Source: Sterolibacterium denitrificans (GTDB lineage: Bacteria > Pseudomonadota > Gammaproteobacteria > Burkholderiales > Rhodocyclaceae). From it: a DNA stretch of 64,000 nucleotides. The stretch is from assembly GCF_900174485.1 (NCBI RefSeq), contig NZ_LT837803.1, positions 1,565,305 through 1,629,304 of the forward strand. The letters are read 5' to 3'. Numbering within the stretch: the stretch's first letter is position 1; each line of letters opens with the position of its first letter. Below are positions 1 through 64,000 of this stretch, piece after piece. The notes beneath the pieces are model-generated. The model made no database searches. It saw nothing but the letters and a program-made list of their open reading frames with translations, and was not told where the DNA came from. A program made the position numbers and the translations under genes.

Positions 1-3000
1 CGGTAGCTGGTTTGCGGGCGGGCTGGGCGATGACACGCTAGCCGGTGACGGCGGTGGCAACACCTATGTTTACCGGCGCGGTGATGGTCATGACCGGATT
101 GTTGAACAAAGCGCTCAAACCAGTCATGGCGGAGCGTTGCCCAGCAGCCTTGAATTTGGGGCTGGCATTACGCTCGATATGCTGACGCTGACGTACGACA
201 AAGACAGCAAAACGCTGCGCCTTCAGATCAGTGAGGACGAAAGCGTCGAGATTGCGGGAGTGAATCTGACGTCAACACAACCCAGTTTGCCGATTGAACG
301 CTTCGTGTTTGCCGACGGCAGCGTGGTGGATTTCAAGGCCTTGCTGGCCAGTCGGCCAGTTGCCGGATTGGGTGGTTCGGAGGCCGGCAGCCCATCGGCG
401 GATGGCGGGCTCTCGCTGCACGGCAAAGGGGTGGAAATCAAAGGGAAGACCGGCTTCAACCAGCCGGGACAAGCCCTGGCGCTTGATGCGAGCATTACAC
501 CGCAGGACGTTACTGTGCGTATGACGGTACTTGGCGATCTGCTTATTGGTCTGAGCGGTGGGGATTACTTTGTCGTTCGGGGCCAAATGCTAAATTACTG
601 GTCAGGGATTGATGCACTGCACTTTGCCAATGGCACGGTCTGGGATCGCGCTGAACTGGCCCAACGCACTTATACAGGTAGTGCGGGGGATGATGTGATC
701 GTTGGTTGGTTCAACGGTGTGATTGATGGCGGGGCCGGCAACGACTACATCAAAATGATGCCTCAGAGTACTTACCGTTTTGGTGTCGGCGATGGTCACG
801 ACACGATTGATCTCGGAGATGCATCCGGTGCTCGCTTTCAGTTCAAGGCAGGGGTGACGCAGAACGGTGTCCGGTTCGCTCGTGAAGGGAATGATCTGGT
901 CGTCAAGCTCATTGCGTCCGGCGATACGGTTCGCCTGAAGAATTGGGTTGATGCCCAGTGGCGACTCGAGCCTTTTGAGTTTGCCGATGGCTCGACGTTG
1001 TCTGCTGGTGCGGTTTGGAATCAGGTGATGGGTATCGAGGCCGGGCGCGAAGATGAAATTTATTACACGACACTGGGCGATGGGAACGATCTCTGGAAAA
1101 GTACCAAGAGAACAAGCCAGGCCTTGAGTCATGGCGGCAATGACACCCTGATCGGCAATGCGGGTGAAGATTTACTGCACGGTGGGGGCGGGAATGATGT
1201 GCTCTATGGCGGCGCGGGCAACGATCGACTGTATGGTGAGTACGGTTATGTCATCGTAAATGGCAAGCCGTTTCAGTGGGCGTTGCAAGGGGTGGCTGGT
1301 AATGATTATCTGGATGGTGGTGACGGAAATGATCTTCTGGATGGTGGTGCAGGCAATGACTACCTGAATGGAGGGGCGGGAGATGACTGGCTGGTCAGTG
1401 GTGGTGGCAGGGATACACTGATTGGTGGTGATGGAAATGATTTGTTGTTTGGTGGCGTGGGCGGCGACGTCATATTTGGTTGGGTAAGCGGCCAGATTCA
1501 GGCTGATGACGGTGACCTGCTGATGATTGGAGGTGCTGGCGACGATTATCTTTATGGCTCTGCTGGTAACGATACACTTGATGGTGGCCAGGGAGATGAT
1601 GAGTTATTCGGCGGCGGTGGGAGAAATACCTTTCATTTCGAGCGGGGTTCGGGCGTTGACAGGATCGTCATTTTGAACCGAAGCGATGCCGAGGATACGG
1701 TGGTTTTTGGCGCCGGGATTCGGCCAGAAGACATCACCGTACAGTTGGGCACCCCTGCCGAAGGGTATGAACTTCTCGCGATCGGTACAGGCCATGGCGA
1801 TGCGTTGATCGTGACTGTCAACGGACGATATCTTTCCTTGGAGAAGTGGGATAGAGACTTGGACTGGACCTGGAGCGATCTCTATCAAGGCTCTCTTCAG
1901 CATTTCCGGTTTGCCGATGGTACGGTCTGGACGCTGGACGATCTTCTGGCGCGAGCGGATGCCGGCAAACTGGGCCATCAGACCCGCTTGACAGGCCCGG
2001 CAATGACCTGGCTCGGCAGCGAGATTGGCGAAGGGTTCCATGATTACACTTGTATGCCAATAAACGTGCAGGCACGCGGTGGTCAGGATGAAATTTGGCT
2101 TGCTGCGGGTGATGACCTCGTGGCGGGGGGATGGGGTGACGACGGGATTTCTACGGGTGCCGGTGACGACACGATCGCTTTCAACTATGGCGAAGGCAAT
2201 GACACGCTGAACGCGGGCGAAGGCCTGGACACCCTGTCTTTTGGAAGCTCGATCCGACCGGAGATGTTGAGCGTCGTTCTTAGTCGAAGCGACATCACTC
2301 TGCTGGTTGACGGTGGGAAGGGCGGTTCCGTCCGGCTGGAGGGAGAATATGAGGATGGGTTGTCGATCGATCTGGAACGTCTCCAGTTCATCGATAGTGA
2401 TGGCCGGGTCAGGGTGTTCGATTTTATTGGTTGGCTAGAGGCGCATCGCATGCCGCTTTTGACCAACCTTCTGCAGACGCCGCTTGTCTTTGATGGCACA
2501 GGTTTCGAGCTGACCGGCAAGGCCACCCCGGCGGGGGGATTGGAGGCCATTGCTTATGCGCAGTCGGGCGATGTTTTTGCGGTGCCGAATCTGGCTCACA
2601 ATGCGCCGACCAGTGGCGATGACGTGCTCTATGGCACGGCGGCGGGCGATATGCTGGATGCTGGCGCGGGTAACGACATCGTGCTGGGTCTAGGGGGTGA
2701 TGACGCCATTTTCGGCAGTGACGGTAACGACCTAATCGATGGCGGCGAGGGTGATGATGTGCTCGACGGCGGCACGGGTGATGACGTCATCTACGGCGGT
2801 TGGGGGGCGGATACCCTGATGGGTGGCACGGGGCAGGATGCGCTTTATGGCAAACAGGGCGGAGACACCTATGTTTATCAGGCGGGTGACGGCGTGACCA
2901 TCATCGACGATGATCACCTCATGCTGAGCCGCCCAGGGGAAGTAGGGGAGGATGCTGGATATGGTGGCTGGGGCGGCGATGGAGGCGGTGGTTATTACGT

Positions 3001-6000
3001 TCTTGACGATGCGCCCAACGCTCTGAACTTCGGGCCGGGCATCCGTCCCGAAGATTTGCGCTATTCGGAAGAAAACGGCGATCTGGTAATCAAGTTTGCC
3101 AACCGTCCGGGCGACAAGGTCATCCTGCGCGGTTACATGCCGGGGCGTGCCACGAAAACCCGTTCGGTGGATGTCATTCGCTTTACCGACGGCACTGAAA
3201 TCGTGGCGGGTACCATCGAGCCGACCGGCAAGACCGAAACGGTGGGTGATGAAGGTGGTTGGCTGCATGGCACGCCGTTCGCCGATACTTTGATCGGCGG
3301 CGCGGGTGACGACGTGATTTACGGTGAGGGCGGTTCGGATTTCCTGGCGGGTGGCCTTGGTTCGGATACCTACAGCATCCACAAGGAGTGGGGATCGGGG
3401 CCGGCTCAGACGACTATCGTCGAAACCTGGCGGGCGCAGGACGTCAACCGCCTTGAATTGACGGGGGAGATCAATCCCGATGCCCTGTATCTGGCCTTCG
3501 ATGGCCGCGATCTGGTGCTGCATCTGAATGAAGAGGGCGATTCGATCCGCTTTGCCGGCTTCGATCCGCGCGCACCGGGCATGCAGGCGCCGGTTGCAGA
3601 AATCAGCCTGCCTTGGGAAGACATCACGCTGTCCTTCGATGAGTTGCTGGCACGCGGCGTGCGCTACGGCGATCATGCGCAAAATATTTACGTCGTCAAC
3701 ATCGGGGATGGCGAGATTTTTATCGACGATATTGCCGTGCCCGATGCCGGCAACGTCCTGCGCTTCGGCCCCGGCATCGATCCCAACGCGATGCGCAACA
3801 ACCTGCGCTTCGAGGCAGATGGCAACGGTGGCCACATGCTGCTCATCCCCTACGGCGATGCGGGCGACGTCGTGCGGCTGACCGGATTCGATCCGCGGGA
3901 TGTGCTGGGCAATCACGCCATCGAGCACTTCGAGTTCGCCGATGGCACGGTGGTGGATTACGCCACCCTGGTGTCCTGGACTTTTGTGGTCGAGGGCGAC
4001 AACGCGGGTAACGTGCTGGCAGGCACCAACGTCGGCGACCGTCTCTACGGCTACGACGGCGACGATGTCATGGAGTCCGGCGACGGCGAAGACGTGCTTA
4101 CCGGCGGCTTGGGCAACGATGTGTTGCGCGGCGGCGCCCAGCGTGACGCCTACGTGGTCAATCTGGGCGATGGCGAGGACGTCATCGAGGATGACCTCGA
4201 TGCGGGTATCGGCAACATGCTCACCTTCGGCGCGGGCATCGCCCGCGAGGACGTGCAAGTGGCGTTGGACGGTGACGATTTGCTCGTTCGCTACGGTGCC
4301 GATGGCGACATGGTGCGCGTGAGGAACTACGCTCCGGATGGCGCGAGCGCTGGCACGGTGATCGACACCTTCGAGTTCGCCGACGGCACCGCCGTCACAC
4401 TGCGCGAGTTCATGAACCGCGCGCCGGAAGTGGCCAATCCCATCGACGATCAGGTTGCCCTGGAAGACGCGGCCTTCAGTCTGCGTTTGCCCGACGACCT
4501 GTTCATCGATGCCAATGGCGACGACATCCTGACCCGGGTGACGGTATCGGGTTACGAGACGCAGCCGGACTGGCTGCAGTACGAGGCCGCCACGCGTACC
4601 CTGTTTGGCACGCCGGACAACGACGACGTGGGCGAGTTCGACGTCATCGTGCAAGGCATGGACACGCTGGGCGCATCGAGCCTGCACAGCTTCCACGTCA
4701 CGGTGCAGAACACCAACGACACCCCGGAAACCGGCACGCTCATTGCCGCCCAGCAAGCGACCGAAGACACGCCGTTTGCCTTCACCGTGCCGCAGGATGC
4801 TTTCCACGATGTCGATGCAGGCGACGTGTTAACCCTCTCGGCCACCCAGGCCGACGGCTTGGCGCTGCCGTCGTGGCTCCAGTTCGATGCGGCGATGCGC
4901 AGCTTCAGCGGCACCCCGGCCAATGGCGACGTGGGCAGCGTCTCCGTGCGCTTGACGGCCGCTGACGTGGCCGGCGCACAGGCGAGCCAGACTTTCGCCA
5001 TCGGCGTGGCCAACGTCAACGATGCTCCCGAAGTCGGCACGCCGCTGGCGAACCAGAGCGGACGTGCGGGCACGGCGCTGAGCTGGCAACTGCCCGGTAC
5101 GGCTTTCGTCGATGTCGATGCGGGGGACGTGCTGGCCTACTCGGCCACCCTGTCCGACGGCAGCACGCTGCCCGGTTGGCTCGCCTTCGACGCAGCCACC
5201 GGCACCTTCAGCGGCACCCCGTCCTCGGCAGGCAACCATGTCCTGCGGGTTACCGCCACCGACCTGGCGGGCGCGCAGGCCAGCCAGACCTTTACCCTGG
5301 CCGTCGAATCCGGCGGCGGCAACCAGGCGCCGATCACCACCACGGATACCGCCAGCCTGATCGAGGACCGCAAGCTGCTGACCTGGGGCAATGTGCTCGA
5401 CAACGACCGCGACCCGGAAGGCGGGCATCTGCATGTGGCCGACCCCGGCATCCGCTGTGGCGAATACGGCCTGCTGACCTTGCTGCCCAACGGCGCCTAC
5501 GCCTATGTGCTCGACAACTTCTCCGCCAAGGTGCAGGGGCTGGGCGCAGGCGAGACGCTCACGGAAACCTTCGGCTACCTGGCCAGCGACGGCAGCCAGC
5601 GCAGCAACGGCGCATTGACGGTGACCGTGCAGGGCACGAACGATGCGCCCGAACTGGCGCGCTGCCTCGCCGACGTACAACTCGCCAGGGGCAAAGCCTT
5701 CTCGTGGCAGATGCCCGCGGGCAGCTTCAAGGACGCCGACCGCAACGACACGCTGAGCTACACGGCAACGCTATCCAACGGCAAGGCGCTGCCGGCCTGG
5801 CTCAAGTTCGACGCCGCGACGCAGACCTTCAGCGGCACCGCCCCGGCCATTACCTTGGGCAGCATCGACGTGCGCATCACCGCCAGCGATGGTCAGGGTG
5901 CGCAATCAAATGCCTCGGATGTATTCAAGATCAGCTTTGGCAGCAAGACCGTGGTGCCGGCCGCCGCCCAGGGCAACGAAAGCGTGGACAACGGCAACGT

Positions 6001-6421
6001 TGTCGATGCGCTACTCGCCGGCGTGGGCAGCTTGCTGGGGCAGCTTGGCCAACCGAACCAACCGAACCTCAAGCAAGGATCGGAACGTGACGATGATCCA
6101 TTGGCGCGATTCCTCGACAGCTTCAAGCGCGATGACCTGTCCGCCCAGTCGATTCGTTCGGCCCTGCCTGTGCTCGATCCCCGCTGGATCGAGGAATGGA
6201 GCGGGCAATGGGATGAGCAAACCGGTCATGGCCAGGCCATCGACGATGTGGCAGGCCAGTGGGCCGCGCTGACCCAGGCCTTGAACCGCCTCGATGCCGA
6301 ACGCCAGGACGCGCCGGCCTGGGAGCACGTCAACCAAGGGGCGCCGACCTCTCCGGTCTGGCGGGCTGGATGCAAAGCAGCCTCCAGAGCGCGCGCGGCG
6401 GCATCGATGCCGTCTCGCTGA
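1..6421 (+). CDS. Giant RTX-type calcium-binding repeat protein with CADG and VCBS modules (5' partial)
   Basis: The frame is open from base 2, so the true start lies upstream; over 2,100 codons are visible. Clusters of glycine/aspartate nonapeptides of the GGxGxDxLx form (around bases 690-760, 1130-1620, 2620-2870, 3280-3370 and 4010-4140) alternate with beta modules of about 70 residues of the haemolysin-type calcium-binding related kind, which end in FADGT or FADGS. From about base 4414 follow three cadherin/dystroglycan-like Ig modules, a VCBS-type module (about 5326-5640) and a fourth CADG module. Family knowledge: such proteins leave the cell by type I secretion, fold on calcium, and serve as surface adhesins or extracellular enzymes. 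No catalytic domain and no secretion gene is visible here, so adhesin or matrix protein is an inference. The last 26 or so codons appear out of frame (see the frameshift entry). The 5' half has visibly lower GC at third codon positions than the 3' half. Confidence 0.9.
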   Translation, partial: GSWFAGGLGDDTLAGDGGGNTYVYRRGDGHDRIVEQSAQTSHGGALPSSLEFGAGITLDMLTLTYDKDSKTLRLQISEDESVEIAGVNLTSTQPSLPIERFVFADGSVVDFKALLASRPVAGLGGSEAGSPSADGGLSLHGKGVEIKGKTGFNQPGQALALDASITPQDVTVRMTVLGDLLIGLSGGDYFVVRGQMLNYWSGIDALHFANGTVWDRAELAQRTYTGSAGDDVIVGWFNGVIDGGAGNDYIKMMPQSTYRFGVGDGHDTIDLGDASGARFQFKAGVTQNGVRFAREGNDLVVKLIASGDTVRLKNWVDAQWRLEPFEFADGSTLSAGAVWNQVMGIEAGREDEIYYTTLGDGNDLWKSTKRTSQALSHGGNDTLIGNAGEDLLHGGGGNDVLYGGAGNDRLYGEYGYVIVNGKPFQWALQGVAGNDYLDGGDGNDLLDGGAGNDYLNGGAGDDWLVSGGGRDTLIGGDGNDLLFGGVGGDVIFGWVSGQIQADDGDLLMIGGAGDDYLYGSAGNDTLDGGQGDDELFGGGGRNTFHFERGSGVDRIVILNRSDAEDTVVFGAGIRPEDITVQLGTPAEGYELLAIGTGHGDALIVTVNGRYLSLEKWDRDLDWTWSDLYQGSLQHFRFADGTVWTLDDLLARADAGKLGHQTRLTGPAMTWLGSEIGEGFHDYTCMPINVQARGGQDEIWLAAGDDLVAGGWGDDGISTGAGDDTIAFNYGEGNDTLNAGEGLDTLSFGSSIRPEMLSVVLSRSDITLLVDGGKGGSVRLEGEYEDGLSIDLERLQFIDSDGRVRVFDFIGWLEAHRMPLLTNLLQTPLVFDGTGFELTGKATPAGGLEAIAYAQSGDVFAVPNLAHNAPTSGDDVLYGTAAGDMLDAGAGNDIVLGLGGDDAIFGSDGNDLIDGGEGDDVLDGGTGDDVIYGGWGADTLMGGTGQDALYGKQGGDTYVYQAGDGVTIIDDDHLMLSRPGEVGEDAGYGGWGGDGGGGYYVLDDAPNALNFGPGIRPEDLRYSEENGDLVIKFANRPGDKVILRGYMPGRATKTRSVDVIRFTDGTEIVAGTIEPTGKTETVGDEGGWLHGTPFADTLIGGAGDDVIYGEGGSDFLAGGLGSDTYSIHKEWGSGPAQTTIVETWRAQDVNRLELTGEINPDALYLAFDGRDLVLHLNEEGDSIRFAGFDPRAPGMQAPVAEISLPWEDITLSFDELLARGVRYGDHAQNIYVVNIGDGEIFIDDIAVPDAGNVLRFGPGIDPNAMRNNLRFEADGNGGHMLLIPYGDAGDVVRLTGFDPRDVLGNHAIEHFEFADGTVVDYATLVSWTFVVEGDNAGNVLAGTNVGDRLYGYDGDDVMESGDGEDVLTGGLGNDVLRGGAQRDAYVVNLGDGEDVIEDDLDAGIGNMLTFGAGIAREDVQVALDGDDLLVRYGADGDMVRVRNYAPDGASAGTVIDTFEFADGTAVTLREFMNRAPEVANPIDDQVALEDAAFSLRLPDDLFIDANGDDILTRVTVSGYETQPDWLQYEAATRTLFGTPDNDDVGEFDVIVQGMDTLGASSLHSFHVTVQNTNDTPETGTLIAAQQATEDTPFAFTVPQDAFHDVDAGDVLTLSATQADGLALPSWLQFDAAMRSFSGTPANGDVGSVSVRLTAADVAGAQASQTFAIGVANVNDAPEVGTPLANQSGRAGTALSWQLPGTAFVDVDAGDVLAYSATLSDGSTLPGWLAFDAATGTFSGTPSSAGNHVLRVTATDLAGAQASQTFTLAVESGGGNQAPITTTDTASLIEDRKLLTWGNVLDNDRDPEGGHLHVADPGIRCGEYGLLTLLPNGAYAYVLDNFSAKVQGLGAGETLTETFGYLASDGSQRSNGALTVTVQGTNDAPELARCLADVQLARGKAFSWQMPAGSFKDADRNDTLSYTATLSNGKALPAWLKFDAATQTFSGTAPAITLGSIDVRITASDGQGAQSNASDVFKISFGSKTVVPAAAQGNESVDNGNVVDALLAGVGSLLGQLGQPNQPNLKQGSERDDDPLARFLDSFKRDDLSAQSIRSALPVLDPRWIEEWSGQWDEQTGHGQAIDDVAGQWAALTQALNRLDAERQDAPAWEHVNQGAPTSPVWRAGCKAASRARAAASMPSR

Positions 6422-6492
6422 GCGGCGGCGCAGGTACCCTTCTCAAGGGCCTCAGCGGCATCAAGGAAGGGCTGAGCAAGCTGTCATGGTAA
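6338..6492 (+). other. Apparent frameshift; true C-terminal tail of the RTX protein in the -1 frame
   Basis: In the main frame the protein passes through EHVNQGAP and then ends in a low-complexity Arg/Ala string at base 6421. In the -1 frame, starting at the GGGG run at 6338-6341, the sequence reads GADLSGLAGWMQSSLQ and continues through a Gly/Leu-rich amphipathic tail ending KEGLSKLSW at a TAA at 6490-6492, eight bases before a strong hairpin. That tail is the kind of short C-terminal segment seen in type I secretion substrates. The simplest reading is loss of one G from the run (mutation or sequencing error). Programmed -1 frameshifting is less likely. Base 6421 would then be a false end. 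Confidence 0.6.
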
Positions 6493-6500
6493 GCCGTCAG

Positions 6501-6543
6501 GCCCATGGGATGCGCAAGTATCGATGATGCGCATCCCATGGGC
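6501..6543 (+). terminator. 15-bp perfect hairpin just after the RTX tail
   Basis: GCCCATGGGATGCGC at 6501-6515 is exactly complementary to 6529-6543, with a 13-base loop. It starts eight bases after the -1-frame stop of the RTX gene. There is no T run behind it, so it is not a classical intrinsic terminator. It may protect the 3' end of the mRNA or act with Rho. Confidence 0.5.
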
Positions 6544-6628
6544 AGGCAGCGGATGCGGTGCCTGCGGCTGGAAGACAAGACTGATCCCGGCCGATATTGG
6601 CTTGGGATTGAAGGGGCCGATCTTCGCC

Positions 6629-6646
6629 ATGCAGATTGTTCTGCAT
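6629..6646. repeat. 7-bp inverted repeat with TTGT loop
   Basis: ATGCAGA at 6629-6635 and TCTGCAT at 6640-6646 form a perfect palindrome within the noncoding stretch upstream of the chemoreceptor gene. It could be a regulator site or a small hairpin; nothing else supports a function. Confidence 0.35.
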
Positions 6647-6720
6647 CTCGTAGAAACGAATATTTTCGAGAAAATTACGTTGGATCAATGCAAATGCCGC
6701 GCCGAACAAAGAAAATCAGT

Positions 6721-6766
6721 CCGTCGGCAACCAATTGATCCTGTTATGAAATCCAGCGGACGGTAG
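6721..6766 (+). repeat. Direct repeat, copy 1 (upstream of chemoreceptor gene)
   Basis: This 46-base segment matches bases 8581-8626 at 38 of 46 positions without gaps; the core GGCAACCAA and the block ATGAAATCCA are shared exactly. Both copies lie in noncoding DNA upstream of a heme-related gene on the same strand. Origin by duplication, or a shared regulatory site, are both possible. Confidence 0.65.
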
Positions 6767-6790
6767 CGCTTGGTCACTTGACAGATTCTT

Positions 6791-6816
6791 CAGGGCTGGA
6801 TCAATATCCAGCCCTG
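6791..6816. repeat. 11-bp perfect hairpin with CAAT loop
   Basis: CAGGGCTGGAT at 6791-6801 is the exact complement of 6806-6816 with a four-base loop. It follows the TTGACA at 6778-6783 by seven bases, so it lies where a promoter spacer and -10 region would be or just inside the leader. There is no T run on either strand, so a simple terminator is unlikely. Confidence 0.5.
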
Positions 6817-6857
6817 CCGTATCTCACGATCCAAACCCTGACTCGGCCTGTTGATGT

Positions 6858-6876
6858 GTGCGAATGCGATTCGCAC
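6858..6876. promoter_or_regulatory. 8-bp palindrome just before the chemoreceptor ribosome site
   Basis: GTGCGAAT (6858-6865) and ATTCGCAC (6869-6876) are perfect inverted copies separated by three bases. The palindrome ends two bases before the GGGGAG ribosome site at 6879-6884. It is placed to act as an operator or as an mRNA hairpin controlling translation of the chemoreceptor; this role is inferred from position only. Confidence 0.4.
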
Positions 6877-6890
6877 TTGGGGAGAAATGC

Positions 6891-8546
6891 ATGAAAAGCG
6901 ATTCAGGATGGTGGGGCAATCTGGGCATGCAGGCGAAGTTTCTGATCCTGATCCAGGTATTCCTGTTTGTACTGCTTGGGATATCCCTGGCGTGGGTTTC
7001 CATGCAGATGGAGAAGCTTGCCACCGATACCGCCGAAGAGCGCGCACGGGTGATCGCGGATGGAGCCATCAATGGCTTGAATACATTGATGGTGACGAAG
7101 ATTGGCAAGGAGGACGTCATCAGCGACCGACAGGCGCGCGGACTTTTCATCGAAAAGCTGGGTACCTCGGAAAACGTCACTGAAGTGCGGATTATTCGGA
7201 GCGAGCAACTCGATACCGAGTTTCCCGAGGGCCTGCCGCAGGAATATCCGGTCGATGACATGGATCGCAGCGTTCTCGCCAACGGCAAACCTGAATACAA
7301 GATCGACTGGAATCCGGAAGGCGTATCCACGCTGAGAGCCGTGGTTCCCTTCATCGCCATGGAAAACTTTCGCGGCACCCGGTGTCTCATGTGTCATGGG
7401 GTCGACGAGGGCGCCGTGCTGGGCGCCGCGAGCGTGACGTTGGATATCTCGAATGTCGTTGCCTCGGTCAGGCGCGGCAATATCTGGATATGGGGCAGCT
7501 TTGTGGCCATCCAGGTTCTACTGTTCATTACCATCACCCTGATTACCCGGCACTCCATCATCAAACCGCTGCGGATCATGCGTGACGGTATTGCCCTGAT
7601 CGAGAAGGAGCATGACCTGACACGGCGCCTGCCCTCGACCACTAGCGACGAGATCGGGCAGACCACGAAGGCATTCAACAACATGCTGGAGCAGATCCAG
7701 AACTCCTTCAGGGATATCCATCTGACGGTTTCCCGCCTGCGGCAGGCTTCCGACAACGTCGCCTCCGCTTCGCGGAAGGTGGTCGACGGGTCTTCGAATC
7801 AGAGTGATTCAAGCGGGGCAATGGCTGCCGCCATCGAAGAAATGTCGGTCAGCATCAGTCACGTGTCGGACAATGCCGAGAGCGCGCTGGCGATCTCCCG
7901 TACCTCGCAGGCGGTTTCCGATCTGGGTGGCCAGATCATCAACGAAACGGTTGCCGGAATGGGACAGATATCGAATTCGGTCCGTGAAGCTTTCGATGCC
8001 ATGGAAGCGTTGGGCATGCAGTCGCGCGAGATTGACTCGGTGGTGCAGGTTATCCGGGAAGTCGCCGACCAAACCAACTTGCTGGCGTTGAATGCGGCCA
8101 TCGAGGCGGCGCGGGCCGGCGAATCAGGGCGCGGTTTTGCCGTGGTCGCGGATGAAGTGCGCAAACTGGCCGAGCGCACATCCAAATCCACCATGGAAAT
8201 CTCCACGATGATCGGCAACATCCAGTCCCGCACCGATGATGCTCTCCGCGAGATCAAGGATGTCGTGGAAAATGTCGCGGATGGTCAGAAACTCGCGGGG
8301 CTGGCTGGAGAAAAGATCGCCGAAATCCGTCAGCAATCCGCCAGGGTTGCGGAATCCTTTGGCGATATCTCCCACGCCTTGCGCGAGCAAAACACCGCAT
8401 CCCAGGAGATCGCGCGAAACGTCGAGCAGATTGCCGGTGTCACGGATGAGAACCTCGATGTTGCGCAATCAATGGCAAAAGATGTCGAGCATCTGCACAA
8501 TATTGCCAAGCAGGTTGACGATGCGGTCACGGTTTTCAAGGTCTGA
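6891..8546 (+). CDS. Methyl-accepting chemotaxis protein with c-type heme sensor domain
   Basis: A 551-residue inner-membrane chemoreceptor. TM1 spans about residues 16-36 and TM2 about 197-220, enclosing a periplasmic sensor that carries one CLMCH heme-c motif at residues 165-169. A HAMP domain (about 220-275) and a cytoplasmic signalling domain follow; the hairpin tip has the conserved [19 protein letters not shown] segment at about residue 392. Single-heme PAS-like sensors of this type are known from Geobacter chemoreceptors GSU0582 and GSU0935, so redox or gas sensing is the likely input. The ATG at 6891 is preferred over an in-frame GTG at 6858 because GGGGAG lies six bases before it and the GTG sits inside a palindrome. 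No CheW-binding pentapeptide is seen at the C-terminus. The next gene is a small cytochrome c. Confidence 0.93.
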
Positions 8547-8580
8547 CCAAACGTAGCGAAGGACATATCCTCACGCCGTT

Positions 8581-8626
8581 CCGCCGGCAACCAACTGATT
8601 CGGTCATGAAATCCACCGGATAGTAG
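8581..8626 (+). repeat. Direct repeat, copy 2 (upstream of cytochrome c gene)
   Basis: Matches bases 6721-6766 at 38 of 46 positions. It lies 34 bases after the chemoreceptor stop and about 68 bases before the cytochrome start, so the two copies flank the chemoreceptor gene in direct orientation. Confidence 0.65.
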
Positions 8627-8694
8627 TAGCAGTGAAGTAAAGCAGTGGTCGCCCATTTTTGTTTCGCATTCATTTCCCAGGAAAGCAAACTCCA

Positions 8695-9033
8695 ATGAAA
8701 TCCACATTCAACACCCTGCTTGGCGCCGCCGTCAGCGTCATTTTCATGGTCTCGTCCGCTCACGCTTTCGACGAAAACGCCGCCAGGGCGCTGGCCAAGA
8801 AGAACGACTGCTTCAAGTGCCACGCCGTCGACAAAACCAAGAGAGGCCCCTCGTACAAGAAGGTCGCCGAGAAATACAAGGGGCGTGCCGATGCGGAGGA
8901 AAAAATCGTCCTGCACATTACCACCGGCCCGAAAGTGAAGCTTGAAGACGGTTCCGAAGAAGACCACAAGATCATCGAAACCAAGGACAAGGCCGAAATG
9001 AAGAATCTGATCGACTGGATTCTTTCGCTTTAA
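8695..9033 (+). CDS. Small periplasmic c-type cytochrome
   Basis: A 112-residue class I-like monoheme cytochrome. Residues 1-24 form a signal peptide ending AHA; the heme motif CFKCH is at residues 39-43, followed by a Lys-rich fold and a C-terminal helix ending DWILSL as in c551/c552 proteins. The ATG at 8695 is chosen because AGGAAAG lies about ten bases upstream and the signal peptide begins there; an earlier in-frame start at 8659 would add twelve residues before it. The usual Met ligand in an MPP-type loop is absent. The only methionine after the heme is M102, inside the last helix; H91 in EEDHK is the best candidate for the sixth ligand. Likely a soluble electron carrier, possibly linked to the heme chemoreceptor before it. 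Confidence 0.88.
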   Translation: MKSTFNTLLGAAVSVIFMVSSAHAFDENAARALAKKNDCFKCHAVDKTKRGPSYKKVAEKYKGRADAEEKIVLHITTGPKVKLEDGSEEDHKIIETKDKAEMKNLIDWILSL

Positions 9034-9149
9034 GTACTAGGAGTACCAGCACCGACTGCAGCAGCAGACAACGGGGGCGTAGCCACCGGCCGTCGCTCCC
9101 AACCGAACACATAGGGTTGTGGGGATGATGAAGTCTCCGAGACACTTGC

Positions 9150-9184
9150 TGGCGCCGTCTTTGCCGCCGACGCGGACGGCGCCA
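9150..9184. repeat. 10-bp inverted repeat between convergent cytochrome and peroxidase genes
   Basis: TGGCGCCGTC at 9150-9159 and GACGGCGCCA at 9175-9184 are perfectly complementary around a 15-base loop. It lies in the 227-base space between two convergent genes, where a terminator is expected, but no T run follows on either strand. Nothing else was recognised in 9034-9260. Confidence 0.4.
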
Positions 9185-9260
9185 GGGAAACGCCCAAGGA
9201 TCTGATTCTGAAGTGAGCTTCCCTCGGTTTGTCTGCCAGTCCGCTGCTGCAGCATTGGCC

Positions 9261-9740
9261 TCAGAGCAGGGCTTCGATGGCTGCGGCGAGGTCTTCCGGT
9301 TTGGTGGCTGGGGCGTAGCGTTCGACGACGTTGCCGTTGCGGTCGATGAGGAACTTGGTGAAGTTCCACTTGATGCCTTCGGTATTGAACACGCCGGGCC
9401 TGGCGGCCTTCAGGTGCCGGTAGAGCGGATGGGCGTTGGGGCCATTCACGTCGATCTTGGCGAACATCGGAAAGGCGATGTTGAAGCGCGTCTCGCAGAA
9501 TTCGGCGATCTGTTGTTCGCTGCCGGGTTCCTGCGCGCCGAACTGGTTGCAGGGGAAGCCGAGCACGACGAAGCCGCGCTCGCGGTATTTTTCGTAGAGC
9601 GCTTCGAGGCCGTCGTATTGCGGCGTGAAGCCGCATTTGCTGGCGGTGTTCACCACCAGCACGACCTTGCCGGCATAGTCGGCAAGGTTGACGTCCCGGC
9701 CGTCGATGGCTTTGACGCTGATGTCGTGAAACTTTTCCAT
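9261..9740 (-). CDS. Glutathione peroxidase family protein (BtuE/GPx-like)
   Basis: A 159-residue thiol peroxidase of the GPx fold, cytoplasmic, reducing organic or hydrogen peroxides with glutathione or thioredoxin. The catalytic Cys is C36 in NTASKCGFTPQY; the partner residues are Q66 in FPCNQFG and W125 in KWNFTKF, giving the complete GPx triad with Cys instead of selenocysteine. The start at 9740 is preceded by AGGAGAG. A longer reading from 9815 would overlap the end of the RND pump gene and adds unconserved sequence. It is read in the same direction as the efflux genes upstream, 41 bases after the pump stop. Confidence 0.92.
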   Translation of the reverse strand: MEKFHDISVKAIDGRDVNLADYAGKVVLVVNTASKCGFTPQYDGLEALYEKYRERGFVVLGFPCNQFGAQEPGSEQQIAEFCETRFNIAFPMFAKIDVNGPNAHPLYRHLKAARPGVFNTEGIKWNFTKFLIDRNGNVVERYAPATKPEDLAAAIEALL

Positions 9741-9781
9741 GGCATCTCTCCTGGGCTGGACGATAGACCGGCGGGGCTGGA

Positions 9782-12700
9782 TTATTGCGGCTTGCTGAGG
9801 ATGCGCTTGAGCCAAGCTTCCAGGTCGTCGAGATAAGTGTAGATCACCGGTACGACGACCAGGGTCAGGATGGAGGAGGTGATCACGCCGCCCATGACCG
9901 TCTGCCCCATCGGCATGCGCAGTTCGGCGCCCTCGCTGGTACTGCCGAAGGCCAGCGGTAGCATGCCGAAGACCATTGCCATGGAGGTCATGATGATCGG
10001 ACGGAAGCGCACGCGCGCGGCTTCGATCAGCGCGGCTTCGCGCGGCATGCCCTCGGCGCGGGCGCGGATGGCGAAGTCGATGAGCAGGATGGCGTTCTTG
10101 GTGACCAGGCCCATCAGCAGGATGAAGCCGATGATCGAGAAGACGTTGAGCGTGCTGCCGAAGATCAGCAGCGAGAGCACCACGCCGATCAGCGTCAGCG
10201 GCAGCGAGGCCATGATGGAGAGTGGCTGGATGAAGCTGTTGAATTGCGCGGCGAGGATCATGTAGATGAACAGGATCGCCAGCATCAGCGCCTGTGAAGA
10301 ATAGTGGAAGGCTTCTTCCATGTCGCGCGTCGAGCCGCCGATCTTGTAGCGGTAGCCGGGCGGCCAGTCGAGCTTGTCGAGCGCAGCCTTGATTTCGCTG
10401 CTGATTTCGCCGACCGAGCGGCCGTGGGCGTTGGCGTTGAATTCGACTTCGCGCGTCAGGTCGCGTCGGTTGATTTGCTGCACGCCCGTGCTGCTGCTGA
10501 TGCGGGCGACCTGGCTGAGCGGCACCATCTTGGGCGAGCCGTCGGGATTGACGCGGGCGGTCTGCAGCATGATGCGTTCGAGATCGGCCGGTGAGACGCG
10601 GTCTTCCGGCGCCAGACGTACCTTGATGTCATAGTTCTGGTTGTCCGGCGCGAGCCAGCTGCCGGCTTCTTCGCCGGCGAGGAAAGGGCGCAGGGCCATG
10701 CCCAGTTGCGTTACGTCGATGCCGAGGTCGGCCGCGACATCGCGGCGGATATCGAGTCCGACGGTCGGCTTCGAGGGCTTGAGGCTGGTGTCGAGGTCGA
10801 CGATGCCGGGAATTTCGTCCAGCCGCTTCCGGGCATCGGCCGCAAGGCGGGTCAGTACCTGCATGTCCGGCCCCTGCAGGCTGAATACCAGTTGCTTGCC
10901 CTGCATCACCGGATTGACCGTGCCGACGTGGGTGACGGTGATGCCGGCGATTTGCTGCAGGCGTTCGCGGATCGGCTGGGTCAGCTCCGCCTGGCTGCGC
11001 GTGCGCTGTTTGCGCGGCGTCAGTTTGACGTACAGCGCGGCGCTGTTCTTGCCGTTGGCATTACCGGTGTTGATGGCCGTGTAGGTATATTCGACGTCGG
11101 GAAATTCGCGCAGCGCCGCATCGACCTGCTTGGCCTTGGTTTCGGTGAGTTCGAGCGAGGAGCCTTCCGGCGTGGTGAAATTGACCAGGGTTTCGGCGAA
11201 GTCGGCGTTGGGCAGCATTTCGGTGCCGACGTAGGGCAGCAGGAAAAAGCTGGCAACCATCGAGCCGATGGCGAGGATCAGGGTATTCACGCGATGGCGC
11301 AGCGACCAGCCCAGCATCGAGCCGTAGGTGTGGGTGGTCCATTCCATGCGCCGCTCGAACCAGCGCATCGGCCTGGCCAGCAGCAGCATCAGGCGATCGA
11401 GGATGTTCGGACGCTTGATTTCTTCCGGCTTGGGATCGTCCCAGACGGATGAAAGCATCGGGTCGAGCGTGAAGGCGACGAACATGGAAATCAGCACGGC
11501 GGCAACGACGGTCAGGCCGAACTGATGGAAGAAGCGGCCGATGATGCCGCCCATGAAGCCGATCGGCGCGAACACGGCAACGATGGTCATGGTGGTGGCA
11601 AACACGGCCATGCCGATTTCGTCGGTGCCGTCGAGCGATGCCTTGTGGTGGTCGGCGCCCAGATCGACGTGGCGGACGATGTTTTCACGCACCACGATGG
11701 CATCGTCGATCAGCAGGCCGACGCACAGCGACAACGCCACCAGCGTCAACATGTTGACGGTGAAGCCGAACATGTAGATGAACATGAAAGTGCCGATCAT
11801 CGAGATCGGCAATGTCAGGCCGGTGATTACCGTGCTGCGCCAGGAGTTCAGGAACAGGAAGACGATCAGCACCGTCAGTATGGCGCCTTCGAGCATGGTC
11901 ATTTCGACATCGCTGACGCTCGCGCGGATGGCCAGCGCGGCATCCTTGGCCACGGTCAGTTGCACGTCGGGCGGCAGGTCGGCCTTCAATTCTTCGACAT
12001 TGCGCTGGATGTCGTTGATGACCTCGATGGTGTTCGTTCCCTGCGCCTTGAGGACGTCGAGCGCCAGCGTGCGTTTGCCATCGATCAGCGCCAGACTGTC
12101 CTGCTCCTCGGCGCCATCGACGACGCTGGCCACCTGATGCAGATAGACCGGCTGGCCGCCGCGCCGGCCGACGACGACGTGGTTGAAGCTGTCGATGCTG
12201 GTCAGCTTGCCCTTGATCTGTACCGTGCGCTCCTGGTTCTCTGAACGCAGCGCGCCGGTCGGCACTTCCTGATTGGCGCTGCGCACGGCATTCAGCACCT
12301 GATCGGCGCTCAGCTCATAGGCTTCGAGCGCGGCCGGCTTGAGGTAGACGTGTATCTCGCGCATGACGCCGCCAATCAGGTTGACGGCGCCGACGCCATG
12401 CACGTTCTCGATGCGTTTCTTGATGACCTGGTCGGCCAGAGTGGTCAGCTCACGCAGGCTGCGCTTGTCGCCGAGCGAGGTGATGGCGTAGGAAATCACC
12501 GGCCGGTCGGCCGGGTCGAAGCGCGAAATCTTCGGCTCCTTTACCTCGCGGCGCAATTTGGCGCGGATGCCGGAAACTTTCTCGCGCACGTCCTGGGCGG
12601 CCTGCGCCGGATCGACCGTCAGCTCGAACTCGATGATGATGACCGAGTAGCCTTCATACGAGCGTGAGTGGATCTGCTTGACGCCGTTGATGGTGTTGAC

Positions 12701-12910
12701 GGTTTCCTCGATCTTGCGGGTGACGTCGTTTTCCACCGACTCGGGGGCGGCTCCCGGGTATTCGGTGTTGACCACGACCACCGGGATTTCGACGTCGGGA
12801 AACTGGTCGACGGGTACGCGGCTGTAGGAGAACACGCCCATGACCACCAGCGCGAACATCAGCATGGCCGCCATGACCGGATTGCGGATGCTGACGCGGG
12901 TGAGCCACAT
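9782..12910 (-). CDS. RND multidrug efflux pump, inner-membrane transporter (HAE1/AcrB-like)
   Basis: A 1,042-residue proton-driven RND transporter of usual family length. It starts with TM1 right after the N-terminus (VSIRNPVMAAMLMFAL) followed by a large periplasmic loop with the FPDVEIP motif. The repeat of six-TM halves is clear: TM4 has the LLIDDAIVV acidic pair needed for proton relay and TM10 the TKNAILLIDFA lysine. It forms a tripartite pump with the lipoprotein adaptor gene that ends two bases upstream. No outer-membrane channel gene is adjacent, so a shared TolC-like channel is inferred. Substrates cannot be told from sequence. Confidence 0.95.
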   Translation of the reverse strand: MWLTRVSIRNPVMAAMLMFALVVMGVFSYSRVPVDQFPDVEIPVVVVNTEYPGAAPESVENDVTRKIEETVNTINGVKQIHSRSYEGYSVIIIEFELTVDPAQAAQDVREKVSGIRAKLRREVKEPKISRFDPADRPVISYAITSLGDKRSLRELTTLADQVIKKRIENVHGVGAVNLIGGVMREIHVYLKPAALEAYELSADQVLNAVRSANQEVPTGALRSENQERTVQIKGKLTSIDSFNHVVVGRRGGQPVYLHQVASVVDGAEEQDSLALIDGKRTLALDVLKAQGTNTIEVINDIQRNVEELKADLPPDVQLTVAKDAALAIRASVSDVEMTMLEGAILTVLIVFLFLNSWRSTVITGLTLPISMIGTFMFIYMFGFTVNMLTLVALSLCVGLLIDDAIVVRENIVRHVDLGADHHKASLDGTDEIGMAVFATTMTIVAVFAPIGFMGGIIGRFFHQFGLTVVAAVLISMFVAFTLDPMLSSVWDDPKPEEIKRPNILDRLMLLLARPMRWFERRMEWTTHTYGSMLGWSLRHRVNTLILAIGSMVASFFLLPYVGTEMLPNADFAETLVNFTTPEGSSLELTETKAKQVDAALREFPDVEYTYTAINTGNANGKNSAALYVKLTPRKQRTRSQAELTQPIRERLQQIAGITVTHVGTVNPVMQGKQLVFSLQGPDMQVLTRLAADARKRLDEIPGIVDLDTSLKPSKPTVGLDIRRDVAADLGIDVTQLGMALRPFLAGEEAGSWLAPDNQNYDIKVRLAPEDRVSPADLERIMLQTARVNPDGSPKMVPLSQVARISSSTGVQQINRRDLTREVEFNANAHGRSVGEISSEIKAALDKLDWPPGYRYKIGGSTRDMEEAFHYSSQALMLAILFIYMILAAQFNSFIQPLSIMASLPLTLIGVVLSLLIFGSTLNVFSIIGFILLMGLVTKNAILLIDFAIRARAEGMPREAALIEAARVRFRPIIMTSMAMVFGMLPLAFGSTSEGAELRMPMGQTVMGGVITSSILTLVVVPVIYTYLDDLEAWLKRILSKPQ

Positions 12911-12912
12911 GC

Positions 12913-14151
12913 TCAGCGTCCTGCCGGGGTGGAGGCGGTGCCGGTATCGTGGGTTGCCGGCGCGTTTGCGCCACTGGTCGAAACGACCCTGATCCCGGCG
13001 CCTTCCTTCAAGGGGCCGAGGTTGGCGGCAACGATGCGGGTGCCGGCATTCAGCCCGTCAAGGATTTCGGCAAGTCCGGCGGCTTCGCTGCGCATGCCGA
13101 TTTTTACCGGCGTGCGGCGGATCCGGCCGTCGATCACGGCGTAGACGAAGTCGACGCCGGCGGCGCTGTGCAGGGCGGTCAGCGGCACCAGGGCGGCGGC
13201 CGTGCTGCCGCCCAGACTCAAGGTTCCCGCAGCGAACAGGCCGGCCCTGATGGCGGCATCCGGATTGGGGATTTCGATGTAAATGGTGACGGCTCGACTG
13301 CCCGGTTGCGCCTGGGCGCCGATGCGCGAGACGCGTCCCTTGAACTGCCTGTCGGCATAGCCTTCGACGCTGGCCGTGAAGGGCTGTCCGATGGCGACGC
13401 GCGCCACTTCGTTGGCGGCTACCTGTGCTTCGAGTTCGAGGCGGGAAAGGTCGACGATGGTAAACAGCTTGCCATCCGGCGAAACCTTGTCGCCGCGCTG
13501 CACGGCACGCTCGGCGATCCAGCCGCTGATCGGCGCGTGCACCACGGTGTCCTGCAAGGCTTTTTCCGCCAGCGTCAGTTGCGCTTGCAGTGACTGCACC
13601 TGGGCGCTGGCGATGCTGGCAGCCGATTTGGCATTGTCGTAGGCAAGCTCGGAGAGGAAGTTTTTCTGCCGCAATTCCTCGTTCTTGCGGCGCGTCGATT
13701 CGGCGAGTGCCGCCTGGGCGCGGCCGGCTTCCAGGGCGGCTTGGCGGTCATCGAGGCGGGCCCGGTATTCGAGATCGTCGATGCGCGCGAGCTCCTGGCC
13801 GGCGCCGATGCGCTCGCCTTCGCGCACCGCGACGGAAAGGATTTCTCCGGCAACCTTGGCTCTCACCACGGTTTCCTGCCGGGCATGCAGGGTGCCGTTG
13901 GCGCGCAGGGTTTGCTCGATTTCCCCGGCCTGGACGGTGAGCAGATCGCTTTCGGCCAGTTCGATGAGTGTCTCGGCCGGCGCTGCCGCGGTGCCCGATG
14001 TGTTCGTTGCGTTCGTCGCCTGCGTGGGGGCGGCCTTGCCGGCCGAATCACCAGCGTCCCCTGAGCCACAGGCGGCAAGCAGAAGCGCACAGCTCAGGCA
14101 GGCAAGCGCTGCCGCAAACCGGGCAGTATTCCGGGGCGGGGTGGTCGTCAT
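12913..14151 (-). CDS. RND efflux periplasmic adaptor lipoprotein (membrane fusion protein)
   Basis: A 412-residue adaptor. The signal peptide ends in the lipobox LLAAC, with C28 as the lipidated cysteine, so the protein is anchored in the inner membrane facing the periplasm. Then come a lipoyl-like half (VRAKVAGEILSV), an alpha-hairpin rich in Ala/Gln (about residues 130-195), the second lipoyl half (VVHAPISGWIAERAV) and a beta-barrel domain. The gene ends two bases before the pump start, which suggests translational coupling. The Thr/Ala/Pro-rich segment after the lipid anchor and the C-terminal Thr/Ala-rich tail look like flexible linkers. Confidence 0.94.
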   Translation of the reverse strand: MTTTPPRNTARFAAALACLSCALLLAACGSGDAGDSAGKAAPTQATNATNTSGTAAAPAETLIELAESDLLTVQAGEIEQTLRANGTLHARQETVVRAKVAGEILSVAVREGERIGAGQELARIDDLEYRARLDDRQAALEAGRAQAALAESTRRKNEELRQKNFLSELAYDNAKSAASIASAQVQSLQAQLTLAEKALQDTVVHAPISGWIAERAVQRGDKVSPDGKLFTIVDLSRLELEAQVAANEVARVAIGQPFTASVEGYADRQFKGRVSRIGAQAQPGSRAVTIYIEIPNPDAAIRAGLFAAGTLSLGGSTAAALVPLTALHSAAGVDFVYAVIDGRIRRTPVKIGMRSEAAGLAEILDGLNAGTRIVAANLGPLKEGAGIRVVSTSGANAPATHDTGTASTPAGR

Positions 14152-14234
14152 CAGCGGGTGGGTTGGGTGGCTTGTGGGAGTGTTTTCGTTATATTTTTTT
14201 GCGACAAGCGGCTGATTCTAATGCAAGACGGATG

Positions 14235-14270
14235 TGGCCGCCCTCATGCGCAGGGCAGGCAGGGCGGCCA
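14235..14270 (-). terminator. Hairpin downstream of panD
   Basis: TGGCCGCCCT (14235-14244) pairs exactly with AGGGCGGCCA (14261-14270) around a 16-base loop. It begins seven bases after the panD stop in the direction of transcription. It lacks a T run, so it is a weak or Rho-assisted terminator at best. Confidence 0.35.
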
Positions 14271-14276
14271 GCCGGT

Positions 14277-14657
14277 TCAGGCGGCTTGTACGGGAATCTT
14301 GCTGCTTTGCTTCATGATGCGGTTGCGGGCATCGACATACACCAGATCGGGCTGGAAGCTGGACAGTTCGACTTCGTTGTAGCTGGCATAGGTGGCGATG
14401 ATCAGCAGATCGCCGGCCGCGGCCTTGCGCGCAGCGGCGCCATTCACGGAGATGATGCCGCTGCCGCGTTCGGCGACGATGGCGTAGGTGCTGAAGCGTT
14501 CGCCATTGGTCACGTTGTAGATTTCGATCTGCTGGTATTCGCGGATGTCGGCAGCATCGAGCAGCGTCTGATCGATGGCGCAGGAGCCTTCATAGTGCAG
14601 TTCGGAGTGCGTCACCGTCACGCGGTGCAGCTTGGATTTGAGCATGGTGCGTTGCAT
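14277..14657 (-). CDS. panD: Aspartate 1-decarboxylase
   Basis: Makes beta-alanine from aspartate for pantothenate synthesis. The 126-residue length equals that of E. coli PanD. The self-cleavage site is visible as YEGSCAID with Gly24-Ser25, the serine becoming the pyruvoyl group. The start at 14657 gives [13 protein letters not shown], matching the known N-terminus; an upstream in-frame ATG would add seven residues. It follows panB and panC in the same direction, 101 bases after panC. Confidence 0.96.
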
Positions 14658-14758
14658 GGCGCCGGGTTCCTTTCTCATGCAAAGGGAGTACGGTCAATCT
14701 TCCATTACCTTCCATTTCCCGCTTCTGGCGACTGCCGGCATGAGCGCATCGCAGTGGC

Positions 14759-16404
<1,646 letters not shown>

Positions 16405-16477
16405 GGGGCGGAATCCTTTTGACGGCCGGCGTTGCGTATTGGATTGGACGTGGCGTGCGTCGACCAAGGGAAGGCGA

Positions 16478-16834
16478 TCAGCGAAAGATGAAATATACCG
16501 CAGCAAGAATGCACAGCGCGGCCCACAGGTAATCGAGCTTGAGCGGCTGCTGCATGTAGAAGAGCACGAAGGGAACGAATACCGCCAGGGTGATGGCTTC
16601 CTGGAGTATTTTCAGTTGCGCCAGATCCAGTTCCTGATGGCCGATGCGATTGGCCGGTACCTGCAAGAGGTATTCGAACAGCGCAATGCCCCAGGAGACC
16701 AGCGCGGCGATCCACCATGGCTTGCCGTTGAGATTCTTCAGATGCGCGTACCAGGCGAAAGTCATGAAGACATTCGAGGCGGCGAGCAGCAGCGCCGTTT
16801 GCAGCACGATGGGAAGATGCGGCAGCGGCGGCAT
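16478..16834 (-). CDS. DUF486/DMT-like small membrane protein
   Basis: A 118-residue protein with four predicted membrane helices (starting near residues 8, 38, 75 and 97). The sequence FNxxxA-like segment is seen as [17 protein letters not shown] and the end as AAVYFIFR, as in the DUF486 family related to drug/metabolite transporters. Function is unknown. It follows folK by one base and precedes panB, so it is probably cotranscribed with them. Confidence 0.85.
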
Positions 16835-16835
16835 G

Positions 16836-17369
16836 TCAGCAGGGCAGGTTCAGTTTTTCGATGGTCTGGTCGCGGCAGGCTGCCAGCAGCGTCGTTGCCG
16901 CGCCATGGCCGGGAATCATGCAATCCGGCGCGATTTCAAGCAGCGGCGCGAGCACGAAGGCGCGCTGGTGCATGCGCGGATGCGGCAGCATCAACTGCGG
17001 CGTGTGCAAGCGTTCCTCGCCGTACAGCAGCAGATCGAGATCCAGCGTGCGCGCGGCGTTGGGCACGCTGCGCTGGCGGCCGAAGCGCTCTTCGATGGCG
17101 AAGAGCGCGGCAAGGAGCGCTTGCGGCGGCAGCAGCCTGCGGTCGGGAATGTCCAGGCAGGCAACGGCATTGATGAAATCCGGCTGCTGCTTGAGGCCGA
17201 CCGGCGCCGTGCGATACAGCGAGGAGCGCGCTCTCAGGCGTGCTGCCGGCAGGCCGGCGAGTTCGGTCAGCGCCGCCTTGAGCGTGTCGATGGGGCGGCC
17301 AAGATTCGCGCCGAGCGCGACGTAGGCAATGCAGCCTGTCGCCGCATTGCCGGGATCGGCGGTTGTCAC
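16836..17369 (-). CDS. folK: 2-amino-4-hydroxy-6-hydroxymethyldihydropteridine pyrophosphokinase
   Basis: Transfers pyrophosphate from ATP to the pterin in folate synthesis. About 177 residues. Motifs: YVALGANLG near the N-terminus, FINAVACLD, RTLDLDLLLYG with the magnesium-binding Asp pair, and PHPRMHQRAFVLAPL. The GTG at 17369 is preferred: it overlaps the pcnB stop as GTGA, while longer readings run antisense-like Arg-rich sequence through pcnB. The overlap suggests translational coupling with pcnB, an order common in proteobacteria. Confidence 0.92.
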   Translation of the reverse strand: MTTADPGNAATGCIAYVALGANLGRPIDTLKAALTELAGLPAARLRARSSLYRTAPVGLKQQPDFINAVACLDIPDRRLLPPQALLAALFAIEERFGRQRSVPNAARTLDLDLLLYGEERLHTPQLMLPHPRMHQRAFVLAPLLEIAPDCMIPGHGAATTLLAACRDQTIEKLNLPC

Positions 17370-18742
17370 TCGGGCGACTCCGTACCGCCGTTGGTGTCGT
17401 TCGCGCCGTCTGAACGGCTGCGGCTGCGGCCGCGGCTGCGCCGCCGGCGTTTTTTCGTGCTGCCGTCGGGCATCAGCATGCTTAGACGCTGCCCGGTATC
17501 GACTTCCTGGAAGCGCGTCCACCAGTCGGCCAGTTCCATCGGCACTTCGCCGCTTTGCGCGCGCAGCAGGAGAAAATCGTAGCCGGCGCGAAAGCGCGGC
17601 TGTTCGATCAGACGCAGCGGCGTCTTGCCGCTGCGCTTGTCGAAGCGCGGTTGCAGGGCCCAGATTTCCTTGATGTCGCCACTGATGCGGCGGGTGATGG
17701 CAAGTTTGTCGGCTTGCTGTTCCAGCACGCCGTCCATCGCCGCGTAGAGCGCGGGAATCGGTACTTCACCGCGCGCCTTGCGCTGTTCCCAGTCGGCCAG
17801 CACTTCGTGCCAGAGCAGGGTGGCGAAAAGAAAGCCGGGCGAGGTCGGTTTGCCCTGGCGGATGCGCTGGTCGGTATTTTCCAGGGCCAGGATGACGAAC
17901 TTCTCACCGCGCGGCTGCTCGAGAATGACGTCGAGCAAGGGCAGCAGGCCGTGGTGGAGTCCTTCTGCACGCAGGCGCCGCAGGCATTCGAAGGCATGGC
18001 CGGAAAACAGCAGCTTGAGCATTTCGTCGAAGACGCGCGCGGCCGGCACGTTTTCCATCAGGCTGGCCATCTCGCGGATCGGCTGGCGCGCCGCCGGGTC
18101 GATGCTCAATCCCAGCTTGGCCGACAGGCGCACGGCGCGCAGCATGCGTACCGGATCTTCGCGGTAGCGCGTGCGCGGATCGCCGATGATGCGCAGGGTT
18201 TTTTGCTGGATGTCGGCCACGCCATGGTGGTAGTCCAGCACGGTTTCACTGGCCGGATCGTAATACAGGGCATTGATCGTGAAGTCCCGCCGGGCGGCAT
18301 CCTCGGCCTGGCTGCCCCAGGCGTTGTCGCGCAGCACGCGGCCGTGTTCGTCCTTTTGCGTGTCGGCATCGTGGGTTGCGCGGAAGGTGGAGACTTCCAG
18401 GGTTTCGCCGCCCTGCATCACATGGACGATCTGGAAGCGCCGGCCGATGATGCGCGAGCGGCGGAACAGGGCGCGCACTTGCTCGGGCGTGGCATCGGTG
18501 GCGATGTCGAAGTCCTTGGGATTGAGGCCGGCAATCAGGTCGCGCACTGCACCACCGACCACATAGGCCGCGAAGCCGGCGCGTTGCAGGGTGTCGCAGG
18601 TGCGTAGGGCGCCCGGCGAAATGCCGTCGCGGCGGATGCCGTGACGCTGCTGCGGAATGACCGCCGGCGCGTTTCGGGATTGGAGCGTAGGGTTGGGGCG
18701 CCAGAATGCCTTGGCGGCGCGATGCAACAGCTTGCGGATCAT
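17366..18742 (-). CDS. pcnB: Poly(A) polymerase I
   Basis: Adds poly(A) tails to RNA 3' ends to promote decay. 458 residues. The class II nucleotidyltransferase head has VVGGAVRDLIAGLNPKDFDI near residue 60 with the catalytic DFD pair; the RNA-binding region contains FTINALYYDP, RYREDPVRMLRAVR and the helical C-terminal domain. It ends with the basic tail KKRRRRSRGRSRSRS, typical of PcnB as opposed to CCA-adding enzymes. The stop overlaps the folK start. Confidence 0.94.
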   Translation of the reverse strand: MIRKLLHRAAKAFWRPNPTLQSRNAPAVIPQQRHGIRRDGISPGALRTCDTLQRAGFAAYVVGGAVRDLIAGLNPKDFDIATDATPEQVRALFRRSRIIGRRFQIVHVMQGGETLEVSTFRATHDADTQKDEHGRVLRDNAWGSQAEDAARRDFTINALYYDPASETVLDYHHGVADIQQKTLRIIGDPRTRYREDPVRMLRAVRLSAKLGLSIDPAARQPIREMASLMENVPAARVFDEMLKLLFSGHAFECLRRLRAEGLHHGLLPLLDVILEQPRGEKFVILALENTDQRIRQGKPTSPGFLFATLLWHEVLADWEQRKARGEVPIPALYAAMDGVLEQQADKLAITRRISGDIKEIWALQPRFDKRSGKTPLRLIEQPRFRAGYDFLLLRAQSGEVPMELADWWTRFQEVDTGQRLSMLMPDGSTKKRRRRSRGRSRSRSDGANDTNGGTESPE

Positions 18743-18820
18743 GGGCGATGATTTGGAATGGGCCGGCCCGAACGGCGGGCGGGAAGGGCAGCAATGATAC
18801 AGGAAGCCGAAGCTGCAATC

Positions 18821-19489
18821 TCAGCGCAGGCTGATGATTGGCCAACCCTGCTGCCCTGCGTGCGCTTCCAGGGTCGCGTCGGGGTCGACGGCGACGGGAT
18901 GGCTGACCAGCGACAGCAAGGGCAGATCGTTGTGCGAGTCGCTGTAGAAGTAGCTTTGCGGAAAGCTGCCCCACCAGGTGCCGATGGATTCCAGCCAGGC
19001 TTCGACGCGATCGATCTTGCCCGCGCGGAAGGCCGGCAGGCCGGTCGGCTTGCCGGTATGGCGGCCGCTGCGGCAGTCCTGGGCGGGGATGGTGGCGATC
19101 AGATGGGAAATGCCGAATTCGCGGGCGATGGGGCCGGTGACGAAGCTGTTGGTCGCGGTGACGATGGCCAGCAGATCGCCGGCCGCGCGGTGGCGTTCCA
19201 CCAGGTCACGGGCCTGCCGGGTGATGTTCGGGCGGATGCGGCGCGTCATGAATTCCGCATGCCAGGCGTCCAGTTGCCGGCGGTCGTGACGCGACAGCGG
19301 CTGCAACTGGAAGTCGAGGAAAGCGTCGATGTCCAGCGTGCCTGCCTGGTATTGCGCGTAAAACTCGATGTTCTTGGCTTCCTGCACTTCGCGGTCGAGC
19401 ACGCCTTGTCCGATGAGGAATTGCGCCCATTCGAAATCGCTGTCGGTGGCCAGCAGGGTGTTGTCGAGGTCAAACAGCGCCAGGTTCAT
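18821..19489 (-). CDS. HAD-IB family phosphatase (SerB-like)
   Basis: A 222-residue HAD-superfamily hydrolase. Motif I is LFDLDNTLL at residues 5-13 with nucleophile D7; motif II is VTATN near residue 110; motif III/IV is YSDSHNDLPLL near residue 182. The all-helical cap after motif I marks subfamily IB, which includes phosphoserine and histidinol phosphate phosphatases; the exact substrate is not determined. Its start overlaps the end of hda by 20 bases, so the two are probably cotranslated. Confidence 0.88.
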   Translation of the reverse strand: MNLALFDLDNTLLATDSDFEWAQFLIGQGVLDREVQEAKNIEFYAQYQAGTLDIDAFLDFQLQPLSRHDRRQLDAWHAEFMTRRIRPNITRQARDLVERHRAAGDLLAIVTATNSFVTGPIAREFGISHLIATIPAQDCRSGRHTGKPTGLPAFRAGKIDRVEAWLESIGTWWGSFPQSYFYSDSHNDLPLLSLVSHPVAVDPDATLEAHAGQQGWPIISLR

Positions 19490-20240
19490 GCTCTCGTTCT
19501 TTCTCTTTCATCGGTACGGCAGGTTGCAGTTCGGGCGTTCGTTGCCGATTGCGCGCCAGCACGTCGCGCAGCAGCGGCAGGGTCAGGGGGCGTTTGAGTT
19601 CGAGCGAGGCCTGATCGGCTTCGTTGAGCATCCACAATAACGAAGGCAGGTCGCGGCGGCCATGATGCAGAAGGTAGTCGATCAGCGCATCGTCGATGCG
19701 CATGCCGCGCGTCGTTGCGTGGTGCCGCAGCGCCGCGGCTTTTTCGATGTCGCCCAGCGGGTGGATTTCGTAAATCAGCGCGGCGCCGATGCGGGTGCGC
19801 AGGTCTTCGCGCAGTTCCAGCCGCAATGGCGGCCTGTCGCCGGCCAGCAGCAGCGCCAGGCCGACCAGGCGGGCGGCATTGAAGGTGCGGAACAGGGTGA
19901 TCTGGGCGGTTTCGTCGAGCGTATCGACGTCGTCGATGATGATCAGGCTGCCGGGCGGGGCGTTCAGTTCGCCGCCCAGGTCGCTGCCGCGCATGAAGCA
20001 GACGTTGCGTCCGGCAGCCAGGGCGGCTTCCCGGGCGCCGGCAAGCAGGTGGCTGCGGCCGCAACCGGGTTCGCCCCACAGATAGATCTGGTCGAAAGCG
20101 CCCGGATCGCCCAGCGCCCTGATGCGCGCCATGGGCTCGTGGTTGTCGCCGACGATGAAATTGTCCAGCGTCGGCGGGGCGGCCTCGGGGCCGAGGCCGA
20201 GCAGCAGTTGCTGTTGCCGGCGCGGATTCATGTGCATCAT
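19470..20240 (-). CDS. hda: DnaA regulatory inactivator Hda-like AAA+ protein
   Basis: A 256-residue DnaA-related ATPase. It lacks the DnaA DNA-binding domain. Walker A is GEPGCGRSHLL near residue 55 and Walker B LIIIDDVDTL near residue 99; the segment QQQLLLGLG at the N-terminus is the clamp-binding motif that ties Hda to the replication clamp. Hda stimulates DnaA-ATP hydrolysis after initiation. Its ATG overlaps the stop of the permease gene upstream (ATGA). A second start at 20231 is possible. Confidence 0.9.
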   Translation of the reverse strand: MMHMNPRRQQQLLLGLGPEAAPPTLDNFIVGDNHEPMARIRALGDPGAFDQIYLWGEPGCGRSHLLAGAREAALAAGRNVCFMRGSDLGGELNAPPGSLIIIDDVDTLDETAQITLFRTFNAARLVGLALLLAGDRPPLRLELREDLRTRIGAALIYEIHPLGDIEKAAALRHHATTRGMRIDDALIDYLLHHGRRDLPSLLWMLNEADQASLELKRPLTLPLLRDVLARNRQRTPELQPAVPMKEKEREHEPGAV

Positions 20241-21355
20241 GGAGGCAGCTCTTTGTCTTCGCTTTCAGCTTCGCCGCGATAGAGACGGCTGTCGAGATAG
20301 CTTGCGCTGACGTGGCGCAGACCCACCAGCAGAACCGCCGAGGCCGGCAGCGCCAGCAGGATGCCGAAGAAGCCGAAAATCTGGCCGAAGGCGAGCAGGG
20401 CGAAGATCACCGCCAGCGGATGCAGCCCGATGCGTTGCCCAACCAGCCAGGGGGTGAGGACGAAGCTTTCCAGAACCTGGCCGAGGCTATAGACGATGGC
20501 CACGCCGATCAGCGGGCCGATGCCTTCGAATTGCAGCAGGGCGACCAGGATGGCCAGGCCGAGACCGAGGGCAAAGCCGGCATAGGGCACGAAAATCAGC
20601 AGGCCGGTGAGCACGCCGACCGGCAGGGCAAAGTTCACGCCGGCCAGCCACAGTCCCAGGCTGTAATACACCGCCAAGGAGAGCATGACCGACATCTGGC
20701 CATGGAGAAACTCACCCAGCACGGCATCGATTTCGCGGGCGATCCGGCGCGTCTGGGCATGCCAGGGGCGAGGGACGAAGCCGTCGAGACGTTCGAGCAG
20801 GTGATGCCAATCCACCAGCAGATAGAACATCACGATCGGCAGCAGTATCAGCGTGGTGAACATGCCGATCATCGCCATGCCGCCGATTTTCAGGGACTGC
20901 AGCAGTGAGTGCAGGATGTTCTGCACGCTGTCGCGGTTTTCGCTGAGCAGCCGTTTCATGGCGGCGGCATCCATGGCATGCGGCTGGATGCCGAAATGCT
21001 GCTGCAGCCAGGGCATGGCCCGTTCGTTCCACAGCGCAACGAGTGCGGGCAGGCGATCCATCATCTGCTGGCCTTCTTCGCGGATCAGCGGCAGCAGGAT
21101 CAATCCCAGCAGCATCAGGAGCGTAGCCAGCAGCAGGATCACCAGCAGGGCGCCCGCCGTGCGCGGGATGCGATGGCGCGCCAGGCGATCGACCAGCGGC
21201 GCGCAGATATAGGCGAAGATGCCCGCCAGCAGGAATGGCGTCAGGATGGGACTGAGCAGATACAGCAGCCACAGCAGGGCCAGTCCGCAGGCACTCCAGA
21301 GCAGGGTCTGCAGACGGTCGGCGTGGTTGTCGGGGCGTATTTCCATGCGGTCCAT
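20237..21355 (-). CDS. AI-2E family transporter / PerM-like permease
   Basis: A 372-residue inner-membrane protein with about eight membrane helices, starting with LLWSACGLALLWLLYLLSPIL near residue 18 and including the central PVGVLTGLLIFVPYAGFALG stretch typical of the AI-2E exporter/PerM family. Family members move small molecules or ions; a specific substrate cannot be given. It sits between purM (divergent) and hda (overlapping), a conserved arrangement in beta- and gammaproteobacteria. Starts at M1 or M4 are both possible. Confidence 0.88.
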   Translation of the reverse strand: MDRMEIRPDNHADRLQTLLWSACGLALLWLLYLLSPILTPFLLAGIFAYICAPLVDRLARHRIPRTAGALLVILLLATLLMLLGLILLPLIREEGQQMMDRLPALVALWNERAMPWLQQHFGIQPHAMDAAAMKRLLSENRDSVQNILHSLLQSLKIGGMAMIGMFTTLILLPIVMFYLLVDWHHLLERLDGFVPRPWHAQTRRIAREIDAVLGEFLHGQMSVMLSLAVYYSLGLWLAGVNFALPVGVLTGLLIFVPYAGFALGLGLAILVALLQFEGIGPLIGVAIVYSLGQVLESFVLTPWLVGQRIGLHPLAVIFALLAFGQIFGFFGILLALPASAVLLVGLRHVSASYLDSRLYRGEAESEDKELPP

Positions 21356-21531
21356 GCGGATGGCGATTATGAAAGTACTCGTTCCGTTCGGGTGCAGGGC
21401 ACGCCCTGAACATTTCCGGTAAAATTTGCGGCTCGATTTTTGGCTTGTGGCAAGCGCACCAGGATCAGGCCATTACCATCAAGCATCAAGCCGCTACTTT
21501 AGCCGCCAGCCCGCAGGAACTCAACTTGAGC

Positions 21532-22587
21532 ATGACAAATTCCCCCTCTTCCTCTTCTCTGACCTATCGCGATGCGGGCGTCGATATCGACGCCGGCGAT
21601 GCGCTCGTCGAACGCATCAAGCCGTTTGCCAAACGCACCATGCGGCCGGAAGTGCTCGGCGGCATCGGCGGCTTTGGCGCCTTGTTCGAAATGTCGAAGA
21701 AATACCGCGAGCCGGTGCTGGTTTCCGGCACGGATGGCGTCGGTACCAAGCTCAAGCTTGCCTTCCAGTTGAACCGTCACGACACCGTCGGTCAGGATCT
21801 GGTGGCGATGAGCGTCAATGACATCCTGGTGCTGGGCGCCGAGCCGCTGTTCTTCCTCGATTACTTCGCCTGTGGCCGGCTGGATGTGGATGTCGCCGCC
21901 AGTGTCATTCAAGGCATTGCCAAGGGCTGCGAGCTCGCCGGTTGCGCGCTGATCGGCGGCGAAACTGCCGAAATGCCGAGCATGTATCCGGACGGTGAAT
22001 ACGACCTCGCCGGCTTCGCCGTTGGCGCCGTCGAGAAGTCGCAGATCATCGACGGCAAGCGCATCGTGCCGGGCGACATGGTGCTGGGCCTGGCTTCCAG
22101 CGGTGCGCATTCCAACGGCTATTCGTTGATCCGCAGGATCATCGAACGCGCGCAGCCCGACATGGCCGCCGATTTCCACGGTCGTCCGTTCGGCGATGCG
22201 GTCATGGCGCCGACGCGCATCTACGTGAAGCCGTTGCTGGCGCTGATGCAGCAGTTCGGCGAGGGCGGCGTGAAGGGCATGGCGCACATCACCGGCGGCG
22301 GTTTGACCGAGAACGTGCCGCGCATCCTCGGCGATCATCTCACCGCGACGCTCGACCGCAACGGCTGGCCGTTGCCGCCGCTGTTCCAGTGGCTGCAGCG
22401 CGAAGGCCAGGTCGCCGACGCCGAGATGCACCGCGTCTTCAATTGCGGCATCGGCATGGCCGTCATCGTTGCCGCCGAACACCGGCAACGCGCCAGCGAG
22501 ATTCTCCAGGCGCAGGGCGAAACGGTCTACACCATCGGCCGCATCGAAGCGCGCCAGCCGGGTCAGGCGCAGACGACGGTCGTTTGA
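21532..22587 (+). CDS. purM: Phosphoribosylformylglycinamidine cyclo-ligase (AIR synthetase)
   Basis: Fifth step of purine synthesis: ATP-dependent ring closure to aminoimidazole ribotide. 351 residues. Recognised by [17 protein letters not shown] at the start, [25 protein letters not shown] with the phosphate-binding Gly/Asp cluster, [27 protein letters not shown] and [13 protein letters not shown]. The ATG at 21532 is chosen because the conserved region begins ten residues later; an earlier ATG at 21445 would add 29 unconserved residues. A -10-like TAAAAT lies at 21420-21425. The gene is divergent from the PerM-like gene. Confidence 0.96.
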
Positions 22588-22642
22588 GGCTGAGACTGAA
22601 GCGTTCAGTTATTCCGTCATTCAGCCGCTTCGGCTCCGCGCT

Positions 22643-23215
22643 TCAGTAGATGAAGGGAATCAGCCGCCAGGTGCGCTGCGCATAGGTGGCGTAGGCCGCG
22701 CCCAATCCGGCATGCAGCGCCCGTTCTTCGACGGTGATGCGCCAGAGCAGGACGGCGGTTGAAGGCAGCAGGATGATCAGCAGCCCAACCCAGTTGGCCA
22801 GACACAGGCCCAGCCCCAGACTGATCAGCAGCACGCCGGTGTAGGAAGGATGCCTCAGCCAGCGGTAGGGGCCGCTATCGACCACCCGGTGATCATCGGC
22901 GATGGCAACGTTGACGGTAAAGAAACGGCCCAGATGCACGATCGCATGAATCCGCAGCAGGATGCCGGCGAGCAGCACGGCGATGCCGATGCCGTGGTGT
23001 GCCTGGAAGAAAGCCATGTTGGCAAAATCCAGACGCCGCTCCAGCAGGAGCGCGATGCCGATCGAAATCGAATTGATCAGCCAGATCAGGCGCAGCGTGC
23101 CTTGATCCGCACTGACCGTCTCGTGGCCGGCCCGCCGCTTGAGCGCCAATGCCAGTTCGGCTGTGCCATACAGCAGGACGACCAGATAGGCGTGATAGGT
23201 GATGTGGAAGGGCAT
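22643..23215 (-). CDS. Isoprenylcysteine carboxyl methyltransferase-like membrane protein
   Basis: A 190-residue protein with about five membrane helices and the signature GPYRWLRHPSYTGVLLISLG near residue 115, followed by a C-terminal EERALHAGLGAAYATYAQRT segment, as in the ICMT/phospholipid methyltransferase superfamily. These motifs bind S-adenosylmethionine in the membrane; the bacterial substrate is usually unknown. AAAGGA lies eight bases before the start. It converges with purM. Confidence 0.85.
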   Translation of the reverse strand: MPFHITYHAYLVVLLYGTAELALALKRRAGHETVSADQGTLRLIWLINSISIGIALLLERRLDFANMAFFQAHHGIGIAVLLAGILLRIHAIVHLGRFFTVNVAIADDHRVVDSGPYRWLRHPSYTGVLLISLGLGLCLANWVGLLIILLPSTAVLLWRITVEERALHAGLGAAYATYAQRTWRLIPFIY

Positions 23216-23363
23216 GGGGCATCCTTTGGTCGGGTGGCAAAAATTATGGCGTCATTCTACGAGGCAGCGAGGCAGGACGGGCGGTATGTTGAATGTGCTG
23301 TGTTCTGAATGCGGCAGCGCTCGTCATGCCGGATAAACCGGCCTGTCGCGTTAAAATGTCGGG

Positions 23364-23831
23364 ATGAGCGCGATCTGGAAACCCCATGTCACCGTAGCCG
23401 CCGTGATCGAGCGCGACGGCCGTTTTTTGCTGGTCGAGGAAGAGGTCGGCGACGGCGCGGGCGGCGTGGTGGTTCGCTACAACCAGCCGGCCGGTCATCT
23501 GGATACCGGCGAGTCCCTGCTGCAGGCCTGCGCGCGTGAGACGCTGGAAGAGACGGCCTGGCATTTTCGGCCGCAAGCGCTGGTGGGCATCTATCAATGG
23601 CCGTCCGCGCAGCGCGATCTGACCTATCTGCGTTTCGCCTATTGCGGCGAACTGGGAACGGAAGAAGCCGGGCGGCCTCTCGATGCGGGCATATTGCGCG
23701 CGCTCTGGCTGACGCTGGAGGAAATCCAGGCGTTGGCCGCGCAACACCGCAGCCCGCTGATACTGCAATGTATCCGCGATTATCTTGCGGGGAATCGTTA
23801 TCCACTCGATCTGGTGAAGCATTATGACTAA
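23364..23831 (+). CDS. Nudix hydrolase, NudJ-like
   Basis: A 155-residue Nudix phosphohydrolase. The Nudix box reads [20 protein letters not shown] at about residues 44-63, with the metal-binding RExxEE core; the Gly usually found after it is Ala (ETAW), as in NudJ-like enzymes. NudJ removes phosphates from thiamin and nucleoside di/triphosphates. The gene overlaps mnmA by eight bases, as in many proteobacteria where nudJ and mnmA are neighbours. A TAAAAT at 23352-23357 lies only six bases before the ATG. Confidence 0.9.
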
Positions 23832-24918
23832 GCGCAGCGTCATCGTCGGTATGTCCGGCGGCGTCGATTCTTCCGTGGCCGCCTTGCTGCTCAAGCAGCA
23901 GGGCTGGCAGGTGACCGGCCTGTTCATGAAGAATTGGGAGGATGATGACGATGAGGAATACTGCTCGTCGCGTCAGGATCTGGTCGATGCGGCATCCGTC
24001 TGCGACGTCATCGGTATCGATCTGGAAGTGGTGAATTTCTCCGCCGAATACAAGGAGCGGGTGTTTGCCGAATTCCTGCGCGAGTACCAGGCCGGACGCA
24101 CGCCCAATCCGGACGTGCTGTGCAATGCCGAAATCAAGTTCAAGGCTTTTCTCGACCATGCCGTGAAACTCGGCGCCGAGCGGATTGCCACCGGCCACTA
24201 CGCCCAGGTGCGTCATTTCCTGGGCGACTGGCAGCTTCTCAAGGGCGAGGATGGCACCAAGGATCAAAGCTACTTTCTGCATCGCCTGAACCAGCAGCAA
24301 CTGGAAAAGACGCTGTTTCCCATCGGCCACCTCTACAAGCGCGAAGTGCGCAAGATGGCCGAGGAAGCCGGGCTGCACAATTTTGCCAGGAAGGATTCCA
24401 CCGGCATCTGCTTCATCGGCGAGCGGCCGTTCCGCGAATTCCTCGGCCGTTACCTGCTCGGTCAACCCGGCGAGATCCGCACGCTGGAAGACGACAAGGT
24501 GATCGGCCGCCATGAGGGCCTGATCTATCACACCATCGGCCAGCGCAAGGGGCTGCACATCGGTGGCCTCAAGGGCAATGCCGACGAGGCGGGGGATCAC
24601 GAGGCCTGGTACGTCGCCGCCAAGGACATGGCGCGCAATGTGCTGCTGGTGGTGCAGGGGCGCGATCATCCGGCCTTGCTCAAGGACCGCCTGGTGGCGC
24701 GCGATCTGTCCTGGGTCAGCGGGCGTCTGCCGCACACTCACTGGGTATATACGGCGAAGACCCGCTACCGTCAGCCGGATGCGCCGTGCGAGGTCGATGC
24801 GGTCGATGCCGAGTCCTGCGAAATCGCTTTTGCCGCGCCGCAATGGGCGGTGACGCCGGGGCAGAGCGTGGTGCTCTACGAATCGAAGGTATGCCTGGGC
24901 GGCGGCGTGATCGCCTGA
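23824..24918 (+). CDS. mnmA: tRNA-specific 2-thiouridylase
   Basis: Puts sulfur on U34 of tRNAs for Glu, Gln and Lys. 364 residues. The PP-loop is [16 protein letters not shown] at residues 8-23; the catalytic cysteines are in [12 protein letters not shown] (near residue 102) and [10 protein letters not shown] (near residue 200); the C-terminal beta barrel follows. It is translated from within the last codons of the Nudix gene. Its stop is only three bases from the stop of the convergent glutathione transferase gene, leaving no room for a terminator. Confidence 0.96.
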
Positions 24919-24921
24919 GGC

Positions 24922-25530
24922 TCAATCGTGCGGCACGCTCTCGGCGAAGGAGGGCCGCTGCATCAGCCGGTCGTAGTGTCTGGCAAGCGCGCCGTGCTTG
25001 CCGCGCCAGTCGATGTCGGGGTGGCGGAAACTGATGTAGCCCAGCGCACTGCCGGCGGCGACGTCGGCCAGGCTGAGGCCGTTGCCGTGGCACCAGGCGT
25101 TTTCGCCGAGATCATCGTCCATGACCTGCAGACCGGCGATCATTTTGCTGCGCTGGCGTTCGATCCATGCGGGGCTGCGCTCGCCGTCGGGACGGCGCGA
25201 CTCCAGCAGGGCATTCGCTGCCGCATCGGCAATGCCGTCGGCGAGCGCTTCCCAGCGCTTGACGCTGATTCGTTCGCGTCCGCCGGAGGGAATCAGACGC
25301 TTGTTCGGCGAAAGCGTGTCGAGATATTCGACGATGACGCGCGAGTCGTAGAGCGTGCTTTCATCGTCCAGGAGGAGCACCGGCACCTTGCCCAGCGGGT
25401 TGTGGTCTGCAATGCTGTTGCCCTCAATCCAGGGTGAATCGACGACGAACTCGCACTCGATCTTTTTTTCGGCGAGCACGATGCGTACCTTGCGAACGTA
25501 GGGACTGGTCAGGGAACCAAGCAGTTTCAT
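24922..25530 (-). CDS. Glutathione S-transferase family protein
   Basis: A 202-residue cytosolic GST. The N-terminal thioredoxin fold starts MKLLGSLTSPYVRKVRI with the probable active-site Ser, continues to GKVPVLLLDDESTLYDSRVI with the cis-Pro and the glutathione-binding Asp-Ser pair, and is followed by an all-helical domain containing SLADVAAGSALGYI. The ATG at 25530 gives the standard N-terminus. Closest in look to the YibF/stringent-starvation-like group; substrate unknown. Confidence 0.88.
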   Translation of the reverse strand: MKLLGSLTSPYVRKVRIVLAEKKIECEFVVDSPWIEGNSIADHNPLGKVPVLLLDDESTLYDSRVIVEYLDTLSPNKRLIPSGGRERISVKRWEALADGIADAAANALLESRRPDGERSPAWIERQRSKMIAGLQVMDDDLGENAWCHGNGLSLADVAAGSALGYISFRHPDIDWRGKHGALARHYDRLMQRPSFAESVPHD

Positions 25531-25693
25531 GTGGCGCAATCAACAATCAAACGATAAAAACGATCAGCATCTGCGGGCGTGGATCATGGGCGGCTGATTA
25601 TCGCCCATCGTCCGATCGCCTTCAAGGAAGGCAGGTGAATGTTAAAATGCCCGGCTGTTTGCTTGCGCCAATCGGCCAGGCGATTTTCATTGA

Positions 25694-27070
<1,377 letters not shown>

Positions 27071-27080
27071 AGGAAGCTGA

Positions 27081-27410
27081 ATGAGCTTCGCCAACAATCT
27101 CAAGCAATTGCCGAAGGTTTCCCATCTTGCTGCGTTGCAACTGGTGGATGCAGAGGGCAGCGTCGTGGCCACCATCGAAAACAAGCCCGGCCAGGCCGGC
27201 TCGCTGGCGGTTTATAACCACCTGGGGCAGTTGTTCGGCGCGATCACTGCCGATGCGGCGAGAAAGGGGCTGGAATTGTATGCCGAGCACGTCGAGGAGG
27301 CGCGCGCGCATCCGGGCAGGCATCCGCATATCGACCGTCTACTCAAGCTGGTCGAGGCGCCGCAGCCGCAAACCCTGCGGGTGAAGCATCAATTTGCGCT
27401 GGATGAATGA
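27081..27410 (+). CDS. Conserved hypothetical protein, DUF2322-like
   Basis: A 109-residue cytoplasmic protein without membrane helices. It starts MSFANNLKQLPKVSHLAALQ and has the segment NKPGQAGSLAVYNHLGQLFG near residue 35 and AEHVEEARAHPGRHPHIDRL near residue 70. This pattern resembles the DUF2322 family, judged from memory. No function is known. GAAGG lies nine bases before the ATG; the gene follows purB closely and ends before a strong bidirectional terminator. Confidence 0.75.
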   Translation: MSFANNLKQLPKVSHLAALQLVDAEGSVVATIENKPGQAGSLAVYNHLGQLFGAITADAARKGLELYAEHVEEARAHPGRHPHIDRLLKLVEAPQPQTLRVKHQFALDE

Positions 27411-27457
27411 GCGAGGCTGGCAGACCGCGCCGTCAGGAAAAGGGTAATACGGAAACG

Positions 27458-27487
27458 AAAAAAACCGCACCTGGGTGCGGTTTTTTT
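27458..27487. terminator. Bidirectional intrinsic terminator between the purB unit and rpmG
   Basis: Seven A's, CCGCAC, a CTGG loop, GTGCGG and seven T's form a 13-bp stem whose outer part supplies a T run on both strands. It lies between convergent genes and can stop transcription from either side. Confidence 0.9.
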
Positions 27488-27509
27488 CAGAACGGATACC
27501 GGCTTGTGC

Positions 27510-27677
27510 TTACTTCAGCTTGGTTTCCTTGTAGGCGACATGCTTGCGAGCCTTGGGATCGAATTTCATGATCTCCATCTTTTCGGGCATGTTGCGCTTG
27601 TTCTTGGTGGTCGTGTAGAAATGGCCGGTGCCGGCCGTGGATTCGAGCTTGATTTTTTCGCGGGCGCCTTTGGCCAT
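27510..27677 (-). CDS. rpmG: 50S ribosomal protein L33
   Basis: A 55-residue ribosomal protein. The sequence starts [20 protein letters not shown] and ends [11 protein letters not shown], as in the cysteine-free L33 of proteobacteria (the zinc-binding CxxC pairs of other L33 forms are absent). A ribosome site GGAG lies just upstream. It follows rpmB by 39 bases, the standard rpmB-rpmG pair. Confidence 0.97.
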
Positions 27678-27716
27678 GATCTTCTCCGGTCAGTATCTTG
27701 GTGACGTGTTCAGCGC

Positions 27717-27953
27717 TCAGGCGGTTTCGCCACGGCTGCGCAAATTGGCAAGGACGGCCTCGATGCCGTTCTTGTCGATGGTGCGCAGGCCGGCGTTCGA
27801 GACGCGCAGACGCACCCAGCGGTTTTCGCTCTCGACCCAGAACTTGCGGTACTGCAGGTTCGGCAGGAAACGGCGCTTGGTTTTGTTGTTGGCGTGGGAA
27901 ACGTGGTTTCCGACCATCGGGGCCTTGCCCGTTACTTGGCATACGCGGGACAT
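27717..27953 (-). CDS. rpmB: 50S ribosomal protein L28
   Basis: A 78-residue ribosomal protein with the standard start [20 protein letters not shown] and the basic core [19 protein letters not shown]. The ATG at 27953 fits the known N-terminus, with GGAG at a proper distance; longer readings only add leader sequence. It is transcribed from a strong promoter at 27992-28021 together with rpmG. Confidence 0.97.
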
Positions 27954-27991
27954 TTGTTTGCTCCAGGGTTCTGTGTTCTGCAAAGCACGCC

Positions 27992-28021
27992 ATTATACCG
28001 GAGCCTTGAGGAAATGTTCAA
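27992..28021 (-). promoter_or_regulatory. Sigma-70 promoter of rpmB-rpmG
   Basis: On the minus strand, TTGAAC (28021-28016) and a perfect TATAAT (27997-27992) are separated by 18 bases. Transcription would begin near 27985, leaving a leader of about 32 bases before rpmB. Confidence 0.75.
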
Positions 28022-28070
28022 GAAAATAATGGGTAAGGCGTGAGGCGTGAGACGAAGGGGCGAACTGGCG

Positions 28071-28748
28071 TTACAGCAAGCCTTTTTCGGCGAATGACAG
28101 GGGGGCGGCATTGCCGGCGACGATGAAATGGTCGAGCAGCCTGACGTCGATGAGCCCCAGGGCCTGTTTCAGCGTCGAGGTCAGCATTTCATCGGCGCGC
28201 GAGGGCTCGGTGATGCCCGAAGGGTGGTTGTGGGCAAAAATCACGGCAGCGGCATTGTGGCGCAGGGCTTGATTGACGACTTCGCGCGGATAGACGCTGG
28301 TCTGGGTGAGGGTGCCGCGAAACAGCTCTTCATTGGCGATGAGCTGGTTCTGCGCGTCGAGCCAGATGGCGACGAAGCATTCATGACGCAGGTGCGCCAG
28401 ATGCAGGCGCAGCCAGTCGCGTACGGCGCCGGGTGTGGAAAGCAGGTCGCCATGCTGGAGTTCCTCGCGCAGCGCGCGGCGCGCCATTTCGAGAACGGCC
28501 TGGAGTTGCGCGTACTTTGCCGTGCCCATGCCGGGGATGCTGGCAAATTCGCTGACCGAGGCATTGCCCAGGCGGGTGAGGGAGCCGAAGTGGGCGAGCA
28601 GATCGCGCGCCAGGTCGACAGCGCTTTTGCCGCGTACGCCGATGCGCAAGAAGATGGCCAGCAGTTCAGCATCGGAGAGGGCGGCCGTGCCGTTCTGCAG
28701 CAAACGTTCACGGGGGCGCTCATGTTCAGGCCAGTCGGTAATCGCCAT
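28071..28748 (-). CDS. radC: RadC family protein (JAMM metalloprotease fold)
   Basis: 225 residues. An N-terminal helix-hairpin-helix part ([15 protein letters not shown] and [15 protein letters not shown]) is followed by a JAMM/MPN domain with the metal-binding motif [14 protein letters not shown] near residue 174. Historically called a DNA repair protein, but the role of RadC is unclear. It is divergent from coaBC across 55 bases that contain a TAGAAT -10-like box for coaBC. Confidence 0.93.
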
Positions 28749-28803
28749 AAGTTAGAATGGTCCGCTATTCATCTCTGTTTATTCGTTTGGGATTTTACAC
28801 GGC

Positions 28804-30000
28804 ATGAATGAATTGTCCGGCAAAACCATACTGCTCGGCGTTACGGGGGGCGTTGCAGCCTACAAGGCCGCCGAGCTGGCGCGTCTTCTGGTCAAGGCCG
28901 GGGCCCAGGTTGACGTCGTGTTGACCGAAGCCGGGGCGCGCTTCGTCGGCGCGACCACCTTCCAGGCCCTGACCGGCCGCCCGGTCTGGAGCGATCTGTG
29001 GGATGCGCGGCAGCAGCGCGGCATGGGGCATATCGACCTGACGCGCGGCGCCGATGCGATCCTGCTTGCGCCGGCGAGCGCAGATTTCCTGGCCAAGCTT
29101 GTCCAGGGGCGTGCCGACGATTTGCTGTCCACGCTCTGTCTGGCGCGTGATTGCCCCTTATTGGCCGCGCCGGCGATGAATCGCCAGATGTGGGAGAATC
29201 CGGCCACCCGGCGCAACGTCAGGCAATTGCTTGACGATGGCGTGCGACTGCTCGGCCCGGCTTGCGGCGAGCAGGCCTGTGGCGAAGTCGGTCTCGGCCG
29301 CATGCTGGAGCCGCAGGAATTGTTTGACGAACTGACGGCTTTTTTCCAGCCGAAATTGCTGGCAGGACGCCGCGTGCTGCTGACGGCAGGACCGACCTTC
29401 GAGCCGCTCGATCCGGTGCGCGGGCTGACCAATTCGAGTTCGGGCAAGATGGGCTTTGCCCTGGCGCGCGCTTGTGCCGAAGCCGGCGCCGAGGTGACGC
29501 TGGTGGCCGGTCCGGTCAGCTTGCCGACGCCAGCCGCCGTAACGCGCATCGACGTACAAACTGCGCTGGAAATGCGTGCGGCGGTGCTGAAGTCGGTTGC
29601 CGCAGCGGATATTTTTATCGGGGTTGCCGCCGTGGCCGATTACCGTCCGGTGCAGGCGTCCGAACACAAAATCAAGAAGACGGCTGTCGGCAGTGCATTG
29701 ACCATCGAAGTGACGGCGAATCCCGATATCCTGGCCGAGGTTGCAAGCTTGCCGGCCGCGCCTTTCTGTGTCGGTTTTGCCGCCGAGAGTCAGAATCTCG
29801 CCGACTATGCCGAAAGCAAGCGGCTGGCAAAAAAGCTGCCGCTGGTGGTCGGCAATCTGGTGCAGGATGGCCTGGGGAGCGACGGCAATTCCGTGATCCT
29901 GTTCGATGATGCCGGCCAACACAAGCTGACACCGGGCCCGAAAATGGAAATTGCGCGCGGTATCGTCGCCCATATTGCCAACATGCTGGAGCAGGACTGA
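28804..30000 (+). CDS. coaBC: Bifunctional phosphopantothenoylcysteine decarboxylase/synthetase
   Basis: Two consecutive steps of coenzyme A synthesis. 398 residues. The N-terminal flavoprotein decarboxylase has [16 protein letters not shown], the active-site His in [11 protein letters not shown] near residue 75, PAMNRQMW near residue 120 and the catalytic Cys loop [15 protein letters not shown]. The C-terminal CTP-dependent synthetase starts near residue 185 with [19 protein letters not shown]. The stop overlaps the dut start (TGATG). Its substrate comes from the panBCD products encoded near 15 kb. Confidence 0.96.
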
Positions 30001-30470
30001 TGCATACCATCGATATCAAGATACTCGATCCCCGGCTCAAGAATGCCGCTGGCGAGGCCGGCGAATTCGCTCCGCAATATGCCACTCCTGGCGCGGCCGG
30101 CCTGGATCTGCGCGCCTGCATCGACGCGCCGCTGGTGATTCAGCCCGGCACGACGCACCTTGTGCCGTCGGGTATCGCCATTCACCTGGCCGATCCCGGC
30201 CTGGCCGCCATGATCCTGCCGCGCTCGGGGCTGGGTCACAAGCATGGCATCGTGCTGGGCAATCTGGTCGGCTTGATCGATTCCGATTATCAAGGGCAGA
30301 TCTTCGTTTCCACCTGGAATCGCGGCAAGGAAGCCTTCACGCTGAATCCACTCGAACGCCTGGCGCAACTGGTAGTTGTGCCGGTGCTGCAGGTGGGATT
30401 CAACGTCGTCGAAGATTTTGAGGCCAGCCAGCGCGGTGCTGGTGGCTTTGGCAGTACCGGCAAGGGATGA
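30000..30470 (+). CDS. dut: dUTP diphosphatase
   Basis: Hydrolyses dUTP to dUMP, keeping uracil out of DNA. 156 residues, trimeric dUTPase type. The five motifs are seen: AGLDLRAC (1), [10 protein letters not shown] (2), [11 protein letters not shown] (3), [10 protein letters not shown] (4) and the glycine-rich [12 protein letters not shown] tail (5). coaBC-dut adjacency is conserved in proteobacteria; the one-base overlap suggests coupled translation. Confidence 0.96.
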
Positions 30471-30523
30471 TCTGCATCCAAACGCTACACCTCTGAATTC
30501 AGAGAGAGCACGGAGAACCGCAT

Positions 30524-31117
30524 ATGGCTTGGAACAGTGGCTTGATTCAACGCATCCTGGATTTCGATGCGCGCAATTTCCTTCTGGATAGCCTGCCAAA
30601 AAATGCAACAGGCATGGAAATCGGCGTGCATAAGGGGGATTTCACCAAGCGCATTCTCGAACGCACGAGTCCGGAACTGCTCTATCTCGTCGATCCCTGG
30701 AAATACGAATCCTCAAGCAAGTACAAAAACTCCTGGTACGGTGGTTGGCTCGGCGGCAGCCAGGAACGCATGGACAGGCGTTGCGATGCGGTAAAGCAGC
30801 GTTTTGCCGCAGCCATTTCCCGCGGCAAGGTGAAGGTGCTGCGTGCTTATTCCTCGGACGCCTTTGCCAGCCTGCCCGACGCCCATCTCGACTGGGTGTA
30901 TATCGATGGCAATCACCTCTACGAGTTCGTCAAGTCCGATCTGGAGCAAGCCTGTCGTTGCGTCAAACCCGGCGGCTTGATTACCGGCGATGACTACGGA
31001 GAAGGCGGCTGGTGGGAAGGCGGCGTCAAGCGGGCGGTCGATGAATTCGTGGCGACGCGGGATGACGTCGAACTGGTCTGCATCAAGAAGTGCCAGTTCA
31101 TCCTGAAAAAACGCTGA
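30524..31117 (+). CDS. Class I SAM-dependent methyltransferase-like protein
   Basis: A 197-residue protein resembling the Methyltransf_24 group. Motif I is TGMEIGVHKGDFTKRIL near residue 29; LYLVDPWKY follows as the acidic strand-2 end; HLDWVYIDGNHLYEFVKSDL near residue 122 and KPGGLITGDDYG near residue 150 fit the later strands. The substrate is unknown; relatives often lie in polysaccharide or glycan clusters, but here the neighbours are dut and secF. GGAG precedes the ATG. It ends before a strong terminator. Confidence 0.8.
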   Translation: MAWNSGLIQRILDFDARNFLLDSLPKNATGMEIGVHKGDFTKRILERTSPELLYLVDPWKYESSSKYKNSWYGGWLGGSQERMDRRCDAVKQRFAAAISRGKVKVLRAYSSDAFASLPDAHLDWVYIDGNHLYEFVKSDLEQACRCVKPGGLITGDDYGEGGWWEGGVKRAVDEFVATRDDVELVCIKKCQFILKKR

Positions 31118-31138
31118 ATGCTTGATGCCGGAAAGACG

Positions 31139-31168
31139 AAAGGCGCCGAGTGTCCGCTCGGCGCCTTT
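31139..31168. terminator. Intrinsic terminator between the methyltransferase gene and secF
   Basis: AAAGGCGCCGAG (31139-31150) pairs perfectly with 31157-31168 around a six-base loop and is followed by T's on the plus strand; A's before the stem give a short T run on the minus strand. It serves the convergent genes on both sides. Confidence 0.85.
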
Positions 31169-31192
31169 TGTTCTGGGGACAGTTTGCCGAAG

Positions 31193-32212
31193 CTAGATCA
31201 CGGCTTCTTCCTTGACCTTTTTCGGCTGCACGAACTGTTCGCGTGAAGCGCCGAGCCACATGACCAGCGGCGAGGCGACCAGCACCGAAGAGTAAATTCC
31301 GAAGAGGATGCCGATGGTCAGGGCCAAAGCGAAGTAGTGCAGGGCCGTGCCGCCGAAAATCAGCATCGAGGTGACCATCATTTGCGTCGAGCCGTGGGTG
31401 ATGACGGTACGGGACATGTTGACGGTGATGGAGTGGTCGAGGACTTCTGCCGTGGTCATGCCACGCTTTTTCCGGAAGATTTCACGCACGCGGTCGAAGA
31501 CCACGACCGATTCATTCACCGAATAGCCCAGCACGGCCAGCACCGCAGCCAGCACCGGGAGCGAGAATTCCCACTGAAAGAACGCGAAGCAGCCAAGGAT
31601 GATCACCACGTCATGGAGGTTGGCGATGATGGTCGCGATGGCGAAACGCCATTCGAAGCGGAATGCCAGATAGATGACGATGCCGAAGACCACCAGCAGC
31701 AGCGCCATGGCGCCATCGGAGGCGAGCTCCTTGCCGACCTGCGGGCCGACGAACTCGATGCGCTTGAGGGCCACCGGCTCGGCACCGCTGGCATCGTGGC
31801 AGACGGTTTTTTTGATGTCCTCGCCTTGTTCGGTGGTGTAGTCGAGTTTTTGCGGCTGGCCCTGGACCATGGCACAGAGCGAAGTGAAGATGCGTTCGCT
31901 TTCCTTGCTGGTAGCGCCTTCCTCGGCCGTCTTCAGCGGCAGGCGGATCAGCAGATCGCGCGAACTGCCGAAATTCTGCACTTGCGGGTCAAGAAATCCG
32001 TCCTGCAGCAGGCGCTTGCGCACATTGTCCACATCGGGCGGATGGCTGTAGCTGACTTCCATCAGGGTACCGCCGGTGAACTCGATGGACAGATGCAAGC
32101 CCTTGGTGGCGAGGAAAAAAACGGCAAGCAGGAAGGTGATCAACGAAATGATGTTGAACACCAGCGCATAGCGCATGAAGGGGATGTCCTTCTTGATACG
32201 GAAAAATTCCAT
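31193..32212 (-). CDS. secF: Protein translocase subunit SecF
   Basis: Inner-membrane partner of SecD that uses the proton gradient to help proteins finish crossing through SecYEG. 339 residues, slightly longer than the usual 310-325. TM1 is near residues 14-36; the first periplasmic domain begins LSIEFTGGTLMEV; the C-terminal five-TM half contains VGKELASDGAMALLLV and VLGYSVNESVVVFDRVRE. The periplasmic part carries an insert with two cysteines (SLCAMVQG and KTVCHDASG). It follows secD by 78 bases. Confidence 0.96.
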   Translation of the reverse strand: MEFFRIKKDIPFMRYALVFNIISLITFLLAVFFLATKGLHLSIEFTGGTLMEVSYSHPPDVDNVRKRLLQDGFLDPQVQNFGSSRDLLIRLPLKTAEEGATSKESERIFTSLCAMVQGQPQKLDYTTEQGEDIKKTVCHDASGAEPVALKRIEFVGPQVGKELASDGAMALLLVVFGIVIYLAFRFEWRFAIATIIANLHDVVIILGCFAFFQWEFSLPVLAAVLAVLGYSVNESVVVFDRVREIFRKKRGMTTAEVLDHSITVNMSRTVITHGSTQMMVTSMLIFGGTALHYFALALTIGILFGIYSSVLVASPLVMWLGASREQFVQPKKVKEEAVI

Positions 32213-32290
32213 GAGGCGGGACCTTGGGTATCTGTGTATGCGGGAACGGCGGCGGCAGTCGGTTGGATTGGCCGAATGATTGGATCGCGG

Positions 32291-34171
32291 TTATTTGGTT
32301 CCTGCCGGATCCGGTTTCCAGACCTGGCCGATGGACAGCCTGTCGATCTTGCGCCGCGAGCCATAGATCAGGTTGATGAGGGCGCGCGAAACCACGACCG
32401 AGCTGAAGATCGAAGTCAGGATGCCCAGACAATGCACCACGGCAAAGCCGCGGATGGGACCGGAACCGAAGATCAGCAGTGCAATGCCGGCAATCATCGT
32501 CGTGACGTTGGAGTCGAGAATCGTCGCCCAGGCGCGCTCATAGCCTTTGAAGATGGCGGATTGCGGTGAATCGCCATTGCGCAATTCTTCGCGGATGCGC
32601 TCATTGATCAGCACGTTGGCATCGATGGCCATGCCCAGCGTCAGGGCAATGGCGGCAATCCCCGGCAGTGTCAGCGTTGCCTGCAGCAGCGAGAGCAGGG
32701 CGAACAGGAACATCACGTTGGAGGTCAGCGCGACGACCGAGACCAAGCCGAATACGACGTAGTACACCGTCATGAAAATGGCAATGGCGATGAAGCCGCC
32801 GACGGTCGAGTTGAATCCCTTTTCGATGTTGTCCTTGCCCAGGCTGGGGCCGATGGTGCGCTCTTCGATGATGTCCATCGGCGCTGCCAGCGAGCCGGCG
32901 CGCAGCAGCAGGGCGATGTCGTTGGATTCGACGGTACTCATGCGGCCACTGATCTGCACGCGGCCGCCGCCGATTTCGCTGCGGATCACCGGCGCGGTAA
33001 CGACTTCGCCTTTGCCCTTCTCGATCAGCAGGATGGCCATGCGTTTGCCGACGTTGTCGCGGGTGACTTCCTTGAAAATGCGCGCGCCGGCCGAATCCAG
33101 CGTCAGATGAACGGCCGGTTCGTGTGTATCGCCCGAGAAACCGGGCTGGGCATCGGTCAGCCGTTCGCCGGTCAGCACGACCTGTTTTTTGACCAGCAGG
33201 GCGCGGCCTTCGCGCTCGGTGTAGTACTCGGTGCCGATGGGCGGCTGTCCGCGCGCGGCCTGCTCCATGACGGCAGGATTGGCGCTGTTCTCGTCATCGA
33301 CCATGCGGATTTCCAGGGTGGCCGTGCGCCCGAGGATGTCCTTGGCCTTGGCGGTGTCCTGTACGCCGGGCAGTTGGACGACGATGCGGTCGGCGCCTTG
33401 CTGCTGGATGACGGGCTCGGCGACACCCAGTTCATTGATGCGGTTGCGCAGTGTAGAGATGTTCTGCTTGATGGCAAATTCCTGAATCTTCTTTTCTGCT
33501 TCCGGCTTGAGTCTGCCGATGAGCTTGTAGTCATCGCCGCGGGTGGTTTCACTGAAGGCCAGATCGGGCTGCGCATTGGTCAGGATGGAACGAGCCTTGT
33601 TGCGGGTTTCGGCATCGCGAAAGAGTACGGCCAGATTCATGCCTTCGCGGCTGATGCCGCTATGGCGTATCGTCTTTTCCCGCAGCAGGCTGCGGAGGTC
33701 GGCCGTGGTGGCATCCAGGCGTTTGGTCAGTGCGCCCTTCATGTCCACCTGCAGGAGAAAATGCACGCCGCCACGCAAATCCAGACCCAGATACATCGGC
33801 AGGGCATGCAGGTTGGTCAGCCACTGCGGCGAAGCGGAAAGCAGGTTGAGGGCGATGCTGTAGGCGGGATCGTCGGCATCGGGGTTGAGGGCCTTGGCGA
33901 TGACGTCCTTGGCCTTCATTTGCGTATCGGTATCCTTGAAGCGGATGCGGATGCTGTTGTTGTCGACGAATATGCCGTCATCCGCAAGATTGGCCGCCTT
34001 GATCGCCTCTGCGGCATTTGCCTGAACCTTCTCGTCTACCTTGACGGTGGCCTTGACGCTGGAAATCTGTACTGCCGGCGATTCGCCATAGAAGTTCGGC
34101 AGGGTATAGAGAGCGCCGAGCAACAGGGTCACGGCGACCAGAATGTTCTTCCAGAGGGGATAACGATTCAT
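32291..34171 (-). CDS. secD: Protein translocase subunit SecD
   Basis: 626 residues, matching proteobacterial SecD. TM1 near residues 8-26 is followed by the large periplasmic P1 domain, with LGLDLRGGVHFLLQVDM near residue 127 and RNRINELGVAEPVIQQQG near residue 241. The C-terminal five-TM domain contains LTLGMAIDANVLINERIREE. It acts with SecF and YajC, whose genes flank it. Confidence 0.97.
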   Translation of the reverse strand: MNRYPLWKNILVAVTLLLGALYTLPNFYGESPAVQISSVKATVKVDEKVQANAAEAIKAANLADDGIFVDNNSIRIRFKDTDTQMKAKDVIAKALNPDADDPAYSIALNLLSASPQWLTNLHALPMYLGLDLRGGVHFLLQVDMKGALTKRLDATTADLRSLLREKTIRHSGISREGMNLAVLFRDAETRNKARSILTNAQPDLAFSETTRGDDYKLIGRLKPEAEKKIQEFAIKQNISTLRNRINELGVAEPVIQQQGADRIVVQLPGVQDTAKAKDILGRTATLEIRMVDDENSANPAVMEQAARGQPPIGTEYYTEREGRALLVKKQVVLTGERLTDAQPGFSGDTHEPAVHLTLDSAGARIFKEVTRDNVGKRMAILLIEKGKGEVVTAPVIRSEIGGGRVQISGRMSTVESNDIALLLRAGSLAAPMDIIEERTIGPSLGKDNIEKGFNSTVGGFIAIAIFMTVYYVVFGLVSVVALTSNVMFLFALLSLLQATLTLPGIAAIALTLGMAIDANVLINERIREELRNGDSPQSAIFKGYERAWATILDSNVTTMIAGIALLIFGSGPIRGFAVVHCLGILTSIFSSVVVSRALINLIYGSRRKIDRLSIGQVWKPDPAGTK

Positions 34172-34342
34172 GTGCGAGGAGCGAGGTGCGAGAGATTGGG
34201 AGTGAGAAGTGGCTTGCGAAGAGCTGGGAGAGGGATGGCGTGCTGAAACCTGAAACCGCGGTACGGGCCGAAGAACGAAGAGCCGGCTGAGAAGGCTTTA
34301 CTCCTCAGCCCTCATGGCCAAGGCGGGCCTCGGCGGGAGGCC

Positions 34343-34684
34343 TCACAGACTCTTCAGCGTTCCCTTCGGCAGCAGGTTGGCGACGGCATTCTTCTGAATG
34401 AAGATTTCGACGGATTGGTCCTTGATCGTGCCGACTTCGACGGTCAGGTAGTTTTCGCCGATCTTGACGATGCGTCCGGCCATGCCGCCCTGGGTCACGA
34501 TCTCGTCACCCTTGGCCAGCGCGTCGACCATGTTCTTGTGTTCCTTGGCTTTCTTCATCTGTGGGCGGATCATCAGGAACCACAGCACCACGAACATCAG
34601 CATGATCGGCAGCAACTGCACCAGACCACCCATGCCATCGGGAGCGGCCCCTGCAGCCTGGGCGTAAGCGTTGGAAATCAGCAC
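34343..34684 (-). CDS. yajC: Sec translocon accessory protein YajC
   Basis: 113 residues with one N-terminal membrane helix (VQLLPIMLMFVVLWFLMIRP, near residue 22) and a cytoplasmic beta domain with GDEIVTQGGMAGRIVKI. It belongs to the SecDF-YajC complex. It lies 39 bases downstream of tgt and 171 bases upstream of secD; the gap to secD holds only a weak hairpin. Confidence 0.96.
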   Translation of the reverse strand: MLISNAYAQAAGAAPDGMGGLVQLLPIMLMFVVLWFLMIRPQMKKAKEHKNMVDALAKGDEIVTQGGMAGRIVKIGENYLTVEVGTIKDQSVEIFIQKNAVANLLPKGTLKSL

Positions 34685-34723
34685 GACGGACTCCTGTGAA
34701 TTTTATTCAAGCCGCGGATTATA

Positions 34724-36939
<2,216 letters not shown>

Positions 36940-37131
36940 GGGAGTTGAAGCACAACGGGGAATCGCGGATAATGCGCCCCTTTCGTTCCTCTTCATCTTC
37001 TTCAACCGAGATGAAGGAGCGAAGACAGCGCAGCCGCGCATTTTATGCGAGCTGCGGCAGTTCCAGGCTACTCTGTGGATGAAAAACGTGGTGGCTTGCG
37101 AGTGCGTGGCGTGTGTAGTGTGTGTGATTAA

Positions 37132-37216
37132 GCCCAGGTGGCGGAATAGGTAGACGCGACGGTCTCAAACACCGTTGCCGCAAGGCGTGCCGGTTCGATT
37201 CCGGCCCTGGGCACCA
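37132..37216 (+). tRNA. tRNA-Leu (anticodon CAA)
   Basis: An 85-base tRNA with encoded CCA. Acceptor stem GCCCAGG pairs with CCTGGGC; the anticodon stem ACGGT/ACCGT encloses CTCAAAC with CAA at 37166-37168, reading UUG codons. A long class II variable arm (around TGCCGCAAGGCG) and the T arm GCCGG-TTCGATT-CCGGC complete the fold. It is the only tRNA seen in the window. Confidence 0.97.
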
Positions 37217-37265
37217 GTGGATTCAGGGAAGTTTGCAGTACTGAAACTTCGCCTCCACGATCCAC
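37217..37265 (+). terminator. Two-level hairpin directly after tRNA-Leu
   Basis: GTGGAT (37217-37222) pairs with ATCCAC (37260-37265), and inside it GAAGTTT (37228-37234) pairs with AAACTTC (37244-37250). It starts at the base after CCA. With no T run it could be a processing structure or weak terminator. Bases 37266-37318 hold nothing recognisable. Confidence 0.35.
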
Positions 37266-37318
37266 CGTTATTCAATACGAATGTGCTTGATCCCGCTTTT
37301 TTGGCTGGTGGGCCGTGT

Positions 37319-37753
37319 CTATTCGGACAGATCCGGTTTGAGTCTGGCGGGGAGTTCGGCGCGGGCGCGCTCGCGCAGTTCCGCGAGCAGTTGCTCGCTC
37401 AATCCGTTCATGGTGTTGGCGAGCATCTGGGGAAGCACTTCTTCCAGCCAGCTTTCCAGCGTCTTGCAGATTTTCTGCTGGTGAATCTGCCGCATGGCTG
37501 CGGCAGTTGCGTCCGACGCCGTTGCAGGGGAAGCCGTCACCTCGGCTTCGATGACTTCGGTCAATACCGGTACGTCCTGGCTGTCGAGGGAGAGTGTTTC
37601 TTCTTCGGCAGGCGTGCCCGCAGGCTGTGCGGACTTTGCCTCGGCCAGATCGAGGCTGGAGACGAAGTTGCGGCGTCGCATCAGGGCGTCGGCCTGGTCA
37701 AGCAGCATGTCGCTCCTGTCGCTCGTTCCATTGCTCTCGTTCATGTTGCTCAC
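37319..37753 (-). CDS. Conserved hypothetical protein encoded after holC
   Basis: A 144-residue acidic cytoplasmic protein that I do not recognise by name. The first half is polar and low in complexity (Ser, Ala, Glu, Thr), probably disordered. The last 50 residues, from about QIHQQKICKTLESWLEEVLP onward, form amphipathic helices ending in LPARLKPDLSE. The pattern of an acidic disordered stretch plus a C-terminal WLxxxLP helix recalls PopZ-like polar organisers, but this is only an analogy. Its ATG overlaps the holC stop (ATGA), so it is cotranslated with a replication subunit. Confidence 0.75.
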   Translation of the reverse strand: MSNMNESNGTSDRSDMLLDQADALMRRRNFVSSLDLAEAKSAQPAGTPAEEETLSLDSQDVPVLTEVIEAEVTASPATASDATAAAMRQIHQQKICKTLESWLEEVLPQMLANTMNGLSEQLLAELRERARAELPARLKPDLSE

Positions 37754-38211
37754 AGCGGCGCCTTTTGCAGGTCGAGATACTGGATGTCATGCCCCTGATC
37801 GCGGTAGTAGCGCGCGCGTTCGCGTGCCGGTAGCCGAATGTTTTCTTCCCGGCTGATGATTTCGATGAGTTGCGTGAAACGCTCGAATTCCGGGGGTAGT
37901 TCATTGCCAAGGTTGAGCAGGCTGTTCCGGCTGGTCTGCGCATTGCTTGCATTGCCGCCGAGTTCACTGGCCGTAGTGGCGATGAGTATGGGCGTTTCCG
38001 GCGCGAGGTGCGAGCGCGCGCTGCAATGCGGCAGAAAGCCGGTCGGCGGCGTGGTCCATAGCATGTGATCCAGGCGTTCGGCAATCTGGCGGTCCGGGGC
38101 GTAGATTATGTATCTGTCGTTTGCGTCGGCATCCCTGCTTGCCTGAGTCAGCCAGGTGACGGCGGCCTGCAGGCGATCCGCTGCGTTGTGACAGAACAAA
38201 ACCTGAGTCAT
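37750..38211 (-). CDS. holC: DNA polymerase III chi subunit
   Basis: A 153-residue clamp-loader accessory protein that binds SSB. The N-terminus VLFCHNAADRLQAAVTWLTQA, the segment YIIYAPDRQIAERLDHMLW near residue 33, SRSHLAPETPILIAT-like strand near residue 64 and the C-terminal REENIRLPARERARYYRDQG are typical of HolC. It lies between pepA and an overlapping unknown gene; pepA-holC adjacency is conserved. Confidence 0.93.
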   Translation of the reverse strand: MTQVLFCHNAADRLQAAVTWLTQASRDADANDRYIIYAPDRQIAERLDHMLWTTPPTGFLPHCSARSHLAPETPILIATTASELGGNASNAQTSRNSLLNLGNELPPEFERFTQLIEIISREENIRLPARERARYYRDQGHDIQYLDLQKAPL

Positions 38212-38238
38212 GTGCGCTGGTGTGTGTGAGATCGTGGC

Positions 38239-39738
38239 TTATTCGCCCCGGCTGCGCGCGCGGGCCATGAGGAAGTGGGTCAGCAATGGCACGGGGCGGC
38301 CGGTAGCGCCTTTTTTCTCGCCGGACTTCCAGGCGGTGCCGGCAATGTCCAGATGCGCCCAGTGGAATTTCTTGGTGAAGCGGGCGAGGAAGCTGGCGGC
38401 GGTGATGGTGCCGGCGGCGCGGCCGCCGATGTTGGCCATGTCGGCGAACGGACTCTTCAACTGTTCCTGGTAGTCTTCCCAGAGCGGCAGTTGCCAGGCG
38501 CGATCGTAGGCGTTCTGTCCGGCATTCAGCAGATCGCGGGCAAGCGTGTCGTCATTGGCGAGCAGGCCGCTGGCGACATGGCCGAGGGCGATGACGCAAG
38601 CGCCGGTCAGGGTGGCAATGTCAATGACGCAGGCCGGCTCGAAGCGCTCGGCATAGGTGAGCGCATCGCAGAGTATCAGACGGCCTTCGGCATCCGTATT
38701 GAGGATTTCGATGGTTTGTCCGGACATCGAGGTCACGATGTCGCCTGGCCGTGTGGCATTGCCGCCAGGCATGTTCTCGGTGGTGGGGATGATGCCGACG
38801 ACGTTGAGCTTGAGACCCATCTGGGCGATGGCCTTCATGGTGCCGAGGACGCTGGCTGCGCCGCACATGTCGTACTTCATCTCGTCCATTTCGGCGCCGG
38901 GTTTCAGCGAAATGCCGCCGGTATCGAAGGTGATGCCCTTGCCGACCAGTACTACCGGCTTGGCCGTATTCTTACCGCCGTCATGTCTGAGAATGATGAA
39001 TTTTGGCGGCTGGTGGCTGCCGCGAGCGACCGAAAGCAGCGAGCCCATGCCGAGCTTTTCCATATCCTCGCGTTCGAGGATTTCAGCCTTGAGCGGATAG
39101 GTTTTGGCGAGCTCGAGCGCTTGCTCGGCCAGATAGCCTGGGGTGCAGACATTGCCAGGCAGGTTGCCGAGATCCTTGCAGAGATTCATGCCCAGGACGA
39201 TGGCCTGGCCTTCCTCCAGCGCCTTTTCGGCAGCGGCAAGATCGGTGCGGCTTTCCACGGCCAGCGTCAGTTTGCGCAGCGGGCGGCGGACTTCGTCTTT
39301 CTTCGATTTGTAATGATCGAAGCGGTAGAGCGTTTCGGCCGCGATCAGCACGGTTTGACGGATGCGCCAGGGCAGGTCGCATTTCTTCACCGCCAGTTCG
39401 GTCAGCGTGATGGTGGCGTCGAAGGCGCCGATTTCATTGAGGGTGCGGATGGTGGTGGCGATGGCGGTACGGAATTCCTTTTCACGGAACTCCTTTTCCT
39501 TGCCCAGGCCGACCAGCAGGATGCGGTCGCACAGCGTGCCGGGAACGTTGTGCAGGAGCAGCGTCGTGCCGGATTTGCCTTCCAGGTCGCCGCGCCGCAG
39601 CAGGTCGGAAATGTACTGGTTGCTGGCCTTGTTGAGAATTTCGCCCGGGACGGTCAGCTTGCGTGGTTCGAAGACGCCAACCACGACACAGGCACTGCGC
39701 TGTTTTTCGGGACTGCCGCTTTTTATGCTAAATTCCAT
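38239..39738 (-). CDS. pepA: Leucyl aminopeptidase (cytosol aminopeptidase)
   Basis: A 499-residue M17 metallopeptidase that removes N-terminal residues from peptides; in enterics PepA also binds DNA. The metal and substrate residues are in VGKGITFDTGGISLKPG near residue 263 and in the signature NTDAEGRLILCDAL near residue 343. A sigma-70-like promoter lies at 39863-39892. The gene is divergent from lptF, the usual pepA/lptFG arrangement. Confidence 0.96.
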   Translation of the reverse strand: MEFSIKSGSPEKQRSACVVVGVFEPRKLTVPGEILNKASNQYISDLLRRGDLEGKSGTTLLLHNVPGTLCDRILLVGLGKEKEFREKEFRTAIATTIRTLNEIGAFDATITLTELAVKKCDLPWRIRQTVLIAAETLYRFDHYKSKKDEVRRPLRKLTLAVESRTDLAAAEKALEEGQAIVLGMNLCKDLGNLPGNVCTPGYLAEQALELAKTYPLKAEILEREDMEKLGMGSLLSVARGSHQPPKFIILRHDGGKNTAKPVVLVGKGITFDTGGISLKPGAEMDEMKYDMCGAASVLGTMKAIAQMGLKLNVVGIIPTTENMPGGNATRPGDIVTSMSGQTIEILNTDAEGRLILCDALTYAERFEPACVIDIATLTGACVIALGHVASGLLANDDTLARDLLNAGQNAYDRAWQLPLWEDYQEQLKSPFADMANIGGRAAGTITAASFLARFTKKFHWAHLDIAGTAWKSGEKKGATGRPVPLLTHFLMARARSRGE

Positions 39739-39862
39739 CGCTCTGTTGCTCCTTGTATGACGCTTACTCGCACAGCGTTCCGGTTGCGTCCGTGAATCAT
39801 TTCAACCATTTTCCCTGCTGTGGTGTGCGCCGCGATTTTGGTGAAAATCGATAGACTTTTTG

Positions 39863-39892
39863 ATTATCACTAACTTTTTCAGCAAAAGTCAA
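39863..39892 (-). promoter_or_regulatory. Probable pepA promoter, next to the lptF start
   Basis: On the minus strand, TTGACT (39892-39887) and GATAAT (39868-39863) stand 18 bases apart; with TGATAA as -10 the spacer would be 17. The -35 box ends eight bases before the lptF start codon. A leader of about 118 bases would precede pepA. Confidence 0.5.
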
Positions 39893-39899
39893 AATCAAA

Positions 39900-40979
39900 A
39901 TGATTTATCAGCGTGCGGCTCTGCGTGAGTTTGCCAATACTTCCATCGCGGTTTTCGTTGCCCTGCTTGCCGTCATGCTGACAACCCAGCTGATCCGGCT
40001 GCTGGCCGAGGCGGCGGGGGGAAAGCTGGCCTCGGAGGCCGTACTGGCGCTGATGGGCTTCGCTGCCATCAATTATCTTCCGACCCTGTTGTCGCTCTCC
40101 TTGTTCATCGCGGTGCTGTTGTCGCTGGCGCGCGCCTATCGCGATTCCGAAATGGTGGTCTGGTTTTCCAGCGGTTTGTCGCTGACTGCCTGGATTCGCC
40201 CGGTGCTGGCGTTCGCGCTGCCGATCGTGCTCATCATTGCCGTGCTGTCGATTTTTCTGTCGCCCTGGGCGATATCGAAAAGCCTGGAGTTTCGCCAGAA
40301 GATGAAGGAGCGCGACGATGTCTCCCAGGTCGCGCCGGGCAGCTTCAAGGAGTCGTCGATGGCGGATCGCGTATTCTTTGTCGAAGCGGTGGCCGGGGAC
40401 GAAAGGCTGGTCAAGAACGTGTTCATCAGCTCGATGCAGCACGGCAAGCTGGGCGTCATGGCAGCCGCAAGAGGCTATCAGCAGCTCATGGCCAACGGCG
40501 ATCGTTTTCTGGTGCTGGAAAACGGGCGCCGCTATGAGGGGGTGCCGGGACAGGCCGATTATCGCGTCATGGAATTCGAACGCTACGCGGTGCGCGTCGA
40601 AACGCGCGAATCGCAAGGCTTCGTCGAGACGCCGAAGAGCCTGCCGCTGCAGAAGCTGCTGGAAAATCCGACGCCACCCAATCTGGGCCAGATACTCTGG
40701 CGTGTGGGCGTGCCATTGGCGGCGTTCATTCTGGCCTTGCTGGCGATTCCCTTGTCCTTCGTCAATCCGCGTGCCGGGCGCGCCAACAATCTGATTTTTG
40801 CCATTCTCATCTACATGATCTACAGCAATCTGATCAGCATCAGCCAGGCTTGGGTGTCGCAAGGACGGTTGAGTTTCGGCATGGGCGTCTGGATCGTCCA
40901 TGCGGCAGTGCTGGTGTTGCTGCTGCTGCTGTTTTTCCGCCGCTTGACGGTGTTTTCCTGGGGGCGGTTGTGGCGCTGA
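39900..40979 (+). CDS. lptF: LPS export ABC transporter permease LptF
   Basis: 359 residues; one of two permeases of the LptB2FG complex that pulls lipopolysaccharide from the inner membrane. TM helices lie at both ends (near residues 15-35, 55-80, 100-125, and 270-355) around a periplasmic beta-jellyroll domain, with the conserved LPLQKLLENPTP lead into the second membrane half. The ATG at 39900 has no visible Shine-Dalgarno sequence. The stop lies inside the lptG start region. Confidence 0.95.
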   Translation: MIYQRAALREFANTSIAVFVALLAVMLTTQLIRLLAEAAGGKLASEAVLALMGFAAINYLPTLLSLSLFIAVLLSLARAYRDSEMVVWFSSGLSLTAWIRPVLAFALPIVLIIAVLSIFLSPWAISKSLEFRQKMKERDDVSQVAPGSFKESSMADRVFFVEAVAGDERLVKNVFISSMQHGKLGVMAAARGYQQLMANGDRFLVLENGRRYEGVPGQADYRVMEFERYAVRVETRESQGFVETPKSLPLQKLLENPTPPNLGQILWRVGVPLAAFILALLAIPLSFVNPRAGRANNLIFAILIYMIYSNLISISQAWVSQGRLSFGMGVWIVHAAVLVLLLLLFFRRLTVFSWGRLWR

Positions 40980-42049
40980 AGGTGTATGAGCGCTATCTGG
41001 CGCGGGAAATCTATATCGGCACGGCGCTGGTGTTGACCGCTTTCTTGCTGCTCTTCGCTTTTTTCGATCTGATCCATGAGCTTGAAGATGTCGGCAAGGA
41101 TGGCTACAGGTTGCAGCATGCGCTCGGTTTTGTGTTGCTGACGTTGCCGGGACGAATCTATGAGTTGTCTCCAATCGCCGTGCTGATTGGTTCGTTGTAT
41201 GCATTGACCATGCTTGCCCGGCATTCGGAGATCACCATACTGCGGACTTCCGGGTTGTCGACGCGTACCTTGCTGGTGACGCTGAGCAAGCTGGGCGTGG
41301 GGTTCGTGGTGGCCATTTTCCTGATCGGTGAATTTGTGGCCCCTCCGGCCGAGCATCTGGCGCAGCAACTGCACCTGAAGACCCGGAGCTCGGTGGTTGG
41401 GCAGGAGTTTCGCTCCGGTTTGTGGGTCAAGGACGAGCGTAATTTCGTCAATGTGCGCGACATGCTGCCCGATACCACCTTGCGCGGCCTGCGGATTTTC
41501 GAGTTCGATGGGAATCATCAGTTGCGTTCGGTCAGCGAGGCGAAGGAAGCCAGGTACGTCGCGTCGGACGGTTGGCGTCTGGAGGGTGTCGTGCAGACCC
41601 GCTTTTCCAATGACCGCACCGAAGTGCTGCAGTTTCCGACGCTGATCTGGAAGTCGGCGCTGAACCCGGATATTTTGTCGGTGTTGATGGTGGTGCCGGA
41701 GCGCATGTCTTTCGTCAGGCTTTGGCAGTACATTCGCCACCTCGAGGACAATCAGCAGAAGGCGCAGCGCTATCAGATCGCGCTGTGGAAAAAGGTGTTT
41801 TATCCCCTGGCCGTGCTGGTGATGATGGCGCTGGCGCTGCCGTTCGCCTATTTGCAGGATCGCATGGGGGCTGTGAGCATCAAGATCTTCGCCGGCGTCA
41901 TGCTGGGCATTGCCTTTCACATGCTCAACGGCCTGTTTTCCAGTCTGGGGGCTATCAACAACTGGTGGCCGTTCTGGTCGGCAATCACGCCAAGCGCGAT
42001 TTTCCTGTTTGCTGCGGGCGGGATGCTGTGGTGGGCGGAGCGGCGCTGA
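40970..42049 (+). CDS. lptG: LPS export ABC transporter permease LptG
   Basis: 359 residues, partner of LptF. The N-terminus VYERYLAREIYIGTALVL, the helix region ELSPIAVLIGSLYALTMLAR and HSEITILRTSGLS are characteristic; the C-terminal membrane half contains LALPFAYLQDRMGAVSIKIF. The GTG at 40970 overlaps the end of lptF by ten bases and gives the expected N-terminus; a GTG at 40982 is an alternative. The 3' end overlaps the convergent RDD gene by 65 bases. Confidence 0.94.
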   Translation: MALKVYERYLAREIYIGTALVLTAFLLLFAFFDLIHELEDVGKDGYRLQHALGFVLLTLPGRIYELSPIAVLIGSLYALTMLARHSEITILRTSGLSTRTLLVTLSKLGVGFVVAIFLIGEFVAPPAEHLAQQLHLKTRSSVVGQEFRSGLWVKDERNFVNVRDMLPDTTLRGLRIFEFDGNHQLRSVSEAKEARYVASDGWRLEGVVQTRFSNDRTEVLQFPTLIWKSALNPDILSVLMVVPERMSFVRLWQYIRHLEDNQQKAQRYQIALWKKVFYPLAVLVMMALALPFAYLQDRMGAVSIKIFAGVMLGIAFHMLNGLFSSLGAINNWWPFWSAITPSAIFLFAAGGMLWWAERR

Positions 42050-42476
42050 CGAGGATCAGGCACGTGCCGGCAAGGCGGTCATGGAGAAATTGGCCGTCGC
42101 GATCAACGAGTGCCCAGAGCAGTCCGACACCGGCCAGGGCGAGTGATGGCCAGCACAGAAGATGTCGCAGCAGCGCTTGCCGCAGACTGATGCCTGAACT
42201 ACCGTCGTGACGGTCCTGGGCGGGGACCAGGCGGATTTTCCAGGTTTTCATGGCCAGGGTTTGCCCGCCGTGGCGCCAGAACCAGATGAAATAGGCCGCG
42301 AGCACCAGCTCGAGATGCAGCCACATCAGCCAGGGAGCGGCTGTCCGGCTGGCGTGTTCGGCATAGATCGTTTCCGGCAGCAGAACCAGTACGGCGATCA
42401 CGCCGATGAGCAGCAAAGCCTCATAGAGCATGCCGGCAAGGCGTCTGGGCAGGGCGGGTGTTTCAGTTGGAGGCAT
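41985..42476 (-). CDS. RDD family membrane protein
   Basis: 163 residues with an RDD domain: LPRRLAGMLYEALLLIG at the start contains the first Arg and the membrane helix, and DRDGQFLHDRLAGTCLILV carries the Asp pair near the C-terminus, with helices between. RDD proteins are small integral membrane proteins, some acting in transport; function here is unknown. About 20 residues after the domain run antisense into lptG before a stop is met. It is the last gene of the cluster that begins with the sigma factor. Confidence 0.85.
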   Translation of the reverse strand: MPPTETPALPRRLAGMLYEALLLIGVIAVLVLLPETIYAEHASRTAAPWLMWLHLELVLAAYFIWFWRHGGQTLAMKTWKIRLVPAQDRHDGSSGISLRQALLRHLLCWPSLALAGVGLLWALVDRDGQFLHDRLAGTCLILVSAAPPTTASRPQQTGKSRLA

Positions 42477-42559
42477 GGAAAGTCAAATGCAGCGTGGGCA
42501 GGCAAGCGCGGGTGAAGAGTGGAGCCAAGAGCCGCGGCAGTTGCCGCGCTGGCCGCTTG

Positions 42560-43150
42560 CTATGGTCCGGTCTTTGCCGGTGCGGCAGGGAGGAGGGGTT
42601 GCGCCGCAGGCTTGGCCGCATCGGCAGTGGCAGGTGCGGGCTGAGGTGCCTGGCGTGGTTTGCGTGCCCGCTGCCGCAGGTGTTCTTTTTCGGCATCCGG
42701 CAGTTGTTTGTATTCCGTCCACTTTTGTTTGATGGTGGCACGCTGTTCAGGCGTGGTGCTGCGCAGGGCCTTGTAGCGTTCGCGCGCTTTTTGCCGTTCC
42801 TCCGGCGTCAGCCGGCTCCAGTTTGTCATGCGCTGAGTGATACGCTGCCGTTCTTCCGGGGACATCTGTGGGTAACGTTGGGCAATACTCAGCCAGCGCT
42901 TGCGCTGCGAGGCATTGAGCCGATCCCATTCGTTCGAGAGCGGCTGCAGGACTTCACGTTGTTGTGGCGTCAGTTTTGCCCAGCCAGGCTGGGCGGAGAC
43001 CGTCTCGGCGGCATTGACCGTCGCCGGCACGGCCATGCCGCCGATAGCCAATGCCAGATACAGGCCGGCAACCAGGTTGACAATCAGGCCCGCAAATGCC
43101 GGGGAGGCTGTGGTGGCCGAGGCAGGAGTCGGAGCCCGGCGGTGCCTCAT
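42560..43150 (-). CDS. Secreted DUF3106 protein
   Basis: About 196 residues. A long signal or anchor segment (LIVNLVAGLYLALAIGGMAV) is followed by a Lys/Arg/Glu-rich helical region with repeated LTPQQRE, MSPEERQRI and LTPEERQKARERY motifs, then a Pro/Ala-rich tail. This matches the DUF3106 family. The repeated LTPxxR helix pattern recalls CpxP/Spy/CnrX-like periplasmic proteins, although no Cys and hardly any His is present for metal binding. The ATG at 43150 lies three bases after the DUF3619 stop; an ATG at 43171 overlapping that gene is also possible. Confidence 0.85.
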   Translation of the reverse strand: MRHRRAPTPASATTASPAFAGLIVNLVAGLYLALAIGGMAVPATVNAAETVSAQPGWAKLTPQQREVLQPLSNEWDRLNASQRKRWLSIAQRYPQMSPEERQRITQRMTNWSRLTPEERQKARERYKALRSTTPEQRATIKQKWTEYKQLPDAEKEHLRQRARKPRQAPQPAPATADAAKPAAQPLLPAAPAKTGP

Positions 43151-43152
43151 GC

Positions 43153-43533
43153 TTATGGCTGTTCTAACCATGCTTGAAACCCATGATCCAGGTAGGCGTG
43201 GATTGGCAGATCGTCGGATAGTAACGCAGCATCGATATCTTCGCCTTCATCTGCCTGCGGGTGGCCGCTCCAGTAATGGACGCCGGCCATGCCGATGACG
43301 AGTGCCGCCAGGGCTGAAAGCATCCGCGCCCTGGGGGACAGAATTTCGTTGAAGACGGAGGCGAGGCCTGCCAGACCCAGTCCGGCGACCTGGGTCTGTT
43401 GATGCGCCAGGGCGAGTTGCCGGGCAGTCATGAGCCTGTCGAGTATCGGGTTGCCGAGATGGTCGGCGCCATGATCGAGGTGGCGCTTGATTCTGTTGGT
43501 GAATTCCTGTTCTTCCGGCGGATGAATATTCAT
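43153..43533 (-). CDS. DUF3619 family protein with one membrane helix
   Basis: 126 residues. The first 70 residues are polar and helical (EEQEFTNRIKRHLDHGAD, LDRLMTARQLALAHQQ); one membrane helix follows (MLSALAALVIGMAGVHYW), then a short acidic tail. The topology, with the N-terminal part in the cytoplasm, is like small anti-sigma factors. The ATG overlaps the sigma-factor stop (ATGA), so the two proteins are made together. Identification as DUF3619 is from memory of the family; anti-sigma function is inferred from context. Confidence 0.85.
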   Translation of the reverse strand: MNIHPPEEQEFTNRIKRHLDHGADHLGNPILDRLMTARQLALAHQQTQVAGLGLAGLASVFNEILSPRARMLSALAALVIGMAGVHYWSGHPQADEGEDIDAALLSDDLPIHAYLDHGFQAWLEQP

Positions 43534-44096
43534 GGCGTGATCCCTTTCGATCTGAGTGCGGCCGCCAGGGTGTGCGTCGCGCGCGAACAATGTGTTTTCA
43601 CACTGCCTTCGGTGCAACCCATGACCGTGGCTGTTTCGGCGATATCCATGCCTTCCCAGTAACGCATGAGGAAGGCTTCGCGTTGACGCGGGGGCAGCTT
43701 CGCAATTTCCGTCTCGATGGCGGCAAGGACTTGCGTTTGTTCCAGGGCCATGACGGGGGAGGGGATGGCCGCATCGTCGATCACCAGCGTTTCCAGCGGG
43801 TCGTAGTCTTCGTCCTCGCCGGTATTGGCTGGCGTCAGCGCCGAGAGCAGGATGCTCCAGGTCGAGCGGATTTTCTGGCGCCGATAGAAATCGCGGATGG
43901 TGTTTTGCAGTATGCGCTGGAACAGCAGCGGCAGTTCCGCGAGTGGACGTCCGCCGTATTTTTCCGCGAGTTTGAGCATCGCATCCTGCACGATGTCGAG
44001 TGCCTGTTCCTCGTTGTGTACGGCGAACATGGCTTGCTTGAAGGCGCGGCGTTCGGCGTTGGCGAGAAAGTCCGAGAGTTCAGTGCGTGTCGCCAG
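43530..44096 (-). CDS. ECF-like RNA polymerase sigma factor, probable CTG start
   Basis: A sigma-70 family regulator of about 188 residues with regions 2 and 4 only. Region 2 includes EEQALDIVQDAMLKLAEKYG and QRILQNTIRDFYRRQKIRS; region 4 includes KLPPRQREAFLMRYWEGMDI and GCTEGSVKTHCSRAT. The first ATG is at 44030, but it would cut region 2 in its first helix. Upstream in frame the sequence ATRTELSDFLANAERRAFKQ is clearly protein-like and no ATG, GTG or TTG occurs before the stop at 44138; a CTG at 44096-44094 lies six bases after GGAG. I therefore place the start there. It heads a cluster with DUF3619, DUF3106 and RDD genes. Confidence 0.85.
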   Translation of the reverse strand: MATRTELSDFLANAERRAFKQAMFAVHNEEQALDIVQDAMLKLAEKYGGRPLAELPLLFQRILQNTIRDFYRRQKIRSTWSILLSALTPANTGEDEDYDPLETLVIDDAAIPSPVMALEQTQVLAAIETEIAKLPPRQREAFLMRYWEGMDIAETATVMGCTEGSVKTHCSRATHTLAAALRSKGITP

Positions 44097-44205
44097 AAAA
44101 GTCTCCGAATGCCCGAAACGGGAAAAATCACCAGATTAACGCGTTTATGGCCGGCTTGTCAGCCCTTCACGGTACCGTCTGCAGTCTTTGCATTCGCGCA
44201 ATGCC

Positions 44206-44234
44206 TTGACCAAATTCGCTGCAACCAGTAATGT
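44206..44234 (+). promoter_or_regulatory. Candidate ilvI promoter
   Basis: TTGACC (44206-44211) and TAATGT (44229-44234) are separated by exactly 17 bases, about 110 bases before the acetolactate synthase gene. The remainder of the 250-base divergent spacer (44097-44346) shows no other clear signal. Confidence 0.4.
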
Positions 44235-44346
44235 GGCGCGTTTCGCGTTTTTTAATGTACTTGAGGAACGGGATGTTCGTGGGCAATGAAAAAACCATGG
44301 AAACCGGGACAAGTACGCGCAGGAAGAAAACATTTGGGGAAAAGAG

Positions 44347-46056
44347 ATGCTCTTGACTGGTGCCGAGATCGTGATCAAGTGCTTGCAGGAGGAAAAGGTC
44401 GACCATGTGTTCGGCTATCCGGGCGGCGCTGTGCTGTTTATCTATGATGAGCTGTTCAAACAGGACCAGATCAAGCATATTCTCGTTCGGCATGAACAGG
44501 CCGCCGTCCACGCGGCTGATGCCTATTCGCGGTCGTCGCAGAAGATCGGCGTCTGCATGGTGACTTCCGGTCCGGGGGTCACCAATGCGGTGACCGGCAT
44601 CGCCACGGCGCACATGGATTCGATTCCGATGGTGATCATCACCGGCCAGGTGCCGACCCATTACATCGGCCAGGATGCCTTTCAGGAGGCCGATACCGTT
44701 GGCATCACGCGTCCCTGCGTGAAGCACAATTTCCTGGTCAAGGATGTCAGGGATATCGCCGAGACCATCAAGAAGGCGTTTTATATCGCCAAGACCGGGC
44801 GTCCCGGTCCGGTTCTGGTGGATATTCCAAAGGATCTCACCGCCCAGAAGTGCGAGTTCTCCTATCCGAAAACGGTATCCATGCGTTCCTACAATCCGGT
44901 GACCAAAGGTCATGCGGGGCAGATCAAGAAGGCGCTGCAGTTGCTCATGTCGGCCAAGCGGCCGATGGTCTATGCCGGTGGCGGCGTGATTCTTTCCGAT
45001 GCGGCGGACAAGCTGACGAATCTGGTGCGGACGCTGGGCCTGCCCGTGACCAATACCCTGATGGGGCTGGGCGGCTATCCGGCCACCGATCGGCAGTTCC
45101 TTGGCATGCTGGGCATGCACGGTACCGTCGAGGCCAACATGGCGATGCAGAACTGCGACGTACTGCTGGCCATCGGCGCGCGGTTCGATGACCGCGTGAT
45201 CGGCAATCCGGAGCATTTCAACCAGGTGCAGCGCAAGATCATTCATGTCGACATCGACCCTTCGTCGATTTCGAAGCGCGTCAAGGTGGATATTCCCATC
45301 GTCGGCCATCTTTCCGACGTGCTTGCCGAGATGCTGAAACAGATCAACGCAAGCGAAGCACGTCCGGATGCCAAGGCGCTGGCCGCCTGGTGGAAGGAAA
45401 TCGAAGGCTGGCGTGGCAAGAAGTGCATGAAGTACAAGCAGGGCAGCAAGCTGATCATGCCCCAGTACGTCATCGAGAAGCTCTATGAGGTGACGGGCGG
45501 CGATGCCATCGTGACCTCCGATGTCGGCCAGCACCAGATGTGGGCGGCGCAGTACTACAAGTTCGACAAGCCGCGCCGCTGGTTGAACTCCGGCGGTCTG
45601 GGCACCATGGGCTTCGGCCTGCCGGCGGCGATGGGCGCGCGTTTCGCCAATCCCAAGGCGACGGTGGCCTGCGTGACCGGCGAGGCGTCGATCCAGATGA
45701 ACATCCAGGAACTGTCGACCTGCAAGCAGTTCCGTCTGCCGATCAAGATCATCAACCTCAACAACCGTTATCTGGGGATGGTGCGCCAGTGGCAGGAAAT
45801 GTTCCACGGCAACCGCTATTCCGAGTCCTATGTCGATGCGCTGCCCGATTTCGTCAAGCTGGCCGAGTCCTATGGCCATGTCGGCATGCACATCGAGAAG
45901 CCCGATGATGTCGAGCCGGCCTTGCGCGAAGCCTTCACCACGCACAAGAACGATCTGGTGTTCCTGAATTTCTACACCGATCAGACCGCCAACGTCTTTC
46001 CCATGGTGGCGGCCGGCAAGGGACTGTCGGAAATGATCCTGGCTGAAGAACTGTAA
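44347..46056 (+). CDS. ilvI: Acetolactate synthase large (catalytic) subunit
   Basis: 569 residues. Condenses pyruvate to acetolactate or acetohydroxybutyrate for valine, leucine and isoleucine. The N-terminal domain has VFGYPGGAVLFIYDEL and the catalytic Glu in VRHEQAAVHAADAY; the C-terminal TPP-binding part has the GEASIQMNIQELSTC segment and INLNNRYLGMVRQWQ. In the usual GDG motif the sequence reads TGEAS, as in many betaproteobacterial IlvB/IlvI proteins. It is followed by the regulatory subunit 24 bases later. Confidence 0.95.
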   Translation: MLLTGAEIVIKCLQEEKVDHVFGYPGGAVLFIYDELFKQDQIKHILVRHEQAAVHAADAYSRSSQKIGVCMVTSGPGVTNAVTGIATAHMDSIPMVIITGQVPTHYIGQDAFQEADTVGITRPCVKHNFLVKDVRDIAETIKKAFYIAKTGRPGPVLVDIPKDLTAQKCEFSYPKTVSMRSYNPVTKGHAGQIKKALQLLMSAKRPMVYAGGGVILSDAADKLTNLVRTLGLPVTNTLMGLGGYPATDRQFLGMLGMHGTVEANMAMQNCDVLLAIGARFDDRVIGNPEHFNQVQRKIIHVDIDPSSISKRVKVDIPIVGHLSDVLAEMLKQINASEARPDAKALAAWWKEIEGWRGKKCMKYKQGSKLIMPQYVIEKLYEVTGGDAIVTSDVGQHQMWAAQYYKFDKPRRWLNSGGLGTMGFGLPAAMGARFANPKATVACVTGEASIQMNIQELSTCKQFRLPIKIINLNNRYLGMVRQWQEMFHGNRYSESYVDALPDFVKLAESYGHVGMHIEKPDDVEPALREAFTTHKNDLVFLNFYTDQTANVFPMVAAGKGLSEMILAEEL

Positions 46057-46080
46057 GAACCACGAAACAGAGCAACCATC

Positions 46081-47680
<1,600 letters not shown>

Positions 47681-47703
47681 TCCGGAACCTGAATTCCGGA
47701 TTT
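47681..47703 (+). terminator. Small hairpin right after ilvC
   Basis: TCCGGAA (47681-47687) pairs with TTCCGGA (47694-47700) around six bases and is followed by TTT. It begins at the base after the ilvC stop. Short stem and T run suggest partial termination or attenuation before psd. Confidence 0.4.
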
Positions 47704-47799
47704 CCGATCTCTGGTTACTGACCACTGACCAGAAGGCAGCAGGGTAGGATGACCGGGAGAACTTCTACCGCCTACCCTGATTCAACTTATCGCATCCTC

Positions 47800-48447
47800 A
47801 TGGCATCTTCTTATCCTCATCCCTTGATTGCGCGCGAAGGCTGGCCTTTCATCGGTGCCACGCTGCTGTTGGCACTGCTGGTCAATTGGCAGGCTGGCTG
47901 GGCCTGGGCGGTACTGCCTTGGCTGGCTTTCATTTTCTGCGTGCAGTTCTTTCGTGATCCGCCACGATCGATTCCGGGAAATGCGCGGAGCGTGCTGTCG
48001 CCGGCGGATGGCCGCATCGTTGCCATCGAGCCGGTGCGCGATCCCTGGCTCGATCGCGAAGCGCTGAAGGTCAGCGTCTTCATGAACGTCTTCAATGTAC
48101 ATTCAAACCGCAGCCCGGTAGATGGCGAGGTCAGGCAGCGCTGGTATCACCCCGGCAAGTTCGTCAACGCCGATCTCGACAAGGCTTCGACGGAAAACGA
48201 ACGCAATGCCCTGTGGCTGCATACCGTTGGCGGGCATGATGTCACCTGCGTGCAGGTGGCCGGGCTGATTGCGCGGCGCATTCTCTGCTACGTCGATGCG
48301 GGTACGCCGCTGGCGCGCGGCCAGCGTTATGGCTTCATCCGCTTCGGTTCGCGGGTCGATTTGTATTTGCCGCTGGATACGCGCGTCAAGGTGGCCATTG
48401 GCGACAAGGTACGTGCTTCGGCTACCGTGCTTGCCGAACTTGCCTGA
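47800..48447 (+). CDS. psd: Phosphatidylserine decarboxylase (small, archaeal/PSD-A type)
   Basis: About 215 residues. Makes phosphatidylethanolamine. Two membrane helices near the start ([32 protein letters not shown]) precede the catalytic domain with [32 protein letters not shown] and the self-cleavage site [14 protein letters not shown], in which Ser becomes the pyruvoyl group. I place the start at 47800 ([14 protein letters not shown]); an in-frame ATG at 47749 with an upstream AGCAGGG is also possible. It precedes pssA, which makes its substrate. Confidence 0.93.
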
Positions 48448-48457
48448 GATTCGCCAT

Positions 48458-49246
48458 ATGCCCGCGCCCAGGCTGTCTCATCGCAAATCAGTGATGAATC
48501 CCGAATTGCGTCGGCGCGGCATCTACCTGCTGCCGAACCTGTTCACCACCGGCGCATTGTTTGCAGGCTTCTACGCCATCGTGCAGGCGATGAACGGGCG
48601 CTATGAATATTCGGCAATCGCCATTTTTGTCGCCATGGTGCTCGACGGGCTTGATGGGCGCGTGGCGCGCATGACGCATACGCAGAGCGCTTTCGGCGCC
48701 GAGTACGATTCGCTGTCCGACATGGTTTCCTTCGGCGCGGCGCCCTCGCTGGTGATCTATGAATGGGCGCTGAAGGACATGGGCAAGCTTGGCTGGGTAG
48801 CGGCCTTCATCTATTGCGCCGGCGCGGCCTTGCGCCTGGCGCGCTTCAACACCAACATCGACATCATCGACAAGCGCTATTTCCAGGGATTGCCCAGTCC
48901 GGCTGCGGCAGCCCTGATCGCCGGGCTGATCTGGGTACTGCACAACCTTGGCTACAGCGGCAATGATGCACGCTGGTATGCCTGCATACTGACCATCTTT
49001 GCCGGCGTCACCATGGTCAGCAACATTCCCTACTGGAGCGGCAAGGACATCAATCTGCGGCGCAGCGTGCCTTTCATCGTCATCGTGGCGATCATGCTCG
49101 CCTTTGCATTGATCTCGAGCTACCCGGAAGGGATGATGTTCGCGCTGTTTCTTGGTTATGCGCTTTCCGGCTATGTACTGGCTGGCTGGCGCTGGGTGCG
49201 CCGGGACAAGGGCGACCGGCCGGAAAATACCGATGCGACGAGTTGA
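48458..49246 (+). CDS. pssA: CDP-diacylglycerol-serine O-phosphatidyltransferase
   Basis: About 262 residues, integral membrane enzyme making phosphatidylserine. The CDP-alcohol phosphatidyltransferase motif DGxxARx8Gx3Dx3D is complete in DGRVARMTHTQSAFGAEYDS and the following LSD. Several membrane helices follow. An alternative start at 48494 (MNPELRRRG) is possible. It comes ten bases after psd, so both steps of phosphatidylethanolamine synthesis are cotranscribed. Confidence 0.94.
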   Translation: MPAPRLSHRKSVMNPELRRRGIYLLPNLFTTGALFAGFYAIVQAMNGRYEYSAIAIFVAMVLDGLDGRVARMTHTQSAFGAEYDSLSDMVSFGAAPSLVIYEWALKDMGKLGWVAAFIYCAGAALRLARFNTNIDIIDKRYFQGLPSPAAAALIAGLIWVLHNLGYSGNDARWYACILTIFAGVTMVSNIPYWSGKDINLRRSVPFIVIVAIMLAFALISSYPEGMMFALFLGYALSGYVLAGWRWVRRDKGDRPENTDATS

Positions 49247-49278
49247 CGCCGGCGTATATAGTTCGATATAGTCAAGCC

Positions 49279-49389
49279 ATGAACTCGACGCTCATTCCTG
49301 CTGCGTTCTTCCTCTGCCTCACCGGCTTGCTGCTGGCGAGGCTGCCGCTGCGTTCCAAGCTGCGGCCGCTGCTGCGCCGCGCGCGCTAA
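49279..49389 (+). CDS. Tiny leucine-rich ORF upstream of leuA
   Basis: A 36-codon frame with 11 leucines, starting [20 protein letters not shown] and ending in an Arg-rich stretch. It lies between pssA and leuA, 95 bases before leuA. It could be a one-TM microprotein or a leucine-sensing leader peptide. No Shine-Dalgarno sequence is obvious. The 95 bases after it hold only a short hairpin (CGACT-GCAA-AGTCG) and no T run, so classical attenuation is not supported. Confidence 0.35.
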
Positions 49390-49484
49390 ACTCCCCCACT
49401 ACACAATTCGATACCGGAACATGGCCGACGACTGCAAAGTCGCCAGCCGATGGATATTCGTGCCGCCTTGCGACGGAGATGACA

Positions 49485-51023
49485 ATGGCAAAACAACATT
49501 TGAAGATATTCGATACTACCTTGCGCGACGGCGAGCAGAGCCCCGGCGCTTCGATGACGCGGGACGAGAAATTGCGCATTGCCCGGCAACTCGAAAAACT
49601 GCGCGTCGATGTGATCGAGGCCGGCTTTCCGGCGGCTTCTCCCGGCGACTTCGAGTCGGTGCATGCGGTTGCCTCGGCAATCCAGGAGTCCACCGTCTGC
49701 GGCCTGGCCCGTGCCAACGAGAAAGACGTGCGGCGTGCCGGCGAGGCAATCCGGCCGGCACGCTCCGGGCGTATCCATACGTTCATCGCGACCAGCCCGA
49801 TTCACATGGAGAAGAAGCTGCGCATGCGGCCCGATGAAGTCGTCGAGGCGGCGGTGGCTGCGGTCAGGCTGGCGCAGCAATATACGGATGACGTCGAATT
49901 TTCCGCCGAGGATGCGGTGCGTTCGGATTTCGACTTTCTCTGCCGAGTCTTCGATGCCGTCATCAAGGCGGGCGCCAAGACCATCAATGTGCCGGATACG
50001 GTCGGCTACAGCATTCCCGAGCAATGGGGCGAACGCATCCGCCGCCTGATCGAGAATGTGCCGGATGCGGACAAGGTGATCTGGTCTACGCACTGCCATA
50101 ACGACCTGGGGTTGGCCGTGGCTAACTCATTGTCGGCGGTGCTGGCCGGCGCGCGTCAGGTGGAATGCACCATCAACGGGCTGGGTGAGCGTGCCGGCAA
50201 TGCTTCGCTCGAGGAAATCGTCATGGCCGTGCGCACGCGCGGCGATATATTCGTCTGCGATACGCGTATCGACGCGGTGCAGATCGTGCCGACGTCCAGG
50301 CTGGTTTCGCAGATCACCGGCTATCCGGTGCAGCCCAACAAGGCCGTCGTCGGCGCGAATGCCTTTGCTCATGAGTCCGGGATTCACCAGGATGGCGTGC
50401 TCAAGCATCGTGAAACCTATGAAATCATGCGTGCCGAAGATGTCGGCTGGACGACCAACCGTCTGACGCTGGGCAAGCTTTCCGGCCGCAGCGCTTTCAA
50501 GTCGCGCCTTACCGAACTGGGCATCGAACTGGCCGGCGAGGAGGCGCTGAATGCGGCATTTGCACGTTTCAAGGAGCTTGCCGACAAGAAGCGCGAGATC
50601 TTCGATGAAGACATCTATGCGCTGGTTGGCGATGAGACCGTGACGCCGGAGCACGAATACTATCGCCTGGCATTTGCCCAGTTCCATTCCGAAACCGGAG
50701 AGATTCCGCGCGCGCGGATCACCTTGATCGTGGATGGCGTCGAGAAAAATGCGGAAGCTTCGGGCAGCGGCCCGGTCGATGCGGTATTCAAGGCCATCGA
50801 GAACCTGGCCTGCAGTGGGGCCGATCTGCTGTTGTATTCGGTCAACAGCATCACCACCGGCACGGACGCGCAAGGTGAAGTGACTGTGCGTTTGTCGAAG
50901 GATGGGCGCATCGTGAATGGGCAGGGCGCCGATACCGATATCATCGTGGCATCCGCCAAGGCCTACCTGAATGCGCTGAACAAGCTGCATGCCAATCTGC
51001 CCAGGGTCAATCCGCAGGTTTGA
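49485..51023 (+). CDS. leuA: 2-isopropylmalate synthase
   Basis: 512 residues. First enzyme of leucine synthesis, joining ketoisovalerate and acetyl-CoA. [16 protein letters not shown] at the start, [11 protein letters not shown], the metal-binding [15 protein letters not shown] near residue 204 and [15 protein letters not shown] are diagnostic; the C-terminal regulatory domain follows near residue 380 onward. The ATG at 49485 has GGAG at seven bases; an ATG at 49479 is too close to it. Confidence 0.97.
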
Positions 51024-51034
51024 TCGGAGGACGC

Positions 51035-51108
51035 GCCAGGAAGACGGCTGAACAGGCTTCAGTCCTTCCTGGCTGCCTGGCGGTGGTTCGCTCCGTCATG
51101 GCGGAGCG
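51035..51108 (+). terminator. Two hairpins downstream of leuA
   Basis: GCCAGGAAG (51035-51043) pairs with CTTCCTGGC (51065-51073), enclosing CTGAA/TTCAG. A second hairpin pairs CGCTCCG (51089-51095) with CGGAGCG (51102-51108) around TCATGG. Neither has a T run. They fill most of the 155 bases between leuA and the next gene. Confidence 0.4.
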
Positions 51109-51178
51109 CGGGCGCCGGAAATGTTCATGGCCCATGCAACGAGGATAGAATCGTGATTTTCCCGTTTGGTGGCTGATC

Positions 51179-52021
51179 TTGTCCGGCATCCTGCTTGCGC
51201 CGTTGCACCTGCCCATGCGCGTGGCGCGGCGCTTTCATGACGAGCGCTATTTTCAGACGGCAGCCAGCCTGTCCTTCAGCACCTTGCTCGGCCTGGTGCC
51301 GCTGATTGCCATGGGGGTGCTGCTGCTGGCGCACATGCCTTTTGCGGCGGACATGGCGGGCGCCATGGAAAAATTCCTGCTGGCCAATCTGCTGCCCGAT
51401 AAGGCAGGCAAGATCATTGCGCGCTATCTGGAGCATTTTGTGCGCAAAACCGAGCGATTGACGCTGATTGGTGGCACGATCCTCACGTTGACGGCATTGA
51501 TGCAGATGCTCACGATCGAGCACGCCTTCAATGCAATCTGGCGGGTCAAGGCAGCGCGGCCCTTGTTCCGCCGCCTTGGCATGCATCTATTTACCCTGTT
51601 TCTCGGCCCGGTGCTGTTTGGCGGCGGCTTGGTCGGCATCGGTTATCTCGCCGGCGTCTCATTTGGTCTCGTCAATGAGCCAGGCTGGCTGAACGGCCTG
51701 TTCTTCCGGGTATTGCCGTTGCTTGTCATGACGCTGCTGTTTGCCCTGCTGTACCAGATCGTGCCGAATCGCCGCGTCAACAGGTGGCATGCCTTGATCG
51801 GCGGCATTTTCGCTACCGCCGGCTTTACCCTGATGCAGTACCTGTTCAGTACGTATGTCGCCCATTTTCCGGCCTATACCGTCGTTTATGGCGCTTTTGC
51901 CGTCATCCCGATTTTTCTGATCTGGCTCCACTTGTCCTGGAGCGTGGTTTTGCTTGGCGCCTTGATCGTTGCCGAATTGCCTGGCGCGACAGGAATGTCG
52001 GGCACACGCAAGCGGGCGTAG
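51179..52021 (+). CDS. YihY/BrkB family inner-membrane protein
   Basis: About 280 residues with six membrane helices. The start of the domain, QTAASLSFSTLLGLVPLIA near residue 27, and the conserved YQIVPNRRVNRWHALIGG near residue 188 fit the YihY/virulence factor BrkB family (once wrongly called RNase BN). Function is unclear, possibly transport. The TTG at 51179 is used because residues before the first ATG (51215) look family-like; the later ATG is an alternative. A TAGAAT lies at 51146-51151. Confidence 0.88.
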   Translation: MSGILLAPLHLPMRVARRFHDERYFQTAASLSFSTLLGLVPLIAMGVLLLAHMPFAADMAGAMEKFLLANLLPDKAGKIIARYLEHFVRKTERLTLIGGTILTLTALMQMLTIEHAFNAIWRVKAARPLFRRLGMHLFTLFLGPVLFGGGLVGIGYLAGVSFGLVNEPGWLNGLFFRVLPLLVMTLLFALLYQIVPNRRVNRWHALIGGIFATAGFTLMQYLFSTYVAHFPAYTVVYGAFAVIPIFLIWLHLSWSVVLLGALIVAELPGATGMSGTRKRA

Positions 52022-52065
52022 CCTCCTCCCTAAAGGCAGGATGGCGTTTGACGGGTATTTGACGG

Positions 52066-52094
52066 TTGAGATGAGGATGGTTTTCCTGTATATT
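52066..52094 (+). promoter_or_regulatory. Sigma-70 promoter of rpsP-rimM-trmD-rplS
   Basis: TTGAGA (52066-52071) and TATATT (52089-52094) are 17 bases apart, each one base off consensus. Transcription would start about 30 bases before rpsP. Confidence 0.65.
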
Positions 52095-52131
52095 CCACCA
52101 ATTTTCCGACTCCGGATTACGAGGAACTGTA

Positions 52132-52380
52132 ATGGTTGTCATCCGTCTTGCCCGCAGCGGCGCCAAGAAGCGTCCTTTCTACAACATGGTCGTTGCCGAT
52201 TCGCGTGATCGTCGCGATGGCCGTTTCGTCGAGCGCATTGGTTACTACAATCCGGTCGCCGGCGCAAACGAGCAGGGGTTGCGCGTTGATACCCAGCGTC
52301 TGGCCTACTGGCAGAGCCAGGGTGCCCAGCTGTCATCGACCGTCGCCCGCCTGGTCAAGAAAAGCGCTGCTGCTGCCTGA
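52132..52380 (+). CDS. rpsP: 30S ribosomal protein S16
   Basis: 82 residues with the standard [20 protein letters not shown] start and the GYYNPVAG segment. First gene of the conserved rpsP-rimM-trmD-rplS operon, with GAGGAACTGTA before the ATG. Confidence 0.97.
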
Positions 52381-52390
52381 GGTCGAAGGA

Positions 52391-52954
52391 ATGGCCGGGC
52401 TGCCGGCGTCCGTGCTGTCCGAAGGTGAAGATGCCGCGCCGGACATGGTGGTCCTTGGCCGGGTGAATGAAGCGTACGGCCTGCGCGGTTGGGTTCGGGT
52501 ACATTTTTTCAGTGACGATGCCGAGGCATTTGGCGCGATGCCGCAATGGTGGTTTGGCACCCCGGCTGATGGAGGCAAGGCGCACTGGCAGGCTCATGAA
52601 CTGTCGGCGCTCAAGCCGCATGGCAAGGGGTATGTCGCCAAATTTTCCCGGATGGATGATCGGACTGCTGCCGAGGCGATCGAAGGCTGTTTCATCGCCG
52701 CGCCGCGTGCGGCTTTGCCGGGAACGGCAAAGGGTGAGTATTACTGGGTCGATTTGCTTGGCCTGGATGTGGTGAATGCGGAAGGTGCCCGGCTGGGCCG
52801 AGTGGTCGATCTGATGCGTAGTGGCGCACATGAGGTTCTGTGCGTAAGGGATGAGGCAGGTCAGGAGCGTTTGTTGCCGTTCGTGGCTGCCGTGGTAAAG
52901 GATGTGGATAGCGCGCTGCGCGAGATTCGTGTCGACTGGGGTGTGGACTGGTGA
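52391..52954 (+). CDS. rimM: 16S rRNA maturation factor RimM
   Basis: 187 residues. Helps assemble the head of the 30S subunit through S19. The N-terminal barrel has [20 protein letters not shown] near residue 20; the PRC-barrel half begins [17 protein letters not shown] near residue 115 and ends [13 protein letters not shown]. The ATG at 52391 uses a GAGG that overlaps the rpsP stop. The stop overlaps the trmD start (GTGA). Confidence 0.95.
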
Positions 52955-53790
52955 CCATGCTGGCTGGAGCGGGAACTGAGACAGCAACGAACAAAGCCGG
53001 AGTCGGAACCAGGGCCCGTCTTGATTTCGATGTGATCACCCTGTTTCCCGAGGTGTTTTCGGCGCTGACGCAGTCGGGTATCACGCGACGCGCACTGGAA
53101 CACGGCCTGTGGCAGTTGAATTGCTGGAATCCGCGCGATTACGCCGACGATAACTACCGTAGCGTCGATGACAGGCCTTACGGTGGCGGTCCAGGCATGG
53201 TGATGCTGGCGCAGCCGCTGGAAAAGGCCATCGCTGCGGCGCGTGCGAGACGGATTGCGGCAGGTGGGGACAGCGCGAAGGAGCGGGTGAAAGTGATTTG
53301 TTTTTCGCCCCAGGGCCGCTTGCTGGATCATGCGCGTGTGCTGGAATTGGCGCAGGGCCCGGGGGCGATTCTGCTTTGCGGGCGTTATGAGGGTATCGAC
53401 GAGCGGCTGATCGAGCGCTGTGTCGATGAAGAAATTTCTCTTGGCGACTTCGTGTTGTCGGGAGGTGAAATTGCCGCGCTGGCGTTGATCGATGCGACGG
53501 TGCGGCAGTTACCGGGGGCGCTGAACGACAGCGCTTCGGCGCAGGAGGATTCCTTCGCCACGGGTTTGCTGGACTGTCCGCATTACACGCGGCCGGAAGA
53601 GTTTGAAGGAATGCGGGTGCCGGAGGTGTTGTTGTCCGGCAACCATGAGAGAATTCGCCGCTGGCGCCTGAAACAGGCCTTGGGGCGGACTTGGCGGCGA
53701 CGGCCGGAGCTCATCGAGCAACGGCAACTCAGCCGCGAAGAAGCAGGACTGCTGGCGGAATTTCGACAGGAATACGAGCAGAAGCAGTAG
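52951..53790 (+). CDS. trmD: tRNA (guanine-N1)-methyltransferase
   Basis: 279 residues. Methylates G37 of tRNAs reading CNN codons. [41 protein letters not shown] and [11 protein letters not shown] form the trefoil-knot SAM site. The GTG at 52951 overlaps the rimM stop; an ATG at 52957 is an alternative. Either way there is an unusual lead-in of about 22 Ala/Gly/Thr-rich residues before the conserved start. Confidence 0.96.
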
Positions 53791-53918
53791 CAAGGCAACA
53801 AGCGGTAACGTAGCAGGCAGTATCTGAAAATAGTGCGCACATCAGCGTCGGCAGTTGTCAGGCGCGCTGCTCTGGGCGAACGGCCTCCGGCCATGTGATT
53901 AATGAAATGGAGTAACAA

Positions 53919-54299
53919 ATGAATCTGATTGCACAACTCGAAGCCGAGGAAATTGCCCGCCTCGGCAAGACCATTCCCGATTTTGCGCCGGGTGATACGG
54001 TCGTCGTTCAGGTGAAGGTCAAGGAAGGTACGCGCGAGCGCAGCCAGGCCTATGAAGGCGTGGTGATCGCCAAGCGCAATCGCGGTCTCAATTCCAGCTT
54101 CATCGTGCGCAAGATTTCTGCTGGCGAAGGAGTGGAGCGGACTTTCCAGACCTACTCGCCGCTGATCGCCGGCATCGAGGTGAAGCGCCGTGGCGCGGTG
54201 CGTCGCGCCAAGCTTTATTACTTGCGCGAGCGTTCCGGCAAGTCGGCGCGCATCAAGGAAAAGCTGGTCAGCCGCAGCAAGAAGGCGACCGAGGCCTGA
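53919..54299 (+). CDS. rplS: 50S ribosomal protein L19
   Basis: 126 residues. The start [20 protein letters not shown] and the core [20 protein letters not shown] are typical. The C-terminal tail after [10 protein letters not shown] is slightly extended compared with E. coli. GGAG lies eight bases before the ATG. The operon ends at a very strong terminator. Confidence 0.97.
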
Positions 54300-54350
54300 T
54301 TGTTGTGTTGCGCTTGCCGGCACCCAGCCGGCACATCGCAATACACAACA

Positions 54351-54392
54351 CCCAACGAAAAACGGAGCCTGCGGGCTCCGTTTTTCGTTGGG
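54351..54392. terminator. Bidirectional terminator between rplS and folE2
   Basis: A perfect 19-bp stem (54351-54369 with 54374-54392) closed by a TGCG loop. The stem contains five A's on one side and five T's on the other, giving U tracts for transcripts from both strands. Confidence 0.9.
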
Positions 54393-54414
54393 CCGGGGGC
54401 GGCCACAGGTTGTT

Positions 54415-55224
54415 TCAGCCTCTCTTGTCCTTTTCGATCAAGGCATAGGCTGAGTGATTGTGTATGGATTCGAAATTTTCCGACTCGACCACATAGGCGT
54501 CGATGCGCCGGTCGGCGTTCAGGACGCCGGCGACATCGCGCACCATGTCTTCGACGAATTTGGGATTGTCGTAGGCGCGTTCAGTGACGTATTTCTCGTC
54601 CGGACGCTTGAGCAGGCCGAAGAGTTCGCAGGATGCCTGGCTTTCGGCCATCTGGATGACTTCTTCGATCCACACCAGCTCATTGGTGGTCACCGTGATG
54701 GTGACGTGCGAGCGCTGGTTGTGGGCGCCGCGCTCGGAAATCTTCTTCGAGCAGGGGCACAGGCTGGTGGCCGGCACGACGACGCGTGTCGTTTGGATGT
54801 AGTTGCCATCGGCCTGGATGGCGCCGATCAGGGTGACCTGGTAGTCCATCAGGCTGCGCACGCCGGAAACCGGCGCTGCCTTGTCGACGAAATAGGGGAA
54901 ATGCATCTCGATATGGCCGGTCTGGGCTTCCAGGCGGGTGACCATGTTGCGCAGCATGGATTCGAAATTCTCGACGGAAAACTCGCGCTCGTTGCTGTTC
55001 AGCAGCTCGACGAAGCGCGACATGTGGGTGCCCTTGAAGTTGTGCGGCAGCCCGACGTACATGTTGAATTCGGCGATGGTGTGCTGCACGCCATGGTTCT
55101 TGTCGAGCACCTTGACGGGATGGCGGATGCTCTTGATGCCGACCTTGTTGATCGGAATGGCGCGGGTATCGGTGCTGCCCTGGACGTCTGCGATGGCCAT
55201 GATATTGGGGTCTCTACTGTTCAT
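54415..55224 (-). CDS. folE2: GTP cyclohydrolase FolE2 (type IB)
   Basis: 269 residues. Makes dihydroneopterin triphosphate for folate; the type IB enzyme can use metals other than zinc. [15 protein letters not shown], the metal-binding [18 protein letters not shown] near residue 155 and the C-terminal [20 protein letters not shown] are diagnostic. The ATG at 55224 has AGGAGC upstream; longer readings run into the dxs end. It supplies the pathway to which folK (17 kb) belongs. Confidence 0.94.
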
Positions 55225-55320
55225 GAAGCGTGCTCCTGGAAGCTGGAAGCGGGAAAAGGTTTTTCCCGTGCGAAGTGCGATCCGGAGCAGTTTATCAAAT
55301 CCGACAAAACCACTCAACTA

Positions 55321-57240
55321 TTATGTGGTCTTGCCGGTACTGGAGGTGGATGCAGGCAAGGGATGGCCTGAGGCGGCCAGCCGGGTTGCTATGCTTTTGA
55401 CGATACCTGTGGCATCGAGGCCCAACTGGGAAAGCAGGGCGGCGACATCGCCATGGTCGACAAAGGTATCGGGCAGTCCCAGCCGCAGCAGGGGTGTGTC
55501 GATGCCGGACTGTTCCAAACAGCGGGCGACTTCGCTGCCGGCCCCGCCGATGACCGCGTTTTCTTCGATGCTGACCAGCAGGGCATGGTCTACGGCCAGC
55601 GTCCGCAGCAGGTCTGCGTCCAGGGGTTTGACGAAACGCATGTTGGCTACGCTTGCGTCGAGCTGCTCGGCGGCGGCCAGCGCCGGCGCCAGCATGCTGC
55701 CGAAGGCCAGCAGGGCGACGCGCGCCGGATCTGCGGTGGGCAACGCACTGTGGCGGCGCATTTCAGCCTTGCCCAGCGGCAGCGCCTCGAGCGCATCATC
55801 CACCGGCACGCCCGGGCCAGTGCCGCGCGGATAGCGCACGGCGCTGGGGCCGTCGTGCCGGTAAGCCGTGGTCAGCATGCTGCGGCATTCCTGCTCGTCG
55901 CTGGGCGTCATGACCAGCATGTTGGGAATGCAGCCGAGATAGGAGAGATCGAAGGCGCCGTTGTGCGTGGCGCCGTCGGCGCCAACCAGCCCGCCACGGT
56001 CGATTGCCAGAACGACGGGCAGGTTCTGCAGGGCGATGTCGTGGATCAGTTGGTCGTAGGCGCGCTGCAGGAAAGTCGAATAGATCGCCACCACCGGGCG
56101 CATGCCCTCGCAGGCGAGGCCGGCGGCAAAAGTCATGGCGTGCTGTTCGGCGATGCCGACATCGTGGTAGCGCCCCGGATATTCGCGGGCGAAGCGCGAG
56201 AGTCCCGATCCTTCGCACATGGCCGGCGTGACGGCAATCAAGCGCTCATCGCAGGCTGCCATGTCGCACAGCCAGTTGCCGAAGATCTGCGTGTAGCTGG
56301 GCTTGGTCGACTTGCTTGGCTGGATGCCGCCATTGCTGTCGAACTTGGCCACGCCGTGATAAAGCACGGGATCGGCCTCGGCCAGTTTGTAGCCTTGTCC
56401 CTTGCGGGTGACGATGTGAAGGAATTGCGGGCCGTTCAGTTCGCGCAGGTTCTGCAGGGTGGGAATCAGCGAATCGAGATCGTGGCCGTCGATCGGGCCG
56501 ATGTAGTTGAAGCCGAGTTCCTCGAACAGCGTGCCGGGCACGACCATGCCCTTGACGTGTTCCTCGGCGCGACGGGCCAGCTCCAGTACTGAAGGCACCA
56601 GCGACAGCACTTTTTCGCCGGCCCGCCTCGCGGCGTTGAAGGTCTGGCCTGAGAGCAGCCGTGCCAGATATTTGTTCAGGGCGCCGACGGGCGGCGAGAT
56701 CGACATGTCGTTGTCGTTGAGGATGACCAGCAGGTTGGCATCGACGACGCCGGCGTTGTTGAGCGCTTCGAAAGCCTGTCCCGCCGACATGGCGCCATCG
56801 CCGATGATGGCGACCACGTTGCGCCGTTCGTTCTTGTTGCGGGCGGCAACGGCCATGCCCAGCGCGGCGGAAATCGAGGTCGAGGAATGGCCGACGCCGA
56901 AGGTGTCGTAGGGGCTTTCGCAGCGGCGCGGAAATCCGGAAACGCCGTCCTGCATGCGCAGGCGCGCCATGCCCTCGCGCCGTCCGGTGAGTATCTTGTG
57001 CGCGTAGGTCTGGTGGCCGACATCCCAGACCAGGCGATCTTCCGGGGTGTCGTAAACGTAATGCAGGGCCAGGGTGAGTTCGATGGTGCCCAGGTTGGAC
57101 GACAGATGGCCGCCCGTCCGGGCAACGGACTCGATCAGAAAGCTGCGCAGTTCCTGCGCAAGCTGGGCGAGATCGCCGGAGGCAAGCTGGCGCAGATCGG
57201 CGGGGCTGGCAATGGTGTCGAGGAGTGGCGTGCTGGACAT
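55321..57240 (-). CDS. dxs: 1-deoxy-D-xylulose-5-phosphate synthase
   Basis: 639 residues. First enzyme of the MEP isoprenoid route, TPP-dependent. [14 protein letters not shown]-like start ([17 protein letters not shown]), the TPP motif [18 protein letters not shown] with [11 protein letters not shown], the catalytic Glu in [17 protein letters not shown] and the transketolase C-terminal domain are present. Followed by ispA upstream in the same operon, 77 bases apart. Confidence 0.97.
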
Positions 57241-57317
57241 GGTGCGGGTGTTGCGCTGTGTCGTGATGACCGTGAGGTGAGGGGGCGATGGTCGGTGCGC
57301 TGTTCGGTATCGGATGG

Positions 57318-58214
57318 TCAGAATCTGCGGTCGCAGATGTAGTCGGTCAGCTCGGTCAGGCGGCGCGCGGCATCGCCGAAACTGCTCAGGGCGGCATGCG
57401 CTTCGCCGCGCAATTCGGCCGCCTTGGCTTTGGCTTGCGACAGGCCGAGCAGGCTGACGTAGGTCGGTTTGTTGTGCGCGGCGTCCTTGCCGGCCGTTTT
57501 GCCGAGTGTCGCGGTGTCGGCTTCGCTGTCGAGGATGTCGTCGATGACCTGGAACAGCAGGCCGATGATCTTGGCGTAGTGATCCAGGTGGCGGCGTGCT
57601 TCATCGGTCAGCGGTTTACCGCAGGTGGCGCCGAGCAGGACGGCGGCGCGAATCAGGGCGCCGGTCTTGTGGATGTGCATGAATTCGAGTTCGGCCAGGC
57701 TCAGTTGCTGGTCGACTGCCGCCAGATCGATGGCCTGGCCGCCGGCCATGCCGCGCGAGCCAGCCGCCTGGGCGAGCAGGTACAGCATTTCGAGTTGGCG
57801 TGCCGCGGTGTGTTCGTTGTTGCCTGATGGCTGTTCCGCCAGTACCTGAAAAGCCAGCGACTGCAGAGCATCGCCGACCAGCAGCGCGGTGGCTTCATCG
57901 AATTCGACATGGCAGGTCGGTTTGCCGCGCCGCAGGACGTCGTCGTCCATGCAGGGCAGGTCGTCATGCACCAGCGAATAGACGTGGATCAGCTCCAGGG
58001 CGGCGGCCGCGTTGTCGAGCCGCTGCGGTTCGGCCTTGCTCAGTGCGCCGGCGGCATGGCAGAGCAGCGGCCGGACACGCTTGCCGGCGCCCAGGGTGGC
58101 GTAGCGCATCGCCTGATGCAGGCGTTGCGGTGCAATCGTGGCCGCCGGCAGCAGGCGATCGAGCGTCTCTTCGCTGCGTTGCTGCATGGCGGCCATCCAG
58201 GCGGGAAAATCCAT
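57318..58214 (-). CDS. ispA: Farnesyl diphosphate synthase
   Basis: 298 residues. Builds geranyl and farnesyl diphosphate. The first Asp-rich motif is [20 protein letters not shown] near residue 83 and the second is [19 protein letters not shown] near residue 221; [10 protein letters not shown] lies between. The short side chains before motif one fit the C15 product class. The order xseB-ispA-dxs is conserved in proteobacteria. Confidence 0.96.
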
Positions 58215-58301
58215 ATCAGGCCAAGTTGGGATGAGGAGCCGCAGTCACAGTCACGGTACGGCGATCGGATATCGGATCAATGCAGGTTGCGGATTCAGTC
58301 T

Positions 58302-58565
58302 TCAGTTGCTGCCTGATCCGCCATCACCGCTGGCGGCGGCAGGCGCAAAGTTGCGCAAGACGTTGTTTTCCAGGAGTTGCAATTTCTGTTCGGCCGCGTC
58401 GAGGGTTTCCTGGCAGTATTTGAGCAAGGTGATGCCGCGTTCGTAGGAGGCCAGGGATGCTTCCAGCGGCAGTTGACCGGCTTCCATGGCCCGCACGATG
58501 GTTTCGAGCTCGTCCAGGGCGGCTTCGAAGGAGGCGGGTGCAGCGGCGGGGGCGGGCTTGGCCAT
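58302..58565 (-). CDS. xseB: Exodeoxyribonuclease VII small subunit
   Basis: 87 residues. Helical partner of XseA. FEAALDELETIVRAMEAGQL and LEASLASYERGITLLKYCQ are typical. The ATG at 58565 matches the usual short N-terminus, with an added Pro/Ala segment; an earlier ATG is unlikely. First gene of xseB-ispA-dxs. Confidence 0.95.
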   Translation of the reverse strand: MAKPAPAAAPASFEAALDELETIVRAMEAGQLPLEASLASYERGITLLKYCQETLDAAEQKLQLLENNVLRNFAPAAASGDGGSGSN

Positions 58566-58786
58566 GGCAGATAGGGGTTGCGAGTGGTTACAAATCGGGC
58601 CAACCAGCAACCCGGCGCGCGAGCTTGGAAAAGGGGGGAAAATAACGCATTCCAGTGTGTCTGGTCAAACCTCGGGCAAGCGCGGACATTCTCTTGCGCA
58701 GCCATGAAGCCGCTCCCTGTTCTGGCACGCCCTGTCTGATTCCCGCTAAAATCACGGCTTCACGATTTTGAATACGGGAAGCATCG

Positions 58787-59722
58787 ATGAGCAGCATGAG
58801 CGGTACGCCCACTTTTCAGGAAATCATCCTGCGCTTGCAGCAGTTCTGGGGCGAACAGGGTTGTGTCTTGTTGCAGCCGTATGACATCGAGGTCGGTGCC
58901 GGCACTTTCCACACGGCGACCTTTCTCCGCGCGCTCGGCCCCGAACCATGGAAGGCGGCCTATGTGCAACCGTCGCGGCGTCCCAAGGACGGGCGCTACG
59001 GGGAGAATCCCAACCGCTTGCAGCACTATTATCAGTACCAGGTGGTGCTGAAGCCCTCGCCAGCGAATATTCAGGAGCTTTATCTGGATTCGCTGAAGGC
59101 CCTGGGCATCAATACGGCGGAGCACGACATCCGTTTCGTCGAGGATGACTGGGAATCGCCCACCTTGGGCGCCTGGGGGCTGGGTTGGGAAGTCTGGCTG
59201 AACGGCATGGAAGTGACGCAATTCACCTATTTCCAGGAAGTCGGCTCGCTGGTCTGCCGCCCGGTGCTGGGTGAAATCACCTACGGCATCGAGCGTCTGG
59301 CAATGTACCTGCAGGGCGTGGAAAACGTCTTCGATCTGGTGTGGACGCCGGGCGTGACCTACGGCGACGTCTATCACCAGAACGAGGTCGAGCAGTCGAA
59401 ATACAACTTTGAACATTCCGACGTCGACTGGCTGTTTGCCCAGTTCGGCAAGTTCGAATCGGAGGCCAGGCGCCTGATGCAATTGAATCTGCCCTTGCCG
59501 GGGTTCGAGATGGTGATGAAATGCTCGCACACCTTCAATCTGCTCGACGCCCGGGGCGCCATTTCGGTGACCGAGCGTGCCGCCTACATCGGTCGCGTGC
59601 GCGCCCTGGCGCGTGAAGTGGCGCAGGCCTACTACGATGCGCGGGAGCGTCTGGGCTTCCCGATGTGCAAGGATGGCCAGGCAAGGCCGGCAACGAGCGC
59701 AACGGCGGAGGTGGGCGCATGA
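58787..59722 (+). CDS. glyQ: Glycyl-tRNA synthetase alpha subunit
   Basis: 311 residues, class II catalytic subunit of the alpha2beta2 enzyme. [20 protein letters not shown], the motif 2 region [20 protein letters not shown] and [17 protein letters not shown] are diagnostic. A -10-like TAAAAT lies at 58747-58752. The stop overlaps the glyS start (ATGA). A second start three codons in (58796) is possible. Confidence 0.97.
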
Positions 59723-61773
59723 AAAACACCTTGCTGATCGAACTGCTGACCGAAGAGTTGCCGCCGAAATCCCTGGCGCGCCTGGGGCAGTCGTTTCATG
59801 AACAGTTGCGCGGCATGCTGGTGGATGCCGGTTTCATCGCCGCACAGGAACAGGGCCGCTGGTTCGCCACGCCGCGCCGGCTTGCCGTGCAATTTGCCGA
59901 CGTGCTGGCAGCCCAGCCGGATCGCACGGTCGAACGCAAGGGGCCGGCCGTTGCCAGCGGCCTCGATGCGGATGGCAAGGCGAGCAAGGCGCTGGAGGGC
60001 TTCATGCGTTCTGCCGGCGTGGCCTTCGAACAACTCGAGCGCGTGCATGACGGCAAGGCGGAATATTTCGTCGCCCGTCAGCACAAGGCGGGTGAATCCA
60101 TCGATCTGCATCTGGCAGGCATGGTCGAAGCTGCGCTGAAGAAACTGCCGGTGGCCAAGCTGATGCGCTGGGGCGCGGGCGAGGCGCAGTTCGTGCGTCC
60201 GGTGCATCGTCTGACGATGCTGCATGGCGCGCGCATCGTGCCGGGCAGCGTGCTGGGCCTGGCGTCGGGCAATGTCACGCTGGGCCATCGCTTCATGAGT
60301 TCGGGAGAGATCGTCATCCCGACGGCCGATGCGTATGCCGATACGCTGCGCGCGGCAGGCAAGGTGATCGCCGATTTTGCCGAGCGCCGCGAGATGATCC
60401 GCGCGCAACTGCAGCAGGCTGCGGGCAAGCTGCAATGCCTGGAAGACGCGGCGCTGCTCGACGAGGTGACGGCACTGGTGGAATATCCGGCGGTGTATGA
60501 AGCCGGCTTCGATGCCGAGTTTCTGGACGTGCCGCAGGAATGCCTGATCCTGACGATGAAGGCCAACCAGAAATACTTTCCGTTGTTCGAGCATGGCCGC
60601 TTGAGCAATCGTTTTCTCGTCGTTTCCAACATGCAGGTGGCCGATCCGGCGAACATCATCGAGGGCAATGCCCGGGTCGTGCGCCCGCGCCTGGCCGATG
60701 CCAAGTTCTTTTTCGAGACCGATCGCCGCACGCCGCTGCAGCAGCGGGTAGCCGATCTTGGTCGGGTGGTTTATCACAACAAGCTGGGCACGCAACAGCA
60801 GCGCGTCGAGCGCCTGGTCGCCATCGCGCGGCGGATTGCCGTCCTGCTGCATGGCGACGTGGCCCATGCCGAGCGCGCTGCGCTACTGTGCAAGGCAGAC
60901 CTGACCAGCAACATGGTCGGTGAGTTTCCCGAGCTGCAAGGTACGATGGGGCGCTATTACGCCTTGCACGATGGCGAGCCGGCGGTGGTGGCCGATGCCA
61001 TCGAGGCGCATTACCGGCCGCGCTATGCGGGCGATGCCCTGCCGCAGGGCAATGTGGCTTGCGCGGTGGCGCTGGCCGACAAGCTGGATGCGCTGGCCGG
61101 GCTGTTCAGCATCGGCCAGGTGCCGACCGGCGACAGGGATCCCTTCGGCCTGCGCCGGGCGGCGCTGGGCGTATTGCGCATCCTGCTGGAAACGCCGCTG
61201 CCATTGCCGCTCGACGAGCTGATTGCCTGCGCCATGGAACTCAATCGGGGCCAGGCCGCAGCAGCCGACCAGTTGTTCGATTTCATGCTGGAGCGCCTGC
61301 GCGGCTTGCTGCGCGAAGCCGGGCACGAGCCGAATGCCGTGGATGCGGTGCTGGTGCTGAAGCCGACGCGCATCGATCTGGTCACTGCCAAGCTGGACGC
61401 CGTGCGAGTCTTCTCCGTGCTGCCCGAGGCCGAGGCGCTGGCCGCCGCAAACAAGCGCATCGTCAACCTGCTGAAGAAGGCCGACGTGACCGGTCTCGGC
61501 AACGAGGCCGATGTCGTGCTGCTGCAGGAGCCGGCGGAAAAGGCCTTGTTCGAGCAGGTCGTCGCCATCACGCCGCATATCCGTTCGCTGGTGGCGGCCG
61601 AAGATTACACCGGCGCATTGACGCTGCTGGCCGGTTTGCGGGCTGCCGTCGACCGATTTTTTGAAGACGTCATGGTCATGGCCGAGGAAGCGCTCATCCG
61701 CCAGAACCGTCTGGCCTTGTTGAAACAGTTGGCCGGCCTGATGAATCAGGTGGCGGATATTTCCAGGCTGTGA
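59719..61773 (+). CDS. glyS: Glycyl-tRNA synthetase beta subunit
   Basis: 684 residues; binds tRNA-Gly. [19 protein letters not shown] at the start, [29 protein letters not shown], the HD-like [20 protein letters not shown] and the C-terminal anticodon-binding part are typical. The ATG at 59719 overlaps the glyQ stop and gives the family N-terminus. Confidence 0.97.
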
Positions 61774-61886
61774 CGCGTGAGGAGACAGGCGCCGGCGGCA
61801 AGGCCAAAGACTGAAAGCCGGCGCCGACGCGCGGGCGGCGGGTGCCGTTCATTCCCCGGTCTTCACCCTCATCCCTGGCCGAACCA

Positions 61887-62420
61887 ATGAAACTCATCAT
61901 TCTCGATCGTGACGGCGTCATCAATCATGACTCCGATCAATTCATCAAATCGCCGGATGAATGGCGGCCGATTCCGGGCAGCCTGGCGGCAATCGCGCGC
62001 CTCAATCAATGGGGTTATCGGGTGATCGTGTCAACCAATCAATCCGGCGTCGGACGCGGGCTGTTCGATATGGATACGCTGAACGGCATTCACGACAAGA
62101 TGGTGAAAGCCGTGGCGCAGGAGGGCGGGCGCATCGATGCCGTATTTTTCTGTCCCCATACCAATGCCGACCAATGCACGTGCCGCAAACCCAAACCCGG
62201 CATGCTGCAGGAGATTTCTGCGCGCTACAACACGGATCTTGCCGGTGTCCCCGTCGTTGGCGATTCCCTGCGCGATCTGCAGGCCGCCGTCGCCGTGGCT
62301 GCGCAGCCGATCCTGGTGCTGACCGGCAAGGGCCGTCAGACCGCCGAGGATCCGGAATTGCCGCCAGGCACCCTGGTTTTCTCCGATCTGGCAGCGCTCG
62401 TTGCGCGGATTACGGCTTGA
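61887..62420 (+). CDS. gmhB: D-glycero-beta-D-manno-heptose-1,7-bisphosphate 7-phosphatase
   Basis: 177 residues, HAD family. Provides heptose for the LPS core. IILDRDGVINHDSDQFIKSP at the start holds the nucleophile; STNQSGVGRG is motif II; the zinc loop is CPHTNADQCTCRKPKPGM near residue 91; VGDSLRDLQAA is motif IV. The start at 61887 gives the standard N-terminus. It lies between glyS and plsC as in many betaproteobacteria. Confidence 0.95.
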   Translation: MKLIILDRDGVINHDSDQFIKSPDEWRPIPGSLAAIARLNQWGYRVIVSTNQSGVGRGLFDMDTLNGIHDKMVKAVAQEGGRIDAVFFCPHTNADQCTCRKPKPGMLQEISARYNTDLAGVPVVGDSLRDLQAAVAVAAQPILVLTGKGRQTAEDPELPPGTLVFSDLAALVARITA

Positions 62421-62438
62421 GGCATTGACGGTAGCGAT

Positions 62439-63215
62439 ATGAACTATTTGCGTTCCGTGGTCTTTTTGCTGGTGATGCTGGTGGTTACGCCGCCGTATGC
62501 CCTGCTGATGATTTTCTGCTTTCCCCTGCCGCATCGGCTACGCCGCTACAGCGCCGTGCCCTGGGTGTATTTCACGATCTGGCTGATCAAGCATCTGCTT
62601 GGCATCGATTACCGGGTGCTGGGGCGTGAACACATTCCGGACGAGCCGGTCGTGATTCTCGCCAAGCATCAGTCGGCCTGGGAGACGGTCGTGCTGCAGC
62701 AGATATTTCCGCTCGCATTGTTCGTCTGGAAGAAGGAGCTGCGCTGGCAGATTCCTTTCTTTGGCTGGGCGCTGGCGGTGATCCCGATGATCGCCATCGA
62801 TCGCCAGGCAGGCAAGCATGCATTGCGTGATCTGGTGCGCCAGGGCAAGCTGCGCCTAAGCCAGGGCTATCCCATCGTGATTTTCCCGGAGGGTACCCGG
62901 ACGGAGCCGGGCCAGCACCGTACCTTCAAGACGGGTGGCGCGCACCTTGCCGTCAAGGCCGGCGCCAAAGTGCTGCCCGTGGCGCTGAACTCCGGCGAGC
63001 TCTGGGGGCGCAATGCCTTCTTCAAGACGCCGGGTACGATCACGGTCAGCGTCGGGCCTGCGATTTCGACCGCTGGCCTGCGCACGGCTGAAGTGAATGC
63101 GCGCGCCGAAGCGTGGATCGAGGCTGAAATGGCACGTATCAGCCCGCATTTGTACCGTCATGAGATCGCGCAAGATACGCAAGCAACGGAATCCGCAGCT
63201 CGATCTGTGGGTTGA
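62439..63215 (+). CDS. plsC: 1-acyl-sn-glycerol-3-phosphate acyltransferase
   Basis: 258 residues, inner-membrane enzyme making phosphatidic acid. An N-terminal hydrophobic segment (SVVFLLVMLVVTPPYALLMI) is followed by the catalytic block: ILAKHQSAWETVV has His and, four residues later plus one, Glu instead of the common Asp (HX4E); the glycerol-phosphate site is IVIFPEGTRTEPGQ near residue 146. Its product feeds pssA and psd. The 3' end overlaps the next gene by 56 bases. Confidence 0.94.
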   Translation: MNYLRSVVFLLVMLVVTPPYALLMIFCFPLPHRLRRYSAVPWVYFTIWLIKHLLGIDYRVLGREHIPDEPVVILAKHQSAWETVVLQQIFPLALFVWKKELRWQIPFFGWALAVIPMIAIDRQAGKHALRDLVRQGKLRLSQGYPIVIFPEGTRTEPGQHRTFKTGGAHLAVKAGAKVLPVALNSGELWGRNAFFKTPGTITVSVGPAISTAGLRTAEVNARAEAWIEAEMARISPHLYRHEIAQDTQATESAARSVG

Positions 63216-63672
63216 GCCGCGTCGGCTCGATCCGGCAGAACGTTGGTGCGACGGCATGCGTTTGCCTTTTCTGGGCGGTGATTTGACGCTCTGCCTGACG
63301 ACTGCGCATGAAATGGCCGCAATCGAGGGCGAAACCCTGCATCTGCCCTTGCCGCCCGGCGCCACGCCACGCCAGATTCAGGATGGCGTCGAGGCTTGGC
63401 TGCGGCAGGAAGCCGCCGTGCTGATCGCTGCCGATCTGGCGGCGGCAGCGCAACGGACGAACGGCGCCGGCACCTTGCCGCAATGGGCCTTCTCGTTTGC
63501 CGCGCAGGGCGACTGGGTGCAGTTGCATGCGGATGGTTCGTTGCGCTTCAACTGGCGGCTCATTGAATTGCCGCGCGCCGACATGGCGCGGATTGTCGCT
63601 GCCGCCGCCGCGGATCTGGCAGCGCGCCATGCCACCGCCGACCTCTGGGAAAACGATTTGCCGGCGCCATGA
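63160..63672 (+). CDS. YgjP-like protein without metal-binding motif
   Basis: 170 residues. The order of segments is that of the YgjP/DUF45 metallohydrolase family: a strand with RLPFLGGDLTLCL, then GETLHLPLPPGATPRQIQDG, a helical VEAWLRQEAAVLIAADL, a strand DWVQLHADGSLRFNWRLIEL and a final helix. In active YgjP proteins the strand contains RWGSC and the helix HELxH; here they read DWVQL and IVAAAAADL, so the zinc ligands are gone. It overlaps the plsC end and its stop overlaps the start of the intact ygjP-like gene (ATGA). The start is uncertain; later ATGs exist. Identification rests on my reading of the fold pattern. Confidence 0.6.
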   Translation: MRSRKIRKQRNPQLDLWVEPRRLDPAERWCDGMRLPFLGGDLTLCLTTAHEMAAIEGETLHLPLPPGATPRQIQDGVEAWLRQEAAVLIAADLAAAAQRTNGAGTLPQWAFSFAAQGDWVQLHADGSLRFNWRLIELPRADMARIVAAAAADLAARHATADLWENDLPAP

Positions 63673-64000
63673 GCATGGATTTTTTTCAGCAGCTTTCCCT
63701 GTTTTCCGTGCCCGGCCGCGCGCCGGATCGGCCGGCCACGACCCCCGCGCCTGGACAAACGCCGCCGAAAGCGCCCCGGCAGCGCCACCTGCATCTGGGC
63801 AATCAGATCGTCGCCTATACCCTGCGTCAGGGACAGGGCCGGCGGCGGCTTTCCATGACCATCGACGAACGCGGTCTGATCGTTGGCGCGCCGGCACGCA
63901 CCACCCTGGCCGAGATCGATGGCTTCATCCATGCGCATGCCGCATGGGTGCTGGCCAAGCTGGCTGAATATACCGAGCGCCACGCGCGTCGTCATCTGAC
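63669..64000 (+). CDS. YgjP-like (DUF45/M48-type) metal-dependent hydrolase, N-terminal part
   Basis: Cut by the window end; about 110 codons are seen. After a Pro/Ala-rich lead-in, the segment IVAYTLRQGQGRRRLSMTID and GLIVGAPARTTLAEIDGFIH followed by AAWVLAKLAEY match the start of YgjP-like proteins. The zinc motif would lie beyond the window. The ATG overlaps the stop of the degenerate relative before it. Confidence 0.75.
   Translation, partial: MSMDFFQQLSLFSVPGRAPDRPATTPAPGQTPPKAPRQRHLHLGNQIVAYTLRQGQGRRRLSMTIDERGLIVGAPARTTLAEIDGFIHAHAAWVLAKLAEYTERHARRHL

Follow-up and report, generated by a model that had tools for sequence, protein, structure and literature searches.

A gene for a YgjP-like protein that lacks the metal site of its family was identified directly before an intact ygjP gene on the genome of Sterolibacterium denitrificans, close to the end of the 64,000-nucleotide stretch of contig NZ_LT837803.1 that was analysed (termed the window). 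This zinc-less protein is almost certainly a dead paralogue with a selected function. The most telling feature of the pair, which was absent from the first-pass annotation of this DNA, is the presence of clamp-binding-type motifs at both N-termini. Taken together, the dead paralogue, its conserved pairing with ygjP, the selection acting on it and the near-universal motifs suggest a clamp-docked hydrolase with a pseudoenzyme subunit as the best reading of the locus (features in Table 1).

Table 1. Features of the zinc-less gene, the adjoining ygjP and the upstream neighbour, with positions in the window
Feature	Position	Strand	Evidence and remarks
plsC-type acyltransferase gene, directly upstream	62439..63215	+	PF01553, 84.9 bits; neighbour, outside the proposed mechanism
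Gene of the zinc-less YgjP-like protein	63160..63672, stop included	+	170 aa; ORF call, PF01863 match, relatives
QLDLWV, residues 13-18 of the zinc-less protein	63196..63213	+	Hexamer-type (QLxLxL) clamp-binding-like motif; 60/64 relatives
DWVQL, residues 118-122, at the RWGSC position	63511..63525	+	W alone retained; hhalign and tallies
E136 in LIELP	63565..63567	+	E in 50/65 zinc-less proteins; His (LIHLP) in 59/59 aligned partner YgjPs
AAAAD, residues 148-152, at the zinc-binding HELAH position	63601..63615	+	hhalign and tallies
ATGA overlap of zinc-less stop with ygjP start	63669..63672	+	TGA 63670-63672, ATG 63669-63671; most relatives have a short overlap or gap
Intact ygjP, 5' part	63669..64000	+	Gene runs past the window end to about 64487
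QLSLF, residues 8-12 of YgjP	63690..63704	+	Pentamer-type clamp-binding-like motif; 62/64 partners

The zinc-less protein and its intact neighbour

At its 5' end, the zinc-less gene shares 56 nt with the plsC-type gene. Also upstream are genes which we take, from a reading of their proteins without a Pfam match, to be glyS and a gmhB-like phosphatase gene, and the order glyS, gmhB-like, plsC-type before the zinc-less gene was also found at loci L034 (a Sterolibacterium sp. MAG), L035 and L036. No SOS box was found within the window.

The first-pass annotation had described a 170-residue YgjP-like protein without zinc ligands before an intact ygjP, in translational overlap with it, and both the description and the overlap held up. 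Residues 21-138 match PF01863 (YgjP-like, or DUF45, the family of E. coli YgjP) with an E value of 1.7e-7 and 31.9 bits, above the curated family cut-off of 26. A search of the source genome recovered the protein independently at 30.6 bits, with the adjoining intact ygjP at 193 bits, and NCBIfam gave only a chance match to the zinc-less protein (14 bits, where the cut-off is 570). As the PF01863 match begins at profile position 48, the N-terminal domain of YgjP is absent. Alignment of the zinc-less family to intact YgjP with hhalign showed homology over 134 columns (98.6% probability, E 1e-15), placing GDWVQL opposite TRWGSC and AAAAD opposite HELAH, which confirmed the earlier claim that the RWGSC and HELxH positions had been replaced. 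The tryptophan of RWGSC and the NWRLI block were found to be retained. Compared with the YgjPs of PF01863, the zinc-less copy is without metal ligands, RWGSC and N-terminal domain, and it carries an additional clamp-type tail.

The same loss was seen among 65 zinc-less sequences. The catalytic glutamate was retained in none of these, with alanine in its place in 46; the first metal-site histidine was kept in three, the second in none and the third in one, and no sequence retained more than one of the four residues. Arginine and cysteine of RWGSC were each kept in 0/65 and the tryptophan in 61/65, and in the NWRL block W was found in 64, R in 63 and L in 64. The zinc-less protein thus lacks HExxH, the third histidine and RWGSC of a metal hydrolase and is placed by sequence in PF01863; the loss of the metal site and of the R and C of RWGSC indicates that it is probably a non-enzymatic homologue and not a YgjP enzyme. 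The partner YgjPs were chosen partly by HExxH and WG[STA][CA], so that their HExxH is in part present by construction. Five partners outside that filter (HEAAH, HETAH and WGSY variants, L133 reading WGSY) also have HExxH, and the third histidine, which was not part of the filter, was kept in 59/59 aligned partners.

An unrelated fold, named in the first-pass annotation as grounds for discarding its reading, is not indicated by the profile evidence; this part stands on profiles, as AlphaFold modelled the zinc-less protein with low confidence (pLDDT 41, from four sequences). This model was used for element order only, and it places a long helix, strands and a helix in the order of YgjP. At the C-terminus of the zinc-less family, D-L-[FW] was found to be nearly invariant (DLW at 63640-63648 here, DLF in relatives) and to align with the RFW that follows the third zinc ligand of YgjP. 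Loci L117 and L118 were considered as zinc-less candidates and rejected, being true YgjPs with WGSA replacing WGSC.

The intact YgjP (whole gene at L004:2010-2828) has 272 residues with RWGSC, HELAH and NHGARFW. Of 120 genomes sampled from across the source's phylum, 107 had YgjP-like hydrolases, and the annotation of E. coli YgjP reads putative metal-dependent hydrolase and nothing more. The E. coli protein (167 aa) has neither a clamp-type tail nor the N-terminal domain. For the YgjP of a congener (270 aa), a model built from three sequences is confident in the catalytic part only, and its first 34 residues have a pLDDT below 50 and are modelled as disordered. A Foldseek search with this model matched selecase, abylysin, jannalysin and yeast Wss1 (probability 1.00, with a modest best E value of 1.5e-3), and proabylysin was found by sequence search with YgjP at E 0.004. 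The partner YgjP can thus be assigned a minigluzincin-like catalytic fold from the confident part of the model; the minigluzincins have been described as including Wss1 and DVC1/Spartan (PMC4559962).

Conservation, selection and origin of the gene pair

The source's taxonomic family was covered by a protein search of 61 genomes and an alignment search of 398, which together show the zinc-less gene in about 103 genomes, as counted among the matches listed at E values up to 7e-35. A second match was also present in 101 of these genomes, the other two being incomplete (79% and 59%). Outside the family, no zinc-less relatives were found at E 1e-18 in a class-wide search. The ygjP gene was found to follow directly in 64 of 65 loci read, with the remaining locus stopping at a contig end. 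Relative to where the zinc-less gene ends, its start was placed at -62 to +116 nt in the 59 loci measured, mostly as an overlap of 1, 4 or 23 nt or a gap of a few nucleotides. The counter-case named in the first-pass annotation, that of a broken fragment absent from relatives, is contradicted by these counts.

Phylogenetic analysis placed the zinc-less proteins in a single clade with no intact YgjP inside. The tree sets this clade apart from the paired YgjPs, with a grouping of both together not rejected (AU p = 0.22). An origin as a simple tandem copy of the adjacent ygjP is not favoured by the tree, and the pair need not be the result of a recent duplication of this kind. The N-terminal domain has been lost in most zinc-less copies, including that of the window. 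Full-length zinc-less YgjPs with this domain, likewise situated before ygjP, were observed at L015, L018 and L067-L075, where they carry LQLDLPL or LQLELP[LA]; these appear to be an intermediate state linking intact YgjP with the short form.

The zinc-less gene is under purifying selection. Among 58 close pairs its dN/dS had a median of 0.24 and a maximum of 0.45, compared to 0.17 for YgjP, using only pairs with dS under 0.6, as the values from all pairs were saturated. Could the gene be a functionless duplicate in decay? Loss of the metal site, and of the N-terminal domain from most members, would agree with such a relic, which in turn predicts frameshifted relatives or a dN/dS near 1. Both predictions are contradicted by the data: the reading frame was open in 65 of 65 loci read, dN/dS did not exceed 0.45, 19 positions were invariant across 16 diverse members, and the proteins form one old clade across many genera. 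A relic or fragment was rejected on the basis of dN/dS, open frames and this clade, and is considered highly improbable. With its metal site lost and a median dN/dS of 0.24, the protein would qualify as a pseudopeptidase, that is, an inactive homologue kept by selection. The pseudoenzyme paired with YgjP that the first-pass annotation had put forward is borne out in so far as homology, conservation of the pair, metal-site loss in every member and purifying selection are concerned.

N-terminal motifs of the clamp-binding type

The partner YgjP begins with MSMDFFQQLSLF, and the tail of the zinc-less protein reads NPQLDLWV. Among the partner YgjPs, QLxLF or QLELP[LF] was identified in 62 of 64 and QRDLF in one. 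The sole paired YgjP without a clamp-type motif is that of L133 (G271), the locus with WGSY in place of WGSC, where the zinc-less partner keeps QLALPL. Of 64 zinc-less proteins with an intact N-terminus, 60 carry QLxLxL or a motif close to it; the four variants are QRGLF, QRTLF, QTSLRL and one around QLELP (L071), two of them being of the QxxLF form. Short motifs can arise by chance. Shuffling of the tails would yield the motif about 1.4 times among 59 and 0.8 times among 65, statistics that overstate independence because the sequences are related.

Several properties of the motifs were in keeping with clamp binding. The fixed positions are limited to Q, L, L and F/L, and position 3 varies, being K, E, S, P or N in the YgjPs and A, S, K, D or T in the zinc-less proteins. 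The zinc-less motif alternates between hexamer and QxxLF forms among relatives, and it has persisted after loss of the domain that separated it from the core. In the window it is encoded inside the plsC overlap; at L035 plsC ends well before the zinc-less gene and the motif is still present. The published clamp-binding consensus is QL[S/D]LF or QxxLF, with the hexamer QLSLPL in Hda (PMC12309361, PMC4549789), and both motifs match it position by position. As a control from the same genome, Hda (about 19554-20210, minus strand, L168) was found to begin with MNPRRQQQLLLGLGP, in which QLLLGL is a clamp-type motif of the QLxLxL form at a similar N-terminal place to that of the zinc-less protein.

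DnaN of the source genome has 45% overall identity to that of E. coli and keeps 18 of the 20 residues which we take to line the E. coli groove. The genome thus has a clamp whose groove is, as judged by these residues, canonical. The sequence mark of a sliding-clamp client, QxxLF or QLxLxL in an exposed tail, was found in the pair, and the YgjP tail is disordered in the model. On this evidence it is quite likely that one protein or both bind the clamp, and probable that both tails would bind DnaN.

Among 52 unpaired YgjPs from the source's order, 14 were also found to have such a tail (shuffle mean 0.4), and outside it 0 of 25. As the other 38 in the order and all 25 outside are without the motif, docking on the clamp is not essential to the YgjP reaction. 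No C-terminal clamp motif was found in YgjPs without an N-terminal one. QLxLF or QLxLxL-type tails were observed on unpaired YgjPs at L020, L022, L027, L030, L031, L076, L077, L081, L098 and L109, and clamp-type tails seem to have been gained or lost several times.

Possible role of the pair at the sliding clamp

In the reading we tentatively prefer, at somewhat short of an even chance, a YgjP hydrolase docked on the clamp has the dead paralogue as its partner subunit. The pseudopeptidase would act together with the active YgjP from the next gene, and short, flexible N-terminal motifs (QLxLF in the enzyme, QLxLxL in the dead subunit) would dock both on DnaN. The active subunit would be a zinc hydrolase of the minigluzincin/Wss1 type. 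Most likely it is a peptidase, which may trim DNA-bound protein near replication forks, with SPRTN as the parallel (PMC9240642). The dead subunit would most likely be a regulatory or substrate-holding partner of YgjP, much as alphaMPP is for betaMPP (PMC11266112). DnaN is dimeric and offers two equivalent sites (PMC12309361), which the two subunits may occupy jointly. In this explanation the binding to the clamp, the heteromer and the substrate are inferred. That the zinc-less protein is a partner of YgjP and not its competitor is an evenly balanced proposition, and proteolysis of DNA-bound protein by YgjP is a good deal more doubtful.

Two other explanations keep the protein functional. In one, it would be an antagonist that takes the place of YgjP on the clamp or caps it, holding the hydrolase off forks until needed. 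The two proteins bear the same kind of motif and would compete for one groove, and the zinc-less gene is made first, in the same transcript direction as ygjP; against this, the motif types consistently differ (pentamer versus hexamer), which fits joint occupancy equally well, and an antagonist is considered unlikely. The other, marginally less likely again, is a heteromer that does not involve the clamp, with the motifs serving assembly or another hydrophobic contact. Its precedent is the mitochondrial processing peptidase, in which inactive alphaMPP is paired with active betaMPP and of which prokaryotic two-gene versions exist, the M16B pairs (PMC11266112), and the zinc-less gene and ygjP likewise form a fixed two-gene unit encoding an inactive and an active homologue. 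These peptidases belong to a different metallopeptidase family (M16) with no known clamp motif, and the pairing described here is known from the genes. Against such a heteromer, the motifs fit the clamp consensus position by position, down to the exchange of pentamer and hexamer, and they are also found on unpaired YgjPs of the order, which have no partner.

The clamp-docked reading can be compared with known clamp clients such as Hda, PolC, DNA polymerases and transposases, which similarly carry QL[S/D]LF or QLxLxL motifs in flexible tails (PMC12309361, PMC4549789). No zincin, or zinc-less relative of one, was among the clients in the literature found, and the likeness described here is one of sequence. 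A further comparison is offered by SPRTN/Spartan and Wss1, metalloproteases of DNA-protein crosslinks, as the catalytic domain of YgjP models like Wss1 and the minigluzincins. SPRTN has a PIP box with which it binds PCNA, the clamp of eukaryotes, and the review consulted gives it no dead partner subunit (PMC9240642). YgjP differs from SPRTN and Wss1 in its accessory domains and in its N-terminal clamp motif of bacterial type, and the likeness is that of the model. An active and a dead YgjP sharing both sites of the DnaN dimer could represent a two-subunit bacterial protease for DNA-protein adducts, a counterpart of SPRTN and PCNA, a proposal that is speculative and rather improbable as a whole.

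YgjP, pseudopeptidases and clamp motifs are each of a known kind, and their combination is, as far as was found, undescribed. In the open-licence papers searched, no connection of YgjP or DUF45 with the sliding clamp was found, nor a dedicated bacterial zinc protease for DNA-protein adducts. Within this literature, the dead partner would rank as the first pseudopeptidase predicted as a sliding-clamp client. Furthermore, a clamp-docking motif conserved in one large lineage would put YgjP at the replication fork, giving the family a testable job, which may be the proteolysis of protein adducts on DNA.
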